NCBI GenBank assembly: GCA_031082005.1
Contig: JAVHLR010000001.1
Span: 625,251-689,250, forward strand
Reading direction: 5' to 3'
Source: Patescibacteria group bacterium
GTDB lineage: Bacteria; Patescibacteriota; Patescibacteriia; 2-12-FULL-60-25
Length of the DNA stretch: 64,000 bases
Part shown: positions 1 through 64,000 of the stretch, one piece after another
Layout: the number at the start of each line of letters is the position of its first letter
Numbering within the stretch: the stretch's first letter is position 1
Notes under the pieces: generated by a model
The model's database searches: none
Told to the model about the DNA's origin: nothing
Seen by the model: the letters and a program-made list of their open reading frames with translations, nothing else
Translations under genes and position numbers: made by a program

Positions 1-612
1 GCAATAGTCAAAGCAGTCAAGAACGCCGTCAAGGCACCAGTCAGCGTAAAGACCCGTCTCGGTTGGTCAAAAGACGACGAGATACTGACTTTTGCCAAGA
101 TCATTGAAGACGCAGGCGCAGATCTGTTGACTGTACACGGGAGGACTAAGGAACAGGGCTACGCAGGCGTCGCCAACTGGACGCGCATTGGACAAGTTAA
201 GGACTCATTATCCATTCCAGTCATCCTAAACGGTGATGTTACAGATGGGACAAGCGCCAAACACGCGCTCGAGCTGACGGGCGCGGACGGCGTTATGCTT
301 GGTCGCGGTGCGCTGGGTAATCCGTGGGTATTTAATGAGATAGGCTCTGTGATAGGCGTACCTCGTACTTCGTACTTCGTGCCTTCGCTTGAGGACCGCG
401 TCACTATCGTCTTGCGTCATGCTCGTTACCAGATTGAGCGTTACGGTGAAGGTGGATTGGTAAAACTGCGTAAGCACTTTCCTTTCTATTTCAAAAAAGA
501 GCTGCATGACAAGCATCCCCAGGTCGATTTCATCGCGCTTCGGTCAGCTTTAGTGCGCGTATCTAGCTATCAGGAGCTAGAAGAGGCGCTAAAAGCAGTT
601 TTGGCTCAATAG
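1..612 (+). CDS. dus: tRNA-dihydrouridine synthase, 5' end cut by window
   Basis: Reading frame is open from base 1, so the gene begins upstream; the last 203 residues are visible. Dus enzymes use FMN and NADPH to reduce specific uridines in the tRNA D-loop. Seen here: VKTRLGW, then TVHGRT followed by QGY and W, typical of the barrel, and NGDV plus DGVMLGRGALGNPW, the FMN-phosphate-binding end of the TIM barrel. A helical C-terminal tail follows. The catalytic Cys lies upstream of the window and cannot be checked. The stop codon overlaps the convergent M23 gene by 7 bases. Subfamily (DusA/B/C) is not decided; DusB-like is the default guess. Confidence 0.9.
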   Translation, partial: AIVKAVKNAVKAPVSVKTRLGWSKDDEILTFAKIIEDAGADLLTVHGRTKEQGYAGVANWTRIGQVKDSLSIPVILNGDVTDGTSAKHALELTGADGVMLGRGALGNPWVFNEIGSVIGVPRTSYFVPSLEDRVTIVLRHARYQIERYGEGGLVKLRKHFPFYFKKELHDKHPQVDFIALRSALVRVSSYQELEEALKAVLAQ

Positions 613-1892
613 TTCTGGAACGCGTCAGCCTCCAGACTCGGAGTGAAATTTTCTGGGTCTACGGGTATCCCGTTTTGTCGTACTTCGAAATGTAGGTGCG
701 GACCGGTCGATAATCCCGCCCCGGGTTGTCCCGGCATGCCGCCCGAATAACCTATGAGCTGCCCTCTTTGGACATACGTATCCGGTTTGGCGACGAACTT
801 GGATAAATGGGCGTAAATCGTCGCGATGCTCCCGGGATGTACAAGCATCAGGTAATTGCCATAAGCAGAGCCAAGTTTTGTCCATGCGACATAGCCTCCT
901 GCCGCTGCATAGATTGGCGTTCCGACGGCAGCACGTAAATCGATGCCCGGATGCGCGAAACGCTTGCGAAAAGGATAATTCGGGTCGTGGAAACGAGCTG
1001 TGACGATTATATCCCGCTTCAACGGCCAATTCAGCAACACGTCTCCCCTGGCCAATGCCTCATCGACGCTGTCTAAAGTATCTTTCAGTCTTGTCTCCAA
1101 GAGGTTGATGTCTTCTGCTGTCATTTGCTGCTGTTGTTGCAGCTCGTAAACGACGCGCTCGTATTCTGATTGTTTGTTCTTCGTTTCCGCTATCAGCGAA
1201 GCTTTGAAATTCCTTTCTGCAGCCAAGGCAATCTCCTCCTCTTTCAACTCTTTTTTCTTGGCTTCAAGGGAAGTTTTCTTGGCGTCTCTGCTGGTTTTTG
1301 TGTTCTCAAGCGTCTCTTTGTCATTTTTTACCTCTTGTAGCGTGTCGTTGAGCTTATCGCCGAGTTTTTTCTGCTCTTCTACGCGATCGAAGAAGGAAGA
1401 TAATGACGGCTTCTTAAGCATCACCTCATACACCGGCACGTCGTCGGCTTTTCTGATGTTGCGCAGGATTTCTGCGGCGTAAGTTTTTTGGCGGTCTATC
1501 CTTTTGCCATGTTCCACGATCTGCTGATCCAACGACTTGATCTCGAGCGTCGTCAGATCCAGTTCGACTCTGGTGCGCTCTATATCCAGTTCTTTCTTGA
1601 TGATGCGGTTGTCCAAAAGAATCAGATCATTGGCTAAAGAAGCTTGCTGCTGCTCCTGGCTGTCGATGTTCAGTTTGTATTTCCCGATCAGCCCCTCTAG
1701 TTCTTTGACGCGCGACTGTTTCTTGTTTATTTCCGAGTTCAGGGTATCGACCTGCTGTTTTGACTCCAGCACGTCGTCAGTAAAACCTTGGCTAAGACCC
1801 TTGTGTGGCGTAAAGACAGACGCAGAAAATACAATCAAAAATACCGTTGCTGTAAAGATGCGTTTTGATTTGTTTTTATTATTTTGATGCAT
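606..1892 (-). CDS. M23 (LytM/EnvC-type) murein hydrolase with long coiled coil
   Basis: 428 residues from the ATG at 1892 (a TTG two codons earlier is less likely). An N-terminal hydrophobic segment (about 11-35) is a signal peptide or anchor. Residues about 40-270 are heptad-rich coiled coil, as in EnvC-type amidase activators. The C-terminal LytM domain carries HPGIDLR and HLHFE, the H..D and HxH zinc ligands of active M23 endopeptidases, so it is probably catalytic rather than a degenerate activator. Expected role: cleaving peptidoglycan crosslinks in growth or division, outside the membrane. It lies downstream of gltX with a 57-base gap. Confidence 0.88.
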   Translation of the reverse strand: MHQNNKNKSKRIFTATVFLIVFSASVFTPHKGLSQGFTDDVLESKQQVDTLNSEINKKQSRVKELEGLIGKYKLNIDSQEQQQASLANDLILLDNRIIKKELDIERTRVELDLTTLEIKSLDQQIVEHGKRIDRQKTYAAEILRNIRKADDVPVYEVMLKKPSLSSFFDRVEEQKKLGDKLNDTLQEVKNDKETLENTKTSRDAKKTSLEAKKKELKEEEIALAAERNFKASLIAETKNKQSEYERVVYELQQQQQMTAEDINLLETRLKDTLDSVDEALARGDVLLNWPLKRDIIVTARFHDPNYPFRKRFAHPGIDLRAAVGTPIYAAAGGYVAWTKLGSAYGNYLMLVHPGSIATIYAHLSKFVAKPDTYVQRGQLIGYSGGMPGQPGAGLSTGPHLHFEVRQNGIPVDPENFTPSLEADAFQNY

Positions 1893-1949
1893 TTTCAAAA
1901 AATACTGATCTCAAATCAATTTGATTATGCCCTTTCCGCAGTTTTTGGT

Positions 1950-3437
1950 CTAGGTGGATAAGTGGCTGATTGCCGCTTCAAGCCTCTTCAGGCTACGCTC
2001 CTTCCCCAAGACCTCAAGTAGTTCAAACGGACTAGGTGATTTGTCTTGTCCTGACAAAGCCACGCGCAACGGCCAGAGCGTGTCTCCGTTCCCCCACCCT
2101 TTGTCCATGATCATCTTTTTTATCCTTTGTTCATGCTCTACGCGGGCTTCTCGCTTGGCGAAACTTGACTCGTCGATATCAGACAGAAGTTTCTTGACTG
2201 CCTCCAGTCGCTCCACAGCCTGTTCTTTAGGTTGCGTTTTCCAGGCGATATTTGCCTGGGAATAATCTACGGTTTCTTTGAGTATGGTCGAAACCAATTC
2301 AGCTACCTGACTGGGGAGTGTTACACGGTCACGGACCAAAAGAGCTGCTCTATCTACAAAATTTTGATCACTATTCAGGTCTTTGATGTATGGGTGAGTC
2401 AAAGCCAGATACTCATCTTCAGGAATTGACCTCAAATAGTGTTCATTTATCCAATCTAGTTTTTCCAGATTGAACACGGCACCAGCCTTGTTGACTTTGG
2501 CTAAATCGAACATCAGAATAAGCTCTTCGTGTGAATAGAGCTCCCTGTCACCTGTCGGATTCCAGCCTAATAGCGCCACGAAGTTAATGATGGCTTGCGG
2601 CAGGTAACCCTTATTCAAATAATCCTCGACCGCAACGTCGTTTTGCCTCTTCGAAAGTTTCGAATGATCTGCGTTCAGCAAAAGCGGCAAATGCGCGTAT
2701 TTGGGAGCTGTCCAGCCAAAAGATTCGAAGATAAATAGATGTTTGGGGAGTGAGGGCAACCAATCTTCGCCACGTATGACATGAGTTATCTCCATGTCAT
2801 GATCGTCACATGTTGCAGCGAGGTGATAAGTAGGCAAACCGTCTGATTTTATGATGATTTGGTCATCGATAAGTGACCAATCAAAAGAAATATCGTCGCG
2901 GATTACATCCCAAGCGGTTATTCTTCCTTGTTTTGGTAATTTGAGCCGAATGACGTATTTTTCGCCGTTTGCGATGCGTTTCTCCGCCTCTTCGCGGGGA
3001 GTGGCGCGGCACTTCCCGTCGTACATGGTCGGCTTCCCTGCTGTTTGCTGTTCGTGCCTCAAATCTTCTAATCGTTCCGCTGAACAGAAGCAATAATAAG
3101 CTTTGTCCATCTCAATCAGCTGTTTGGCATATGCAGTGTGCTTATCTTTACGCTTGGTTTGGAGATATGGGCCGTAATCCCCTCTTTCTGCAATTTGATC
3201 TTTGTTGTCCAGATAAACTCCCTCATTCGCTTCCAGGCCCATCATTTTCATTGTCCTCACGATATTTTCTATACCTCCCTCGACTAATCGTGTCTGATCA
3301 GTATCTTCGATACGCAAGATAAAGGAGCCACCTGTCTGCTTGGCCAAGAGTTCGTTGTATAAAGCGGTCCTTAAACCGCCGATGTGCAAGAAGCCAGTCG
3401 GACTTGGGGCGAAACGCACGCGTACTTTGTCGGTCAT
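1950..3437 (-). CDS. gltX: glutamyl-tRNA synthetase
   Basis: Class I aminoacyl-tRNA synthetase charging tRNA-Glu. 495 residues from the ATG at 3437; an upstream in-frame TTG at 3446 is rejected because FAPSPTG must lie near the N-terminus. Visible: FAPSPTGFLHIGG (the HIGH motif appears as HIGG), the internal GEDWLPS region, KLSKRQ (the KMSKS motif) and a C-terminal helical anticodon-binding domain. Length is normal. No clear Shine-Dalgarno precedes the ATG. Since tRNA-Gln (CTG) is also in this window, whether the enzyme is discriminating or also charges tRNA-Gln cannot be decided here. Confidence 0.95.
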   Translation of the reverse strand: MTDKVRVRFAPSPTGFLHIGGLRTALYNELLAKQTGGSFILRIEDTDQTRLVEGGIENIVRTMKMMGLEANEGVYLDNKDQIAERGDYGPYLQTKRKDKHTAYAKQLIEMDKAYYCFCSAERLEDLRHEQQTAGKPTMYDGKCRATPREEAEKRIANGEKYVIRLKLPKQGRITAWDVIRDDISFDWSLIDDQIIIKSDGLPTYHLAATCDDHDMEITHVIRGEDWLPSLPKHLFIFESFGWTAPKYAHLPLLLNADHSKLSKRQNDVAVEDYLNKGYLPQAIINFVALLGWNPTGDRELYSHEELILMFDLAKVNKAGAVFNLEKLDWINEHYLRSIPEDEYLALTHPYIKDLNSDQNFVDRAALLVRDRVTLPSQVAELVSTILKETVDYSQANIAWKTQPKEQAVERLEAVKKLLSDIDESSFAKREARVEHEQRIKKMIMDKGWGNGDTLWPLRVALSGQDKSPSPFELLEVLGKERSLKRLEAAISHLST

Positions 3438-3475
3438 AATAGGCAAAGATTACGCGATTCTTCTTCTTCTGTCTA

Positions 3476-3512
3476 TAAAAGAGAAGACCGCCTCGGGTAG
3501 TCCGAAGCGGTC
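3476..3512 (-). terminator. intrinsic terminator after the helicase gene
   Basis: On the minus strand an 11-bp stem (3486-3512, loop of 5, one G-T wobble) is followed by a T-rich run (TTCTCTTTTAT). It lies 115 bases after the helicase stop and closes the 3628-9639 operon. Confidence 0.75.
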
Positions 3513-3627
3513 GGGTTTAGATGTTGGGATGCCGCGGTATAGGCAGTAACGGATGGTGTCTGCCGGGAGAGGTGAATAAAGTCAGCAACGATTTGAAGCT
3601 CGGAAGGTCGATGTGCAGTACGGCGAG

Positions 3628-5772
3628 CTAGTCTTGCCTAAGGGGAAGCATGTTCCCCCTATAGCATTCTCTGACCAACCGCGCATACCGCTCTGGTCCG
3701 TAAGCGTAAATTTGATCATCTAGGCTTGGAATGTTTCGACTGCGTGTTTCGTTCCGTCCCACCGCAGCAAGCCCTTTCGATTTTTGATCTCCGTGTATCG
3801 AACGGATGCGCTTGTTGCTGGTCTCTCTTTGCCCGAGGATATCAATCCTTTGCCGGATCTTCAGAAAACCGTCTGACTCGATATTTCTGATGCGTTCTCT
3901 GCTTAGTCCGTAGTGCGCCCCTATCTGTTCAAGCGTCTGTTCCGGCTCATCGTCTAAGCCGCAACGCCAACAGATGACGCGCTGTTCGATCGGAGGGATG
4001 GTCTCCATGATCTCTCGGATTTTTCCGTAGATGATGCTGTATTCCAGTAGCTCTTCGTATTCCGGGCGTCCATCCTTCTGTTCGAGCCAGAGTTGGTATG
4101 TCTCCGCGTCTATCGGCTGGTCCCGCAACGTGTACTCGTCCTTGTATCCGTTGTGACGGAGCAAGAATCTAAGCGTCGCGCCTTCGGGAAATGTCTCGCT
4201 TAGCAGCCTGATGTACCCGTGGGTCGATGGTTGGTATCCGAGATAGCGCAGTAGCTGGAAACCTCGACCCTGGAAGAGCTCGTGCCTGAACATGACCCAG
4301 CGGAAATGGGTGTATTTCGGTGGAAGAGCTGGATTGAACTCTGGATTCGATATCAGGACCTGCCTAATCGACGCGAAATCGCTCTTCTCGAGCCTGTGCT
4401 GCTCTTGCGTCTGAGTAAACAGGATTCTGGACTTGAGATCTACATCCTTGATTGGGGTCCTACTTAGCCTGTCAGCGGCAGCATCCTGACTTTTGCTGGA
4501 TTTGCAGCTAGTCCCGATCAGCTCTCCAGCCCTGTAACTCGTAAGCGATGAGCCGAAAAGTTCGAGAGGTAAAAGCGGCATGACGGGCAGATCCTTGGGC
4601 ACGAACGCGATAATCCGTGCCTCATTGTCGCCGTCCCTGGTCAGCGGCCGGCTGAACTTCTGTGTCGCCAAGACACGTGAGAGCGTCATCGCCAGATCGA
4701 TCAACAGCTTGCACCGAGGCGAATTCCATCCCTGGACCAGTACTTTGACGCTTACAATCGTGTCGACCTCGCGTGCCTCAAAGGCATCGAGTATCTCGGT
4801 TCGCTCTCTTTCTGGAGTTGTGCCAAGAACGAGGCACGGCGGCTTTGTACCTTTTGGGCGATGTGCTTTGAGATAGCCGCATAGCTCCTTTGCTTGCTGG
4901 CGAGTGGTACAGCAGACCAGCGCCCCCAGACTTCTGTTCTGAGTGGCATATCTGAACATCTCGACTGCCTTGAAGAAGGGCGCTTCAGAGGTGATGCGCG
5001 CCACGTCTTCATCGACGAAGTCGCCGCAATGGAGGCGGACGGCTGATCCATTCACGTCCACCTCGCCGAGCCAGAAACGGTAAGGGGCCAGAAGATCCAT
5101 ATCAATCGCCTCGTCGAAGGTGATTTCGTGGATGAGATCTGGGAAGAATTTTGCGAGTGCCTTGTCTTCCGAATAGTCCGGCGTGGCCGTCAGTGCAATC
5201 CGTACAGCCTGTGATTCAAACGCCGAAAGGAGAACTTCTTGCCTCCCTCGCGTCATCGTCTGGTGTCCCTCGTCAGCGATGACGAGTGCAGAATTACGAA
5301 TGGCTTCAGGCACAGTATTGGTCTTCATGTGCGCCTGTAGGATGGCATAGGTCACGACATTGACGCCGTTCTCCAATACCTCCTTGCGGTCGCCATAGAA
5401 CATTCCGATCGGGATGTTTCCCAGCCATGTCCGCAGCTCATTTACCGTCTGCTCAATCAACATGCGCGAAGGTACGATGATCGTCGCGGTCAGCCCTGTC
5501 CCCAGGATCATATGCGCTGCGATGACGGTTTTACCTGTTCTGGGTGGCTGAATGATTCGCGCCATAGGTGAGCCGTCGGGGGGCTCGTCGCTAGTGACGA
5601 GATCCCTAAGGTAATCAAGGAAATCGCCATACACAGACCTTTGGTCCGTGCGGAGCTGCTGATCGATTCGGGTTGATCTATTGCTGTCCCAGGACTTCTT
5701 CGCCCGGGAGGCACCCATCGCAAGCCTGTCGATCATGGGAAGATGAATCGAATCGCTTTCGAGCGGCTTCAT
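3628..5772 (-). CDS. SF2 (DEAD/DEAH, ResIII-like) helicase with C-terminal sigma-70 region 4-like domain
   Basis: 714 residues from the ATG at 5772, chosen because GAGGAGCAAAC precedes it; a longer frame to 5844 lacks this site. Motif I is PPRTGKTVIAAHMI, motif II DEGH, motif III ALTATP, and motif VI is Q(K)FSRPLTR, so two RecA-like domains are intact (about 50-440). A middle region of unknown fold follows. Near residues 610-670 the run TLEQIGAHYGLSRERIRNIE matches sigma-70 region 4 (helix-turn-helix with RERIRxIE). Nuclease or methylase motifs are not seen. Last gene of a four-gene minus-strand block. Possible roles include DNA repair, phage defence or remodelling of transcription complexes; none is demonstrated. 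Confidence 0.8.
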   Translation of the reverse strand: MKPLESDSIHLPMIDRLAMGASRAKKSWDSNRSTRIDQQLRTDQRSVYGDFLDYLRDLVTSDEPPDGSPMARIIQPPRTGKTVIAAHMILGTGLTATIIVPSRMLIEQTVNELRTWLGNIPIGMFYGDRKEVLENGVNVVTYAILQAHMKTNTVPEAIRNSALVIADEGHQTMTRGRQEVLLSAFESQAVRIALTATPDYSEDKALAKFFPDLIHEITFDEAIDMDLLAPYRFWLGEVDVNGSAVRLHCGDFVDEDVARITSEAPFFKAVEMFRYATQNRSLGALVCCTTRQQAKELCGYLKAHRPKGTKPPCLVLGTTPERERTEILDAFEAREVDTIVSVKVLVQGWNSPRCKLLIDLAMTLSRVLATQKFSRPLTRDGDNEARIIAFVPKDLPVMPLLPLELFGSSLTSYRAGELIGTSCKSSKSQDAAADRLSRTPIKDVDLKSRILFTQTQEQHRLEKSDFASIRQVLISNPEFNPALPPKYTHFRWVMFRHELFQGRGFQLLRYLGYQPSTHGYIRLLSETFPEGATLRFLLRHNGYKDEYTLRDQPIDAETYQLWLEQKDGRPEYEELLEYSIIYGKIREIMETIPPIEQRVICWRCGLDDEPEQTLEQIGAHYGLSRERIRNIESDGFLKIRQRIDILGQRETSNKRIRSIHGDQKSKGLAAVGRNETRSRNIPSLDDQIYAYGPERYARLVRECYRGNMLPLRQD

Positions 5773-5863
5773 GTTTGCTCCTCGGGTTGGGGTTGAAGTA
5801 AAAAGAGCATCAATCCTCTTATCACTGTATTGTCGAAAAATCAAGGGTCGCTATTTTGATCAT

Positions 5864-6649
5864 CTAGCCTGTAATCAGCGGAAAAGTATTTGTCGAAAAT
5901 GCTGCAAATTTATGCGTTTGTATAATTTTCGAGGCTTCAATTGACTCTGATTTTGTTTTATCAGCCCTATTTAGCGTCTCTCTTGCAAGGATTAATGAAG
6001 AATCGAGATAAGGGACTTCACCATTGTCTAGAGCCATCGCAATTTCAGTGCAACCTAAAATGACACATTGAGCACCATTATTGACCAAAGATTCTGCCGC
6101 ATGTTCAAGAAGAACTCTTCCGGTGAATATGTTGCCCGCTTTTATGCCCATCGGCCCGTAAATCGCATCCATAACAAAACTCTTCTGCTCGTCGAGACTC
6201 GGATAAATTGTGGTTAGTCCTCTCTTTTCCAAGGCTGCTTCGAACGTGCCGCTCATACGAGTGCCGTCAGTACACAGAACCCCAACGTGCTGCATCCGAA
6301 GCCTTTCAATCACCGAAACCGTCGCGTCAATCATGTCCACGAATTCGACTTCTTTTACTGTGCGTTTCAGCTCAGGCAAAAAAGCGTGCGCAGTATTGCA
6401 TGGCATGCAGATTAATTCTACGCCGGCATTCTTGAGCTTTTCTGCATTCTCAACTAGCCTCGGCAACGGGCTCTCACCTGTTCCTATGAGTGCATCTGTT
6501 CGGTCGGGAATGCTCGGATCGTTAAAAGAGATTATTGTCGGATAATCTTGATCAGATTTTGCTACGACCAATGAGAGTAGCTTGTGTTCGAAATCCAAGG
6601 TCGCAAGAGGCCCCATCCCACCAAGGATTCCGATAGTTTTGTATTTCAT
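5864..6649 (-). CDS. aspartate/glutamate racemase family protein
   Basis: 261 residues. Cofactor-independent racemases interconvert L- and D-Asp or Glu by a two-base mechanism with paired cysteines. Seen: the N-terminal IGILGGMGPLAT signature, the first catalytic Cys in CMPCNTAH and the second in ILGCTEI. The GMGP and CNTAH forms fit the Asp/hydantoin racemase branch (COG1794) better than MurI, but substrate is unproven. ATG overlaps the stop of the upstream P1-peptidase gene (ATGA, 6646-6649), so the two are translationally coupled. Could supply D-amino acids to the wall or to the neighbouring ATP-grasp enzyme (inference). Confidence 0.88.
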   Translation of the reverse strand: MKYKTIGILGGMGPLATLDFEHKLLSLVVAKSDQDYPTIISFNDPSIPDRTDALIGTGESPLPRLVENAEKLKNAGVELICMPCNTAHAFLPELKRTVKEVEFVDMIDATVSVIERLRMQHVGVLCTDGTRMSGTFEAALEKRGLTTIYPSLDEQKSFVMDAIYGPMGIKAGNIFTGRVLLEHAAESLVNNGAQCVILGCTEIAMALDNGEVPYLDSSLILARETLNRADKTKSESIEASKIIQTHKFAAFSTNTFPLITG

Positions 6650-7710
6650 TTTAGTCTTGATTCAAGTAAATCGACTACTTTATCAATCGGCAATTCTTCC
6701 AAAACTTGTCCGTCTCTACCTTTAGTCGTTTTGGCTACAAACAATGCATCATAAACTGATTCTTCAACCGTTTCGACTGCAGCAAGGAAAAATTGGGTTA
6801 GTTCATTGTCATCCAGACAGGTACCTTGCTGGTCTGAACCCTCGACCCCATTTCGGCTAGTCGAGAAAGCTACTGCGTAATCCCCACTCCCGTGAGCCAT
6901 GACAGAGCCGGTTCTCGCCAGCCCCAAGAAAGCGCGGCTGGCAATGCGTTTAAGTTGGCGTGCCGTGAGTGGCGCATCGGTCGCCAGGACTATCATGCAC
7001 GAACCGTCTGGCTTTATTTCTGGCAACGGAAGGTCGCTTTTTCCTAACGCCCTTCCCACGGGAACGCCTAAAATCATCAATTCACCGCCGAAATTGGTCT
7101 GGAGTAGAGCGCCAAACGTGTATTCGCAGTCTGTGACTTTCACTCGCCTAGAGGCTGTCCCGATTCCGCCTTTCCATGAAAAAGCCCTTGTACCTGTCCC
7201 AGCTCCAACGCAGCCAAGGGGGAAGTCTTTTGCGGTATTCTGGGCGGCTTCAACCACATGTTCAGATTTAATTACGTCCGCATGAATACGGTTAACTCTA
7301 CCGTCATTTGTCTCGCCGACTACGCCGTTTACGGTCTCGAACTCCTCCATGCCTGGATTTCTCGCCAGGGTCAGGTCTACCAACCCTCTCAAGACCGGTC
7401 CTACGGCCAGCGTATTCGTCAAAGCAATCGGCGTTTCTAGCGTGCCCAACTCCTCGATTTGCGTTGTGCCCGTGAGTTTTCCGAAACCATTCCCTACCGC
7501 CACTGCAGCAGGCAATTTATTGCGAAATAATGCCTTTGTTCCAGGATCCACCAGAGTTACGCCGGTTCTGATGTCTTCGCCTTCGATCAAAGTCACATGT
7601 CCGACTAAAACGCCCGGGACGTCAGAGAGCACGTTCCCTTCTCCCGTCGGTAAAACTCCGGTTTCAAAGCCGTAATCGCGAAAACGTTTTTTATTTGGTG
7701 TTGTGGGCAT
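6646..7710 (-). CDS. P1 family peptidase (S58, DmpA/BapA-like aminopeptidase)
   Basis: 354 residues, normal for family S58. These self-cleaving N-terminal-nucleophile hydrolases remove N-terminal residues, including D-Ala or beta-amino acids, from small peptides. Visible: DVPGVLVGHVT at the start, the GTGTRAFSWKGGIG block, the autocleavage/nucleophile site PDGS followed by CMIVLATDAPL (Gly-Ser bond), and HGSGDYAVAFST near the end. All expected core motifs are present, so it should be active. No signal peptide, so cytoplasmic. Coupled by 4 bases to the Asp/Glu racemase and 105 bases after the ATP-grasp-like gene. Together they suggest metabolism of peptides with unusual amino acids (inference). 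Confidence 0.88.
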   Translation of the reverse strand: MPTTPNKKRFRDYGFETGVLPTGEGNVLSDVPGVLVGHVTLIEGEDIRTGVTLVDPGTKALFRNKLPAAVAVGNGFGKLTGTTQIEELGTLETPIALTNTLAVGPVLRGLVDLTLARNPGMEEFETVNGVVGETNDGRVNRIHADVIKSEHVVEAAQNTAKDFPLGCVGAGTGTRAFSWKGGIGTASRRVKVTDCEYTFGALLQTNFGGELMILGVPVGRALGKSDLPLPEIKPDGSCMIVLATDAPLTARQLKRIASRAFLGLARTGSVMAHGSGDYAVAFSTSRNGVEGSDQQGTCLDDNELTQFFLAAVETVEESVYDALFVAKTTKGRDGQVLEELPIDKVVDLLESRLK

Positions 7711-7815
7711 ATTTGATTCATTCCAGGATCTGACAGCTTATCGGATCCTCGAGGGAATCCGGGTGCCTACAAGAAGGCAGACACCCGATTGGATGGAGTT
7801 GAAAGAACGTGTGAA

Positions 7816-9639
7816 CTAGACGTATTCCACGGGTTGGACGGCCATATCCGTCATTCCGTGGATTTTTGTCGTGTAGGAGGGAGTGCAACAGTTGTGGCTC
7901 GAGATGAGTCGCCCGCCGACGACCCAGGGGCGCAGCAGTACGCGACAACGAAAGACTTCCGCGGCCTTCATACTCGTGTTCCAGACGCCGAGGGTTTCGA
8001 TTGACGTCTCGAAGCGCTGTTGTACGATGAAAGGCTCGTTCGACTTGATCCGGTCGAGGAGCCAAGCGCGCCAGTCTTGCTCGTTGCGTGCGTGACCCAT
8101 GAATACGCCGTAGGACCGAGCTGATTGGCGGTTTGCTCCGGTAATCTTGAGGACCAACTTGTCGCGACCTTCGATATCCAGGCTGATCAGGTCTTCGAGC
8201 ATGCGGATGCGCTTGCCTGCAACGGTGAACGGGAAGTCGTTTCGCTCGAACGCGACGAGGTGAGACTGCGGAATCATAGAATGGATGATCTCGATATCCT
8301 CGGCCGTCAGCCGTTCGGCGAAGAATTCCTCGTAACGCCAGAACAAGCTGAACCAAGTCTTGCTGCCGTAGTGGGCAAACTCCGGCACCATACGTACGAG
8401 ACCATCTTGGGCGGCGAACACCAGCTCTGCCAACTTGCCGGTCGTCTCGAACACCGGGAACTGCCGCCAGATTGTGCCGACCTTGTGCCCGTCGAGGAAG
8501 ACTCCGTCTTTACGTATCTCTACGCGATCCAGCTCCGAAGTGGTGACCATGTGGGCTGCAAAGCCACGCCTGCGCATCTCTTCGGCCAACCACTTGGTGA
8601 CCGTGATGTAGGGGGCGCTCCAGTCGTCGGAAACGACGAAAAGCAGGGAGCCTTCCGACGTCAGCCAGTCGAAGCACCACGTCCAGGCTTCCTGATTGAT
8701 GTCGTATGCCATATCCACATGGGCAAGGTCGGCGAAACCACCGGGCATCTCGTCATTCTCGGACGCGATGAGATGGCGTTCGTTGACGTGCATGTCCGGC
8801 CGACGGACTGACCATTCGCTGATGCGTGTCTCTCCGTTACGTGGTTGCAGGTAGCAATCACGCAGACGAGGCAGGCTCGCATCCAGCTCTACCCCCACCA
8901 GGAGCTCTTCCTGGACGGCAGGATTGCTGTCCACGAGGTCTTGGCAGGCGCGCTCGAACGCCGCAAAGGTATCGAGCGTCTTCTGCATGACCGCCTTGGG
9001 ATACTCTGCGACATCGATCGGAACTCGAATCCAGCTGATCCGGCTGTCTTTGGGCAGGACGTGTCCATGACCGGCGTTGACCGCTCCTTCAGCCAGATCC
9101 GGACCTTGGTTCAGCCGCTCGATGAGCTGCGGAGCATGTTCGGGTAACTTGATGCGCGTCGGTGCAGGCTCTGCCTTTTTGCGCTGTCCCCAAGGGAACG
9201 CACCCTGGTCGAGATTCGGCTCGAACCGCCGTGTGAAGTTAGCGCGCAACTGTTCTGCACAGCTGCGTGTGCGCTGCCTAAGCGTCACAGGCTCGCCGAT
9301 AGCAACGCCCCAAACGGTCCGCTGCGCCCAGTCTGGAACCGGGATGTGATTCTGTCGCCCACGCGCCACATACTTGAAATGGCCGCGGATAGAGGTGGCA
9401 TCGAAGAGTGCGATCGCCTCGTCATGGTTGTGTCCATTCGACAGCACGGCGTCTGCTTCTTGCTGGCTCGCGAAAACCCTGAATTCACACCCCTGCCAGG
9501 CCACATCCGGGTCTTTTTCCAGGACCTTCGAGGCTTCGATGACCTCGATGCTCCGTGGATTCTGGATTTCCGGTGAGTTGATGGTGTAGACCAAGCGGGG
9601 TCGCTTGAAAACGATAGCGTCGATGTGCGTCTTCAGCAT
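7816..9639 (-). CDS. putative ATP-grasp-like enzyme (circularly permuted, glutathionylspermidine-synthase-like)
   Basis: 607 residues; ATG at 9639 preceded by GAGAGGACGAA. No exact family is recognised with certainty. The middle (about 320-430) has SDDWSAPYITVTKWLAEEM and then DGHKVGTIWRQFPV, resembling the pre-ATP-grasp part of glutathionylspermidine-synthase-like proteins (VxxDG..ID.IYRR). The C-terminal third has KLVLKITGANRQSARSYG, then EQDWRAWL and PFIVQQRFE, then GGRLISSHN, the pattern of ATP-grasp lysine, adenine-binding hinge and phosphate/Mg strands. If so it would join a carboxylate to an amine with ATP. First gene of the block with the peptidase and racemase. Base composition appears GC-richer than many neighbours. 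Confidence 0.5.
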   Translation of the reverse strand: MLKTHIDAIVFKRPRLVYTINSPEIQNPRSIEVIEASKVLEKDPDVAWQGCEFRVFASQQEADAVLSNGHNHDEAIALFDATSIRGHFKYVARGRQNHIPVPDWAQRTVWGVAIGEPVTLRQRTRSCAEQLRANFTRRFEPNLDQGAFPWGQRKKAEPAPTRIKLPEHAPQLIERLNQGPDLAEGAVNAGHGHVLPKDSRISWIRVPIDVAEYPKAVMQKTLDTFAAFERACQDLVDSNPAVQEELLVGVELDASLPRLRDCYLQPRNGETRISEWSVRRPDMHVNERHLIASENDEMPGGFADLAHVDMAYDINQEAWTWCFDWLTSEGSLLFVVSDDWSAPYITVTKWLAEEMRRRGFAAHMVTTSELDRVEIRKDGVFLDGHKVGTIWRQFPVFETTGKLAELVFAAQDGLVRMVPEFAHYGSKTWFSLFWRYEEFFAERLTAEDIEIIHSMIPQSHLVAFERNDFPFTVAGKRIRMLEDLISLDIEGRDKLVLKITGANRQSARSYGVFMGHARNEQDWRAWLLDRIKSNEPFIVQQRFETSIETLGVWNTSMKAAEVFRCRVLLRPWVVGGRLISSHNCCTPSYTTKIHGMTDMAVQPVEYV

Positions 9640-9672
9640 TTCGTCCTCTCAATACACGATGTCAATGAGCGT

Positions 9673-9695
9673 CCAGCTGTAACCTTACAGGCTGG
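9673..9695. promoter_or_regulatory. possible operator upstream of ATP-grasp-like gene
   Basis: Two five-base half-sites per arm, CCAGC+TGTAA against TTACA+GCTGG, with one unpaired G and a 2-base centre. The centre is too short for an RNA loop, so a protein-binding dyad is more likely. It is 35-55 bases before the start codon of the first gene of the accessory block. Confidence 0.35.
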
Positions 9696-9736
9696 GGATG
9701 GAGGCGCTGCCGCGCATCCTGCCTCAACCTATAAAC

Positions 9737-9769
9737 CACCAAAAACCTCCTTCGGTCGAAGGAGGTTTG
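9737..9769 (-). terminator. intrinsic terminator at end of the ATP-synthase/thpR/wecG/C39 transcript
   Basis: A perfect 11-bp stem with a 4-base loop at 9744-9769. On the minus strand its 3' arm runs into TTTTTGG. It lies about 200 bases after the C39-like stop and before the ATP-grasp gene, separating two operons. Confidence 0.75.
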
Positions 9770-9967
9770 GATTTGTCGTTTTTGCTTTCTACAGCATAAT
9801 CCGATGTTTCACATCTCCTTCGCGTCGGGCCAAAAAAATAAACCAGTGGCAGGATTGACCCATCCGCTTAGAAGAAAGACGATACATCGATTGTTTGAGC
9901 TGTAAACTCATGCTAGTCAGATTAAACGTAGATAAAAAGTTTGTCAAATATCAGATTGACTTCCTGT

Positions 9968-10435
9968 CTATGCAGTAGCTTCCTGTGGCAGAATAGCCAT
10001 CATCCAGTGATTAACTTCAACGCCTCTAGCACTATCGAAATCATGCCAAACTTCATTAAAATCGGTGATTTTCATTGCGACTTTTCCGCCCTCTTCTTCT
10101 GGATCCATCAGATAGATATTCTCTTTATCAATACCATATGCGACTGAATAGTGGTTTTCGTCGGTCGACCACCAACCGACGATAACGGGCGTGCTTTGCT
10201 GGATGAAGCGACTTAGTTCTTCGAGCGTCGCATTTTCTTTTTCGATTACGCTGAAGCCGAGCTTTTTTGCGCCCTTGATGAGGCCGCGGTGGCTTGTGCC
10301 CTTGTCTATGGTGCTGTCGCACAGCGCCGCCAGTTCTTCCTCGGAAAAATCCTTTCCGTAATGAGCCAGCATGATCTTAAGGCTTGCTGGGCCGCACATG
10401 GCTTCTGATTGGAAAAAGGGATTCAACTCGATCAT
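9968..10435 (-). CDS. C39-like cysteine peptidase domain protein
   Basis: 155 residues, made almost entirely of a papain-like C39 fold. Motifs: CGPASLKIMLAHYG with the putative nucleophile Cys14, then HYSVAYGID (catalytic His) and IYLMDP (Asp), the usual Cys-His-Asp order. An early Gln (FFQSEAMCGP) could serve as the oxyanion residue. No signal peptide or transporter domain is attached, unlike bacteriocin-processing C39 peptidases. Starts just after the wecG stop, so it is the last gene of the long ATP-synthase operon. Substrate unknown. Confidence 0.75.
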   Translation of the reverse strand: MIELNPFFQSEAMCGPASLKIMLAHYGKDFSEEELAALCDSTIDKGTSHRGLIKGAKKLGFSVIEKENATLEELSRFIQQSTPVIVGWWSTDENHYSVAYGIDKENIYLMDPEEEGGKVAMKITDFNEVWHDFDSARGVEVNHWMMAILPQEATA

Positions 10436-10438
10436 AAC

Positions 10439-11197
10439 TTAATTTATCCTGAATCTATCGAAAAAAGCCATCAACGGAAAAACGATCACTGCCGTGAACA
10501 TTCTTTTCCATCTCCTCGGCTCAAGGATGAGACGATAAAGCCATTCCAAACCGAGTTTTCTCATCCAACTCGGCGCTCGTTTTATCTTTCCGCTCCAATA
10601 GTCCAACGTCCCCCCAACGCCTATTGCGACCTTGACCGAGGGGATATCAGATATATGTTTTGCAATCCAAGCCTCTTGGCCAGGGAATGATAACGCTACC
10701 AACAGAATATCCGGAGCTGACTGTGTCAGGCGGAATATTGCCTCATCATTCGCCTCATCGCCGTTGCCGTCTGCATCGACTCTTCCGCCTGCTTCGGCGA
10801 CGACGTTAAGTTGCGGATACCTTTGTCTAAGCGACCACGCTGCCTTGTCCGCGATCCCTTCTGCCCCGCCTATCAGACCGACTCTCCAACCATTTTTTTC
10901 GGCTTCTTCACACAAGTAATCAGCCAATTCCACGCCGGGCGTCCTGTGGGGTTTCACTGAATGCAGCAAGCCGGCGCAAACCAACCCGAAGCTGTCGACG
11001 GTACGCAAATCCGCCTGCCTCAAAACGTTCCAGTATTCCGGATGAGTCTTGGCGAAAATCAGATTTTCAGGATTGGCCGTGACTATCATCGTTTGTCGGC
11101 CCTGTCGTACCGCGTCGCGAACGTATGCTAAAATCTCCGGTTTTCCGTAGCCGTGTATGACAAGTCCGAAACAATTAAACGTTAAGTTTGAATTCAT
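10439..11197 (-). CDS. WecG/TagA/CpsF family glycosyltransferase (GT26)
   Basis: 252 residues. GT26 enzymes add ManNAc-type sugars to lipid-linked precursors for teichoic acid or surface polysaccharide on the cytoplasmic face. Seen: TANPENLIFAKTHPEY, DSFGLVCAG (the T/D-x-D/G active-site block), RTPGVELADYLCE, WRVGLIGG, then LSFPGQEAWI and GVGGTLDYWSGKIKRAPSWMRKLGLEWL-type C-terminal membrane-associating helices, in canonical order (only parts quoted are certain). Starts inside the end of thpR (23-base overlap). Fits the several cell-envelope genes in the window. Confidence 0.9.
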   Translation of the reverse strand: MNSNLTFNCFGLVIHGYGKPEILAYVRDAVRQGRQTMIVTANPENLIFAKTHPEYWNVLRQADLRTVDSFGLVCAGLLHSVKPHRTPGVELADYLCEEAEKNGWRVGLIGGAEGIADKAAWSLRQRYPQLNVVAEAGGRVDADGNGDEANDEAIFRLTQSAPDILLVALSFPGQEAWIAKHISDIPSVKVAIGVGGTLDYWSGKIKRAPSWMRKLGLEWLYRLILEPRRWKRMFTAVIVFPLMAFFDRFRIN

Positions 11198-11720
11198 GTA
11201 GCACGTCGTAAGTCGTTCCCTGGCTGCTCTGGTTGCTGCGGTAAAGCAAGATGCGATCGGTCTTCCAGTCTATCGGCCCTATCTTCGCGCTCCAACTCGG
11301 CAGCGAGCTGCCTCTCGGCGCGGCGCGACCGATGGAAATATGCGGGGTCCATGGTTTACGGTCGATATTTGAATCTATTATGGAGACGAAGTCGCGTAGT
11401 CGTTTGACGAACTCGTTCCAGCTTTCGGGATTTTCCGGCAAGGCGCACGCCGACAGGTGGGTCGGTTTTTTTTCAGGAAAAGTCTTGAGACAACGCGTCG
11501 AAAAACCACCAGCAGGCGGTCTTTCACAACAAAGCTCGACCAGGTGGATTAGTGCGTCCAGCTTTTCTTCCTTCAGGTCCGGAAGAAAAGTCAACGTCAA
11601 ATGCCACAGCTCGGGGTTCGTCCGCTTGTATTTGCCTACTGGCTGGTCTAATTCGTCTCTTTTATTCTCTAACACTGACCGTAAAGCGGGTTCTACGGGT
11701 AGTCCAAGGAAAACACGCAT
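11175..11720 (-). CDS. thpR: RNA 2',3'-cyclic phosphodiesterase
   Basis: 181 residues of the 2H phosphoesterase superfamily. The two HxTx-type motifs are HLTL (WHLTLTFL) and HISI (TPHISIGR), correctly spaced in the two halves of the bilobal fold. Such enzymes open 2',3'-cyclic phosphates on RNA to 2'-phosphates. The N-terminal RVFLGLPVE start is typical of ThpR/LigT. Starts 6 bases after atpC ends and overlaps wecG by 23 bases, so it appears to ride on the ATP synthase transcript; no functional link is known. Confidence 0.9.
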   Translation of the reverse strand: MRVFLGLPVEPALRSVLENKRDELDQPVGKYKRTNPELWHLTLTFLPDLKEEKLDALIHLVELCCERPPAGGFSTRCLKTFPEKKPTHLSACALPENPESWNEFVKRLRDFVSIIDSNIDRKPWTPHISIGRAAPRGSSLPSWSAKIGPIDWKTDRILLYRSNQSSQGTTYDVLHEFKLNV

Positions 11721-11726
11721 AATTCA

Positions 11727-12191
11727 TTATACCGGATTCTCGTCCGATGGTAGAACTGCGCTGTCAATCGTCGGTGTTTGCTTGGGTGTCCGGCGTCGCT
11801 TGGCTAGTTTATAGCGAGCCATCTCACGTTCCATGGCAGCCATGGCTGCCGCGAAAGATACGTCATCCTGTCTGGCCGCTTCTTGCATCACCTTCTCCGC
11901 TCGCTTCTTGGCCTCCTCTATCACAGAAATCTCGAGCTCCTCCCCTCTTTCAGCCGTGTCGGCCAAGACCCGGACTTTATCTCCACCTACTTCGATGAAC
12001 CCGCCGGATACTGCTACCTCCTCCTCAACGCCCCTGAGCTTCAACCGTGCGATCCCAGGCACAAGCGCCGCAACCAAAGAAGCATGACCCGGCAAAACAG
12101 TGATTTCGCCATTCGCGGTCGGCAAAGTCACCTGGTCAGCCTCTTGCCGATAGACCACGCGTTCCGGTGTTATGAGTTCGAAGTGGATCAT
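11727..12191 (-). CDS. atpC: ATP synthase F1 epsilon subunit
   Basis: 154 residues. The central-stalk subunit that couples rotation to the c-ring and can inhibit hydrolysis. The N-terminal beta-sandwich is clear: FELITPERVVYR, LPTANGEITVLPGHASL and an AVSGGFIEV strand. A two-helix C-terminal domain follows (EEAKKRAEKVMQEA...), and the last 20 residues (TPKQTPTIDS) form an unusual disordered tail. AGGAAAAAGGAAAC lies upstream. Separated from atpD by a 112-base gap that is mostly a long inverted repeat. Confidence 0.95.
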   Translation of the reverse strand: MIHFELITPERVVYRQEADQVTLPTANGEITVLPGHASLVAALVPGIARLKLRGVEEEVAVSGGFIEVGGDKVRVLADTAERGEELEISVIEEAKKRAEKVMQEAARQDDVSFAAAMAAMEREMARYKLAKRRRTPKQTPTIDSAVLPSDENPV

Positions 12192-12224
12192 ATTGTATGT
12201 TTCCTTTTTCCTTTCTTCCTTTGC

Positions 12225-14600
<2,376 letters not shown>

Positions 14601-14603
14601 AGA

Positions 14604-16136
14604 TTACTTGGTGGCGAAAATCTTGTTCCAGTCCTCGAGCGACGCCTTCAACCCGTTTTCGATGTCTGGCTCGAGCGCTTTCTTTTCGGCTAAAGACTTC
14701 ATCAACTCCGCTTTGTCAATGTCGAGATAGTTGTGGAATCCGCTTTCCCAGTCCTTAAGTTTGTCAGTCGGAATCGAATCTAGGTAGCCGCGTGTGACGG
14801 CATACAACACCGCGACCTGATGTCCCATGGACATAGGCTCATACTGTCCCTGCTTCAACACCTCGATGGTCTTGCGTCCACGTTCGATCTGTTTGCGCGT
14901 CGCTTCATCCAAGTCAGTGGCGAATTGGGCGAAAGCCTCAAGCTCACGGAACTGCGAGAGGTCCAGACGCAGCTGACCGGCAACCTTCTTCATGGCCTTC
15001 GTCTGTGCCGCCGAACCGACGCGAGAGACTGAAAGTCCGACGCTGATGGCTGGGCGGATGCCGCGGTAAAATAGATCGCCTTCAAGATAGATCTGTCCGT
15101 CCGTGATCGAGATGACGTTGGTCGGGATGTAAGCCGAGACGTCACCCGCCTGCGTCTCGATAATCGGCAAAGCGGTGATCGAGCCTCCACCGTTCTCTTC
15201 GTTCCTGCGGCAAGCGCGCTCCAAAAGACGAGAGTGCAGATAGAAGACATCTCCCGGATAAGCTTCGCGTCCCGGCGGGCGGCGCAAGAGCAAAGAAACT
15301 TCGCGATAAGCCCAAGCTTGTTTGGACAGGTCATCGTAAACCACTAAAACATCCTTGCCTTGATCCATGAAGTACTCGGCCATAGCGCAACCGGCATATG
15401 GCGCGATGTATTGAACCGATGCTGCTGATGAAGCTCCGGACAGCACGATGATCGTGTGCTCCATGGCGCCGGCCTCTTCGAGTTTGGCGACAATCTTCGC
15501 GATTTTTGACTCCTTCTGGCCGATGGCGACATAGACGCAAATCACGCCCGTCCCCTTCTGATTGATGATAGTGTCAATGGCGATGGCTGTCTTGCCGGTC
15601 TGGCGGTCGCCGATAATGAGCTCGCGCTGTCCGCGCCCAATCGGAACCATGGCGTCGATGGCTTTGATGCCTGTCATGAGCGGAACGTTTACTGACTGAC
15701 GTGCCATCACGCCTGGTGCGATCTTTTCTACCGGATATTCTTTTTTGGCTTTGATTTCACCCTTACCGTCTATGGCACGGCCTAGCGGATCCACAACACG
15801 ACCGACCAACTCATCCGAAACCGGAACGGAAAGGATTTTACCTGTCGTCTTTACGCCTTCCCCGGCCCTGACTTTTTGCCATTCGCCCAAGATCATCGCA
15901 CCGACGCGATCGTGCTCGAGGTTCAGTGCCACGCCCGTCTCTCCGCTTTCGAAACTCAAGAGCTCCATGGATTGCGCTTTTGACAGACCGGAGATCGAAG
16001 CAATGCCGTCGCCCACGTTACGTACGACGCCAGATTCTTCGGCTTTGGTTCCAGTCTCGAATTTCTCTATTTGGTGCCTCAAGCTCTGCGCGATCTGCGC
16101 CGCTGCGGTCACGTTCTTTGTTTTCGTGTCAGACAT
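14604..16136 (-). CDS. atpA: ATP synthase F1 alpha subunit
   Basis: 510 residues. Non-catalytic nucleotide-binding partner of beta. Walker [34 protein letters not shown] and [20 protein letters not shown] are textbook; the [19 protein letters not shown] arginine-finger region is intact. The N-terminus overlaps the end of atpH by 8 bases. Confidence 0.98.
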
Positions 16137-16665
16137 ATAATGCTTGTTTCAATCGAATGATTTTAGTCTTTAAGGTACCGTCGAATGACCAATCGCCGAT
16201 CTTTACTTTGACTCCGCCCAGGACCGACTGATCTATTTTCGTGTGGAGCCGTTGCGTCCCGCCGAACTTCTCTTTCAACGTCTTGGCCAATTTTTCGAGT
16301 TGCTTATCGTCCAGCTCGACGGCGCTGATTACGCTCACTTCGCGATGGTCTGCTGATTTTTCCGCCAGCTCTACGACGGTCGATCTGAAGCTCTCCAGCT
16401 CCCCTAGCGCTCCGTGTTGCTGCAACAACAGGAACGAATTCATCGCATATTCGTGAATCGTACCTTTCAGACCCTCGCGTAACGCTTCTCGTCTTCCGTC
16501 CAGCGGTATGGAGACTTCCTTCAGCGTCGATAAGGTCGCCTTGTCTTCAAGCAACGCCGAACAAGTGTCGATGATGTCCGCCACTACCTGGGCGACTACG
16601 CCGACAGCCTTGGATTGTTCCACCAAGGCCTGTGCGATGTCCTTTACATAACGGTTCTGCGCCAT
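16129..16665 (-). CDS. atpH: ATP synthase F1 delta subunit
   Basis: 178 residues. OSCP/delta subunit linking F1 to the peripheral stalk. N-terminal helical bundle starts [13 protein letters not shown]; the C-terminal part has the family pattern [26 protein letters not shown], of which [19 protein letters not shown] is the diagnostic end. Sequence is divergent but position between atpF and atpA settles it. One base separates it from atpF. Confidence 0.95.
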
Positions 16666-16666
16666 A

Positions 16667-17185
16667 TCAAGCGGTCTCGATTTCCTTGATCGCGTTATCG
16701 ATCAATTTACGCTGCGTTTCTTTGTCTAGTCCGGCAGCCACTTTCTCCGTCGCCATCGCCACCAGATCAGCGATATCCACCTTCAGCGCCTTGAATGAGG
16801 CTTCGCGTTCGTTTGCTATCTTTTCCTTGGTTTCGCCGATGATCTTCTCTATCTCTTGTTTGGTCTGGACAATCTTGTCTTGGCGCAATACCTCAGCCTT
16901 CGACTGGGCGTCTTCGATGACGGTGTGTCCCGCGGCTCGAGCTTCGCCTAGAATCTTCTCCTTTTCGATGTTGGATTCATCCAGATTCTTCTTGGCCTCC
17001 TTCGCGTTCTTCAACCCGTCGGTGATTTCTTTGGCGCGATGATCCATGGTCTTCAGTAACGGCTTGTAGACCCATTTCCACATCGCGAAGACGACGATTG
17101 AGAAATTAACTAACTGCGCCACGAACGACACCCCGTTGATGCCGAGTGTCCCGAGTACGCTATTTGTTGTCTCTGGTTCGATCAT
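16667..17185 (-). CDS. atpF: ATP synthase Fo b subunit
   Basis: 172 residues. A single N-terminal membrane span (about 18-35, FVAQLVNFSIVVFAMWKW) is followed by VYKPLLKTMDHRAKEI and a long charged helix to the end, the peripheral-stalk layout. Soluble helix is alanine/lysine/glutamate-rich as expected. Starts 53 bases after atpE; an intercistronic hairpin lies between. Confidence 0.95.
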   Translation of the reverse strand: MIEPETTNSVLGTLGINGVSFVAQLVNFSIVVFAMWKWVYKPLLKTMDHRAKEITDGLKNAKEAKKNLDESNIEKEKILGEARAAGHTVIEDAQSKAEVLRQDKIVQTKQEIEKIIGETKEKIANEREASFKALKVDIADLVAMATEKVAAGLDKETQRKLIDNAIKEIETA

Positions 17186-17199
17186 ATTGGTTTCATTCA

Positions 17200-17224
17200 G
17201 CCGGCCGACGTCATGTCAGCCAGC
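17200..17224 (-). promoter_or_regulatory. stem-loop in atpE-atpF intercistronic gap
   Basis: A 10-bp stem with two G-T wobbles and a 5-base loop lies 15 bases after the atpE stop. No T-run follows. Such stems can protect the upstream mRNA 3' end, which would favour the many c-subunits needed per ring (inference). Confidence 0.5.
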
Positions 17225-17238
17225 AAGAAAAACCGATA

Positions 17239-17499
<261 letters not shown>

Positions 17500-17574
17500 T
17501 TAAAGTCGTCCTAATCGCGCTGGTTAAGAATGATTCGGCCCGACCCGTATCCCTACAGGTAGGCCCGCTCACCC

Positions 17575-18432
17575 TCAAGCGTGATGCGCTGCGGTCGCCG
17601 GTTCCGTTCCGTCGTGGCTGTGGCTCTTGCTCTCTTCGTGTCCTTCACCGTGCGGCTTCGATGACATGATCGACAGATAGACGAGCACGAGCATCGCGAA
17701 GACCGTGGCTTGGACTACGCCGACGATCAGCTCAAGCAACATGAAGGGCAGAGGTACGATGAACGAGACGAGCGACAACATGACGGTAATCAGCACCTCT
17801 CCGGCGAAAATGTTGCCGAAAAGACGTAAGCTCAACGAAAGTACTTTAGCGACTTCGGAAACCAGCTCCAGCAGCCCGACGCCGAACTCGACGATTGCGG
17901 TCACGATTTTCATTGGCTTGCCCGATACTACGGCTTTGAACAGCGAGCCAAGCTGGATGAATTTGTTCCAGTGGACGAAGAAGCCTAACGTGAAAATGCC
18001 AACCAGATGCGTCATGACGATCGAAGTCACGGCCATTGCCAGCGTCATGTTGAGGTCGCTCATCGCAGGACGGAGCAAGGGAACTAATTCCAGTTCGCCG
18101 TGCATCATTTCCCAGACTCCTATCGTTCCCGTGCCCGGCAAAAGCCCCATCCAATTGGAGACAAGGATGAACAGGAACAATGTCCCGACGAGCGGCAGGA
18201 ACTGACGTGATTTTTCGCGTGAACCCGTGACTTGGTCGAAATAGCCCAACAAGAACTCCAATAGAGCCTCGACTGCTGCCTGTAAACGACGCGGGACTTG
18301 TCTGATGCCGCGGCTGAACAGGAACGCAAAAATGACGAACGCCATCGTCGCTAATGTGGAATTAACGTAAGCATTCGTCACGGCAAATGATCCTATGTGG
18401 AATATCGGTTCTGCGGCTATCGGTATGTTCAT
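17575..18432 (-). CDS. atpB: ATP synthase Fo a subunit
   Basis: 285 residues with about five to six membrane helices. The essential Arg is in the helix LSLSLRLFGNIFAGE, and the C-terminal helix pair (LLELIVGVVQATVFAMLVLVYL region) forms the proton half-channels. A His/Ser-rich polar tail (EGHEESKSHSHDG) follows the last helix, which is unusual. Overlaps atpI by 4 bases. Confidence 0.96.
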   Translation of the reverse strand: MNIPIAAEPIFHIGSFAVTNAYVNSTLATMAFVIFAFLFSRGIRQVPRRLQAAVEALLEFLLGYFDQVTGSREKSRQFLPLVGTLFLFILVSNWMGLLPGTGTIGVWEMMHGELELVPLLRPAMSDLNMTLAMAVTSIVMTHLVGIFTLGFFVHWNKFIQLGSLFKAVVSGKPMKIVTAIVEFGVGLLELVSEVAKVLSLSLRLFGNIFAGEVLITVMLSLVSFIVPLPFMLLELIVGVVQATVFAMLVLVYLSIMSSKPHGEGHEESKSHSHDGTEPATAAHHA

Positions 18433-18677
18433 GATTTTGGGGTTTTCAGCATTTCAGCTATCTTTTTCGCCTGTCGCATGACCAACAGATACGAAATGCC
18501 AAGGGCTACCAGGAGCCCCACGATGGTCATCCATGGAGAACTGCCGAGACGTCTGTCAAGCCAGCGCCCGCCCAGAGCCATAAGTGTGGTCGGAAGCGCG
18601 ATCGAAACGATCACGTTCCATACCATGCCTATTGCCTGGAGCTGTCGCAGTTTGTCGTTTTTTCCGGGTTCATCCAT
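18429..18677 (-). CDS. atpI: AtpI/AtpZ family ATP synthase assembly protein
   Basis: 82 residues, two membrane helices with the family pattern GGRWLDRRLGSSPW between them, seen in AtpZ/AtpI proteins that assist c-ring assembly or carry Mg/Ca. First gene of the operon; its promoter is 18-46 bases upstream. 4-base overlap with atpB indicates coupling. Confidence 0.8.
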   Translation of the reverse strand: MDEPGKNDKLRQLQAIGMVWNVIVSIALPTTLMALGGRWLDRRLGSSPWMTIVGLLVALGISYLLVMRQAKKIAEMLKTPKS

Positions 18678-18694
18678 AAGCCAGGTGCGCCGCG

Positions 18695-18723
18695 AGTGTA
18701 CCGGAATACGCGCAAAAGGTCAA
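18695..18723 (-). promoter_or_regulatory. promoter of the ATP synthase operon
   Basis: TTGACC, 17-base spacer, TACACT on the minus strand, just upstream of atpI, between it and tatD. Start site would fall near 18688, leaving a leader of about 11 bases. Confidence 0.6.
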
Positions 18724-18751
18724 TGGAACTTAAAAACCGGTTTTTCCCTCG

Positions 18752-19594
18752 TTACTGTAGATTGAAGAATCTTATTGCGTTCTCCGTCGTGATGTTAGCG
18801 ATCTCTTCGCATTCCATTCCACGTAGTTCCGCTATCTTGCGTGCTACATATTCGACGTAAGCCGGCTCATTCTGTTCTCCGCGGTGTGGTTCCGGCGCCA
18901 GCCACGGCGCGTCCGTCTCGATCATCATCCTATCCAGCGGCATCCTTTCGATGACGCGGTGAACGTGTTTTTCCGGATCCGAAGATTTCTTGACTCCAAA
19001 AGTGACTATCCCTGTGAATGATATGTACAGCCCCAGGTCGAGCAGCTTCTGCGCTTCCTCCCAGTCGCCTGTGTAACAATGCATGACGCCGCGGATTCTT
19101 CGGCCACGCTTCTTTTCGTCCGCGATGATAGAGATGAACCTGTCACCCGCCTCGCGACAATGGATGGTCATCGGCTTATCGACTTCCTCGGCCAACGCGA
19201 TGTGTTTACGAAATACGTCTTCCTGCAGCTGTTCTGCCTCTTGCCGATTCCTGTCCGGGTCGATGCGGAAAAAATCCAGACCAGTCTCGCCAATGCTTAC
19301 GACTTTAGGGTCAGCCGCCAAATCTTTGAGTTCGTCGAAATCGAACGGATCGTCAGCCCCCTCGTACTCATCTTCGAACGAACTGGTCAGATGTTCTGGG
19401 TGATGACCCACGGTCGCGTAGATATTTTGATGTTGCTGGGCGAAAGCTATCCCCGCTTGAGAGGTCTTAGCCGTCGTTCCGACTGTTATGGCCGCTACCT
19501 CGCTCGCCTGCATGCGCTCCAAAACCGCAGAGAGTCCGTCTCCGTAAGCCGGAAAGTGCAGATGGCAGTGTGAATCTATCAGTTTCGGTTTCAC
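18752..19594 (-). CDS. tatD: TatD family metal-dependent hydrolase (DNase)
   Basis: 280 residues from a GTG at 19594 that overlaps the cvpA stop (GTGA); a longer form from an ATG at 19636, with GGGAG upstream, is possible. TIM-barrel amidohydrolase. Metal ligands are visible: DSHCHLHF (HxH), GETGLDFF (Glu), TIHCREAG (His), HCYTGDW (His) and ETDAPWLAP (Asp). Family members act as 3'-5' exonucleases in DNA repair and RNA quality control. It ends 74 bases before the ATP synthase operon begins. Confidence 0.92.
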   Translation of the reverse strand: MKPKLIDSHCHLHFPAYGDGLSAVLERMQASEVAAITVGTTAKTSQAGIAFAQQHQNIYATVGHHPEHLTSSFEDEYEGADDPFDFDELKDLAADPKVVSIGETGLDFFRIDPDRNRQEAEQLQEDVFRKHIALAEEVDKPMTIHCREAGDRFISIIADEKKRGRRIRGVMHCYTGDWEEAQKLLDLGLYISFTGIVTFGVKKSSDPEKHVHRVIERMPLDRMMIETDAPWLAPEPHRGEQNEPAYVEYVARKIAELRGMECEEIANITTENAIRFFNLQ

Positions 19595-20067
19595 AGCAGT
19601 ACGCCCAGGAGTTTGGAGAATACGCTCCCGATCCATTTAGCTACTCCCGAAGATGTCGCCCAAGTCACGAGAGTCGGTGAAAGCTGGTAAGCAGTGACGA
19701 GGAAGATCGCGCCTCCTAACATGATGAATCCTTCTCCGAAACCGAGGATAGCCCCCAACAATTTGTCAATCGACTTGATGAACGGCAAAATCTTCACGAT
19801 TTCGAATAAGCCGTCTATGAGCTTGAATACCCAGCCTGCGACACGTGTGATGAACAGGAAGATGACTATGAACGCGATAAGCCTGGCCCACCCTTGCGGC
19901 ATCACGATGGCGAATATCCAAGCGATCTTGGCTGACCAGGCTCGCGCCGCCAAAAAGGCGATAATCGCGCCGAGCAGGCGACCGAGCGTATGGACGAACC
20001 CGTCTTTCGCTCCAGCGCCTGCGAAGCCCAGCAGAAGCAGTATGAGGATGATATCGACTAAAAACAT
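19591..20067 (-). CDS. CvpA family membrane protein
   Basis: 158 residues, four hydrophobic helices (about 3-25, 28-50, 60-85, 95-125). The early GFAGAGAKDGFVHTLGRLLG segment is the CvpA signature. Homologues affect colicin V export, biofilm formation and envelope stress, but a molecular function is not settled. Lies between rsmI and tatD and is probably cotranscribed. Confidence 0.8.
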   Translation of the reverse strand: MFLVDIILILLLLGFAGAGAKDGFVHTLGRLLGAIIAFLAARAWSAKIAWIFAIVMPQGWARLIAFIVIFLFITRVAGWVFKLIDGLFEIVKILPFIKSIDKLLGAILGFGEGFIMLGGAIFLVTAYQLSPTLVTWATSSGVAKWIGSVFSKLLGVLL

Positions 20068-20078
20068 ATGTTTTGATT

Positions 20079-20759
20079 TTATCCTTTCGGCTTAGGTCCG
20101 ACAATGACGATGAACTCACCCTTGGTGCTTGTCGCCGCCAATCGTCTGATGACTTCGTCACACGTACCGCGGTAAAGCGTCTCGTGCAGCTTAGTCAGTT
20201 CACGTCCGACGAAGACCAGTCTTCGGGATTCAAGCGTCTCGTGCAGCGAAGCAAGGGTCTTGTCGATGCGATGCGTCGATTCGAGGAAAACGCTTGGGGT
20301 CGGATTTTCCGCAATCTGTTTAAAAAGCGTTTGCCGGCCTTTTTTGTGGGGTATGAATCCCAAGTAATGGAAATCCTGCATATCGAACCCGCAAACCGAT
20401 ATTGCCGTGGTCAAGACCGAAGCGCCAGGGATCGGCACAAGAGTCAGTCCTGCTTCGTAGGCGGCTTGCGCTAACTTGCCGCCAGGATCGTTCATGTTGG
20501 GTGTTCCTGCATCGCTGACATAGACGATATCTTCCCCCGCCTCAATCCGACCTATCAGCTTATCGACCGATGCTGGTTGCGTATGTTCATGGAATATGAT
20601 CAACGGTTTTGATATCCCATATGCCGCCAGGAGCTTCGAGGTGACACGTGTATCTTCACAGGCTATCGCAGCACAACTCTTCAGCGTATCCAAAGCGCGC
20701 TGCGTCACGTCCTGCAGGTTGCCGATAGGCGTCGCGACCAAAAAAAGTTTTCCACTCAT
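20079..20759 (-). CDS. rsmI: 16S rRNA (cytidine1402-2'-O)-methyltransferase
   Basis: 226 residues. SAM-dependent tetrapyrrole-methylase-like fold. Diagnostic ATPIGNLQDVTQRA at the start, CEDTRVTSKLL, VSDAGTPNMNDPG (the usual S/PGxxL loop is varied) and IPGASVLTTAISVCG are in order. Methylates C1402 in the ribosome decoding centre. At 226 residues it lacks the extra C-terminal domain of E. coli RsmI (about 280), common in streamlined genomes. Confidence 0.93.
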   Translation of the reverse strand: MSGKLFLVATPIGNLQDVTQRALDTLKSCAAIACEDTRVTSKLLAAYGISKPLIIFHEHTQPASVDKLIGRIEAGEDIVYVSDAGTPNMNDPGGKLAQAAYEAGLTLVPIPGASVLTTAISVCGFDMQDFHYLGFIPHKKGRQTLFKQIAENPTPSVFLESTHRIDKTLASLHETLESRRLVFVGRELTKLHETLYRGTCDEVIRRLAATSTKGEFIVIVGPKPKG

Positions 20760-20763
20760 ATGC

Positions 20764-21366
20764 TTAATACATGCGAAATATCGCTTTGATGATGTTATAC
20801 AGATACTCCGGAAGGTCTGCCAGCGCCAGCTTATCTTCCCCTTGTATGTTCAACGCATACCGGCCGAGTTTGCCGTTCGGCGACTTAACGGCTAAGCCAT
20901 AGGTGGCTGTCTTGGGAAGTTCGATTTCTATTGTCGGACCGGAATAGAAGTCCGTGAAGATGAATTTATCCCTGAAGCTCGCACGCTCGTCCGCTACGAC
21001 TCTTCGTACGATAGCTCCGTTACCGCTGCCTAAGTCGATGACCGCGTCTTCCGACGGACTCGGCAGTTCAGGACCGAAAAAAATCATTATCGGGTTGAAC
21101 TCTCCGTCGTTCTTGACCGTGTCGAGCGAAATCTTGAGCGAAGTCCCTTCGTCTGCGGTAAACGAAAAATAATCGACGTCATCCTTGCTCTGCAGACGCC
21201 CGAAAAAAGTCGCCGCACTGGTGGGTCGTCTGATCACATAGGCTTCTGCCGGCGTATCCAGGCTTCCGGACTTGAAGATCAACTCTTTGGCTAAAGCTGG
21301 TTCTGCAGTATTATAAAAGTACACTAGAGCCGCCAGCAGCACCGCAGTTATATGTATCTTCTTCAT
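20764..21366 (-). CDS. secreted protein with PPC-like beta domain, function unknown
   Basis: 200 residues. An N-terminal signal peptide (ITAVLLAALVYFYNTAEPALA) is followed by a beta-rich domain with DDVDYFSFTADEGTSLKI, the pattern of pre-peptidase C-terminal (PPC) domains that pack against secreted enzymes. No catalytic domain is attached. A TATAAT box sits 8 bases before the ATG, so the mRNA should be almost leaderless. Four bases before rsmI. Confidence 0.6.
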   Translation of the reverse strand: MKKIHITAVLLAALVYFYNTAEPALAKELIFKSGSLDTPAEAYVIRRPTSAATFFGRLQSKDDVDYFSFTADEGTSLKISLDTVKNDGEFNPIMIFFGPELPSPSEDAVIDLGSGNGAIVRRVVADERASFRDKFIFTDFYSGPTIEIELPKTATYGLAVKSPNGKLGRYALNIQGEDKLALADLPEYLYNIIKAIFRMY

Positions 21367-21373
21367 TTAACCC

Positions 21374-21379
21374 ATTATA
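21374..21379 (-). promoter_or_regulatory. -10 box of the 21366 gene (near-leaderless)
   Basis: TATAAT on the minus strand; a TTGTAA -35 with 18-base spacing is possible. Only 7 bases separate it from the ATG. Confidence 0.6.
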
Positions 21380-21458
21380 AGGCTATTTTGCCTTTTTTTA
21401 CAAAGCAGTATCGGTGCATGACCAATGGATGTATTTTTGGTATGCTTAAACACGGATT

Positions 21459-22148
21459 ATGAGAAAATCTGTTTTTACATTATTGATTGTATCGATCGCT
21501 TTTTTTGGCGCTGGTTGCTTAAAGTCAAAAGACACGCAACAGAGTGTGGTGCCGCAAAGCAATGGCGTGGTCCAGACGGAAACTCCTGCGAAAACACCTG
21601 AACCGATAAAAGCATCTGATCCAAAAGCTGAACTCATAAGGGCCTTTGAGAAATTCAAGAACGCCAAATCATACAAAGCCAAATACACCATGCCGACCTC
21701 GCAGGGCATGTTGTCCGGTACGCTGGCCTACTCTATGCCCGATAGGTTCAAAGGAACGATGGAGCTTTCACCTGACGCGAAGACGGATGTAGTGCTGGTC
21801 CAAAATTCACTCTACATGCGGGCTAATGATGGGGCGTGGGTAGACATCTCGGATAGTGAGACGGCCAAGAAGACGATCGAAACGATGCAGTTGGCCGTGA
21901 AGGGAGATCAGGGTTTGAATTCAGCTGGTTCAGACGCCTGGAACGTGGATAGCAAGACGGAAGATGCTAAGCGCGGTTGTTGGGAGTATCAAGTCAGGAT
22001 AGAGGGTGGCGAAAATCCGGACCGCAACATGTCGGTCTGCGTCAAAGATGGCTTTCCGAAATTCTTGAGACTCGAGTCTCCGCGGGGCGAAATGAACATC
22101 GAATATCTCGAGTACAATACGATTTTCATCATCGAAAGGCCGATCTAA
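21459..22148 (+). CDS. lipoprotein with LolA-like domain, function unknown
   Basis: 229 residues. Signal peptide with lipobox FGAGC (lipidated Cys near residue 20), then a Pro/Thr/Gln linker to about 50 and a compact beta-rich domain with repeated strands such as AYSMPDRFKGTMEL and NSLYMRANDGAWVDI. This layout resembles LolA/LppX-like lipoproteins, but the match is by feel only. TATGCT (21441-21446) preceded by TGG is a probable extended -10, 12 bases before the ATG. Divergent from the 21366 gene; upstream of clpB, which has its own promoter. Confidence 0.6.
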   Translation: MRKSVFTLLIVSIAFFGAGCLKSKDTQQSVVPQSNGVVQTETPAKTPEPIKASDPKAELIRAFEKFKNAKSYKAKYTMPTSQGMLSGTLAYSMPDRFKGTMELSPDAKTDVVLVQNSLYMRANDGAWVDISDSETAKKTIETMQLAVKGDQGLNSAGSDAWNVDSKTEDAKRGCWEYQVRIEGGENPDRNMSVCVKDGFPKFLRLESPRGEMNIEYLEYNTIFIIERPI

Positions 22149-22168
22149 ATCAAATTTCAAGACCCTGT

Positions 22169-22197
22169 TTGACTTTTAGCACTCTCGATTGTAGAGT
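22169..22197 (+). promoter_or_regulatory. clpB promoter
   Basis: TTGACT, 17-base spacer, TAGAGT. The -10 lies inside the right arm of the CIRCE operator, so HrcA binding would block RNA polymerase. Confidence 0.6.
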
Positions 22198-22202
22198 GCT
22201 AA
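22176..22202. promoter_or_regulatory. CIRCE operator (HrcA site)
   Basis: TTAGCACTC, 9-base spacer, GAGTGCTAA: an exact match to the CIRCE consensus, extended by two further paired bases each side (22174-22204). It is 66 bases before clpB. CIRCE is bound by the heat-shock repressor HrcA. Confidence 0.95.
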
Positions 22203-22267
22203 AAGGGTTACTTGGGGATTTTCGCTTTCGGCACCTGATCATGTCGCCAAAGGCGTAAGTCCCAAAT

Positions 22268-24901
22268 ATGATACCGCAAAATTTCACTACAAAATCGCAA
22301 GAAGCGATCCAGGAAGCGCATAAGCTGGCCTTGGACGCTGGTCACCAACAGCTCGACCCGGTCCATCTGGCTTTAGCTTTGATGTCCCAGGACGGCAGCG
22401 TGGTCCCCTCATTGCTTAAGAAACTGCAGACTGACGTTTCATCCCTGCACGGCGCTCTGGAAGCTCAACTTAAGCGTCTTCCGCAGATCCAGGATTTGAG
22501 CGGTGGCTTGCGCGATATCCTTTTGTCCCAAGAGACGGCCCGTGCTTTTGTCGCGGCCGAACGGGCGGCGCGGTATTTCAAGGACGAATACATTTCCACC
22601 GAGCATCTCCTTTTGGGCTTATGTGAAGGCCAAAACGAGACAGCCCGCATCTTGAATGAATTCGATGTCGTGACCGACTCTATCCTTAAAGCACTGAAGG
22701 ACGTGCGCGGTTCGGTCAAAGTGGACAGCGCTGAACCGGAAGCCAAATACCAAGTGCTCGAGAAATATGCCAAGAATCTTACCGAGTTGGCGCGCCAGGA
22801 AAAACTCGACCCGATAATCGGCCGCGACGAAGAGATCCGTCGCGTGATGCAGGTCCTGACGCGGCGCAAAAAAAATAATCCGGTCTTGATCGGCGAAGCC
22901 GGGACGGGCAAGACCGCTATCGTCGAGGGTTTGGCGCAACGCATAGTCGCCGGAGACGTGCCGGAAACCCTCAAGGAACGTGAGGTGGTTTCGCTCGACG
23001 TGGGTTCGCTCGTGGCCGGGACGAAATTCCGCGGTGAATTCGAAGAACGTCTGAAAGCCGTGGTCAAGGAAGTCGAATCATCCAACGGCAAAATCATCCT
23101 TTTCATAGACGAGTTGCATACGCTGGTCGGCGCTGGTGCCTCTGGCGAGGGCGGTTCGTTGGATGCTTCCAACCTGCTTAAACCGGCATTGGCGCGCGGT
23201 GAGCTGCGTGCTGTCGGCGCGACGACTTTGAAGGAATACCAGAAATACATCGAAAAAGATCCGGCCTTGGAACGTCGTTTCCAGCCGATTTTCGTGGATG
23301 AGCCGACCATCGAAGATACAATCGCCATCCTTCGCGGCATCAAAGACAAATACGAACTGCATTTTGGTATCCGCATCACGGATAATTCGCTGGTGGCTGC
23401 CGCAAAGCTCTCTTCTCGTTACATCACGGACCGCTTTTTGCCGGATAAGGCCGTTGATCTGATAGATGAAGCCGCTTCAGCCCTCAAGATGCAGGTCGAA
23501 TCCATGCCGGACGAACTAGATCGCCTGAAACGCGAGATTGTCCGTCTCGAGATCGAAAAACGTGCCCTGTCGAAAGAAGAGGATAAAGAATCAAAGATAA
23601 GGCTGAAGGATCTGGATAAACGTTTGGCTGAAGTGCGCGAAAAGTCGCACGAGCTGGAGCTTTCGTGGAAGGCCGAAAAAGACGTCGTGACGGCCAACGC
23701 CGAACTCAAGAAGAAGATAGAAAAACTGAAAAGCGAGGCTGAAATCGCCGAGCGCCGAGGCGACCTGGAGAAGGTGTCGGAAATCCGTTACGGACAGTTG
23801 CCGCAAGTCCAGAAAGACCTCGACAGCGGAGAGTCGAAGCTGAAAAAGATGCAAGGCGAGCGCGGTCTTTTACGTAATGCCGTGACAGACGAAGACGTGG
23901 CTCGTGTTGTGGCGCGTTGGACCGGCATCCCTGTCTCTAAGATGCTGTTGTCTGAAACCGAAAAACTCGCCCATCTTGAGGAGGACCTGCATAAACGCGT
24001 GGTCGGACAAGAACAAGCTGTACAAGCCGTCGCGAATGCTTTGCGCCGTTCGCGCGCCGGTTTGAGCGACGAACGTCGTCCCATCGGTTCATTCCTCTTT
24101 CTCGGTCCGACAGGCGTGGGTAAGACGGAACTAGCGAAAGCTCTGGCCGGATCCATGTTCGATGACGAGGACGCCATAGTGCGCCTCGACATGAGCGAGT
24201 ATTCCGAACGCCATACTGTCGCCCGCATGATCGGTTCGCCTCCCGGATACATCGGACACGACGAAGGCGGTCAACTGACGGAAAAGATCCGTCGTCGACC
24301 ATATTCCGTGGTTCTGTTGGATGAGGTGGAAAAAGCGCACCCTGAAGTCTTCAACATGTTGTTGCAGGTCTTGGATGATGGTCGTCTGACCGACGGCAAG
24401 GGCCGCGCCGTATCTTTCCGGAATACTGTCATCATCATGACGTCCAATATCGGATCGGATAAGATCCTCGAGTGGGGCGTCAAGAACAACGAAATCGGTT
24501 TTGCGGATGAGAGCGCCAAAAGCGACAAGGATTCATCGTTGCGCGGCCAAATCATGGAGATGTTGAAAGACAGCTTCCGCCCGGAGTTCCTCAACCGTAT
24601 CGACGAAGTGATCATGTTCCAGTCGCTCACGAAGAAGGACCTCCTGCGCATCGTCGACATGCAACTCGATCTGCTGATCGCGCGTCTTAAGGAAAAACGC
24701 ATAACCATAGATTTCACGGAAAAAGCGAAGAAACATTTGGCTGATGCTGGGTATGACCCATCATACGGTGCGCGCCCCCTGAAACGTCTGATCCAGGACC
24801 AGGTCATGGACGAGCTCGCATTGCGCATCGTCGAAGGAAAGACAAAAGAGGGTGATGAAATCACCGTCGATTTCCAGAAAGGAAAAGTCACTATCAGCTA
24901 G
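22268..24901 (+). CDS. clpB: ATP-dependent chaperone ClpB
   Basis: 877 residues, full length. Order: N-domain (1-150), NBD1 with Walker [10 protein letters not shown] and [15 protein letters not shown], the M-domain coiled coil (about 400-525), NBD2 with GPTGVGKTE and [15 protein letters not shown], and the C-terminal ASCE small domain ([13 protein letters not shown]). The long M-domain separates ClpB from ClpA/ClpC. Disaggregates proteins with DnaK/DnaJ; dnaJ is at the other end of this window. The CIRCE site shows HrcA control. Stop overlaps the convergent 24894 gene by 8 bases. Confidence 0.97.
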
Positions 24902-25352
24902 CGATCGGTGCTCCCCTGTTCTCCTCCCTTCTCGCCTGGCGCATCACGTTCTTGACGCGGCGCCGCACCGTCTTGCTATCGTACGATTTGAGCTCTACGG
25001 GTATCGAATAATGCTTACATGCTGCAGCTAACCACGATGTCGTCTGATGGAACCACGAATAGAGCTCCAAACTCGTGACGTATACTTTCCCCCGGTCGAT
25101 CAGGTTTTTGTCTTTAAGGAAAATCAATTTCAGCACGTCACTTGAGAGTTTACGTTTCTGGCCTGGCTTGGGCATATGGTTGCCGGCTTCGCTTTGGCAT
25201 ATCTCTATAGCCTCGCGTGTTCCAGGGTTCCAACCATCTATTTCGGTTGTGATGAATACGCCATCAGATTCGAAGCGTAAAATATGCCCATGAACAAAAC
25301 CGGGCGGCAATAAATCCGCCTCGGTTTTCTTAAGATAATCCGTGTTAGACAT
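24894..25352 (-). CDS. hypothetical protein
   Basis: 152 residues, not recognised. No signal peptide or membrane segment. The first half is mixed ([20 protein letters not shown] could be a small beta unit); the tail is basic ([19 protein letters not shown]) and might bind nucleic acid. Convergent with clpB. Real-gene status rests on length, composition and lack of an alternative reading. Confidence 0.5.
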
Positions 25353-25388
25353 GGGCGGGCTTGCGCCGTATCCAAGCCATCCCGTCGG

Positions 25389-25724
25389 TTACATCTTTTT
25401 CAGTTCTTTCTGGACAGTTGTCCACTTCTTCATCAGGAAACTTCGGATCTCCGGAATCTCTTTCTTGGCCACCTTCTTGGTCTGTACGTAATAATCGGTG
25501 ACCTTGTCTACCATGTCCTCGTATTGCTTCTTAGTGATGGTCTCGGCGCCCTTGAGCTCATGCATTATCTTCGCTTGCAACACCTTAGCTGTCTTTTCCG
25601 CGTCCTTCATCAAATCCTTGCCCTTCTTGCTTTGGGCGAATAGACCTGCAGCGACACCCACAAGGGCGCCGATCGCGAGTCCCAAACCGAGATGGGACGA
25701 TTTCTTAGTTGGCATGCTTGGCAT
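25389..25724 (-). CDS. YtxH domain-containing protein
   Basis: 111 residues from the ATG at 25724; a longer frame needs a TTG at 25766 and is less likely. One glycine/alanine-rich membrane helix (LGLGLAIGALVGVAAGLF, about 12-30) is followed by KKGKDLMKD, typical of YtxH, and a long amphipathic helical tail ending in basic residues. YtxH proteins are general-stress membrane proteins of unknown mechanism. No Shine-Dalgarno. Confidence 0.7.
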   Translation of the reverse strand: MPSMPTKKSSHLGLGLAIGALVGVAAGLFAQSKKGKDLMKDAEKTAKVLQAKIMHELKGAETITKKQYEDMVDKVTDYYVQTKKVAKKEIPEIRSFLMKKWTTVQKELKKM

Positions 25725-25802
25725 AAAAAATACGTTTAGGAATAATTTGTTTATGATATTATGCAATTTTCAATCATTTCGCGCAATATCCTCCTGTTCC
25801 TG

Positions 25803-27122
25803 TCAAGGCTCACGCTTGAGTATTTTTTCCATGGCTTGCTTACCTGCTTCTACGCCGGGTTGGTCATAGGGGTTGATGCCATAAAGCTTTCCGGCCAACG
25901 CTGTCGCAATCTCGAAAAACATGAACAGGCCGCCGATCGTGCCCGCACTTATCTCGGGGATATGGATTGTGCTGTTCGGTCGTTTACTGTCCGCCAAGGA
26001 CGCGGCAGTGGCCTGCCTTTCCGCTTTGATGATTTGCTGCAAGGTCTTACCCGCGACATAGGCTAAAGGCTTTATCATCTTGGCTGAAAGCGGGATCTTG
26101 TAGTCGTGAGCGAACTTCCCTATCTCGATGAAGGTCACCGTTTTGTTGTTCGGGCCTTCGTTGTAGAGTTGGATCTGCGAATGCTGGTCAGTCGCCCCGA
26201 GCGCTGCGATCGGGGTAGAACCGACATGTACCGTTTCCCCATCGACCGAATGTTTCTTGCCTAAGCTCTCGGCCCAAATCTGACGATACCATGAGGACAT
26301 GCCTGATAAGGCTTGTGCATAGGGCATCAATACGTGGATATTCTGCCTTCGCTCCGTGTCCGCGAGGTATTGGAGCAGGGCGAACTGCGCGGCTGGGTTG
26401 TTTTCCGGTTTCTCTCTGAAGAAACCTTCCCTGAAATCTTTCGCGCCAGCAAGCATCTTCGAGATATCGATGCCTGCAAAAGCCAACGGGAATAGTCCGA
26501 CAGGTGTCAGCACCGAAAAACGTCCTCCGATATTTTCAGGCACTGACAAAGTCAGGTAGCCTTCTTTATCCGCCAGCTCCCTCAAAGCCCCGCTTGACCT
26601 ATCGGTCGTAGCGATGATCTGGGATGCGAAGTTCTCCTTACCCAGTCGCTTCATCATCAACTCCCTGACTATCAGGAAAGTCGCCATCGGCTCTATCGTA
26701 TTGCCCGACTTGGAGATTATGTCCACCAACGTGGTCTTGAGATCGAGTTTATCCAAAACTCCGGCAAGTTCGTCCGGATCCGTGTTCGCCCCTGCAAAAA
26801 TCAGGTTTTTTGCCGAATTCTTCGGTTTAAGCGCCTGGTAGGCGGCTCTTGCTCCAAGGTCTGATCCGCCAATGCCTAGTACGAGGCACGTCTTGAAGCC
26901 GGCACACTTCTTGACTGCAGCTTTGATGGCCTTTATATCTTCTGTCGAATCCGGGCAGCCTAACCAACCCTGTTGTTCTGTCTTCCACTCCTTCTCAAGT
27001 TCTTTGCGCGCCTTGTTCAGGCGAACCGCGTTTTTTCGGAAAACTGATTTATCCGCGCCGTATATCCCTACGGCGCTACGCAGCATGTTCGATGAATCGT
27101 AACTTATCATTTGTTTGATCAT
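25803..27122 (-). CDS. pgi: glucose-6-phosphate isomerase
   Basis: 439 residues, the short bacterial form. Interconverts glucose-6-P and fructose-6-P. Seen: VLGIGGSDLGARA (phosphate binding), ISKSGNTIEP (SIS domain), ENIGGRFSVLTPVGLFPLA (catalytic region) and the downstream catalytic His in TDQHSQIQL. All active-site segments are present. Starts 2 bases after the stop of the 27125 gene. Confidence 0.95.
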   Translation of the reverse strand: MIKQMISYDSSNMLRSAVGIYGADKSVFRKNAVRLNKARKELEKEWKTEQQGWLGCPDSTEDIKAIKAAVKKCAGFKTCLVLGIGGSDLGARAAYQALKPKNSAKNLIFAGANTDPDELAGVLDKLDLKTTLVDIISKSGNTIEPMATFLIVRELMMKRLGKENFASQIIATTDRSSGALRELADKEGYLTLSVPENIGGRFSVLTPVGLFPLAFAGIDISKMLAGAKDFREGFFREKPENNPAAQFALLQYLADTERRQNIHVLMPYAQALSGMSSWYRQIWAESLGKKHSVDGETVHVGSTPIAALGATDQHSQIQLYNEGPNNKTVTFIEIGKFAHDYKIPLSAKMIKPLAYVAGKTLQQIIKAERQATAASLADSKRPNSTIHIPEISAGTIGGLFMFFEIATALAGKLYGINPYDQPGVEAGKQAMEKILKREP

Positions 27123-27124
27123 AT

Positions 27125-27778
27125 CTATTCCGTGACTACGGATGTATCGTATCCATAAATTTTTTCCGGGATATCGCCGACGAATTTCACCTTCCCTTCG
27201 CTTATTTCGACTTTTTCCACTTCAAGTCCGTCGATACCGCTCAATATCCCGTTTACGTAACCGAGGAATTCCTTGCGTGCAATCTCGATTATCGGACCTG
27301 GTACCTTGTAATTCCCGACTTGAAGCGTGTCGATCCGCACATCGAACGAACGCGGCCCCGTGTTGGTGACCGAACCTTTTACATACACCGGACCGGGTAC
27401 TTTGATACGCGGATCCGTCACGATCCCGGAAGCCTCTACCTTGCCATCGCCGATGAAATGTATTTGGACATCGTGGAAAGGTCCTTTGACGTTATTCGAA
27501 TACTCTTGGATGGCGCTGATTTCTGCGTCGCTGAACGTTTCCTCGATATGTATTTTGCCTTCCGTCCTGAAGCGCGAGCCAAGATAGAGCGAACCTTTGT
27601 CGTTCACTGATACTCCGGCTTTTGCCGTCACTGCGTTGTCGTAGTCTTTTTCCGTGTATTTTACGCCTAGGTCCTTCTGTTCGCCGTTGAAAAGCTGGTA
27701 CGCGCTATATCCAGCATATGCTCCGCTGCTCAAGATGAATATCAGCGTCAGAACTAAAATTCCTTTGATTATCTTCAT
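27125..27778 (-). CDS. membrane-anchored protein, possible lipid-binding (YpmS/DUF2993-like) fold
   Basis: 217 residues. N-terminal membrane segment (4-25) and an extracytoplasmic domain of alternating strands (VQIHFIGDGKVEASGIV, VYVKGSVTNTG, VKFVGDIPE). The final GKVKFVGDIPEK motif recalls the YpmS/LmeA-type TULIP-like proteins; this is a weak similarity. TAAAAT ends 6 bases before the ATG, so the transcript is near-leaderless. Pgi follows after 2 bases. Confidence 0.5.
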   Translation of the reverse strand: MKIIKGILVLTLIFILSSGAYAGYSAYQLFNGEQKDLGVKYTEKDYDNAVTAKAGVSVNDKGSLYLGSRFRTEGKIHIEETFSDAEISAIQEYSNNVKGPFHDVQIHFIGDGKVEASGIVTDPRIKVPGPVYVKGSVTNTGPRSFDVRIDTLQVGNYKVPGPIIEIARKEFLGYVNGILSGIDGLEVEKVEISEGKVKFVGDIPEKIYGYDTSVVTE

Positions 27779-27784
27779 ACGTGT

Positions 27785-27790
27785 ATTTTA
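27785..27790 (-). promoter_or_regulatory. -10 box of the 27778-pgi operon (near-leaderless)
   Basis: TAAAAT on the minus strand, CAGACA at -35 with a 17-base spacer. Sequence around the -10 (TAAAATACAC) resembles the corA promoter. Confidence 0.55.
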
Positions 27791-27833
27791 TCCTACAATC
27801 AGTCCTTTGTCTGTTCTTGGCAAATCAGGGGGT

Positions 27834-28523
27834 TCAATGGCACAAAAGATAGCTCGCCACTACCGCTGCGGTCTCGCCGCGTAGTATTTGGGCTCCCAGG
27901 GTCGCGATTTTGAGCCCGGCTTTTTTCGCCTCCTCTAGCTCTTCCTCGCTCCAACCGCCCTCTGGTCCGATCCAAGCGGCTGCCGAACCGTCAGTCATAT
28001 CTTGCCTCAATTCCGATCCCGATGCGTCGAACAGATGATGCACCGCAGCGGCATCTCGATTACCTAGGGCTATCGTAAAACGGCTCGGTGAACGCACTAT
28101 CGGCACTTTTCCGCGCCCTGCGAGCTCTGCCGCTTCTTTTGCGATACGCATCGCCCGATCCAGCCTTATGTCCGCTTTGACCGTCCTGTCGCAAATAAGT
28201 GGGATTATCTCGGAAACGCCCACCTCCGTCGCTTTTTGGATCAGCAGATCGAAATTGTCATGTTTCAGCACCGACGCATAAAGTGTGACCAGTCTCTTCG
28301 GCTCTGCGTCATTCTCACGGACCTGATCGATAATTACGGAAACCGAACTCTTCCCCATCTCCGCGATACTCGCCACGGCATCCATGCCCTTCCCGTCGCA
28401 CAGGATTATCGTTTCGCTCTTTTTGAGCTTAAGTACGTTCTTCATCTGGTGTGCCGTATCGCCCGAAATGTCGATTTTTTTTCGTGAAAAATCGAAGGAA
28501 TCGATGAATCTGTGGATCTTCAT
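27834..28523 (-). CDS. rsmE: 16S rRNA (uracil1498-N3)-methyltransferase
   Basis: 229 residues, SPOUT fold with a PUA-like N-terminal domain (about 1-65). Key motifs: IQKATEVGVSEIIPL, then IGPEGGWSEEE (SAM-knot loop) and LGAQILRGETAAVVA at the C-terminal knot. All typical. Methylates U1498 of 16S rRNA in the assembled small subunit. ATGA overlap (28520-28523) with the upstream methyltransferase gene. Confidence 0.95.
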   Translation of the reverse strand: MKIHRFIDSFDFSRKKIDISGDTAHQMKNVLKLKKSETIILCDGKGMDAVASIAEMGKSSVSVIIDQVRENDAEPKRLVTLYASVLKHDNFDLLIQKATEVGVSEIIPLICDRTVKADIRLDRAMRIAKEAAELAGRGKVPIVRSPSRFTIALGNRDAAAVHHLFDASGSELRQDMTDGSAAAWIGPEGGWSEEELEEAKKAGLKIATLGAQILRGETAAVVASYLLCH

Positions 28524-29302
28524 AATTTGATGGCCTCAAGGTACATGAACAGCGGAATCTCCTTCCGAGCGTCATTTTCTGCTTCTGCGCGTGGTCCCGA
28601 ATCACTTGCCCTGTCAGAAATCCACTCCTCGACGTTTTTGACGGCGAAGCCTGATTTATTGAACCATTTGAAGAAACTTTGCATCGGTCTGTGATAAGAA
28701 TATGTGACCGCACCGGGCTCGGCTCCGGGGTGCATCGAGATCTTTATCTTGTGCTCCGAAAGATATCTGTCGACGCGACGGTATTGGATCTGCTCTTGTT
28801 CGTCGTAACCCCACGAACTCGCCTTCGGCACGCGATATGCCGGATGGTTGATCACTAGGTACGCGCTGCCTTGTTTCTTCAGCACACGCGCACACGCCGC
28901 CAAGACCTCGTGAGGATTGTGCATATTCTGGATAGCGAGGACGATCACAGCCTTGTCGAAAGAAGCCTGGTCGAGAAAATCCAGCTCATGCGCCGCCGAA
29001 ACCTCATAGCTGACGCCAGGCACGAGATTCGTGCTGTTCGCGATGTCGATCAACTCGGGAGCCGCGTCGACACCCGTGACTTTTGCACCTTGCTTTGCGA
29101 ACTCTTTACTGAAAAAACCCTGTCCACAAGCCAAATCCAGAACCTTTTCTCCTTTTTTTATGTCCATCAGACGGATCAGATTGGGCAAGATCACCGTATT
29201 TTGATAAGTGTCTTTTTGCGTTTCCAGCAGATCCGAATACCAGTCAGCGACTCCGCCCCATGAAGTCTTCGGCGAATTTTTTGGATTTTGTCGTTGGTAC
29301 AT
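28520..29302 (-). CDS. class I SAM-dependent methyltransferase
   Basis: 260 residues from the ATG at 29302; a GTG at 29344 would add 14 residues, but TACTAT lies inside that stretch as a possible -10. Rossmann motif I is VLDLACGQGFFSKEFA, then GVDAAPELI (motif II) and the KAVIVLAIQNMHNP motif IV. It matches the UbiE/Methyltransf_11 group. The DYxP-like pattern is absent and substrate is unknown. Coupled to rsmE. Confidence 0.8.
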   Translation of the reverse strand: MYQRQNPKNSPKTSWGGVADWYSDLLETQKDTYQNTVILPNLIRLMDIKKGEKVLDLACGQGFFSKEFAKQGAKVTGVDAAPELIDIANSTNLVPGVSYEVSAAHELDFLDQASFDKAVIVLAIQNMHNPHEVLAACARVLKKQGSAYLVINHPAYRVPKASSWGYDEQEQIQYRRVDRYLSEHKIKISMHPGAEPGAVTYSYHRPMQSFFKWFNKSGFAVKNVEEWISDRASDSGPRAEAENDARKEIPLFMYLEAIKL

Positions 29303-29347
29303 AGTTGATGGTGATGATAGTACGGACGAGTACGTGCCGTCCACCGA

Positions 29348-29869
29348 TCAAACTTCGTAGAGATAGATTCCGTTCAAATCTTCCTTGATTTTCCAATGCG
29401 GGAATTTGAAGGCCAAAGATATGATTTTCGAACCAGGTTTCATCTCACGCCTGATTTTCTTGGCTAGCGCCGGCATGACATGGAAAACTCCGAAGACGGT
29501 CAGGAGATCGAAATCATGAAAGTCGGTCTTCCACATGTCTTGCCATACTATCTCCGCTTTGTCTTCGAGATGATTTTCTTCCACCTTCTTGCGCGAGATC
29601 TTGACCAAGAGAGGATTGAGCTCTATGCCCGTCGCGTGAGCTCCATTTTGCGCAAAGGCCATGACTATCCTCCCATCGCCTGATCCGATGTCGATGACTT
29701 TCTTGCCCTTAACGTCTCCAGCCAGCTTGAGCATCTTCTCGACTGTCCCCGGTCTGGTCGGTACATATGGCGCACCGCGCAGCATGAACCAGACGAGTAA
29801 CAGGTCGAGCGCCATCAATAAGAATGCAAAAAATACCAACATGACAGCATGATAGCACCAATTCCGCAT
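29348..29869 (-). CDS. membrane-anchored methyltransferase, FAM173-like
   Basis: 173 residues from the ATG at 29869, preceded by CGAGGAA; a longer frame would overlap the divergent YibE/F gene. One membrane helix (about 5-28) leads to the family signature PYVPTRPGTVEKMLKLA, then VIDIGSGDGRIVMAFA and GIELNPLLVKISRKK. This layout matches FAM173/ATPSCKMT, whose animal members trimethylate a Lys of the mitochondrial ATP synthase c-subunit or the ADP/ATP carrier. Bacterial targets are unknown. Divergent from the YibE/F gene. Confidence 0.7.
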   Translation of the reverse strand: MRNWCYHAVMLVFFAFLLMALDLLLVWFMLRGAPYVPTRPGTVEKMLKLAGDVKGKKVIDIGSGDGRIVMAFAQNGAHATGIELNPLLVKISRKKVEENHLEDKAEIVWQDMWKTDFHDFDLLTVFGVFHVMPALAKKIRREMKPGSKIISLAFKFPHWKIKEDLNGIYLYEV

Positions 29870-29924
29870 ATTTCCTCGGTCGTATGATTGATTAAACCAT
29901 CTTCGGCCTGTATCCTGTCTTTTG

Positions 29925-31160
29925 ATGCCGAAACACCACAAAAAAACTCTTTTTTATCTGTTTCTTCTGCCTTTCCTGGTATGGGGATTAAGTATAACGA
30001 TGCCGCTCAACGCGGCCGAAAATACTGATGCACAAACTCCGTCGACCTCTACTGCTATCGAGAGTGCAACTGACCCTGAAACGCAGCCAGTGTCGATCAC
30101 TGAAGTCGCCGCCGTTGAGCAGGAAGTCTTTGAGGCGCGGGTGATCGAGGTCTTAGAGGAAAGGGAGCGGACGCAAAGCGACGGACGCGTGAGCAGACAG
30201 CAACGCCTTGAGCTCATCGGTTTGGACGGGAACTGGAAGGATAAGAATTTTGAATTTAACGGCATCGGTAATATCGACGTCGTGAGTTCTAATGTCTACA
30301 AAATTGGCGATCGAGTTCTGGTCCAACGCGTCGACGACCCCAGCGGCGCAGGCGACGTATTCTATATCATCGAGTTCGTGCGGCGTTGGCCGATGCTTGT
30401 GCTTTTTCTGATCTTCTTCGTAGCTGCGATCATCGTAGGGAAAACTCGCGGTTTCCGCTCTATGGTGAGCCTGACGATCAGCGCAGCCTTCATCCTCTAC
30501 ATCATCTTGCCGCTGATCATCCGCGGTTATCCTCCCCTGCCGATCGCTATCGCTGGGACCGTGATGATTTTCACCCTGATGACATATCTGACGGAGGGCT
30601 GGAGCAGGAAGTCCCACCTCGCTTCCCTCTCGATGCTCATCACGATGATCCTGGTAGGTCTGTTGGCTTGGCTCTTCACTTCCTGGACCAGGCTCACGGG
30701 TACGGCACAGGAAGAAACGATGTTCATCATCGGCAAGACGGCGAGGGCTATCGACTTCACCGGATTGCTGTTGAGCGGGATTCTGCTCGGTACGATGGGC
30801 GCAGTCGATGACATAATCATCGGGCAGATCGAAGCTGTGGCTCAAATCTATGAAGCCAACCCCAAACTCCATCCAATCAAAGTCGGAAGGATGTCGATGG
30901 AAGTAGGGATCGCCCACATGGGAGCGATGACTAACACATTATTCCTCGCCTACGCGAGCGCCTCGCTGCCGCTTCTTATGTTATTCACGATTCGCCAAGC
31001 GCCGTTCGTGACGTTTTCCCAGATAATCAACAATGAACAGTTGGCTACCGAGATAGTCCGCACATTGGTCGGCAGTATCGGGCTTGTCTTGGCCGTACCG
31101 ATTTCGACCTACTTGGCCGCGAGGTATCTGAAGAAAAAAACAGCTCTCGAAGAAGCTTAA
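29925..31160 (+). CDS. YibE/F family membrane protein
   Basis: 411 residues from the ATG at 29925 (a TTG immediately before is ignored). Signal/anchor helix, then an extracytoplasmic N-terminal part (about 30-150) with a beta domain (FEARVIEVLEERER), and seven or more membrane helices to the end. LLSGILLGTMGAVDDIIIG and VGIAHMGAMTNTLFLAY are the diagnostic YibE/F segments with conserved GAxDD and HMGxMxNTL. Function unknown. Convergent with the permease gene. Confidence 0.85.
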   Translation: MPKHHKKTLFYLFLLPFLVWGLSITMPLNAAENTDAQTPSTSTAIESATDPETQPVSITEVAAVEQEVFEARVIEVLEERERTQSDGRVSRQQRLELIGLDGNWKDKNFEFNGIGNIDVVSSNVYKIGDRVLVQRVDDPSGAGDVFYIIEFVRRWPMLVLFLIFFVAAIIVGKTRGFRSMVSLTISAAFILYIILPLIIRGYPPLPIAIAGTVMIFTLMTYLTEGWSRKSHLASLSMLITMILVGLLAWLFTSWTRLTGTAQEETMFIIGKTARAIDFTGLLLSGILLGTMGAVDDIIIGQIEAVAQIYEANPKLHPIKVGRMSMEVGIAHMGAMTNTLFLAYASASLPLLMLFTIRQAPFVTFSQIINNEQLATEIVRTLVGSIGLVLAVPISTYLAARYLKKKTALEEA

Positions 31161-31243
31161 AGATATTGCGGCACGCAGCCAACGTCCCATAAAATTCCTC
31201 CAATGCGATTGTCTTAAGTACGAGTATGTTTCTGAAGGCTTGA

Positions 31244-32335
31244 TTACAACACTAGATTGAACAAATATCCGATGATGATGATACCGACGGTTACCACGCC
31301 GAAGAACCAAGCCAATAGCTGCCATTTGAGGACTTTCTTCAAAATGAGGGCTTCGGGCAGAGATAACCCCACGACGCCCATCATGAAGGCGAGCGCGGTG
31401 CCCAGCGGTACGCCCTTTGCGACCAGCGCCTGAATAACCGGAATGACGCCGGTGGCGTTGGAATACATAGGGACAGCTAGAATAACGGCCAGCGGAACGC
31501 CCCAAAAGCCCGCTCCTTCAAGGTATCTCTCGAAAAAGCCCTGCGGGACAAAGCCATGAATCAAAGCCCCAATCGCAATACCCGCTAAAATATAAACTGC
31601 GACTTTTTTTGTGATGTCAAAAGCTTCTCTGGAAACCAAGGCTGCGACCTTTTTCCAGGGCGTGTGTTCTCTCGTCTGTTCATTGAGCTTGTCAGATTTT
31701 ACTTTCCAGACGAAATCCTCGACGTATTTTTCCAGCTTCATTTTTCCCAAAATAAAGCCCCCAACCATACCGATAACGATTCCTGCCGAAACATAAAGAC
31801 CCGTCACTTTCCAGCCGAAAATACCGATAAACATGGCTACAGCCGCTTCGTTGACGAGTGGGGATGTGATCAGAAAAGCAAAAGTGACCCCGAGCGGAAT
31901 TCGCGCTTCCAAGAAACCCACGAACAGCGGGATGGATGAACACGTGCAGAATGGAGTGAGTGCCCCGAAAACCGTGGCCAAGAAATAATCCAGACCATAA
32001 AATTTGTGTCCGGTAAGAAAATCACGAAGTTTTTCGATCGGTAGATAGAAGCGCATCAGACTCATGATGTGCGTAATGACAATCATGAGCGCGAAAATTT
32101 TGAGTGTATCGTAAATGAAAAATTCCACTGCGCCCCCAAGTCGTGATCCCTGATCCAACCCGAAAAGACCGTAAGACAGCCATTTGGCGAAAATCTCAAA
32201 AGGATAAAAAACATCCAGACTTTCCACTCCGAACGTATACTTGAGGTAATAGAAACCGACACCAATGAATAAAAGCGCAACCGCACAGCGCACCCATTTT
32301 TCGACTTTGCGGGTGACATGATAGGCCTTACTCAT
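31244..32335 (-). CDS. permease of the ArsP/COG0701 family
   Basis: 363 residues, about eight to ten membrane helices. Two repeats each end in a conserved small-residue motif: TPFCTCSSIPLFVGFLEARIP-type in the first half (Cys pair) and VPMYSNATGVIPVIQALV in the second. Family members export metal(loid)s, including organoarsenicals for ArsP. Third gene after arsR and a thioredoxin-like gene, with a 91-base gap. Substrate could be As(III), organoarsenic or a soft metal; not decided. Confidence 0.85.
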   Translation of the reverse strand: MSKAYHVTRKVEKWVRCAVALLFIGVGFYYLKYTFGVESLDVFYPFEIFAKWLSYGLFGLDQGSRLGGAVEFFIYDTLKIFALMIVITHIMSLMRFYLPIEKLRDFLTGHKFYGLDYFLATVFGALTPFCTCSSIPLFVGFLEARIPLGVTFAFLITSPLVNEAAVAMFIGIFGWKVTGLYVSAGIVIGMVGGFILGKMKLEKYVEDFVWKVKSDKLNEQTREHTPWKKVAALVSREAFDITKKVAVYILAGIAIGALIHGFVPQGFFERYLEGAGFWGVPLAVILAVPMYSNATGVIPVIQALVAKGVPLGTALAFMMGVVGLSLPEALILKKVLKWQLLAWFFGVVTVGIIIIGYLFNLVL

Positions 32336-32426
32336 TTTTTGCAGGTAAAAACCATTAACCCTTTAAAAACAGAATAAACGTCGGCAATGCAAAAATCGAT
32401 GTAGTGTTTTCATGGTTCTTGAGCCG

Positions 32427-32717
32427 CTAGCAATTACCTCCGCAGGAACAGCCGCAAGAGGCGTTTTTGTTTTCTGAAGAACACTTTCCCCTGATAATCT
32501 TTTCCAGCTCTTCGTTTGACGGCACCTTGCCGGCGGCCATGACCTTGCCGTCAATCGCGAAAACCGGACTGCCCATGGCACCAAGCTTCACGATTTCTGC
32601 GATATCCGTGGAATACTCGACCTCGGTGTTCAGATTGAGTTTGGCGACGACACCCTGTACGTTTTTGTGAAGGGTTTTGCAGGTGGGGCAACCCGAGCCC
32701 AGGACTTGAATTTTCAT
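32427..32717 (-). CDS. small thioredoxin-like redox protein with Cys-rich tail
   Basis: 96 residues. Thioredoxin fold with active site SGCPTCKTL near residue 9-16 and cis-Pro loop GSPVFAIDG. This is the short glutaredoxin-like type (thioredoxin_3) common beside ArsR and COG0701 permeases. The tail CSSENKNASCGCSCGGNC is rich in cysteines and may bind metal. Stop/start overlap of 4 bases with arsR. Confidence 0.85.
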   Translation of the reverse strand: MKIQVLGSGCPTCKTLHKNVQGVVAKLNLNTEVEYSTDIAEIVKLGAMGSPVFAIDGKVMAAGKVPSNEELEKIIRGKCSSENKNASCGCSCGGNC

Positions 32718-33043
32718 AGATTGGAGATCAAGAAGTTATTTAATGATTCGGCGTATTTTTTTATGGCTTCTTTGTTTGACGAATAAATGATTTTCCTGCC
32801 TTCTTCCTTGTTCTGCCTGGAATCGATCAGCCCGAAATCCTTAAGGACTTTCAGATGATGCGAGGCAAGATTCTGCGGTATGCCCAACGTTTTCCAGATA
32901 TCGCAGACGCACTGTTCGCCTTCGCGCAGGAAACATAATATTTTGAGTCGGTTCGGCTCGTTTATGATCTTGACGAATTCCGTCACCTTCTCAAGATCGA
33001 CTTTTGACCTTGAACCTTTTTGGCAACATGGAGCATTTTTCAT
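32714..33043 (-). CDS. arsR: ArsR family metal(loid)-responsive repressor
   Basis: 109 residues, winged helix. The ELCVCD-type sensor is present as GEQCVCDIWKTLGIPQ at the start of the recognition region, and APCCQ near the N-terminus adds a Cys pair. ASHHLKVLKDFGLIDSRQ is the DNA-reading helix and turn. First gene of a three-gene metal(loid) unit and presumably autoregulated through the dyads at its own promoter. Inducer (As(III), Sb(III) or other) is not determined. Confidence 0.92.
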   Translation of the reverse strand: MKNAPCCQKGSRSKVDLEKVTEFVKIINEPNRLKILCFLREGEQCVCDIWKTLGIPQNLASHHLKVLKDFGLIDSRQNKEEGRKIIYSSNKEAIKKYAESLNNFLISNL

Positions 33044-33080
33044 GAATTAATATTCATTATATCAATCTATATTGATAGAT
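33042..33080. promoter_or_regulatory. arsR promoter/operator with two dyads
   Basis: On the minus strand an extended -10 (TGA+TATAAT, 33061-33056) lies 12 bases before the ATG. Dyad one, TATCAAT-CTAT-ATTGATA (33060-33077), covers the upstream side. Dyad two, ATGAAT-TAAT-ATTCAT (33042-33057), spans the start site and start codon. The layout suits ArsR repression. Confidence 0.75.
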
Positions 33081-33131
33081 TAGTGGACTTACTTGATGCT
33101 GTCAACAAAAAGTCGAAGCGCTGTCGTCTAA

Positions 33132-33165
33132 ACGAATAAAACCGACGATCGTCGGTTTTATTCGT
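33132..33165 (-). terminator. tRNA-Gln terminator
   Basis: A perfect 34-base palindrome whose first base is the A of the tRNA CCA. Its 3' arm includes GGTTTTATTCGTTT on the minus strand. Confidence 0.85.
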
Positions 33166-33238
33166 GGCTCCGGGGCAGGGGCTCGAACCCCGATAAACAG
33201 ATTCAGAGTCTGTTGTCCTACCATTAGACGACCCCGGA
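33165..33238 (-). tRNA. tRNA-Gln (CTG)
   Basis: Cloverleaf with 7-bp acceptor TCCGGGG/CCCCGGA, anticodon stem ACAGA/TCTGT, loop CTCTGAA giving anticodon CTG, T-arm with GGTTCGAGCCC and encoded CCA. The terminator starts at the CCA end. Confidence 0.95.
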
Positions 33239-33259
33239 ATGCTTTTACTTTGCGGCGTG

Positions 33260-33288
33260 ATGATATGACATCTACGGTCTTCAGTCAA
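33260..33288 (-). promoter_or_regulatory. tRNA-Gln promoter
   Basis: TTGACT, 17-base spacer, TATCAT on the minus strand, 22 bases before the tRNA 5' end and just after dnaX. Confidence 0.7.
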
Positions 33289-33294
33289 GCTGGC

Positions 33295-34920
33295 TCATGC
33301 TCCGCTTTCGCTTACCACCTGACCCCCGAAGGCACTGATGAGATCCGAAACCGTATCTGCCTTCTTATCTTCGCCGTCCTTTATGGCAGCACCGATAACA
33401 CCTTCTGCACGCAAATCCTCGATCCCATAAACTTTTCGCAGACAGTCTTCGAGAAGACGTTTTGTTTTTATGTCACCCAGCATCTTCTCTTTATGGAATG
33501 GATATTGGAAACTGATCGTCATCAAACTATCTTGCACGTAGAGCGGACGGCTGATTTTGAGGATGAACGTCAAAGACGGGCTTATACCGTCAACCGCCTT
33601 GATCAGCGCCGCCCATTTGGCTAACGACTGACCAGCTGAAAGCGAGACCCCTTTGCCTGCCTCATGTTCGCTCATTTCCTCTGCTTGCTTAGGTTTCGAT
33701 GTTTCAGGCGACGTCTCGTCTGCAGTCTTTTCTGTTTTGGTCGTCTTCTCGGAGGGCGCTGATGGGGTTGGGGGTGGCGGCTGTTTCGGCTTATCGTCTT
33801 CTGCTTTAGTCCCTCCATCCTTCGGGCTGTTCGGCAAAAGTCGTAAAGCCACCGCAGCTGCCGCCAGCTCCAGGCAAAACTTAGGATCAGCTCCCTGTTT
33901 CGCATCGCGCCTCCGCTCCATCAGCATCAACGCCATGTCAGACAGTTCTGCTGGTTGGAATACGCCTTTCAATGATGCGATCTTCTTTTCTCCTTCATCC
34001 CCATTAGCCAATTTATTCATCCATTTTTCTGAATCTGCCGCCAATAGAAGCTGTCTTATGCTTTGTATAAGGTCGTCAAAAAGCGGTACAAGTTGGATGC
34101 CCTGTTCCTCGGTCTCGGCCACAACGCCCAACGCGTCTTCAAGCTTGCGTCTTGACCATGTCTCTAGCATCTGTGCCGCCAAAGGCAGCCTCGATATAGG
34201 CATGACCAAGTTCGCCAGTTCGAGATTGATTTTCTTTTCCCCTAGCGATATCAACTGCCCCAGTATCGTTTCCGCGTCGCGCACGCTTCCGTCTGAACGA
34301 GAGATTATGCTTGCAACGACCGTATCGTCCAACTCAACACTCTCTTTTCCGGCGATTAGCTTCAGTTTCTTAGCCAAATCATCCTCCGAAACACGTTTGA
34401 AGTCGAATCGCTGACAGCGGCTTTGGATCGTCTGTGGCACCTTATGGAGCTCTGTGGTAACGAAAATAAACACCGCATACGGAGGCGGCTCCTCTATCGT
34501 CTTGAGCAAAGCGTTCCAAGCGCTAACCGAAAGCATGTGTGCCTCGTCCAGCACGTAAATCTTGAATTTTTTGGCATGCGGAACAAAACGCACGTGTTCG
34601 ACTATCGCTTCGCGTATGTTATCGACACCTGTATTCGAAGCGGCGTCCATTTCGATGAAATCCAAAGATCTGCCAGATCCGATGTCACGGCAAGAGTCGC
34701 AGACGTCGCACGGCTCTCCGTCTTTTGGGTTCGTGCAGTTCAAGGCTTTGGCGAAAATCCTGGCCAAAGTCGTCTTTCCTACGCCGCGTGGGCCAGCGAA
34801 CAGGTAAGCATGAGCTATTTTTCCGCTTGCCGCCTCAAGCCGCAGGGTTTCTTTTATCGGTTCTTGCCCGGTTATTTCGGAAAAGACTTGAGGCCTATAC
34901 GTGCGGCTGATTGATGACAT
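33295..34920 (-). CDS. dnaX: DNA polymerase III subunits gamma and tau
   Basis: 541 residues from the ATG at 34920; a GTG at 34941 would add an odd leader. AAA+ clamp-loader ATPase. Walker A GPRGVGKTT, a zinc module CTNPKDGEPCDVCDSC, the DEAH box YVLDEAHMLS and sensor 1 TTELHKVP are present. After the collar (about 360) comes a Lys/Pro/Thr-rich linker and a short C-terminal domain, so this is a tau-like form. A GTGGTAAA-containing promoter may lie shortly before the ATG. Confidence 0.95.
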   Translation of the reverse strand: MSSISRTYRPQVFSEITGQEPIKETLRLEAASGKIAHAYLFAGPRGVGKTTLARIFAKALNCTNPKDGEPCDVCDSCRDIGSGRSLDFIEMDAASNTGVDNIREAIVEHVRFVPHAKKFKIYVLDEAHMLSVSAWNALLKTIEEPPPYAVFIFVTTELHKVPQTIQSRCQRFDFKRVSEDDLAKKLKLIAGKESVELDDTVVASIISRSDGSVRDAETILGQLISLGEKKINLELANLVMPISRLPLAAQMLETWSRRKLEDALGVVAETEEQGIQLVPLFDDLIQSIRQLLLAADSEKWMNKLANGDEGEKKIASLKGVFQPAELSDMALMLMERRRDAKQGADPKFCLELAAAAVALRLLPNSPKDGGTKAEDDKPKQPPPPTPSAPSEKTTKTEKTADETSPETSKPKQAEEMSEHEAGKGVSLSAGQSLAKWAALIKAVDGISPSLTFILKISRPLYVQDSLMTISFQYPFHKEKMLGDIKTKRLLEDCLRKVYGIEDLRAEGVIGAAIKDGEDKKADTVSDLISAFGGQVVSESGA

Positions 34921-35041
34921 AAAGCACGTTAGATTTACCACGAAATACCCGTCTCGTACAGTTAACTGAAAACATCAAAAATTGCACTACCAAATGGCTG
35001 TCATCCCGAACATTGACCGAAATCTGATAGCTCCGTCGTTC

Positions 35042-35617
35042 TTAAATTTCCCGTTTGACGATGTTTTCCACAGCCGCCCACTTGGATGGCGCTGCCTTTG
35101 GCATCAAAATCACCACTTCATCACCCGCCTCACCTTTATGATAAGAGACTGCTGCAGAGAGCAGTGCGTATTTTTTGCCGTTCGCCAAAGCTTTCCAATC
35201 ACCAGTAATCTCATCTTTCGTCAGCGTTCCGGTACTGCGTTGACGTTCTATCGGACCGATTTGCTTATACAGGAACGTCCCGTTCGGTTGGATCGTCAAT
35301 TTCAAGATGTCTCCCTCGACGAGCTTGGATTTTGATGCATAGTTAGGAGGAACGATGTACTGCCTCCCGTCAGAACCAATCATGTTCTGTCCGTCAAAAA
35401 CACCCTCCACTACCGTATTTTCCCCCGCTGGAGCCAGTACCTCTTCTCCGTCTTTGTCGATCGGTTTGACCAAAAGCTCCATGTCTTCCTGTGTGATTTC
35501 CGCCGAAGACTCCAATAACCTCTCAAGATTCGAGAGTTCCTCCCTCATCCGGGAAAGCATTTTTTTTGCTAACGCCAGCTTGGCTTCCATAGCGTTGAGT
35601 TTGGCTCTTTCTTCCAT
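35042..35617 (-). CDS. conserved-looking protein of unknown function with N-terminal coiled coil
   Basis: 191 residues. Helical coiled coil to about residue 45, then a beta-rich domain with VVEGVFDGQNMIGSDG, YIVPPNYASKSKLVEGD, FLYKQIGPIERQR and GDEVVILMPK. I recall proteins with these blocks in many Patescibacteria, sometimes mislabelled as ribosomal protein L7/L12, but cannot check that here. No signal peptide. Extended -10 TGC+TATCAT (35655-35647) lies upstream. Confidence 0.7.
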   Translation of the reverse strand: MEERAKLNAMEAKLALAKKMLSRMREELSNLERLLESSAEITQEDMELLVKPIDKDGEEVLAPAGENTVVEGVFDGQNMIGSDGRQYIVPPNYASKSKLVEGDILKLTIQPNGTFLYKQIGPIERQRSTGTLTKDEITGDWKALANGKKYALLSAAVSYHKGEAGDEVVILMPKAAPSKWAAVENIVKREI

Positions 35618-35646
35618 ATTTTTGGGTATTTGTTTTGGCTATCGAC

Positions 35647-35655
35647 ATGATAGCA
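35647..35655 (-). promoter_or_regulatory. extended -10 promoter of the 35617 gene
   Basis: TGC followed by TATCAT on the minus strand, about 30 bases before the ATG. One of several GTGCTAT-type promoters in the window. Confidence 0.5.
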
Positions 35656-35681
35656 CTTTTCGCTCGCCTCAAGCTAACCTA

Positions 35682-38276
35682 CTAAAGTTTCCAATCATCC
35701 GCCTCATCCAACGTCTCTCCTGCCGCGACTTGTTCTTGAGCGCGTTGCCTCTCCAGTATCTCCGCTTCGATCAACTCGCGTTTACGCCCGAATTTATAAC
35801 GAGACAACTCGGAAATCATCTTGGCCAGCTCTTTCTCTTTCGCTCCGGCACGCGGCGCGAACTGGACCTTCATGCTGAACGGCCTAGACGCCGTGTTGTC
35901 GATCAGTAGGCGCGTAAGATAATTGAGTCCTTCGACGTTGACCAGGTCGAACTGCGAAAAAATCGGAGCGAATTCTTTGGCCAAGAACTCCGCATCATCT
36001 ACGCCCACGCGACCCACGATTTTAGTCCCTACGTTACCGAAGATAGCATCCCTGATACGCGTGTCATTGTTGACGACGAGTTGTCCGATATATTGATGCG
36101 CCACAATCAGGTCTAGCCCGTATTTTCGCGCTTCAGACAGGATGGCGGAGATGGAATCGGTCAAAAAGTTCTGGAACTCGTCGATATACAGGTAGAAATC
36201 TTTTCGCGCTGACGGATCCATGTCCGTGCGGGACAGTGCGGCCATTAGTATCTTGCCTACCAGCACCATACCGATGAGATATGCGTTCATGTCTCCGAGT
36301 TTTCCTTTCGACAGGTTCAAGAGCAGGATCTTACCCTCGTCCATGGCTTGCCTGACGTTGAAAGCGCTCTTCTGCTGACCGATAATCGGTCGCATGATGT
36401 CGTTTGCGATGAAGGGCGTCAGTTTTGAGGTGATGTATGGCACCATGTTCTGCAAAGACGCTTCGCCACCCGCCTTCTGCGCTTCTTTGGTCCAAAAATC
36501 CTTGACCACCTGCGTTTTGCACTTCGAAAGCTTGAAACTGCGGAACTCCTCGTCCGACAGGACTTTCGGGATCTCCATCAAGGTCGAACCTGATTCCGGA
36601 TGATCCATTATCAGGATCATGGCGTTGCGCATGTATTGTTCGAACATCGGCCCTCCCGTGGACTTCAGGTCGTACAACTTATCGAAGATCTTGAGCATCT
36701 CGTTGATGACGAAGGTCTTCTGCTCGGGATAGTTCTGGTCATACTCCATCATGTTCAAGCCCATCGGTCTCTCGGTATCCGCCGGGTTGAAATAGATCAC
36801 GTCATCCGCTCGCTCTTTCGGTACGAATGTCAGGCACTCATCCGCCAGATCGCCATGCGGGTCGATGACGCATACGCCGTGTCCGTCGAGTATGTCCTGA
36901 CGGATGACGGACGCCATCAATGCAGTCTTACCAGAACCGGATCCGCCGATTATGTACATGTGCCGCCGCCTGTCTTCCGATTTCATCCTTATCTTGTAAT
37001 GGTGCCCTCTGTATTCCGAAACACCTAGCAGTATCCCCTCTGCCGGCAAATTAGGCGGTGGTAAAGCTCTCTTGACCAGAAGCCAATTTATCTTCGGCGT
37101 TTCCGTCGAAGCTAAGGGGAAGTGGTACATGGAAGCCAACTCTTCCGCATTAAGCGTGACCTTGAAGCGCGGATCGAAATGTCGGTAGATATAATGCCTG
37201 ACCAACGACGTCTGGAACGAAGGGATAGTCTTGGAAAAAGAATTTCCGTATTCGTAGATGTTGTATTGCCCGAATGACCCGAGGATATCGTTCAGATATT
37301 GCTTCGCCTTCTCCTGGTTTTTCGACGAGACGACGATGCGGATGTTCCCGTCCAAACCGGCTTTTGACGCCTTCTCCTCCAATCCCTTGACCATCTCTTC
37401 TTCGAGCGGTGAAAGCCTGTAGGTTTCTTGAGCTTTTTGTTCGCCTGATTTGGCGATTGTCGCCATGCTTCCGAGTTCGCGTCCTATCTTTGACGCAAAA
37501 CCTCCGCTGACGTCCTTTAGCTTCTTGCCCTGCTGCATCGCGCGGGCGATACGCAAGCCTTCTCGCCTCCAACTCGGCGGCGCGCTGCAGAATATGAACT
37601 GCACAGCCGCACCGTCTCCCTCCGCGACTTTCGATAGGGCGTTTGTCAGCGAGTTCAAAGGATCCGATTCCAGTTTGCGGTACGTCTTGATGGGGAACAC
37701 GGCCCCTCTTTTAAGCGTCAGATAACTGCCCAAGATGATGCTGCGAGGTGAAAAAATATTGTAATCCGGAACCTCTTCCACATCCGCATAAGGGAACTGG
37801 GCATGGATCTGCTGTTCCACGAAATCCCTGAATCTTGATGGGACGGCGATGTAGAAGGAAATCTTATTGTCGTGCATCACCAACTCGAAAGAAAAAACAT
37901 CCTTACGCCCGAACAACCAGGTCAAAACCCCTCTTTCCGATTTCAACGAGCCGATGGTTGCATAGATCGTCTCCATCACGGAAATCAGTTCCTGGATCTG
38001 CTGCGTCGACTTACCCTGCTCGACATCTTCTTTACGAAGTTCCTTCGGTACCCTGATCAACAGCACCTTCAGGTCAAAGGCGACCGAAGCAACGCCTCTG
38101 CGGATAAACAAGTATCTGACCAGATAGACTGCCGCCACCACCAGGGCGACCATACCGAGGACGGACGCAGCCAGTGTTAACCACGGCGTCAAATCCTTGA
38201 GCAGCGGATCGCTTGCCGCATAGTCCAACGTCTCCGGATCGATCGCACTAAGTTGTAGCGCAAAAAAATTAATCAT
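35682..38276 (-). CDS. TraG/VirB4-like type IV secretion or pilus ATPase (DUF87/TraM-recognition)
   Basis: 864 residues. One membrane helix near the N-terminus (about 35-53), a region of unknown fold to about 420, then a HerA/VirD4-type motor: Walker A IGGSGSGKTALMAS, CVIDPHGDLADE, and Walker B FYLYIDEFQNFLTD with the downstream VAHQYIGQL segment (TraG C-terminal motif). Close relatives are widespread in Patescibacteria, where they accompany type IV pilus or DNA-uptake functions (family knowledge). The upstream 38273 gene overlaps by 4 bases and may be a partner. Confidence 0.85.
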   Translation of the reverse strand: MINFFALQLSAIDPETLDYAASDPLLKDLTPWLTLAASVLGMVALVVAAVYLVRYLFIRRGVASVAFDLKVLLIRVPKELRKEDVEQGKSTQQIQELISVMETIYATIGSLKSERGVLTWLFGRKDVFSFELVMHDNKISFYIAVPSRFRDFVEQQIHAQFPYADVEEVPDYNIFSPRSIILGSYLTLKRGAVFPIKTYRKLESDPLNSLTNALSKVAEGDGAAVQFIFCSAPPSWRREGLRIARAMQQGKKLKDVSGGFASKIGRELGSMATIAKSGEQKAQETYRLSPLEEEMVKGLEEKASKAGLDGNIRIVVSSKNQEKAKQYLNDILGSFGQYNIYEYGNSFSKTIPSFQTSLVRHYIYRHFDPRFKVTLNAEELASMYHFPLASTETPKINWLLVKRALPPPNLPAEGILLGVSEYRGHHYKIRMKSEDRRRHMYIIGGSGSGKTALMASVIRQDILDGHGVCVIDPHGDLADECLTFVPKERADDVIYFNPADTERPMGLNMMEYDQNYPEQKTFVINEMLKIFDKLYDLKSTGGPMFEQYMRNAMILIMDHPESGSTLMEIPKVLSDEEFRSFKLSKCKTQVVKDFWTKEAQKAGGEASLQNMVPYITSKLTPFIANDIMRPIIGQQKSAFNVRQAMDEGKILLLNLSKGKLGDMNAYLIGMVLVGKILMAALSRTDMDPSARKDFYLYIDEFQNFLTDSISAILSEARKYGLDLIVAHQYIGQLVVNNDTRIRDAIFGNVGTKIVGRVGVDDAEFLAKEFAPIFSQFDLVNVEGLNYLTRLLIDNTASRPFSMKVQFAPRAGAKEKELAKMISELSRYKFGRKRELIEAEILERQRAQEQVAAGETLDEADDWKL

Positions 38277-38794
38277 TTCTGTTTGTCGTGTTCGGCTTTA
38301 CGCTCCTCGGCCAACGCGATGATCAGATCGACTTTTATCTTGGCTTCCTGCTCCAAAAAGAATTTGTTCACACCAGGTATCGTCAGTAGCCAATCCCGTA
38401 TAAGCTGCAATGCGCGTTTAAAGTGCACTTTAAAACTCCTGACCATGATGGACAGTTCTTTTGCGACCTCTTCGCCCTTTTTCTTGAATTTTTGTTTGGC
38501 TTCGGGCGGCATCGTGGTGAAGAACTCGCCCAGGCCTTCTTCCATAATTTTTTCCACTTCTACCGTGACTTCATCTGCCGGAGCCTGCGGAACGGCTCGC
38601 GCAGTCGTCGGTTGTCCTTCTATGATTTTGCTGACCGGAGCATCTTCTTCGGGGATAGGTTGTTCCAAAAATACATCCTTTGACTCCGGACTCCTTTCGA
38701 AAGCCTTTCTGTCTGCTTCTAAACCACTCTCCTCAACCGGCAGGATTTGTTCGGGAGTTCGTGTAAGTTTCTTTTCCAGGGACTCGTCTGCCAT
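38273..38794 (-). CDS. hypothetical partner of the TraG-like ATPase
   Basis: 173 residues, not recognised. First about 85 residues are acidic and proline-rich, likely disordered; the rest is predicted helical, with amphipathic EVAKELSIMVRSFKVHF and a charged end (ALAEERKAEHDKQK). No membrane span. ATGA coupling to the 35682 ATPase suggests a scaffold or regulator of that machine (inference). AGGGG lies 5 bases before the ATG. Shares a divergent promoter region with corA. Confidence 0.65.
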   Translation of the reverse strand: MADESLEKKLTRTPEQILPVEESGLEADRKAFERSPESKDVFLEQPIPEEDAPVSKIIEGQPTTARAVPQAPADEVTVEVEKIMEEGLGEFFTTMPPEAKQKFKKKGEEVAKELSIMVRSFKVHFKRALQLIRDWLLTIPGVNKFFLEQEAKIKVDLIIALAEERKAEHDKQK

Positions 38795-38804
38795 AGTTTC
38801 CCCT

Positions 38805-38903
38805 ATTTTACCACATCCGTCCCAACTCGGCTCGTGTCAAGCTCTATCCCCTCAAGAGATACCGGAGCTTCTGCCGCCATCGTCGGGAGGATGTGGTAAA
38901 ATA
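38805..38903. promoter_or_regulatory. divergent promoters with 15-base inverted copies
   Basis: The 15-mer GGATGTGGTAAAATA occurs at 38889-38903 on the plus strand and again, inverted, at 38819-38805. Each contains an extended -10 (TGG+TAAAAT). On the plus strand 6 bases separate it from the corA ATG; on the minus strand 11 bases separate it from the 38794 ATG. Confidence 0.7.
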
Positions 38904-38908
38904 CGCAC

Positions 38909-39838
38909 ATGCCGAGGAAAAGCATCAAGAAAAGACCGAGTCGCGCTGATGTCAACGATCCGAGCGTTTGGTTGCATCTCGAAAACAATACTTCCAAGGA
39001 AGCGGAATACCTGCGTAAACGTTACGACTACCATCCGATCGACCTGAAAGAGATCCTGCCACCCCTCCAACGCCCCAAACTCGTCTTACGCGACGATTAT
39101 CTGTTCATGATCCTGCTTTTCCCGATCTTCAACCGCTTTGACGGAACGATAAGGACCTCTGAAGTGGATTTTTTCATCTCACCCAACCGGCTAGTCACGG
39201 TCAATGCGGACAAGATACCGTCCATAAACTATCTATATCGCCAATTCGGCCAACGCTCCGAAGGCAAGGTCGAAATCGCCGGCATCCTGCATGACCTGCT
39301 TTCGGCTTTGCTTGAAAGCGTGTTCCCCATGCTGGTCCACATCTCACAGGACATCGACGATGTAGAGAAGCATCTGTTCAACGGCAACCAACGCGAAGTC
39401 ATATCGGAGCTGTTGCGCATCAAGACAAACATCGTGAATACGCGCAAAGCCATGCAAGGACAGCAAAAGGTGATCCATGCCTTGATGGATGAAGGCGCAC
39501 AGATGGTGCGGATCTATAACATGCACGAATATTATGAGCGCTTGGTCGAGTACACACGCGAGATTTGGGACATGCTGGATGTCCAACGCGATACCATCAA
39601 CGCATTGCACGAAGCACACGCCGCTTACCTAAGCAATAAAACCGGCGAAATCATGAAGCTACTGACGATTTTTTCCGTCGTCATCTTCCCTATAACCTTC
39701 GTCGCTACCCTCTTCGCCATGGATGTCTCCGGCATCCCTTTCCACGACGACCCTTTCGGTTTCTACAAAGTCCTCGGCCTCATCAGCATCGTCATCCTCA
39801 TGATGGTTTTATTTTTCAAAAAGAAAAAATGGTTCTAG
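38909..39838 (+). CDS. corA: CorA-family divalent cation channel with altered GMN motif
   Basis: 309 residues. Cytoplasmic funnel domain, long stalk helix and two C-terminal membrane helices as in CorA. The tail KKKKWF and the LTIFSVVIFPITFVATL helix 1 are typical. The pore-mouth signature, almost always GMN, is AMD here (LFAMDVSGIP). The mutation sits at the selectivity filter, so ion preference may differ from Mg2+/Co2+. Near-leaderless: the extended -10 ends 6 bases before the ATG. Followed by a repeat-rich intergenic stretch. Confidence 0.9.
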   Translation: MPRKSIKKRPSRADVNDPSVWLHLENNTSKEAEYLRKRYDYHPIDLKEILPPLQRPKLVLRDDYLFMILLFPIFNRFDGTIRTSEVDFFISPNRLVTVNADKIPSINYLYRQFGQRSEGKVEIAGILHDLLSALLESVFPMLVHISQDIDDVEKHLFNGNQREVISELLRIKTNIVNTRKAMQGQQKVIHALMDEGAQMVRIYNMHEYYERLVEYTREIWDMLDVQRDTINALHEAHAAYLSNKTGEIMKLLTIFSVVIFPITFVATLFAMDVSGIPFHDDPFGFYKVLGLISIVILMMVLFFKKKKWF

Positions 39839-39839
39839 C

Positions 39840-39975
39840 ACGTCATCGCGAGAAGTCAAAGACACGGCAATCACTGAATACGAATACTTTGACTGCGCTT
39901 CGCTCAGGATGACAAAAACAGGTCTTTGCGAGGAGCGTATACAAAAACCGAAGGGCGACGTGGCAATCTTACCTA
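39840..39975. repeat. dispersed repeat cluster (GTCAT..GCGAG / GGCAATCT type)
   Basis: Two similar half-units, starting GTCATCGCGAG or CTTTGCGAGGAGCG and ending GGCAATC, flank a module reading TTTGACTGCGCTTCGCTCAGGATGAC. This module is the same sequence, inverted, as the insertion in cysS. Similar repeats occur in many bacteria as short mobile palindromes (recalled, not searched). Confidence 0.65.
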
Positions 39976-39985
39976 AAATGTTTTC

Positions 39986-41404
39986 TTAATGCTTTGGCAC
40001 CGCCCTTTGCCCTTCTTTCGTATCTTCGATCGTCCAACCCCTGCTCTCGATTTCGGCGCGCAGTTTGTCTGAATCCAACCAGTTCTTTTCTTCCCTGGCC
40101 TGCATGCGCTTGTCCATAAGCGCCTGAATCTCATCCGGCACCACAACTCTTTTCCCCACATATCCGTCTAGCGACAAAGCCAAGACCCTGTCCAGCGCGA
40201 GAAGCGTCGCGCCTTTATCTTGCGTACTATTCTCGCTATCCAACAGCTTCCAGACAACAGCCAACGCTTTTGGCGTATTCAGATCATCGTTCAAAGCGGC
40301 TAAAAAGTCAGCTTCTACATCAGCCAAAACAGTTCCATCTACCTCGAGCTCGCGGGCTATGTTCCGTAATTTATGCAAAGCGTTCTGCGAAGCCTGTAAT
40401 GCCTCGAAAGTGAAATTTTGTATTTGACGGTAATTCGCTCCGAAATAGAATAGACGTAAAGATAGCGGCTCAAAACCCTTTTCGGCCAGCTCATCCAGCG
40501 TATAGACATTGCCGATCGACTTTGACATCTTCTGTCCATCAACGGTCAGGAACTCGTTATGCAACCAATAGTTCGCCATTTTCGTGCCATAAGCGGCTTC
40601 GCTCTGTGCAATCTCGTTTTCGTGATGGACGGCGATGTGATCTACACCCCCACAATGGATATCGAACGGCTGACCGAGATATTCATGCGCCATGGCAGAG
40701 CACTCCGCATGCCACCCGGGAAATCCGACACCCCACGGGCTCTTCCATTCCATCTGTCTCTTTTTGGAGCTGTCATCTTGAGCGGAGTCAAAAGACCTTC
40801 CATTCTGATAGCTGAATTTCCATAATGCAAAATCAGTCTTATTCCTCTTTTCCGGATTTGCTTCGACTCTCGCCCCCTCTTCCTTATCTTCCGACTTCTG
40901 TCCACTCAACTTTCCATAATCCTGGAATTTCGAAGTGTCAAAATATATTCCATCGCTCGTCTTATAGCCAAACCCCTTATCCATCAAAATCTTAATCAAC
41001 TCAATCTGCTGTTCGATATGATCCGTCGCACGACACAGATACGGCTTCTCCGGTAGTCGGATATTGAGCTTAGATGAATCTTCGACGAATTTTTTGAGAT
41101 AAAGATCCGCGATATCCCAAACGGTCTTGCCTTCACGTCTGGCCGCCTTGACCATCTTGTCTTCGCCTTCATCCGCATCATCCGTCAAATGTCCGACGTC
41201 CGTGATGTTCAAAACGCGTTTTACCTCAAAACCTTCGAAATCAAGAAGCCTCACCAGGACGTCCTCAAAGACATATGCGCGAAAATTCCCTATGTGCGCG
41301 TTCCAATAGACCGTCGGCCCGCACGTGTACATGCTGACTTTTCCGGCCTCTAACGGTTTGAACTCTTCGAGTTGCTTTGAGAGCGTGTTGAACAATTTGA
41401 GCAT
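39986..41404 (-). CDS. cysS: cysteinyl-tRNA synthetase with repeat-derived insertion
   Basis: 472 residues. Class I synthetase for Cys. Zn/HIGH region YTCGPTVYWNAHIGN and KMSKSIGN are present, with DALR-type helices and the anticodon domain to the end (RMQAREEKNWLDSDKLRAEI region is canonical). Between WKFS and KKRQMEWKSPWG, residues about 199-212 read YQNGRSFDSAQDDSS; normal enzymes have only a few residues there. FDSAQDD is the translation of a dispersed DNA repeat. The site is a surface loop before FPGWHAECSAM, so the enzyme probably still works. Confidence 0.95.
   Translation of the reverse strand: MLKLFNTLSKQLEEFKPLEAGKVSMYTCGPTVYWNAHIGNFRAYVFEDVLVRLLDFEGFEVKRVLNITDVGHLTDDADEGEDKMVKAARREGKTVWDIADLYLKKFVEDSSKLNIRLPEKPYLCRATDHIEQQIELIKILMDKGFGYKTSDGIYFDTSKFQDYGKLSGQKSEDKEEGARVEANPEKRNKTDFALWKFSYQNGRSFDSAQDDSSKKRQMEWKSPWGVGFPGWHAECSAMAHEYLGQPFDIHCGGVDHIAVHHENEIAQSEAAYGTKMANYWLHNEFLTVDGQKMSKSIGNVYTLDELAEKGFEPLSLRLFYFGANYRQIQNFTFEALQASQNALHKLRNIARELEVDGTVLADVEADFLAALNDDLNTPKALAVVWKLLDSENSTQDKGATLLALDRVLALSLDGYVGKRVVVPDEIQALMDKRMQAREEKNWLDSDKLRAEIESRGWTIEDTKEGQRAVPKH
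40768..40805. repeat. repeat inserted in-frame in cysS
   Basis: Plus strand GTCATCTTGAGCGGAGTC aligns with the inverse of 39892-39920 in the intergenic repeat. On the minus strand it translates as the well-known FDSAQDD peptide. Confidence 0.75.
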
Positions 41405-41442
41405 ACGTCTTGATTAGTCCATACACTATCAAACCCACAGCC

Positions 41443-41475
41443 AAAACAAAACCCCCGCTTAGCGCGGAGGCTTTT
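41443..41475 (-). terminator. intrinsic terminator after the S74 gene
   Basis: Stem CCTCCGC/GCGGGGG with a 5-base loop (one wobble), followed on the minus strand by TTTTGTTTT. Located 16-50 bases after the S74-protein stop and before cysS. Confidence 0.75.
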
Positions 41476-41490
41476 TGCTTTCTCTGATCT

Positions 41491-43599
41491 TTACTCCGCC
41501 AATCGTGCTTCTAACTTTTCGATCCTTGCCCTCAAATCGTCGTTTTCCGCTTTAAGTTCTTTAATCGCGTTGACCGATGCCCAGATTATTGGATCCGCAT
41601 CCAGTTGATAATAACCCTTGTCGTCCTTGCTGACGGCATCAGGAATAACATCTTTTACCTGTTGAGCGATCAAACCAATGTGTCCAGCGTCAGACTCTAT
41701 ACCCAAGGCATTGCCCTTCATGTAATGGAACCTGACCGTACTTAATTTGCTGATTTCATCAAGGCCATATTCGTAGGGTTTAATCCGATCCTTAAGCCTT
41801 GCATCTGATGTATTACTCCAGGTCGTGCCGGATGGTTTGTAGGCGACGTTTGAACCGTCAAAGGTATAACGCCATGTAGATCCAGTATAAATACCAAATT
41901 TTCTGCTCGCTTCTGCCTGATTGCCTGAAATAGCGTTACCGATAAAAACTTGATCCGTAGTACCTGAAGACAGCCAGATACCTGCAGTACCATTACCGTC
42001 CCTTACCCTAATGCGACTAAGTGAATCGAGCCTGTATCCCGGATCCGTTACACCCAGTCCAACACTGTCAGCAAAATAGTTTGCTGAACCGCCATAACCA
42101 TAGCTAAAATATGTTCCGTTGTACCAAAGCGCTTCCGCGCCGTTCACGAGCAGTGCTGGACCAGAGGCAATACCTTTATTTAGATTCGCAGTACCCGCCA
42201 CATCCAACGGATACGCTGGCGCCGTTACTCTCGCACCGATATTTCCTGTCGATGTGTAGATGTTATTGTTCGTCGTAATATCATTCGCCGCGAAAAAAAC
42301 TCCATTATTATGGAAACGGAATGCGTCTCCGTTTACGCTGTGCCACAGCCTTGCCTCATCGCCTGACGAGTAGAGAGCCCATCTGTTTGCCGTCGTCCTG
42401 TCCTCAAAATAGTAACCAGCGTTTCCGCCATCGACTTTTAGCATACCTGCGCCGTCAAAAGTCATATTCGCCGATCCAGCGAAGGCACCACCGCTATTGT
42501 ATTGCACGTTCGAACTCGCGCCCCCTGGTGCACCTCCAGTCGGCCAGCTAGTCCTGCAAACGCCTCCGAGACAGATGTTGCTGTTTGCCGTCAAATTCCC
42601 ATTTGAGGTCAAAGTTCCGCTGAAATAACCGTTGCCTGTGTTGTATAGATAGCCGCTTCCGTAGAGACTGTATCCCTGCCCTCCTACGTACGCCCAATTC
42701 GTAAAATCGTAGAATTTTCCGCCATAGCCATTCATTCCATAACCCGTGACGCCTATGCTACCCGCTCCTCCGTTCGAACCCACCACTCCAGAATTGCCTG
42801 CCTTATAACCAATACCGTTCACTCCACCGGCATAGCCTTCAAAGTAGCCACCATATAAACCAGTAGAATCATTGGGCGTATAACCCGCTACCCCATAGGC
42901 TCCGTAAAAATATCCACCAAAACCATTCGCCGCTGCATTGTTGCCATAAATCGCACCAGTACCTCCATTCCCACCATATACAGTTAATGCGTACGGAGCA
43001 CCGGCTCTATCGATTGTTAAGTTGCCCGTCATCGTATCGCCGGTCGTATTGACGTAAAGGTCTGTTGCGTTAATCGTTGCGGTCGGTCCAGACGGATTAG
43101 TAATCGTAACACCTGTTCCGGCCGTAAGTGTCGTGATTCCCCCGCCACCACCAGAAGGCCATGCGGTTATACAGTTTGCACCACTGATGCAATATTCCTG
43201 TGCATCAACGCGGCCTCTCTGTCCAGTTGCTCCACCGAACCCATGCATTACTAAATCTCCATATAAACCGAACGTAAGAGGCTGTTGACCACTACCCCAG
43301 TTTCCCATGTTATATGTTGCAGCGCCAACTTGATCGACGTGAAAAGATTTTGCCGTTTGCAGATAAATATCTCTAGAAATTCTGCTGTCTTCAGTCGCTC
43401 CAACATTTATTCCACCATCAATATTGACCTTTGCACCAGACTGCGTCCCACCTCCCGTCATGTTCCATATTACACCAGGCGTGTTTCCCCCTGTGGGAGA
43501 TTGTGTCGGCCCTGTAAACTGCGTCGCTGCGAATAATCCGAACGGAATTAACAGACTTATTGTGATGGGCGCTATATAGCGCAATTTGGCACGTTTCAT
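41491..43599 (-). CDS. secreted surface protein with C-terminal S74 (intramolecular chaperone) domain
   Basis: 702 residues from the ATG at 43599 (MKRAKLRY). Signal peptide (IAPITISLLIPFGLFAA), then a Gly/Ala/Asn-rich beta-repeat body (GGYFYGAYGVAGY-like) of the type that trimerises in tail fibres. The end has SDARLKDRI, KLSTVRFHYMKG, GHIGLIAQQVKDVIPDAV and a final coiled coil, the S74/endosialidase-type self-cleaving chaperone. In phage fibres this domain cuts itself off after folding. A phage origin or a cell-surface adhesin are both possible; no other phage genes are near. Near-leaderless: TGC+TATACT lies 9 bases before the ATG. Confidence 0.8.
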   Translation of the reverse strand: MKRAKLRYIAPITISLLIPFGLFAATQFTGPTQSPTGGNTPGVIWNMTGGGTQSGAKVNIDGGINVGATEDSRISRDIYLQTAKSFHVDQVGAATYNMGNWGSGQQPLTFGLYGDLVMHGFGGATGQRGRVDAQEYCISGANCITAWPSGGGGGITTLTAGTGVTITNPSGPTATINATDLYVNTTGDTMTGNLTIDRAGAPYALTVYGGNGGTGAIYGNNAAANGFGGYFYGAYGVAGYTPNDSTGLYGGYFEGYAGGVNGIGYKAGNSGVVGSNGGAGSIGVTGYGMNGYGGKFYDFTNWAYVGGQGYSLYGSGYLYNTGNGYFSGTLTSNGNLTANSNICLGGVCRTSWPTGGAPGGASSNVQYNSGGAFAGSANMTFDGAGMLKVDGGNAGYYFEDRTTANRWALYSSGDEARLWHSVNGDAFRFHNNGVFFAANDITTNNNIYTSTGNIGARVTAPAYPLDVAGTANLNKGIASGPALLVNGAEALWYNGTYFSYGYGGSANYFADSVGLGVTDPGYRLDSLSRIRVRDGNGTAGIWLSSGTTDQVFIGNAISGNQAEASRKFGIYTGSTWRYTFDGSNVAYKPSGTTWSNTSDARLKDRIKPYEYGLDEISKLSTVRFHYMKGNALGIESDAGHIGLIAQQVKDVIPDAVSKDDKGYYQLDADPIIWASVNAIKELKAENDDLRARIEKLEARLAE

Positions 43600-43608
43600 A
43601 TTGCGAAC

Positions 43609-43617
43609 AGTATAGCA
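43609..43617 (-). promoter_or_regulatory. extended -10 promoter of the S74 gene
   Basis: TGC+TATACT on the minus strand, 9 bases before the ATG. Same GTGCTATACT string as at 61914-61923. Confidence 0.6.
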
Positions 43618-43666
43618 CAATTTGAACGAGGTAACGTAGAGTCAAGTAAACAACCTGCTTTCGATA

Positions 43667-43728
43667 TATAAAAAACAAACCCGCGGGTGTGGAGTAGCCC
43701 GATATTCTTCGGACCGCAACCCGCGGGA
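43667..43728 (-). terminator. terminator after the Gly-rich lipoprotein gene
   Basis: Arms CCCGCGGG are separated by a 30-base loop that folds further; on the minus strand the 3' arm is followed by TTTGTTTTTTATAT. Located about 70 bases after the stop codon. Confidence 0.7.
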
Positions 43729-43795
43729 GGCGCACAATCATCCGGATGGATGTTGCACGGGATGGGGAACGTTTGCCGTTCCCTTTTATTCGAGG

Positions 43796-45475
43796 CTAGT
43801 TGCAACTAGTCGTGTACATGCCGGATGGCCAAGCGGACGAAGAGTTCGTCACGAAGACGACCTCGTTCGTTCCCGGCACCGCCCAGATCTTCACTGGGTT
43901 ATACCCCTTGCTGTCCACCGACTGAATCAAGGGATTTCCGACCTGATCGAAAGTGGTCATCCGCAGCGAACCGCTGCCTGCCGGGGGCTTGTACCCCAGG
44001 GCGAGTGCGGTGCCTGCTCGCTTTGACCAGACAGGACCTGTGACGATTCCATCGTTGGCGTGAGCCGTCCACGTCGCGAGTCCGTCGGTGACGTTGTACG
44101 CCACGCCTCCTCCAGGCCGGGAACCGCTGACCCACAGGTCGTTGAGAGATGTTCCGTGGACCTCTGTGAGCTCCTTGCAGTCCGCAGGCGTCTGGATCGA
44201 AGTCCAGGTCGAGCCGTCGAAGTACAAGAGGATCCCCTGATCCGCGTTACCATCTGCGCCGAGATCCAAGTATCCGGTCACGAAGACGTGATTCGCATCA
44301 AGTCCCCAGACCCTCTTGAACTCGTAGTAGTCCGAGAAGCCTGGAGTCGCTTGCTGAACCCAGGAGCCTCCTGACTTACGCCAGACCTTGAAGCTCCAGT
44401 TGCCCGCCGTGCCTACCAGGAATACATCTTCGGAGTTCGCACCCCAGATGTCCCTGAAGGACTTTGCACTCGGCTTGTTCGAATCATCGACCCAGCCCGT
44501 CCCCGTATTGTGGAAGAGAAGCCCGTTCGTCGTCTGGCTCGTTGCCGTCAGCCAGATGTCGCTCGGTCCGCTGCCCCAGATGCCGTTGACGGTGAGCGGG
44601 CTCGGCGACAAGTCCGTGTACGTCCAGTCCGTCCCGTTGAAGTGGCACACACCACCCTTCGAGTAGGTCCCGCACGGCACGTAGATGTCGCTACTGCCCG
44701 AGCCCCACAGCCCGCCGACGAGTGCGATATCGATTCCGTCGATCTTCAGCGCGTCGAACCCGGCGCCGCGGCTGGTGTTCTGGCAGACGAGCGGTTGCGG
44801 CACGAGGCTGCACGTCGGGTAATTTTCGTACCCTGTCGCGCATCCGTCGCACGCCAATCCGTCGAAGCCCGTCGAGCACGTGCATGCACCGACCTGGTCG
44901 TTGCATGTGCCGTGACCCGAGCAGTCGCTTGGACACGGGATCACCAGGTAGCACATCGGGTAGGACTTGAATCCGATTCCGCACTGATCGCAAGCAGCCC
45001 CACCGAAACCGGTGTCGCACGAGCATACGCCCGTTGACGTATCGCACGTCCCGTTGCCCGAACAGTCTCCCGGACATGGGATGACGACTGCCCCTCCGGT
45101 ACCACCGCTACCAGCAGTTCCGCCTGTGCCAGAGGTGCCTCCGGTTCCTGCGTCTCCGCCTGTGCCGCCGGTGTTGCCACCCGTGCCAGCAGTTCCGCCG
45201 TCGCCTGCAGTACCTCCGGTTCCGCTATCACCAGCGCTTCCGCCGGATCCAGCTTCGCCAGCCGTACCACCGCTACCAGCAGTTCCGCCTGTGCCGCCGG
45301 TGTTGCCACCCGTGCCAGCAGTTCCGCCTGTTCCGGCCGTGCTTCCGCCGTTGCCGGCAGTCACGATCGGGTCGCTGGGTGAATCACCTCCACCGCACGC
45401 TGCAGTGAAGGTCGAGACGAACGCGAGCAGGGCCCCAGCGGCCCAGCTCATATTCCGCCGAGTCTGCTTGTTCAT
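43796..45475 (-). CDS. Gly-rich EGF-like surface lipoprotein, probable horizontal acquisition
   Basis: 559 residues from the ATG at 45475, with AAGAGGTTAGTC upstream. Signal peptide with lipobox TAAC (lipidated Cys27), a low-complexity Gly/Thr/Ala tract (about 40-135, GTGGTAGTGG), two Cys-rich EGF-like units (CSGNGTCDTSTGVCSC, CSGHGTCNDQVGACTC), then WG-repeats (IWGSGPSDIW, VWGLDANHVF) like those of myxobacterial propeller proteins. The DNA looks clearly GC-richer than its neighbours. Architecture and composition suggest transfer from a Myxococcota-like donor (inference). Function probably adhesion or surface contact. Confidence 0.8.
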   Translation of the reverse strand: MNKQTRRNMSWAAGALLAFVSTFTAACGGGDSPSDPIVTAGNGGSTAGTGGTAGTGGNTGGTGGTAGSGGTAGEAGSGGSAGDSGTGGTAGDGGTAGTGGNTGGTGGDAGTGGTSGTGGTAGSGGTGGAVVIPCPGDCSGNGTCDTSTGVCSCDTGFGGAACDQCGIGFKSYPMCYLVIPCPSDCSGHGTCNDQVGACTCSTGFDGLACDGCATGYENYPTCSLVPQPLVCQNTSRGAGFDALKIDGIDIALVGGLWGSGSSDIYVPCGTYSKGGVCHFNGTDWTYTDLSPSPLTVNGIWGSGPSDIWLTATSQTTNGLLFHNTGTGWVDDSNKPSAKSFRDIWGANSEDVFLVGTAGNWSFKVWRKSGGSWVQQATPGFSDYYEFKRVWGLDANHVFVTGYLDLGADGNADQGILLYFDGSTWTSIQTPADCKELTEVHGTSLNDLWVSGSRPGGGVAYNVTDGLATWTAHANDGIVTGPVWSKRAGTALALGYKPPAGSGSLRMTTFDQVGNPLIQSVDSKGYNPVKIWAVPGTNEVVFVTNSSSAWPSGMYTTSCN

Positions 45476-45546
45476 GACTAACCTCTTGTAAATGTGCCTA
45501 ACCAAGCGATGTGCCTGGCTAATCCTGTCCCGAATCATTTCGGGGC

Positions 45547-45587
45547 TTGACAAGTCAAAGTAAAGCAGAAAAGCAACGACTTGTCAA
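45547..45587 (-). promoter_or_regulatory. lipoprotein promoter overlapping a 10-bp inverted repeat
   Basis: TTGACA (45587-45582), 17-base spacer, TGC+TTTACT on the minus strand. Perfect arms TTGACAAGTC (45547-45556) and GACTTGTCAA (45578-45587) flank the spacer and -10, so the -35 is one half-site. Confidence 0.55.
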
Positions 45588-45734
45588 TCCACAGCATGTT
45601 TGGTAAGTTACTTTGTTTTAGATTGTTTAAAAGCGATTTACACGAAATTTTAAAGATTTTACAGCAAAAAACTCAACTTGCTTATTTTTATTAATTCTAC
45701 ATAAACAACAAGGCGCTAATTAACTACCCTCTCA

Positions 45735-45983
45735 AAAAACACCAAAAAACGAATTCAGCAGCCTTGGAGTAGGCTGCTGTGGATTGAGTTGCTGCTTTGG
45801 TTGTAGTTATAGGGAGCTCGGCTCCCTTGTTTTCAGTCTAGCCACACATGGGCACCTCCTTTGTTGATCACCTTTTGGGTGTATTGGCGTCGCAGTCGGG
45901 ACGAGCATGCGGCGCCAAGGAGGCGCTATGTATCAGGGTTTTTCTCCCTGATCTGGCTGTCTAAACGAGCAAAGGAACAGCGA
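45735..45983 (-). ncRNA. candidate structured RNA with switch-like hairpins
   Basis: A complete transcription unit on the minus strand: promoter 45990-46018, then in order hairpin 1 (ATCAGGG/CCCTGAT), a GCGCC-TCCTT-GGCGC hairpin (45912-45926) competing with a longer hairpin using the same GGCGCC (45886-45916), the anti-SD-complementary tracts AAAAGGTGATC and AAAGGAGGTG, a three-codon ORF (ATG TGT GGC TAG at 45849-45838), a GGGAGC-CGA-GCTCCC hairpin (45811-45827), and a CAGCAGCC/GGCTGCTG terminator with T-runs. The 5' CGCCTCCTT can pair with the AAGGAGGTG. It resembles no RNA I can name; not tmRNA, SRP or RNase P. Confidence 0.6.
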
Positions 45984-45989
45984 AGTGCT

Positions 45990-46018
45990 TTCTTAACAAA
46001 GTAAGCGTCCCGTGTCAA
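45990..46018 (-). promoter_or_regulatory. promoter of the candidate RNA
   Basis: Consensus TTGACA (46018-46013), 17-base spacer, extended -10 TGT+TAAGAA (45995-45990) on the minus strand. Start site near 45983. Confidence 0.6.
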
Positions 46019-46089
46019 GTCTAAATACTCAATCCAAAATGCGGGAAATAGCGTATAATACTTGCGAAATAAAAAATTTTAAAACCCAT

Positions 46090-48018
46090 ATGTCTCATCC
46101 GCTACTTTTTAAAAACGGTAAAATCGGAAAAATGACGACAAAAAATCGTCTAGTCATGGCTCCGATGGTCAGGAACTACGCTGATTCCCGCGGTCTTGTC
46201 ACGCCGAGATATATCGATCATATCGAAAGCATAGCTTCGGGCGGTGTCGGCACATTGATACTGGAAGCTGCTTTCATCCGTCCTGATGGTCGAGGCTTCA
46301 AGAACGAATTGGGGATTCACGACGATTCCGTCATTCCTGGTCTGAAGAGTCTCGTCAAGGTCGCTCATAAGCACAAGGCGAAAATCGGCATGCAGATCTT
46401 TCATGCGGGCAGACAGACTTCCTCGCAGACGACTGGTAAAACGCCAATCGCCCCATCCCCCATCCCAGACCCGACCGTCGGCGAGAAACCGCGTGAGCTT
46501 ACTGCGCAAGAAATCGACGAGCTCACCATTGCGTTCGGCCAGGCGGCTGCACGGGCAAAAAAAGCAGGCATGGATTTCGTCGAGATACATGGCGCGCACG
46601 GCTATCTCATCACTCAATTCCTCTCGCCATTCTCCAACCACCGCGAAGATAGTTATGGCGGCAGCGCAACGAATCGGATGAAATTCTTGAGGGATGTATT
46701 CAAAAGCGTACGGCTCGCGGTAGGCAAGGATTTTCCGCTCATAGTCCGCTTATCCGGCGATGAGATGATTCGCGGCGGTTTGACGCTTGCCGATACGCGC
46801 AAGATCGCCGTTGAACTCGAAAAGATGGGTGCTGACGCGCTACATATATCTGCGGGAAATTACGCGTCATATGCAAAAGGCTCCATCATACCTCCGATGG
46901 CTGCTCCGGATCTTACCCTGGTCCACTTAGCGAAGGGCGTGAAGGAGGTGGTCAAGATCCCTGTCATCGCCGTCGCCAAGATCAGGACGCCTGCATTAGC
47001 CGAAAAGGTACTTAAGGAAAAATCAGCCGACTTCATCGCGTTGGGTCGTCCCCTTCTCGCTGATCCGATGTGGCCAGCAAAAGCCGCTGCAGGCAAAGAC
47101 GCGAAAATCAACCTCTGCATCGCCTGCAACCAAGGCTGCATCAGCCGCCTGTTCGAGCAAAAAGACGTGCACTGTACCGTCAACCCCGGCTGCGGCTTCG
47201 AAGCGAAGTTCAAGATAAAGAAATCTAAAGGCAAGAAGAAGGTATTGATCATCGGCGGTGGACCAGGCGGCATGTCTGCCGCAAAAACTGCAGCCGAACG
47301 CGGTTTCGACGTAGTGCTGTACGAAGAGTCCAACCAACTCGGCGGCCAGTTGCACGCCGCCGCCGCTGCGCCATTCCGTGAGGACTGGGAAACCTTCAGG
47401 ACCTACCTCGTCAACCGTTTGGGTGAATTACCGGTCAAGATAAAACTGAATACCTTAGTCGACACGGAAATCATCAAGAAAGAAAAAGCTGATGCTGTGA
47501 TCATCGCGACCGGTTCGACTCCTTTGCGCCTCAACATCCCAGGTATCGACAGCCCGAACGTCATCATCGCACGCGACCTGCTGGAGGAAAAATCTCGGGC
47601 CGACGGCAGAGTCGTCGTTGCGGGCGGAGGCTGCCAAGGTGCGCAAACGGCTGAATATCTGGTCAAAAAAGGACATCCCGTCACGCTCATCGAAGCGACT
47701 TCTGACATCGCACTTGAAGCGCCGATCGATGAACGCAGCCTGCTTCTCGAACGGCTGAAAAGCGCAGGCGTTAATATCCTTGCCGAAACGCAGATCGTCG
47801 AGATGGGTTCGAACTACGTCAAGGTGGACGGCAAAAAAGGTCCGAAAAAAATCCCTACCGATACAATCGTATTATGTTTTGGCGCGAAGTCGCGCAACCA
47901 TCTCTATCTCCAATCAAAACAGTATAGCCCCAAGGTGATAAAAGTCGGCGACGCGTTGAACGTCAGGCGCGTGACGGAAGCCGTGTTCGAGGGGGCTATG
48001 GCGGCATTGTCGATTTGA
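46090..48018 (+). CDS. FadH-like NADH:flavin oxidoreductase (old yellow enzyme fused to FAD/NAD domain)
   Basis: 642 residues from the ATG at 46090; an upstream in-frame ATG at 46012 lies before the TATAAT box (46054-46059). Domains: FMN TIM barrel (1-345) with NRLVMAPM, HAGRQT and GAHGYLITQFLSPFSN; a 4Fe-4S Cys cluster (CIACNQGCIS then CTVNPGCG); and an FAD/NAD Rossmann pair starting VLIIGGGPGGMSAAKTA. This is the 2,4-dienoyl-CoA reductase/TMA dehydrogenase class. True substrate unknown. No Shine-Dalgarno. Followed closely by the GT-B gene. Confidence 0.9.
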   Translation: MSHPLLFKNGKIGKMTTKNRLVMAPMVRNYADSRGLVTPRYIDHIESIASGGVGTLILEAAFIRPDGRGFKNELGIHDDSVIPGLKSLVKVAHKHKAKIGMQIFHAGRQTSSQTTGKTPIAPSPIPDPTVGEKPRELTAQEIDELTIAFGQAAARAKKAGMDFVEIHGAHGYLITQFLSPFSNHREDSYGGSATNRMKFLRDVFKSVRLAVGKDFPLIVRLSGDEMIRGGLTLADTRKIAVELEKMGADALHISAGNYASYAKGSIIPPMAAPDLTLVHLAKGVKEVVKIPVIAVAKIRTPALAEKVLKEKSADFIALGRPLLADPMWPAKAAAGKDAKINLCIACNQGCISRLFEQKDVHCTVNPGCGFEAKFKIKKSKGKKKVLIIGGGPGGMSAAKTAAERGFDVVLYEESNQLGGQLHAAAAAPFREDWETFRTYLVNRLGELPVKIKLNTLVDTEIIKKEKADAVIIATGSTPLRLNIPGIDSPNVIIARDLLEEKSRADGRVVVAGGGCQGAQTAEYLVKKGHPVTLIEATSDIALEAPIDERSLLLERLKSAGVNILAETQIVEMGSNYVKVDGKKGPKKIPTDTIVLCFGAKSRNHLYLQSKQYSPKVIKVGDALNVRRVTEAVFEGAMAALSI

Positions 48019-48039
48019 GAATAAAATACATACCGAATT

Positions 48040-49392
48040 ATGAAAAAAGCGAACGGCTTACATCATCAACACAAGAATGCATACATCGTTTCGGTGAACA
48101 TGGGTTACGGCCATGAACGTGCCGCGTACGGGCTGCGTGATCTGGCCTACGACGAAATCATCACCGCCAACGCATATCCCGGCATCCCGAACAAAGATAA
48201 AAAACTTTGGGCCGACAGCCGGAAACTATACGAAACCATTTCCCGCATGAAGCCGATTCCAGTCATCGGCGACATGCTTTTTGACGTGATGGACAAGATG
48301 CAGCGGATCGCTCCGTTCTATCCGCGCCGCGATCTATCCGCGCCGAACATGCAGATCCGCCAGACGTATTATTTTATCGAGAATCTTGGGTTATGCAAGC
48401 ATCTGATAGATAAGCTCGCGAAAAACCCCAAGCCTCTGATCTGTACTTTTTTCATGCCGGCGTTCGCGGCCGAAATCTATGATTATCCCGAGGACATCTA
48501 CCTCGTCGTCTGCGATGCCGACATGGCACGTGCCTGGGCTCCGCGCGACCCCAAGAAAAGCCGCATAAAATATTTCGCACCGAACGGACGCGTCCGTGAA
48601 AGACTTATCCTCTACGGCGTGAGAGCCGAGAATATCTTCTTGACCGGATTCCCTATCCCCAAGGAAGTCATCGGCGGACCCGAAGGCTTGATCATAAAAA
48701 AAGACCTGATTGGTCGTTTGTGCAACTTGGATCCGAACGGCATCTTCATGAACAAGTACGTCAAGACACTCGAAGCCGAACTCGGTCCAGGCACTTGCCC
48801 TATCCGCGTCACCCATCCGCTGACCCTGACCTTCGGTATCGGCGGGGCCGGCGCGCAAAGCAAGCTAGCCCTGGATGTGCTGCACAGCCTTCGCCTGAAG
48901 ATCAAAAAGAACGCCATGACAATCAGGCTTGTTGCCGGCACGAAAAAAGAACTCGCCCTAAAATTCCAGGAAGCCGCATTAGACATGGGTCTGAAGAAAA
49001 ACATGGACAAGAACCTGTTCATCGACTATTACACGGACAGACATTCATATTTCATCGAATTCAGCAAAATATTACGCAAGACAGACATCCTCTGGACCAA
49101 ACCAAGCGAGCTTTCTTTCTATTGCGGTGCTGGCTTGCCTATCATTATGGCTCCCTCTATAGGCTCGCAGGAGCAATTCAACCGCATCTGGCTCAAGATG
49201 GTGGGGGCCGGCGTCGCGCAGAGCGACCCCAAATATACGAACGAATGGTTATTCGACTGGATCAATAGCGGCGGCTTGGCACGCATGGCTTGGAACGGAT
49301 ACATCGAAGCGCCTACTCACGGCTCTTATCGCATCGAAAGCGTGATCACCGGCGAGAAAGTTGAACTGGAAAAACTGCCGATGATCGTTTGA
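48040..49392 (+). CDS. putative GT-B glycosyltransferase (MurG/MGDG-synthase-like)
   Basis: 450 residues. N-terminal NMGYGHERAAYGL resembles the GGGHxxAA loop of GT28 enzymes; FLTGFPIP and WTKPSELSFYCGAGLPIIMAP are like the C-terminal nucleotide-sugar site of diacylglycerol glucosyltransferases. An unusual GIGGAGAQSKLALDVL motif separates domains. No signal peptide; one or two amphipathic helices could touch the membrane. Just before uppP (4-base gap), which fits lipid-linked sugar metabolism. Sugar and acceptor unknown. TAAAAT 13 bases before the ATG may be a promoter. Confidence 0.6.
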   Translation: MKKANGLHHQHKNAYIVSVNMGYGHERAAYGLRDLAYDEIITANAYPGIPNKDKKLWADSRKLYETISRMKPIPVIGDMLFDVMDKMQRIAPFYPRRDLSAPNMQIRQTYYFIENLGLCKHLIDKLAKNPKPLICTFFMPAFAAEIYDYPEDIYLVVCDADMARAWAPRDPKKSRIKYFAPNGRVRERLILYGVRAENIFLTGFPIPKEVIGGPEGLIIKKDLIGRLCNLDPNGIFMNKYVKTLEAELGPGTCPIRVTHPLTLTFGIGGAGAQSKLALDVLHSLRLKIKKNAMTIRLVAGTKKELALKFQEAALDMGLKKNMDKNLFIDYYTDRHSYFIEFSKILRKTDILWTKPSELSFYCGAGLPIIMAPSIGSQEQFNRIWLKMVGAGVAQSDPKYTNEWLFDWINSGGLARMAWNGYIEAPTHGSYRIESVITGEKVELEKLPMIV

Positions 49393-49396
49393 TCGC

Positions 49397-50212
49397 ATGT
49401 TGAATCCAACCGACAGCCTGATACTCGGAACGGTTCAGGGCCTGACCGAATTCTTGCCGATATCCTCATCCGGCCACCTGATCCTGGCGCGTGAACTTTT
49501 AGGATTGAACACTGAAAGCGGGTTGGTGTTCGACGCCGTGCTGCAGCTCGGCACTATTCTGGCGGTTTACGTCTTTTTCCGTAAAGACGTCATCCGGCTT
49601 ATCCGCGCTTTCTTACTTGTGCTTGCCGGTAAAAAATCCGCTTCTTCGGCGGAAGACCGTACGCTTCTTTTCGCCATCGTCCTCGGCACAATCCCGGCGC
49701 TCATCCTAGGCCTCCTGCTGGAGGAGGCCATGGAAACGATTTTCCGTAGCCCTCTGCTCGTAGCCTGTACTTTAGTCGTCGGCAGCGCCCTGTTCTGGTT
49801 CGCTGAACGAAGCGCAAAAGAAAATAGCAGCTCACCTTCGCTCAAACAGGGTTGGTGGATCGGCGTGTTCCAAGTGCTGGCATTAGTCCCTGGGATGTCA
49901 CGCTCCGGCTCTACCATCAGCGGGGGTCTGTTCCTTGGCCTCAAACGTGACGCCGCGACGCGTTTCAGTTTTTTGTTGTCTCTACCCATCATCACGGGCA
50001 GCGGACTCTTGGCTTTAGCGAAGATCGTGAAGAACGGAGAGACTGATTTCGCGTTCCTTAGTCTCGCCACCGGGTTCATCGCGTCTTTCATGGTCGGATA
50101 TCTTTGTATCTCTTGGTTGGTCGGATATCTCAAGAAGCACACGTTATCCGTCTTCATCTGGTATCGTCTACTCCTTTCCGTCGCTGTCCTTACAGCGCTC
50201 ATATTGAAATAA
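49397..50212 (+). CDS. uppP: undecaprenyl-diphosphatase
   Basis: 271 residues, about eight membrane helices. Converts undecaprenyl diphosphate to the monophosphate carrier at the outer membrane face side. Motif one EFLPISSSGHLIL contains the catalytic region with Glu; motif two is PGMSRSGSTI with the conserved Arg and Ser. Both are complete. One base separates it from the P-ATPase gene. Its partner enzyme UppS is at 57894. Confidence 0.95.
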   Translation: MLNPTDSLILGTVQGLTEFLPISSSGHLILARELLGLNTESGLVFDAVLQLGTILAVYVFFRKDVIRLIRAFLLVLAGKKSASSAEDRTLLFAIVLGTIPALILGLLLEEAMETIFRSPLLVACTLVVGSALFWFAERSAKENSSSPSLKQGWWIGVFQVLALVPGMSRSGSTISGGLFLGLKRDAATRFSFLLSLPIITGSGLLALAKIVKNGETDFAFLSLATGFIASFMVGYLCISWLVGYLKKHTLSVFIWYRLLLSVAVLTALILK

Positions 50213-50213
50213 T

Positions 50214-52787
50214 ATGCCGAAATCCATTTCGACCTGTCCCTGGACATGCAGTGTTCAGGACGTGTACGACGAATTCTCGTCCGGTCCGCGCGGGCTGACA
50301 TCAAGCCAAGTCACCGAAAGACGTAAACAGTGCGGACGCAACTCGATCGACCAAGCCGGCGCACAGCCAGCCTGGCGTCTAGCCTTACGTCAATTCGAGA
50401 GTCCCCTCGTACTGATCCTGATCGGAGCCAGCATAATTTCTTTTCTTTTGGGTGAACAGACGCAGACCATAATCATCCTGCTGATCGTCGGCCTGGGGGC
50501 GATACTCGCTTTTGTCCAGGAATTCCGCAGCGACCGCGCACTTCAGCGCCTACGTAAGAAGCTGACGCGCTTCGCCACTGTGATGCGTAACGGTAAGACC
50601 GTCCGCGTAGACGCGTCAGAGCTCGTCTTGGGCGACATGGTGGAACTTGAAATCGGTACCGTCGTTCCGGCAGACCTCCGTCTCGTTTCCGTCGAAGATC
50701 TGCAGATTGACGAATCCATCATGACTGGAGAATCGGAACCAGTCTCAAAAAACACTGATATTCTTTCGCTTTCGCGTCCGCTGCCGCAGGAACAGCACAA
50801 TATCGCTTTTTCCGGCACCCACGTCGTGCAAGGCTCTGGCCTAGGCATTGTGGTGCGTATCGGCAATGAGACTGAATTCGGAAAGACCGCTGCCCTATTG
50901 AGCATCCGCGCCGAAGAGACCAGCTTCCAAAAAGGGATCAGGAATTTCGGTAACTTTCTGCTCAAGGTTACCCTTGCGTTATGCGTCGTCGTGTTCATCA
51001 TGCTCGGCTTGATACACGGTCGATGGGGCGAATCCCTGCTCTTCGCCATCGCCCTGGCCGTCGGCATCTCGCCAGAACTTCTGCCCATCATCGTCACCAT
51101 GAACCTCTCGCGCGGCGCATTGGCCATGAACCGCAAGCACGTACTGGTGAAAAGACTTATCGCCATCGAAGACCTGGGGAACGCTGACGTATTCTGCACG
51201 GATAAAACCGGTACGTTGACCGTCGGCAAGCTACGCGTCCGAGAATCGATCGCACCGTCCGGCGAAAACGATGATTTACCGTTGGCTTACGCATCAAACT
51301 GCCTAGAGCTAGGGAAAAAAGGCCGAGCGACCAATCCCCTCGATCAAGCCATCCTCGAGGCGTCAAAAGAGAAACAATTCAATCGTGTATTCGAACACGC
51401 CGAATACCACGACATAATCTCGTTCGATTTCCAAAGACGTCGCATGAGTTGTGTGGTCAGTGAAGGAAAATCGAAAGACCGTTGGCTGGTCGCCAAAGGC
51501 GCTGTCTCCGAAATGATAAACGTCTGTTCCTCCGTCAGGATGGGAGCGGATGTTACGCAGGAAATGAGCCCTGAAATCGCGCGTCAACTGCTGCAGACAG
51601 CGGATGGCTACCACGATAAGGGCTACCGCCTGACAGCCGTCGCGAGGCGTCCGATAGGAACAAAAGCCAAATATTCCCCTTCTGATGAATCAGGCCTCGA
51701 ACTTCTCGGTTTCGTGCTCGTGAGCGATGCGCCAAAAGACTCCGCCAAATCTGCGCTTGAGGCATTAAGCCGTCTTAACACACGTCTAGTCGTCCTTACC
51801 GGCGACAACGACCGCGTGACGCGTCACGTCGCTGAAACGCTAGGCTTCAAGATCACCAAACTGCTGACTGGCGACAAAATAGAACAGATGGACGACGAAA
51901 CGCTGTCTAGGGAGGCTGAACGCACCAACGTATTCGCCCGCATCACCCCAGCGCACAAGCTACGCATAATCCAAGCGCTAAAGAAAAGCGGTCACACCGT
52001 GGGCTTCATGGGTGACGGGGTCAACGATGCGCCGGCATTACGCGCAGCCGACGTAGGCATTTCCTTCGAAGATGCTGTCGATGTGGCTAAGGAGGCTGCC
52101 GGAATCATCTTGCTCAAAAAAAACCTATCGGTGCTGGCTGACGGTATACGCGAAGGTCGACGCACCTTCGTCAATACGCGCACATATATCTATGCCACGA
52201 TAAGCTCGAACTTCGGCAATATGCTTTCTGTCGCCGGAGCTTCACTGTTGCTTCCTTTCATCCCACTTTTACCTGCTCAAATCCTCCTTCTCAACCTCAT
52301 CAGCGATCTGCCGATGCTTGGCATCTCAAGCGACCGCGTCTCCGAAGATGAGTTGGCTAAACCGCAAAAGTGGGATATCCAAAAGATATCCAACTTCATG
52401 TACTTCTTCGGGACCATCTCAAGTCTAGCCGATTATGCGACCTTCGCTGCGCTGCTGTTCGTCGCACGAGCCGACATCGTCGCTTTCCGCAGCGGTTGGT
52501 TCATCGAATCGATGCTGACGGAGATCGTCGTCATCTTCCTCGTCAGGTCAAAGAAAATCTCTTTGGGCAACATGCCCAGCACCATCTTGTCGCTTTCGGC
52601 AATTCTGGTCACCGGCGCGACGTTCTACTTCGTCCAATCCGGCCTCGGCAACGCTTTCGGCCTGACCGCCTTGCCGGCAAAAATAATAGCGATGATAATC
52701 GTCATCGTATCGGCTTATACCGTCCTCACTTTGCTGGGGAAATCAGCCTTCTACCGTTTCAGGTCTAATGCCTCGGGAACTATCTAG
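50214..52787 (+). CDS. P-type cation ATPase, magnesium-importing (MgtA-like)
   Basis: 857 residues. A-domain TGES, phosphorylation site DKTGTLT, hinge GDGVNDAPA. Helix 4 and following loop read AVGISPELLPIIVTMNLSRGA then VLVKRLIAIEDLGNADV, matching P3B Mg2+ ATPases (MgtA) rather than Ca2+ or Cu+ pumps. N-terminal cysteines (TCPWTC) are not a classic heavy-metal domain. A CorA homologue with an altered pore is elsewhere in the window. Its end overlaps the convergent 52784 gene by 4 bases. Confidence 0.85.
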   Translation: MPKSISTCPWTCSVQDVYDEFSSGPRGLTSSQVTERRKQCGRNSIDQAGAQPAWRLALRQFESPLVLILIGASIISFLLGEQTQTIIILLIVGLGAILAFVQEFRSDRALQRLRKKLTRFATVMRNGKTVRVDASELVLGDMVELEIGTVVPADLRLVSVEDLQIDESIMTGESEPVSKNTDILSLSRPLPQEQHNIAFSGTHVVQGSGLGIVVRIGNETEFGKTAALLSIRAEETSFQKGIRNFGNFLLKVTLALCVVVFIMLGLIHGRWGESLLFAIALAVGISPELLPIIVTMNLSRGALAMNRKHVLVKRLIAIEDLGNADVFCTDKTGTLTVGKLRVRESIAPSGENDDLPLAYASNCLELGKKGRATNPLDQAILEASKEKQFNRVFEHAEYHDIISFDFQRRRMSCVVSEGKSKDRWLVAKGAVSEMINVCSSVRMGADVTQEMSPEIARQLLQTADGYHDKGYRLTAVARRPIGTKAKYSPSDESGLELLGFVLVSDAPKDSAKSALEALSRLNTRLVVLTGDNDRVTRHVAETLGFKITKLLTGDKIEQMDDETLSREAERTNVFARITPAHKLRIIQALKKSGHTVGFMGDGVNDAPALRAADVGISFEDAVDVAKEAAGIILLKKNLSVLADGIREGRRTFVNTRTYIYATISSNFGNMLSVAGASLLLPFIPLLPAQILLLNLISDLPMLGISSDRVSEDELAKPQKWDIQKISNFMYFFGTISSLADYATFAALLFVARADIVAFRSGWFIESMLTEIVVIFLVRSKKISLGNMPSTILSLSAILVTGATFYFVQSGLGNAFGLTALPAKIIAMIIVIVSAYTVLTLLGKSAFYRFRSNASGTI

Positions 52788-53071
52788 TACTCGCGTTCAG
52801 GGCTATCTTCCGAGGACTCTTCCTTGATGTTTCCGCGCATCTCCAGATCAGCTTCCCGCTCATATTCTTCCCACATATCCGAAAGGACCTGAATTTTATT
52901 TTCGATATCCTCATCCTCGTTAAGCTCGCCAAGCTGGACATGGCTGTCGATTGCTTCAGAGACCAATTCGCTCCACACGTCTTTTGTCGCCACTCCCTGT
53001 TCTCTGGCTAATTCCGAGATTTCTTTGAACAACTCCGCGTTAGAAAGTGTATCAAGTTTCATAGTAATCAT
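52784..53071 (-). CDS. small acidic protein, function unknown
   Basis: 95 residues. Highly acidic (tail EESSEDSPEREY), with a helical first half (AELFKEISELAREQGVAT). Two ATGs are possible (53071 or 53062). No domain recognised; perhaps a regulatory or ribbon-type protein. Convergent with the P-ATPase gene. Confidence 0.45.
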   Translation of the reverse strand: MITMKLDTLSNAELFKEISELAREQGVATKDVWSELVSEAIDSHVQLGELNEDEDIENKIQVLSDMWEEYEREADLEMRGNIKEESSEDSPEREY

Positions 53072-53113
53072 ATTTTGGAAGGTTATCCGATAAAAAGCAA
53101 CCCAACGACCGAT

Positions 53114-53145
53114 AACACAAAAACCCCTTTCGGGGGTCTTGTGTT
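53114..53145 (-). terminator. tRNA-Glu terminator
   Basis: Stem AACACAA..ACCCC / GGGGTTTTTGTGTT with a GAAA-type loop directly after the tRNA CCA; T-run of five on the minus strand. Confidence 0.85.
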
Positions 53146-53220
53146 TGGTAGCGCGTACGGGAGTCGAACCCGTCTTACCAGGTTGAGAACCTGATGTCCT
53201 AACCGATAGACGAACGCGCC
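53146..53220 (-). tRNA. tRNA-Glu (CTC)
   Basis: Cloverleaf with acceptor GGCGCGT/ACGCGCT, anticodon stem TCAGG/CCTGG, loop TTCTCAA giving anticodon CTC, T-arm GGGTTCGACTCCC, encoded CCA. Position 1-72 is a G-T pair. Confidence 0.95.
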
Positions 53221-53246
53221 CTGTCGCTCGCTAGCGACAGGGCGCG
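53215..53246 (-). promoter_or_regulatory. leader hairpin that shares the tRNA-Glu acceptor 5' strand
   Basis: A perfect 14-bp stem with a 4-base loop. On the minus strand the 3' arm includes the first bases of tRNA-Glu, so the precursor can fold either as this hairpin or as the acceptor stem. Confidence 0.55.
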
Positions 53247-53277
53247 CCTATCGCTTACAAGCATAATTGAAACTTCT

Positions 53278-54579
53278 CTACCTGGCTAACCAATCAGGAT
53301 CGTGGCGTACCAGCAGTTCTTCTGCCCGATCCGGACGCGCCATAAGCTCTTTGGTGACCTTTTCCATCCTGATGCTTTGCGATCCTTTGACCAACACGAC
53401 ATCATTCTGACCCAATCTTTCTTGGATGAACAGTCCTGCTTCAGGGCTCTTGGGGAAGGTAAAAACCTTGTCTTCCGGCATGCCCGCCTCAACAGCGCCG
53501 CGTGCCGTGACGTGCGCGAGTGTACCACACGCCACCAATAAGTCAATTCCAGACTCTGCCGCTGCTTTGCCCTGCATGAGATGCGCTTCATCAGCCAAGG
53601 GACCCAGCTCCAACATGTCACCTAACGCCGCAATCCTCCTACCTCCTTGTTCGATAGGAAAAGACGCTAGATCCTGTAAAGCGGAAAAAGCCGCCAAAGG
53701 AGATGAATTGTAAGTATCGTCCAAAAGCCAGGTCCGCTTGATTCCGCGTAGGATTCTCATCCTGCCCGGCACGCCGTTGAAGTCATGCTGGAGTCTCTTG
53801 ATTGCAGTCGCCATATCTTCACCGACCGCTTTTGCTGCCGCGATTGCCGCACATACGGATAAAGCCTGTGGCTTGCCCACAGTCCCTCTTATCATCAGCT
53901 CATTGATCCTTCCGTCGGAGCTTATCTTTAGACGCATGCCGGAATTATCGGGATTCTGTTCATCCAAAACCACATCTTTCGAGACGAGCCTGACATCGGC
54001 GAGCGGATCTGTACCGAAAGAGATTTTCTTCTGTGGCAAATCGCGGCATATCGCGATGACACGCAAGTCATCTTGATTGAAGATTATGGTTCCGTCCGAC
54101 GGGAGAAGCCTGACGATTGCCGCTTCTTCCTCTGCGACCGCATCGACAGAACCGAAAAATTCCGTATGTTCAGCCCCTACTGCAGTAAAAACACCGATTT
54201 TTGGCGTCACCAAAGACATCAACCGTGCCAAATCGCCTGGTCGATCAGTACCAAGCTCCAAGACGAATGTCCTGGCACGCAACTTAGACAGCCCGATATA
54301 AGAAAGCTTGGCCTTCAAAAGCAGCTTAAGCCACCTAACCACGGACCTCTTAGGCATTTCCTGTCCATAAATAGTCAGTGGAACTCCAAGGTCGTTGTTA
54401 AAATTCTTTTCGCTCATCACCGTTCCGCTATGTTTCTCTTTTGCTCCTAAAGCGATACCCACAGCGTCTTTAGTCGACGTCTTTCCGACCGAGCCTGCGA
54501 TGCCCACTATCAAAGGCTTTTCGCGCCGTACGGCCCGTTTAACGCACATCGCCAGTATTTTCTCTAAGGTTTTCTGCAT
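53278..54579 (-). CDS. murF: UDP-N-acetylmuramoyl-tripeptide--D-alanyl-D-alanine ligase
   Basis: 433 residues, Mur ligase family. Walker A GIAGSVGKTSTKDAVG, GAEHTEFFG (Mur His/Asp core), the nucleotide-clamp DDTYNSSPLAAFSAL and GDMLELG motif of MurF are all present. Adds D-Ala-D-Ala to the UDP-MurNAc-peptide. Directly downstream of ftsI (41-base gap). No Shine-Dalgarno. Confidence 0.92.
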   Translation of the reverse strand: MQKTLEKILAMCVKRAVRREKPLIVGIAGSVGKTSTKDAVGIALGAKEKHSGTVMSEKNFNNDLGVPLTIYGQEMPKRSVVRWLKLLLKAKLSYIGLSKLRARTFVLELGTDRPGDLARLMSLVTPKIGVFTAVGAEHTEFFGSVDAVAEEEAAIVRLLPSDGTIIFNQDDLRVIAICRDLPQKKISFGTDPLADVRLVSKDVVLDEQNPDNSGMRLKISSDGRINELMIRGTVGKPQALSVCAAIAAAKAVGEDMATAIKRLQHDFNGVPGRMRILRGIKRTWLLDDTYNSSPLAAFSALQDLASFPIEQGGRRIAALGDMLELGPLADEAHLMQGKAAAESGIDLLVACGTLAHVTARGAVEAGMPEDKVFTFPKSPEAGLFIQERLGQNDVVLVKGSQSIRMEKVTKELMARPDRAEELLVRHDPDWLAR

Positions 54580-54620
54580 ATTGGTTGCTACTTTAAATTC
54601 TTAACGCGTTTGATGCAAAT

Positions 54621-56363
54621 CTATTTTCTTTCAGGCGGAACCTCCAGATACGTCAACAGGAACTTGGCCATTTCACCGAACACCGGAGCCGCAGAAGCTT
54701 CGGCCCACTGTACATCCCTCGGGTGGTCGATCTCTACGATCATCGCGAACTTCGGATCGCTCGCAGGCGCATATCCGGCGAATGAACCTATGGTGATGTC
54801 CGGCTCATAACCCAAACCGTTCTTTTTGGGGACCTGCGCGGTTCCGGTCTTACCTGCGACCCAATAGCCAGGAACTCCAGCTCGCTGTCCGTGCCCTTTC
54901 TCAACGACTGACACCAACATTCCGCTGATCAAACGCGAGGTCCTCTGCGTGATCGGACGACCCAGCTCCATTGGTTTGGTTTTTTCCCGGCGTCCGTCGG
55001 CATAGATTATCTCGTCGACGATGTACGGTTTCATCAGCATCCCTCCGTTCGCCAGCGCGGCATAACCCTCGACCAGTTGTATCGGCGTCGTAGAAATTCC
55101 CTGTCCGAATGATGCCGTAGCGGCAAAAATATCGCCTTTCCTATCGAGAGAGATGATCGTGCCTTTAGATTCCGGTGTCAATCCTATACCGGTCTTCTGC
55201 CCAAAGCCAAAATTCGTCATGTACTTACGGAACGCCTCTTTGCCGAGCTGTCTCTGCACGAAAATCGTCCCTGTGTTCAATGATTCTTCCAGCACTGCGG
55301 TCATGCTCTTTTCTCCGTGCGCCAACCCATCCGAGTTCTTAATGGTGAAATCATCAATCTCTTCAAAACCTTTATCGACGTATGTAGTATTCACCCCGAT
55401 CTTGCCGGCATCCAATCCCGCCGCCAAGGTAAAGGCTTTAAAAATCGACCCTGGTTCATAAGCGGTAAACGTAGCCGGATTATTGAACACGGAGATATCG
55501 TGTGTCTTGCCGTATTGTGCCGGTTCAAAATCAGGGAAAGAACACATGGCAAGTACCGCACCGGTAAAAGGCTGCATAATCACGATCGTTCCGCTGTCCG
55601 CCACGTGACGCCTTACTGCGTTCTGTATGGTCACGCAGGCCTGGTACTGGATAGCAGGATCGATCGTCAGAACGATATCAGCGCCCGGGGTTGCCTGCCT
55701 CATGTTCAGCAGACCGATGGCGATGCGTCTTCCTGAAGCGTCTTTTTCCGCGAACAATTCTCCCGGCGTACCTGACAAAAGATCGTTGAACGATGATTCG
55801 ACGCCATATTTTCCCACCGGCTGCCCTTTATCATCCTGACCCACGAAGCCGATGAGCTGACCGCCCATGTTGCTCTCCGGATAGAACCGCGCATTCGATT
55901 TGACGTATCCGATGCCCTCCAGCTTAGCGGCCTTCAGCTTGTCGATCGCTTCTTGGTCGACGTCGTCGGCAATCTTTTCATACGGATCATTCGGATCCTT
56001 CGTCAGTTGCGTCACCACATCGACGTCCTGCAGGCCGAGAATCTCTGATAGCTTATGCGCCGTCTCAACGGCGTCATCCATTTCTTTCGGTACAGCATAG
56101 ACCTGCCATGACAGACGATTGGTCGCTAAAGCACGCAGAGTGCCGTCAGACCGATCGCGGACCAGTATCTGCCCCCGTGTCGGCATCAATTTCGTCTGAA
56201 TATCATGTTGATCGGAAGCCATAAAGGCATAAAAACCGTACTGTAGGATCTGCAGGTAGCCCAAACGCAAAACAATCAACAAACCCGCGAATAAAAAACA
56301 ATATTGGATTATCTTGAGCCTCTGTTCGTGAAGATCGGACAAGCGCAACGCGCGATTCATCAT
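54621..56363 (-). CDS. ftsI: peptidoglycan D,D-transpeptidase (FtsI/PBP2-type)
   Basis: 580 residues. Class B penicillin-binding protein with one N-terminal membrane helix (about 14-40), a pedestal domain, and the transpeptidase with active-site SxxK (EPGSIFKAFT), SxN (EESLNTG) and KTGT (AGKTGTAQVP). Crosslinks septal or lateral peptidoglycan outside the membrane. Short for FtsI (usually 570-600 fits). Upstream extended -10 TGC+TATTAT (56421-56413). Partner of murF in the same operon. Confidence 0.92.
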   Translation of the reverse strand: MMNRALRLSDLHEQRLKIIQYCFLFAGLLIVLRLGYLQILQYGFYAFMASDQHDIQTKLMPTRGQILVRDRSDGTLRALATNRLSWQVYAVPKEMDDAVETAHKLSEILGLQDVDVVTQLTKDPNDPYEKIADDVDQEAIDKLKAAKLEGIGYVKSNARFYPESNMGGQLIGFVGQDDKGQPVGKYGVESSFNDLLSGTPGELFAEKDASGRRIAIGLLNMRQATPGADIVLTIDPAIQYQACVTIQNAVRRHVADSGTIVIMQPFTGAVLAMCSFPDFEPAQYGKTHDISVFNNPATFTAYEPGSIFKAFTLAAGLDAGKIGVNTTYVDKGFEEIDDFTIKNSDGLAHGEKSMTAVLEESLNTGTIFVQRQLGKEAFRKYMTNFGFGQKTGIGLTPESKGTIISLDRKGDIFAATASFGQGISTTPIQLVEGYAALANGGMLMKPYIVDEIIYADGRREKTKPMELGRPITQRTSRLISGMLVSVVEKGHGQRAGVPGYWVAGKTGTAQVPKKNGLGYEPDITIGSFAGYAPASDPKFAMIVEIDHPRDVQWAEASAAPVFGEMAKFLLTYLEVPPERK

Positions 56364-56412
56364 AAACCGGTTTTAACCGAAATTTACGCCAAAAAATCCA
56401 TGGCGTAACGCA

Positions 56413-56421
56413 ATAATAGCA
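56413..56421 (-). promoter_or_regulatory. ftsI-murF promoter (extended -10)
   Basis: TGC+TATTAT on the minus strand, 50 bases before the ftsI ATG, after the rarA stop. Confidence 0.5.
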
Positions 56422-56446
56422 CACGCGCCATACGGACACGTAGCTT

Positions 56447-57709
56447 TCATTTCAGGTACTTTTTGCCTTTTAATTTGGACGGTAGATAGTCCTGGTCGAC
56501 CGGATGGTCAAAAGCCGGATTGTATTTATAACCCTTGCCGTAGTTCAATTCCTTCATGAGAGCCGTGGGGGCATTACGCAGGTGCAAAGGCACCGGTTCA
56601 TTCGGCAAGCTCTGGATATCTGCCCTGACCGATCCATAAGCCTCATACAACGCATTGGATTTCTTGGTGCGGGCGAGATAAGCCACGCACTGCGCCAGGA
56701 TCACGTTGCATTCCGGCATCCCGAGATAGTGCGATGCCTGGTACGCCGTCGTCGCCTGGACAAGAGCCTGCGGATCAGCGAGCCCGATATCTTCCGATGC
56801 GAATCTCACGAGCCGACGCGCGACATACAGCGGATCCTCGCCGCCCTCCAGCATCCTGCCGAGCCAATACAAAGCCGCATCCGCATCCGAGCCTCGCATC
56901 GATTTATGCAACGCAGAAATGATATTGAAGTGCTCTTCGCCCTGCCCGTCATAGAGCAGATGCGACCTTTGCAGCCAGACGCGTAAACCATCTTTCGTGA
57001 CTTTCTTCGTGCTGGATCCTTTGTCCGCAATAGCGGTCTTGACCAGATACTCCAGCGTATTCAAAGCCATCCGCGCATCTCCATCCGCCGCCTGCGCGAT
57101 CTGTCCGAGTAAATCAGGTTCTATCTCGAGTCTCGACTTGCCGAAACCCTTTTCCGTATCCCTCAACGCTCGTTCAAGCAATGAGACTAAATCCGTTTCC
57201 TCCAAACGCTGCAACACGAAAACTTTACAACGAGATAAAAGAGCGGAGTTGACTTCAAAACTCGGATTTTCCGTCGTCGCCCCGATCAAGATCATCGTCC
57301 CGTCCTCTACGCAAGGCAAAAAAGCATCTTGTTGGGCTTTGTTGAAACGATGGATTTCGTCGATAAAGAGTATCGTCCTGCGGCCACGGAAATCCAAAAG
57401 ATTTTCCGCCTCTCTCACCGTCTGACGCACTTCCGTCACGCCCGAAGTCACTGCCGACAGCTGCACAAAACTCATATCAGAGACTTCCGCCACGACCCGA
57501 GCCAAAGTCGTCTTGCCCGTACCCGGTGGACCCCAAAAAATCATCGACGGCACTATCCCGGCCTCGATCATCGTCCTGAACGCAGACCCCTGCGAAACCA
57601 GATCCTTCTGACCAACGACCTCATCCAAAGTCTTTGGCCTCATCTTATCGGCCAACGGCGCATAAACACTACGTTTTTCCTTATTCGACGCATCAAACAA
57701 TGTGGGCAT
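56447..57709 (-). CDS. rarA: replication-associated recombination protein A (AAA+)
   Basis: 420 residues from the ATG at 57709 (MPTLFD); a longer frame to 57769 crosses the promoter. AAA+ ATPase of the MgsA/Mgs1/WRNIP1 family. DKMRPKTLDEVVGQKDLV at the start, Walker A GPPGTGKTTLA, ILFIDEIHRFNKAQQD, TTENPSFEVNSALLSRC, and the C-terminal DEEHFN-type helical domain are present. Acts at stalled replication forks. Confidence 0.95.
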   Translation of the reverse strand: MPTLFDASNKEKRSVYAPLADKMRPKTLDEVVGQKDLVSQGSAFRTMIEAGIVPSMIFWGPPGTGKTTLARVVAEVSDMSFVQLSAVTSGVTEVRQTVREAENLLDFRGRRTILFIDEIHRFNKAQQDAFLPCVEDGTMILIGATTENPSFEVNSALLSRCKVFVLQRLEETDLVSLLERALRDTEKGFGKSRLEIEPDLLGQIAQAADGDARMALNTLEYLVKTAIADKGSSTKKVTKDGLRVWLQRSHLLYDGQGEEHFNIISALHKSMRGSDADAALYWLGRMLEGGEDPLYVARRLVRFASEDIGLADPQALVQATTAYQASHYLGMPECNVILAQCVAYLARTKKSNALYEAYGSVRADIQSLPNEPVPLHLRNAPTALMKELNYGKGYKYNPAFDHPVDQDYLPSKLKGKKYLK

Positions 57710-57747
57710 ATATTTACCCCGCAGCTTCAGCGAAGGGGCATAGAACA

Positions 57748-57776
57748 AATATAGAACACTAACCAACAAGCGTCAA
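57748..57776 (-). promoter_or_regulatory. rarA promoter
   Basis: TTGACG, 17-base spacer, TATATT on the minus strand, 39 bases before the ATG. Confidence 0.7.
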
Positions 57777-57803
57777 AGCTCAAACCGCCCTCTTTCCCAA
57801 GTG

Positions 57804-57887
57804 GAGTCGCTGCAAAATTTTTATGGCGAGGATGTGTTCGAGATAGACAAGCCGAGCCCCGCAGCCTAAAAATTTTGCAGCGGCTTC
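57804..57887. repeat. REP-like inverted repeat between uppS and rarA
   Basis: Perfect 15-bp arms GCTGCAAAATTTTTA and TAAAAATTTTGCAGC, extended to about 20 with wobbles, around a 43-base inner segment. Between uppS (ends 57894) and the rarA promoter. Confidence 0.7.
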
Positions 57888-57893
57888 ACGCCC

Positions 57894-58583
57894 CTACCCT
57901 CCTCCGTATCTCCTTTGTCTCGAAGCGTATTCCTCGACAGCCTTATCCAATTCCTCTTGATCGAAATCAGGCCATTTTTTTTCACACCAATAGATTTCGC
58001 TATACACACCCTCCCAGGTCAAAAAACCCGAAAGTCTCTCTTCTCCGCTTGTGCGTATGACCAAATCCGGATCAGGCATCTCTGGCCAATACATCCGTGA
58101 GGTTATCGCACTCTCATCGACTTCATCCACCGATAGTCCGTCCGCTATGATTTTCTTGCAGGCATCGACGATTTCCGCTCTTCCTCCGTAATTGATGCAG
58201 ACGGCTAAGGTGCCTTTATCGTTCTTCTCCGTTTGCGCTTCGATGTCATCGATAGCCTCGACTATTTTTCGGGAAAGACCTTCGCGCCTCCCGATGACTT
58301 TTAGCCTAATGCCCTTATCCGCGAATTGCAGGAAGTCCTTCGTCAAAGCGAGCTCGAAAAGCTCCATCAGATACCCCACTTCTTCTGCTGAACGTCTCCA
58401 ATTCTCGGTCGAGAACGCAAAAACCGACAAGACATCAATCCCCCTTTCAAAAGTTGCTTCCGCAATTTCCTTTAGGCGTTCGTAGCCAGCTTTGTGCCCC
58501 GCTATCCCGGGCATCCCCCGCTCTTTGGCCCAACGTCGATTGCCGTCCATGATGATCGCAAGATGCTTGATTTGTCCTGGCAT
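57894..58583 (-). CDS. uppS: isoprenyl transferase (undecaprenyl diphosphate synthase)
   Basis: 229 residues, cis-prenyltransferase. IIMDGNRRWAKERG at the start (FPP/Mg-binding Asp), VFAFSTENWRRS, and the C-terminal DLVIRTSGEERLSGFLTW and YSEIYW segments are intact. Makes the lipid carrier recycled by UppP. About 5 residues short of E. coli UppS. Confidence 0.95.
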   Translation of the reverse strand: MPGQIKHLAIIMDGNRRWAKERGMPGIAGHKAGYERLKEIAEATFERGIDVLSVFAFSTENWRRSAEEVGYLMELFELALTKDFLQFADKGIRLKVIGRREGLSRKIVEAIDDIEAQTEKNDKGTLAVCINYGGRAEIVDACKKIIADGLSVDEVDESAITSRMYWPEMPDPDLVIRTSGEERLSGFLTWEGVYSEIYWCEKKWPDFDQEELDKAVEEYASRQRRYGGG

Positions 58584-58624
58584 AATGAAGCTAGGTTATG
58601 TCCTTTTTGGCATTTCATCAAGCC

Positions 58625-58653
58625 TTGCCAGTAGACCCTTTGTTTGCTAATAT
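58625..58653 (+). promoter_or_regulatory. tRNA-Pro promoter
   Basis: TTGCCA, 17-base spacer, TAATAT, with the tRNA 5' end 19 bases downstream. Confidence 0.65.
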
Positions 58654-58671
58654 CTGGCAGCGATTGATATT

Positions 58672-58747
58672 CGGGCTATAGCGCAGTTGGTAGCGCGCGT
58701 CGTTCGGGACGACGAGGCCGTGGGTTCGAGTCCCACTAGCCCGACCA
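58672..58747 (+). tRNA. tRNA-Pro (CGG)
   Basis: Acceptor CGGGCTA/TAGCCCG, anticodon stem CGTCG/CGACG, loop TTCGGGA giving CGG, T-arm GTGGGTTCGAGTCCCAC, encoded CCA. Confidence 0.96.
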
Positions 58748-58780
58748 TAATAAAATCCGGCACACGCCGGATTTTATTAT
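58747..58780 (+). terminator. tRNA-Pro terminator
   Basis: Perfect 15-bp stem with loop ACAC that begins at the A of CCA; T-run TTTTATTAT in the 3' arm. Confidence 0.85.
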
Positions 58781-58794
58781 GGAAAACTTTCACC

Positions 58795-60567
58795 TCATTT
58801 CAAAAACCCACCAGCTTGGATATTCCACAGCTTCTGATACATCCCCTCTTTGCCTAACAGCATCTCATGCGTTCCCTGATCTATTATCCGCCCATTCTGC
58901 ATGACGACGATCCTATCCATCTGCATGATGGTGGAAAGCCGATGTGCGATGGCTATCGTGGTCCTGCCTTTCATGAGTTTCAGCAGTGCATCTTGGATTA
59001 ACGCTTCAGACTCGGAATCAAGCGACGATGTCGCTTCGTCCAACACCAGGATCGGAGCGTTCTTCAGGATAGCGCGCGCTATCGCGACACGCTGGCGCTC
59101 TCCACCGGAAAGTTTGATGCCGCGTTCGCCCACGTAAGTCTTATATCCATCCGCCAGCTGCTCTATGAACTCGTGACAATTGGCTTTTTTCGCAGCAGCA
59201 ATCACCTCTTCATCCGTCGCCTGCAACCTCCCGTAACGGATATTATCCATCAACGTCCGATGGAACAGCACGGGATCCTGCGGCACGAGCGAAACGTATT
59301 CACGCAAAGAGTCTTGAGTGACCTTGGCGATATCCTGTCCGTCGATCGATATCTTGCCGCTGTCCAGATCGTAAAAACGGAAAAGCAGCTTCACGATGGT
59401 CGATTTGCCCGAGCCCGACGGTCCGACGAGCGCGACATGTTCGCCGGGTTTGATGTCCAGGCTCAAATCCTTCAGGACCGTTCGCGTCTGGCTATAGCTG
59501 AACACGGCTTCGTCGAATACGATTCCGCCCTGTTCGACTTTCAATCTCTTGGCGCGTTTCACGTCCTGTATCTCATGCGGCATGACGAGCAGATCCATCA
59601 TTTCGCGTCCGTCGGAGAACGATTGGAATATGCCCTTCATCAAGCTTTGGAGATTCCACAGATTGCCTATCAAGGTGAAGAGATAGCCATGGAACATCAC
59701 TACGTCGCCGATGGTCAATTGGCCTAAGGCGTAATAACGCAACGAATAATACATCACACCGAGTTCGACGAAGATAAAAGTCGTCGCGCTCAAAGCCCTG
59801 TTCAGGTTGCTCGTATTCCAAGCCTTGACCGTGATTTTCCTCCACTCGTCCAGGATGCCTTTGAAGCGGTTCTCCTCGTAAGCGTAACGCGAGAACATCT
59901 TGACGCTGACGTTATTCGAGAACGAATCAGCCATCGCTCCGGTGACCTCCGAATCCTTCTCCGAACTCTGGATGTTGTATTTCTGGACCCTCTTGAACAT
60001 CAGGATGTTTATCAGGATGAAGACCACGACCCAAATCGATAGCGTCAAACCGATGTAAGGCTGCTTATATGTCGTGATCACCAGCGCGCCGATGACCAGC
60101 AAGGCCTGCGGGAGCAGATGGAAAATCAACCTATCGGTCAGGTCTTCGAACGCTCTGACCAATCTGCTGACCTTACGCACCAACGAACCAGTGAACTGGT
60201 TTGAGAAGAACTGATACGAATGCCGCTCGACGTAAGTGAAGGCCATCAATGAGATGTCAGCCATCACGCTCGATTCCAATTTGACGACCGCTATCTCGAT
60301 CATGCGCCACGATCCTTGAAACGCGACCCTACCCAAGATGATCAGCGCCAAAACCATGAACGCATCATTGGCGCGGTCTTGTGACGACGCCGGACCCGAT
60401 GCCGACAATATATCGACCAATACCTTATAGAGCCAAGTCGCCGCTAAATCGAAAGTATTGACCAGCAGGCTGAAAAAAACCGCCAGCAAAAAAAGCCACC
60501 TGTATTTTTTGATGTGACTATAGAATAATTTTATGACATCAAAATTCGTCGCTGCCATGCGACACAT
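58795..60567 (-). CDS. ABC transporter, fused membrane and ATPase domains
   Basis: 590 residues from the ATG at 60567 (a downstream ATG at 60558 is possible). Six membrane helices (about 25-330) and one nucleotide-binding domain with Walker A GPSGSGKST, Q-loop VPQDPVLF, signature LSGGERQR and Walker B LVLDEATSS. Half-transporter of the MsbA/exporter class, acting as a homodimer. Could export lipid, peptide or drug. Lies beside a flavoenzyme gene, not obviously related. Confidence 0.9.
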   Translation of the reverse strand: MCRMAATNFDVIKLFYSHIKKYRWLFLLAVFFSLLVNTFDLAATWLYKVLVDILSASGPASSQDRANDAFMVLALIILGRVAFQGSWRMIEIAVVKLESSVMADISLMAFTYVERHSYQFFSNQFTGSLVRKVSRLVRAFEDLTDRLIFHLLPQALLVIGALVITTYKQPYIGLTLSIWVVVFILINILMFKRVQKYNIQSSEKDSEVTGAMADSFSNNVSVKMFSRYAYEENRFKGILDEWRKITVKAWNTSNLNRALSATTFIFVELGVMYYSLRYYALGQLTIGDVVMFHGYLFTLIGNLWNLQSLMKGIFQSFSDGREMMDLLVMPHEIQDVKRAKRLKVEQGGIVFDEAVFSYSQTRTVLKDLSLDIKPGEHVALVGPSGSGKSTIVKLLFRFYDLDSGKISIDGQDIAKVTQDSLREYVSLVPQDPVLFHRTLMDNIRYGRLQATDEEVIAAAKKANCHEFIEQLADGYKTYVGERGIKLSGGERQRVAIARAILKNAPILVLDEATSSLDSESEALIQDALLKLMKGRTTIAIAHRLSTIMQMDRIVVMQNGRIIDQGTHEMLLGKEGMYQKLWNIQAGGFLK

Positions 60568-60613
60568 GATAATCCCACGGGCGAATACCCACAATGGCCG
60601 TATGTCGACGGAA

Positions 60614-61855
60614 TCATCTGAACAAAAAATCCCGCAACAACAAGAACGAATAGCCCATCAAAGCCGGGAGATGCTTCAGTTTCAAGACGACGAAAACCAG
60701 GCTTTTACGCTTATCCTTACTGTCGCAGAATTGTCCCAGGAAACCGTCTTTTTCTGCTTCGATGATCCGATACATAGCGAAAAACGTATCATTCCGCTTC
60801 ATCACATTCCACAGCATGCGATAACGAAGCTGCCGCCTGTAATAACCGATCAAGCCTGATTTCTTCTCGATCGTCCGATGATAATCGTCCAAAACCGTCT
60901 TTTTCCCCTCCAGATAATCCTTAATCAGACCCGCAGCGACTTTGGCCGAAACTAACGAACCCTTTATGCCATCAGCCGCGAAAGCTCCACACATCCCTGC
61001 CGCATCGCCGATCAGCAAAGCCGAATCGCAGCTTGGCTTATCGACTATCCCTCCAATCGGTATAAAACCGCCGAACGCATAATCCGCCCTCGTTCCGTTC
61101 ACCTCGATATGCCCGAGATCGATGAGGCGCTGCACGAATTTATCCAACAAGCTCACGGCCTCCGCCATATCTTGCGATTTCTTGGCCAAACCGATGCGGA
61201 TAAAATCCCCGTCCAGCATTTTCGTCGGCGACATCCAACCTCCGTAACCCAAAGAAAAATCACCGAACCAATAGTGATATATCGTTTCATCCGGTTTGCC
61301 GCCTAAAAGTATCTTTCCTTTTATGACCTTTTCGTAGCCGAAAAGGAATTTCTTGTTGCGGCCCAAGCCTAAGCTCTCTGCCACTCTAGATCGTCCCCCA
61401 TCTGCGCCCACCAAGAATCTGCAGCGTGCCTGCATCTGGTCGTCACCTTCCTTGAACCTGACCGAATAATCCTCGCCGTCCTTTTCCGTCGCGAGAACGA
61501 ATGCTCCTGTCTTCAAAACTACGTTCTCGGACAGCTTTTGCGCCATAGCCTGCACCAATCCCCTTGTGTCTGTCTGATAAATCCAGGGCTCTTCGGTCAT
61601 GGATTCGAACGACGTCTTGAAATCAGGCGCCACGACGCAGATCCTTTTTATCGGATTAGTGATATAGCTGTCGATATCGAAGAACTGAAGGAATTCTTGC
61701 CTGGTTTTTTCCGTGACCAGACCCGTCGACTCGACGCTTGATCCGACCGACGGTTTCGTCTCCAGGACCAAAACTCTCAACTGACGAGGCAGATGTAACG
61801 CAAGCGACAGCCCGGAAAAACTTGCCCCGACGATCACCACATCGTATTCAGTCAT
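60614..61855 (-). CDS. geranylgeranyl reductase family FAD-dependent oxidoreductase
   Basis: 413 residues. FAD-binding VIVGASFSGLSLALHL at the N-terminus, GADGGRSRVAESLGL (GD motif) and IGDAAGMCGAFAADGIKGSL are in the PHBH/GGR-family order. C-terminal helices have YRMLWNVMK. GGR enzymes saturate isoprenoid chains; related family members act on lipid or halogen substrates. Two nucleotide-binding motifs intact, so likely active. Divergent from the 61936 gene. Confidence 0.82.
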   Translation of the reverse strand: MTEYDVVIVGASFSGLSLALHLPRQLRVLVLETKPSVGSSVESTGLVTEKTRQEFLQFFDIDSYITNPIKRICVVAPDFKTSFESMTEEPWIYQTDTRGLVQAMAQKLSENVVLKTGAFVLATEKDGEDYSVRFKEGDDQMQARCRFLVGADGGRSRVAESLGLGRNKKFLFGYEKVIKGKILLGGKPDETIYHYWFGDFSLGYGGWMSPTKMLDGDFIRIGLAKKSQDMAEAVSLLDKFVQRLIDLGHIEVNGTRADYAFGGFIPIGGIVDKPSCDSALLIGDAAGMCGAFAADGIKGSLVSAKVAAGLIKDYLEGKKTVLDDYHRTIEKKSGLIGYYRRQLRYRMLWNVMKRNDTFFAMYRIIEAEKDGFLGQFCDSKDKRKSLVFVVLKLKHLPALMGYSFLLLRDFLFR

Positions 61856-61914
61856 GAGGCATAAGTTATGTCACCGACAAGCATATGGCAATATTCCCGC
61901 CTTTCCCTGAAAAG

Positions 61915-61923
61915 TGCTATACT
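61915..61923 (+). promoter_or_regulatory. extended -10 promoter of the 61936 gene
   Basis: TGC+TATACT with 12 bases to the ATG; same string as at the S74 gene. Confidence 0.6.
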
Positions 61924-61935
61924 GCAGACAATAAT

Positions 61936-62514
61936 ATGGACGGACAAAAATCAACCAGCCGTTACATCCTTACGGCCTTAGCCATCATTTTAGTCATCAC
62001 TGCCTTCATCCTGGTGGCGCTGAATGCGCTCGACATCAACACGCCGCTGCCCAATCCTCTCGCCGGCGGCAAATCAGCTGAAGATGCGTATCGCGAAGGC
62101 TTCCTGAAGGCACGAGAAAAATATGCCGCCATATGTCCGATGATCGGTCTGGACAGCGACATAATTTCCGGCAAGGTAACAAGCGTCGCAGGAGACAGTG
62201 TCGTCATCGAACAGACCACCTTCGGCACCGATGAAACCATCGACGGAGTCAGCGACCTACGCACCATAAAGAATACGGCCACGACTAAAGTCGTAAAGAT
62301 CGTACCGAAAGACCAAGCCAAGTTCCACGAAGAACTGTCCGCTTTCAAACCGACGGCCGAAGGTAACACGATCCCTCCATCCCCCACATCTCTTCAGGCC
62401 GCGAGCTTTTCTGACATCAAGGTCGGAGACACCATTCGCATCACTAGCGACAAAAATCTAAGGCTCGAGGCCGAGATAACGGCGGTTGAGATCGACATCA
62501 CTCCAGCTGAATAA
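61936..62514 (+). CDS. membrane-anchored exported protein, function unknown
   Basis: 192 residues from the ATG at 61936 (MDGQK). One membrane helix (about 10-32) then a soluble domain of strands and turns (GKVTSVAGDSVVIEQT, VGDTIRITSDKNLRLEAEI), which could be an OB-like fold. Unknown role. Very short leader: TATACT ends 12 bases before the ATG. Ends at a bidirectional terminator. Confidence 0.6.
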   Translation: MDGQKSTSRYILTALAIILVITAFILVALNALDINTPLPNPLAGGKSAEDAYREGFLKAREKYAAICPMIGLDSDIISGKVTSVAGDSVVIEQTTFGTDETIDGVSDLRTIKNTATTKVVKIVPKDQAKFHEELSAFKPTAEGNTIPPSPTSLQAASFSDIKVGDTIRITSDKNLRLEAEITAVEIDITPAE

Positions 62515-62526
62515 TCAAGTCAATCA

Positions 62527-62558
62527 AAAAAACCTCCGGTCTAAGGCCGGAGGTTTTC
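62527..62558. terminator. bidirectional terminator
   Basis: Stem AAAACCTCCGG/CCGGAGGTTTT with a 7-base loop, with T-runs on both strands. Between convergent genes ending at 62514 and 62562. Confidence 0.85.
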
Positions 62559-62561
62559 GTT

Positions 62562-63098
62562 TCAGACCGTATCAGTTCCTTTGCTCTTCGGAGCCAACGC
62601 CATCAGCACGATCGGCAGCACCATCCATGCGCTGCGTCCATTGTCGCTCATGAAAATACTCTTCGTGCCAGCAGACAGACCCTGCGTGATCTCTTGAGGC
62701 AAAAAATTCAAAGTGATACTGATAAGCAAGCCGACCTGCAGGATGCTGAACAGGATGGTCTGCCACCACGAACCAGGAGCGTTCGATCCGCCGATCGTCT
62801 TCAGCAGAGCGCTGCGCGACAGCAGGAAAAAAAGCGCTACGAATATCCCGACGAAAAAAGTGATGCGTAAGACGTAATTATCGTTGACGTGAAGTTGGAA
62901 ATTGATCTTATTCAAGAGCGGAGTGCTCGACACCACCGCTAACGCCATATAGACCGAAACCAATATCACGATCACCCTGTCTCGACCTAAAGACAAGCCG
63001 TAAAGCAGCGCACCTATCACGAAAAAAAGCAGGATGAACAAATCCCAACTCGGAGCCGACCAATTCAAAGAGCTTAAATAACCCATTATTTGATCCAT
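62562..63098 (-). CDS. integral membrane protein, function unknown
   Basis: 178 residues with five membrane helices and short loops. Similar to no family I recognise; the layout resembles colicin V-production or DedA-like small membrane proteins only superficially. TATAAT (63113-63108) with TGG lies 9 bases before the ATG. A 10-bp dyad covers the start codon. Confidence 0.6.
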   Translation of the reverse strand: MDQIMGYLSSLNWSAPSWDLFILLFFVIGALLYGLSLGRDRVIVILVSVYMALAVVSSTPLLNKINFQLHVNDNYVLRITFFVGIFVALFFLLSRSALLKTIGGSNAPGSWWQTILFSILQVGLLISITLNFLPQEITQGLSAGTKSIFMSDNGRSAWMVLPIVLMALAPKSKGTDTV

Positions 63099-63106
63099 AA
63101 TGGGTT
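63080..63106. promoter_or_regulatory. dyad covering the start codon of the 63098 gene
   Basis: Perfect arms AACCCATTAT and ATAATGGGTT with a 7-base centre. It lies at the predicted start site and start codon of a near-leaderless gene. Confidence 0.45.
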
Positions 63107-63107
63107 C

Positions 63108-63113
63108 ATTATA
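63108..63113 (-). promoter_or_regulatory. -10 box of the 63098 gene
   Basis: TGG+TATAAT on the minus strand, 9 bases before the ATG. Confidence 0.6.
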
Positions 63114-63135
63114 CCACTAAAACAACAAAATAAAC

Positions 63136-64000
63136 CTACAACCCCGTCTTTTTCAGCTCTTCCAATGCCTTCTTCTGTTCGTGAGTGATTTTTTTCTCGA
63201 CTTTCGCTTGGATCGTCACCAGATGATCGCCCCTGCCGTGGCCGCGCAGATATGGGAATCCTTTGGCATGCAGCTTGAATACCGTACCCGAGGTCGTGGC
63301 TTCGGGTATCTTAAGGCTTCCCGGCCCATCGACTGTGTCTATCATCACCTCACCGCCCAACTGCAGCGTCGAATAAGGTATTTCGGCCGTAGATAACACA
63401 TTCTGTCCTTCACGGCTGAACGTGCCATGCGCTTTGACGCGGATCCTGACGAACAGATCCCCTGGCCTTCCTCCAACACCCGGATATTCTCCCTCGCCAT
63501 TCAATTTCAACGCCTCGCCATCATCGATACCAGCTGGGACATCGACTGAATATTCTTTAGTCGTTTTTTCGATACCCGCACCCGAGCAGTGCTTACAATC
63601 TATCGTATGTCGCTGACCTTGCCCTTGGCACTCCGGACATGTGACAGCTGATTGGATCGCACCAAAAATCGTCCGCGCCGTCTTCTGGACTTGGCCCTTG
63701 CCATTACACGTCTTACACGTCTCCATCTTTGACCCAGGTTCCGCGCCAGTACCTTGGCACACGGCACAGACCGAATTCTTATACAGCTTGATCTGCTTCT
63801 TGGCACCATGCGCCGCTTCAAGGAAATCAATTACCAATTCTGTCTCGATATCGCGACCACGCTTCACTCTTTGCCCGCCGCGTCCACCGTCGAACCCGAA
63901 CATGCCGCCCAAGATGTCGCCCAGATCTCCCAAGTCCTCAAAATTGACCCCACCTTGAAAATCTTGGAATCCCCCGAATCCTCCACCAAAGCCTTGGCCA
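63136..64000 (-). CDS. dnaJ: chaperone DnaJ, N-terminal J-domain beyond window
   Basis: Open to the window edge; 287 residues seen. The G/F-rich linker (GFGGGFGGF) is at the edge, then four zinc repeats CxxCxGxG (CAVCQGTG, CKTCNGKG, CPECQGQG, CKHCSGAG) and the substrate-binding C-terminal domains. Type I DnaJ, cochaperone of DnaK that works with ClpB. The J-domain with HPD is outside the window. Ends after EELKKTGL. Confidence 0.95.
   Translation of the reverse strand, partial: GQGFGGGFGGFQDFQGGVNFEDLGDLGDILGGMFGFDGGRGGQRVKRGRDIETELVIDFLEAAHGAKKQIKLYKNSVCAVCQGTGAEPGSKMETCKTCNGKGQVQKTARTIFGAIQSAVTCPECQGQGQRHTIDCKHCSGAGIEKTTKEYSVDVPAGIDDGEALKLNGEGEYPGVGGRPGDLFVRIRVKAHGTFSREGQNVLSTAEIPYSTLQLGGEVMIDTVDGPGSLKIPEATTSGTVFKLHAKGFPYLRGHGRGDHLVTIQAKVEKKITHEQKKALEELKKTGL

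Follow-up and report, generated by a model that had tools for sequence, protein, structure and literature searches.

A conserved cassette of an ATP-grasp-like ligase, an S58 peptidase and an Asp/Glu-family racemase in Patescibacteria, a candidate module for amide ligation and turnover

The window (64,000 nucleotides of contig JAVHLR010000001.1 from a Patescibacteria group bacterium) carries three adjacent minus-strand genes for a large ligase-like protein, a DmpA/BapA-type peptidase of family S58 and an Asp/Glu-family racemase. The preliminary description had named these three genes, and they are real: the open reading frames are as described, the peptidase and racemase match the Pfam S58 and Asp_Glu_race families, and the ligase was recognized by fold search. 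The features of the locus, numbered from the first letter of the window, are as follows.

9746..9762, minus strand: terminator-like hairpin upstream of the ligase gene, ending the preceding unit
7816..9639, minus strand: ligase gene, 607 aa (open reading frame, fold search, orthologues)
7760..7787, minus strand: hairpin with an 11-bp stem in the gap between the ligase and S58 genes (z of -5.1 with dinucleotide shuffles)
6646..7710, minus strand: S58 (DmpA/BapA-type) peptidase gene, 354 aa (Pfam, PDB 2drh match)
6646..6649, minus strand: ATGA overlap of the S58 stop and racemase start codons (from the sequence)
5864..6649, minus strand: Asp/Glu-family racemase gene, 261 aa (Pfam, invariant residues)
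3486..3512, minus strand: terminator-like hairpin downstream of a helicase gene

The order ligase-S58-racemase is common to this genome (G000) and to G003, G093 and G489, which together span three families and two classes. The coupling of peptidase and racemase that had been described was confirmed as a 4-nt overlap (TCAT on the plus strand, ATGA on the coding strand) that is present also in G003 and G093, while G489 has an 8-nt gap instead. The claim of one operon was weakened by what lies between ligase and peptidase. A strong hairpin lies in the ligase-S58 gap of all four full cassettes, and in one of them, G489, it is followed by T7 and is a genuine terminator. Since this hairpin splits the ligase from the peptidase in every full cassette, it speaks against simple cotranscription of ligase, S58 and racemase. 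The gap matched no known RNA element in Rfam. Terminator-like hairpins were found at both proposed boundaries of the locus. The helicase gene does follow the racemase gene (3628-5844), but it was rejected as a cassette member: in the sister genome G003 its place is occupied by glmS and a helicase homologue (47%) lies elsewhere, so its position is incidental. The best PADLOC matches of the helicase were weak and partial (PbeA/MzaA); PADLOC gave no matches for the ligase, S58 or racemase genes.

The cassette of G003 is 74 to 80% identical to that of the window, and the flanks of the cassette are unrelated outside the genus. Between the sister copies, differences are about three to six times more frequent at third codon positions than at the first two, an excess that indicates purifying selection. 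Three further genomes, with another family and another class among them, have these genes in the same order, so the cassette is not a product of chance. As the preliminary description required, orthologues share the neighborhood: it is complete in three of the four other genomes with the ligase, and the fourth, G351, lacks only the peptidase. The racemase is present in all five ligase genomes. Bacteria of this kind very rarely have an S58 gene. In a class sample of 380 genomes, the ligase was found in four and a clear S58 in three, and all three S58 genomes carried the ligase. The probability of this co-occurrence by chance is about 4e-7, or about 4e-5 with two sister genomes counted once (hypergeometric, 380 genomes). 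The open literature yielded no S58-ATP-grasp operon; an earlier mention in a 2009 amidoligase survey is possible.

The 607-residue protein had been proposed to be ATP-grasp-like, and a structure-based search bore this out. Foldseek matched the ligase model to the ATP-grasp group with a probability of 1.00 and E values of 1e-8 to 1e-4 (1.2e-8 to human glutathione synthetase [GSS], 3e-6 to YjfC). VIA-align gave Z scores of about 10 to 12 over 280 to 350 residues against GSS, YgiC, YjfC, GspS and trypanothione synthetase (TryS). Confidence in the whole-ligase model itself was moderate (pLDDT 61, pTM 0.51). The parts of the protein that bear on its assignment are as follows.

9220..9603, minus strand: N-terminal domain, residues 13-140, candidate peptidyl-tRNA-hydrolase-like fold (model, fold search, alignment A4)
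7819..9123, minus strand: C-terminal ATP-grasp region, residues 173-607 (VIA-align, Foldseek)
8752..8802, minus strand: R280-x-D282 ... E294-x-D296, placed like R316, D318, E330 and N332 of E. coli GspS (MAFFT with GspS, YgiC and YjfC)
8359..8361, minus strand: K427, placed like K498 of GspS (ATP lysine)
8146..8148, minus strand: K498 of the ligase (LVLKITGAN), proposed counterpart of GspS K533, by motif, the local alignment being poor

R280, D282, E294, K427 and Q540 of the ligase align with GspS, YgiC and YjfC, and the position of GspS N332 is an Asp (D296). We take GspS R316, D318, E330, N332, K498 and K533 to be its Mg/ATP residues. The ligase is predicted, from the model, to have the circularly permuted ATP-grasp fold of eukaryotic-type glutathione synthetase, GspS and YgiC-YjfC with ATP/Mg residues in place. 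It shares with this group, and with trypanothione synthetase, the fold over residues 173-607, the R-x-D ... E-x-(N/D) motif, the ATP lysine and Gln and Gly positions, but it differs in its low identity (about 10 to 19%) and its new gene neighbors. No match was found in Pfam or NCBIfam, where the ligase did not reach the score of the Glutathionylspermidine synthase family. Profile-profile alignment by hhalign with GspS, YgiC and YjfC was not significant (E = 0.4), and PDB searches with the ligase sequence or its profile gave no meaningful match. A 442-aa ATP-grasp-like open reading frame (L019) was rejected as a relative: a weak tblastn match alone linked it to the ligase, and neither profile search nor hhalign was supportive.

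Where GspS has an unrelated CHAP amidase, the N-terminal domain of the cassette ligase may have a fold like that of peptidyl-tRNA hydrolase (Pth; Foldseek E = 3e-4, probability 1.00; VIA Z = 9.4, 3.3 Å over 119 residues; model pLDDT 71). In other genomes this domain also occurs as a stand-alone protein of 148 to 159 aa. Alignment A4 contained no invariant His, Cys, Glu or Asn, and the Pth catalytic Asn/His motif was absent; the invariant residues were T19, S30, V33, F79, D80, P102, W104, A133, F135, P149 and W150. Most likely, the domain binds the second substrate and is not a hydrolysis catalyst.

The peptidase matched Pfam Peptidase_S58 (PF03576) over its whole chain (4e-105; 352 bits, cutoff 23.9) and PDB 2drh with an E value of 1.8e-94. 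G236/S237, S275, D277 and N206 were invariant in alignment A2 and aligned to 2drh, 5tzb and 3n2w, and self-cleavage is predicted between G236 and S237. The protein resembles the DmpA, BapA and PH0078 D-aminopeptidases in its full-length match, its self-cleavage Gly-Ser and its catalytic Ser and Asp, and is itself PH0078-like. Its gene differs in lying between those of a ligase and a racemase, an arrangement unlike that of three annotated S58 loci on plasmids that were compared.

The racemase matched Pfam Asp_Glu_race (1.4e-34) and the aspartate racemase model TIGR00035 (177 bits, cutoff 93.1). Its best match of known structure was 1jfl, the aspartate racemase of Pyrococcus horikoshii (2.9e-54), whose two catalytic cysteines, R48 and K164 all have conserved equivalents; the roles of R48 and K164, named last, are as in the enzyme's known chemistry, and the roles of these last two residues in aspartate racemase are assumed here. 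C84, C200, R50 and K170 are conserved in all five cassette racemases. All five also score 194.6 to 214.3 bits against the NCBIfam cysteate racemase model racemase_CuyB (NF052483), over its cutoff of 190, but this model may not exclude aspartate racemases. Because all five pass this cutoff, Asp is not certain to be the substrate. Unlike the TIGR00035 and CuyB enzymes, the racemase is the third gene of a cassette. Genes for a C4-dicarboxylate transporter and aspartate ammonia-lyase come after its closest plasmid homologue, a context that points to Asp.

Together, the computations support the gene order, the families, the ATP-grasp fold, the catalytic residues, the conservation and the co-occurrence. 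From them we infer one shared pathway, an Asp-type substrate, its D configuration and the kind of amide made. The racemase would interconvert the L and D forms of Asp or of a close analogue, for example cysteate. The ligase would use ATP to convert a carboxylate to an acyl-phosphate and join it to an amine, as do glutathione synthetase, GspS and YgiC; one of the two partners would be D-Asp or a group derived from Asp. After self-cleavage at G236/S237, the S58 protein would hydrolyze the product or remove its N-terminal residue, allowing recycling or limiting its level. The cassette most likely makes and recycles an Asp-containing small molecule, and synthesis and turnover of an unusual peptide or capped amine, as first proposed, may be its role. 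The earlier hint of polyamines fits the ligase fold, since the solved structures nearest to it include YgiC, YjfC, GspS and trypanothione synthetase. An accessory amide ligation and turnover module with D-Asp or an Asp-derived partner is a reading that we consider evenly balanced between right and wrong. Its precedent is the AslA-RacD pair, an ATP-grasp D-Asp ligase and an aspartate racemase with genes in one operon. More tentatively, a new subfamily of glutathione-synthetase-type ligases with a Pth-like substrate domain may make a D-aspartate amide or peptide in these ultrasmall bacteria, a dedicated racemase supplying D-Asp and a dedicated S58 peptidase breaking the product; this is possible but doubtful. 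Reduced-genome bacteria of this kind are believed to synthesize few compounds themselves, and a conserved, dedicated module for making and breaking an amide would hint at a private metabolite, which might be a thiol, polyamine or D-Asp conjugate for use with the host. The three proteins are predicted to be soluble and are open to direct in vitro testing.

Salvage of D-amino acids is an unlikely alternative: S58 would degrade scavenged peptides or amides with D-residues, D-Asp would go back to the L pool through the racemase, and the ligase would be unrelated or would recap a product. S58 enzymes do include D-aminopeptidases, the ATGA overlap makes S58 and racemase a tightly coupled pair from which the hairpin sets the ligase apart, and a plasmid DmpA gene adjoins a D-alanine aminotransferase gene. 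The surroundings of the closest plasmid racemase homologue, which include aspartate ammonia-lyase, are catabolic. Against salvage, every clear cassette-type S58 in the class sample comes with the ligase, G351 keeps ligase and racemase without S58, and no dedicated peptide transporter adjoins the cassette. Attachment of D-Asp (or D-Glu) to a peptidoglycan precursor by the ligase, with the racemase as the D-amino-acid source, is improbable. To our knowledge, S58 has no cell-wall role, which counts against this explanation. Its model would be AslA/Aslfm with RacD: in Lactococcus lactis, AslA, an ATP-grasp D-Asp ligase, is encoded in one operon with racD (PMC4155827). The analogy is one of gene pairing alone. 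AslA acts on peptidoglycan precursors, whereas the cassette ligase is predicted to have the GSS/GspS fold and is joined by an S58 hydrolase; the known enzymes of that fold group work on small peptides and not on Mur precursors. In favor of the cell-wall reading, no glutamate racemase (MurI) over the curated cutoff was found in seven genomes, this one included. The cassette racemase was rejected as the cell's MurI (TIGR00067, 28 bits against a cutoff of 146.65), and sister genomes without the cassette lack MurI as well, so cell-wall D-Glu is independent of the cassette.

Two further explanations are weaker still. A module for cysteate, in which a sulfonate takes the place of Asp's side-chain carboxylate, instead of for Asp, one that for example makes or breaks a sulfonated amide, is distinctly improbable; the CuyB scores favor it (a second racemase of G351 reaches 169 bits, below the cutoff), but an aspartate racemase is the nearest relative of known structure, and the genome context of the plasmid homologue points to Asp. 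Highly improbable is that the genes are chance neighbors with no shared pathway, their order kept by cotransfer as a block. This would suit a sporadic distribution (about 1% of genomes) and a ligase GC3 unlike that of its neighbors in all four carriers. Plasmids, phages and viral contigs gave no match to the ligase, and carriage by phage or plasmid is unsupported. Against chance stand the purifying selection, the differing flanks, the strong co-occurrence and a gene order kept down to 42% protein identity across classes.

The putative ligase, the S58 (DmpA-type) peptidase and the racemase are encoded next to one another, and a helicase gene follows:

7816-9639, minus strand: ligase ORF, 607 aa, no Pfam match
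6646-7710, minus strand: S58 peptidase, 354 aa, Pfam Peptidase_S58 (4e-105)
5864-6649, minus strand: racemase, 261 aa, Pfam Asp_Glu_race (1.4e-34)
3628-5844: helicase with a C-terminal sigma-70 region 4 domain

The three-gene cassette is a real, conserved, accessory module. The ligase-S58-racemase order recurs in the sister genome G003, the only other sampled genus member with the cassette, and also in G093, which belongs to another family, and G489, from another class; in these last two the flanks are unrelated. G003 retains the ATGA overlap, and wecG lies upstream there as in the window; downstream is a convergent glmS in G003 and the helicase in the window. Differences between the window and G003 fall mostly at third codon positions (53-56%, versus 14-20% at first and 9-15% at second positions), indicating that the cassette genes are under purifying selection. 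The ligase was found in 4 of 380 genomes of the class sample and a clear S58 in 3 of 380, each a ligase carrier. Neither was found in two other genus relatives, G001 and G002, and the cassette is therefore accessory. In a fifth ligase genome, G351, the ligase is split across two contig ends with a racemase directly 3′ of its C-terminal part, and no S58 was found anywhere in the genome. The window's genome measures 1.3 Mb and those of all sampled relatives lie between about 0.7 and 1.6 Mb, sizes consistent with the Patescibacteria named in the preliminary description.

The cassette had been described as one operon, bounded by two terminators and with peptidase and racemase coupled by ATGA. The overlap is present, and terminator-like hairpins lie ahead of the ligase and past the helicase. 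In every one of the four full cassettes, a strong hairpin (z from -3.6 to -5.5 versus dinucleotide shuffles) lies in the 105- to 213-nt gap separating the ligase from S58-racemase; in G489 seven T's follow it, making a textbook terminator. By sequence comparison, four stem pairs differ between the window and G003; pairing is kept in all four, one having changed on both sides. GC3 also differs, being higher in the ligase in 4/4 full cassettes (0.59-0.79, versus 0.34-0.68 for S58 and racemase; 0.72 versus 0.44-0.48 in the window). The hairpin and the GC3 contrast make it probable that the ligase and the S58-racemase pair form two co-located units, or else a single unit with an internal brake, unlike the simple operon of the preliminary description. 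The window gap (7711-7815) holds two tandem stem-loops; G003 has a comparable layout in which one pair shows a compensatory change.

Although a Pfam search with the 607-aa protein gave zero matches, a structure model built from five orthologues (pLDDT 61, pTM 0.51) supported the suggested ATP-grasp fold and placed it with the glutathione synthetase/GspS/YgiC kind. Residues 173-607 of the model matched human glutathione synthetase (Foldseek, 1.2e-8), homoglutathione synthetase, YjfC and YgiC; VIA-align added GspS, trypanothione synthetase and the E-64 ligase Cp1B (Z about 10-12). This kinship to GspS, YgiC and YjfC is not visible from sequence alone (hhalign E, 0.4). When aligned with the E. 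coli proteins GspS, YgiC and YjfC, R280, D282, E294, K427 and Q540 fall on invariant residues. GspS R316, D318, E330, N332, K498 and K533, numbering verified against the GspS sequence, have catalytic roles. The peptide-spermidine ligases YgiC and YjfC and the enzyme Cp1B, which couples a diacid with an amino acid (PMC12568646), indicate that this fold group forms amides by joining small acids to amines. The ligase is a new subfamily; the ATP-grasp amide-ligase operon theme is already known.

The N-terminal 140 residues, modeled separately from seven sequences (pLDDT 71), resemble peptidyl-tRNA hydrolase (Foldseek, 3e-4; Z, 9.4), and their alignment has no invariant His, Cys or Glu. The domain also occurs alone in two other sampled genomes, G515 and G034; the stand-alone copies at L020:5773-6252 (159 aa) and L021:8322-8768 (148 aa) have no ligase nearby.

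The best solved-structure match of the racemase was P. horikoshii aspartate racemase (2.9e-54), whose C82, C194, R48 and K164 correspond to C84, C200, R50 and K170 in 5/5 cassette copies. All five passed the NCBIfam cysteate-racemase cutoff; a second G351 racemase fell below it. Downstream of the closest plasmid homologue are genes encoding a C4-dicarboxylate transporter and aspartate ammonia-lyase. No glutamate racemase (TIGR00067) scored above cutoff in any of seven genomes (G000 [the window's genome], G001, G002, G003, G093, G351 and G489). The S58 protein lies nearest to the PH0078 D-aminopeptidase (2drh), and alignment shows the self-cleavage Gly-Ser and catalytic Ser/Asp retained.

In the most likely scheme, the racemase would supply, or remove, D-Asp or a compound analogous to Asp, and the ligase would use ATP to activate a carboxylate and form an amide, which the S58 enzyme would hydrolyze. 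Because G351 retains racemase and ligase without S58, this pair looks like the module core. Among working systems the closest parallel is found in lactic acid bacteria, where the ATP-grasp D-Asp ligase AslA shares an operon with its racemase, RacD (PMC4155827). We infer the common pathway, its substrate and product and the role of the N-terminal domain; families, fold, residues and conservation were computed. The function of the module is open to direct testing.

A second S58-ATP-grasp operon, unrelated to the cassette, is present in G391, a relative of another family (L030, G391:C2:29000-42500; 4010-8302), and shows that the combination of an S58 hydrolase with amide ligases has come about repeatedly. 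There, the order is D-Ala-D-Ala-ligase (Ddl)-like ATP-grasp, S58, weak PGM1-like/pre-ATP-grasp ligase candidate (below Pfam cutoffs) and AstE/AspA-type (M14-like; aspartoacylase-like) enzyme, with no racemase at the locus.

The fusion of the window helicase to sigma-70 region 4 is unusual; a homologue (47%) sits elsewhere in G003. A stand-alone C39-type peptidase domain (155 aa, 9968-10435) adjoins wecG in the window and is absent at the matching place in G003.
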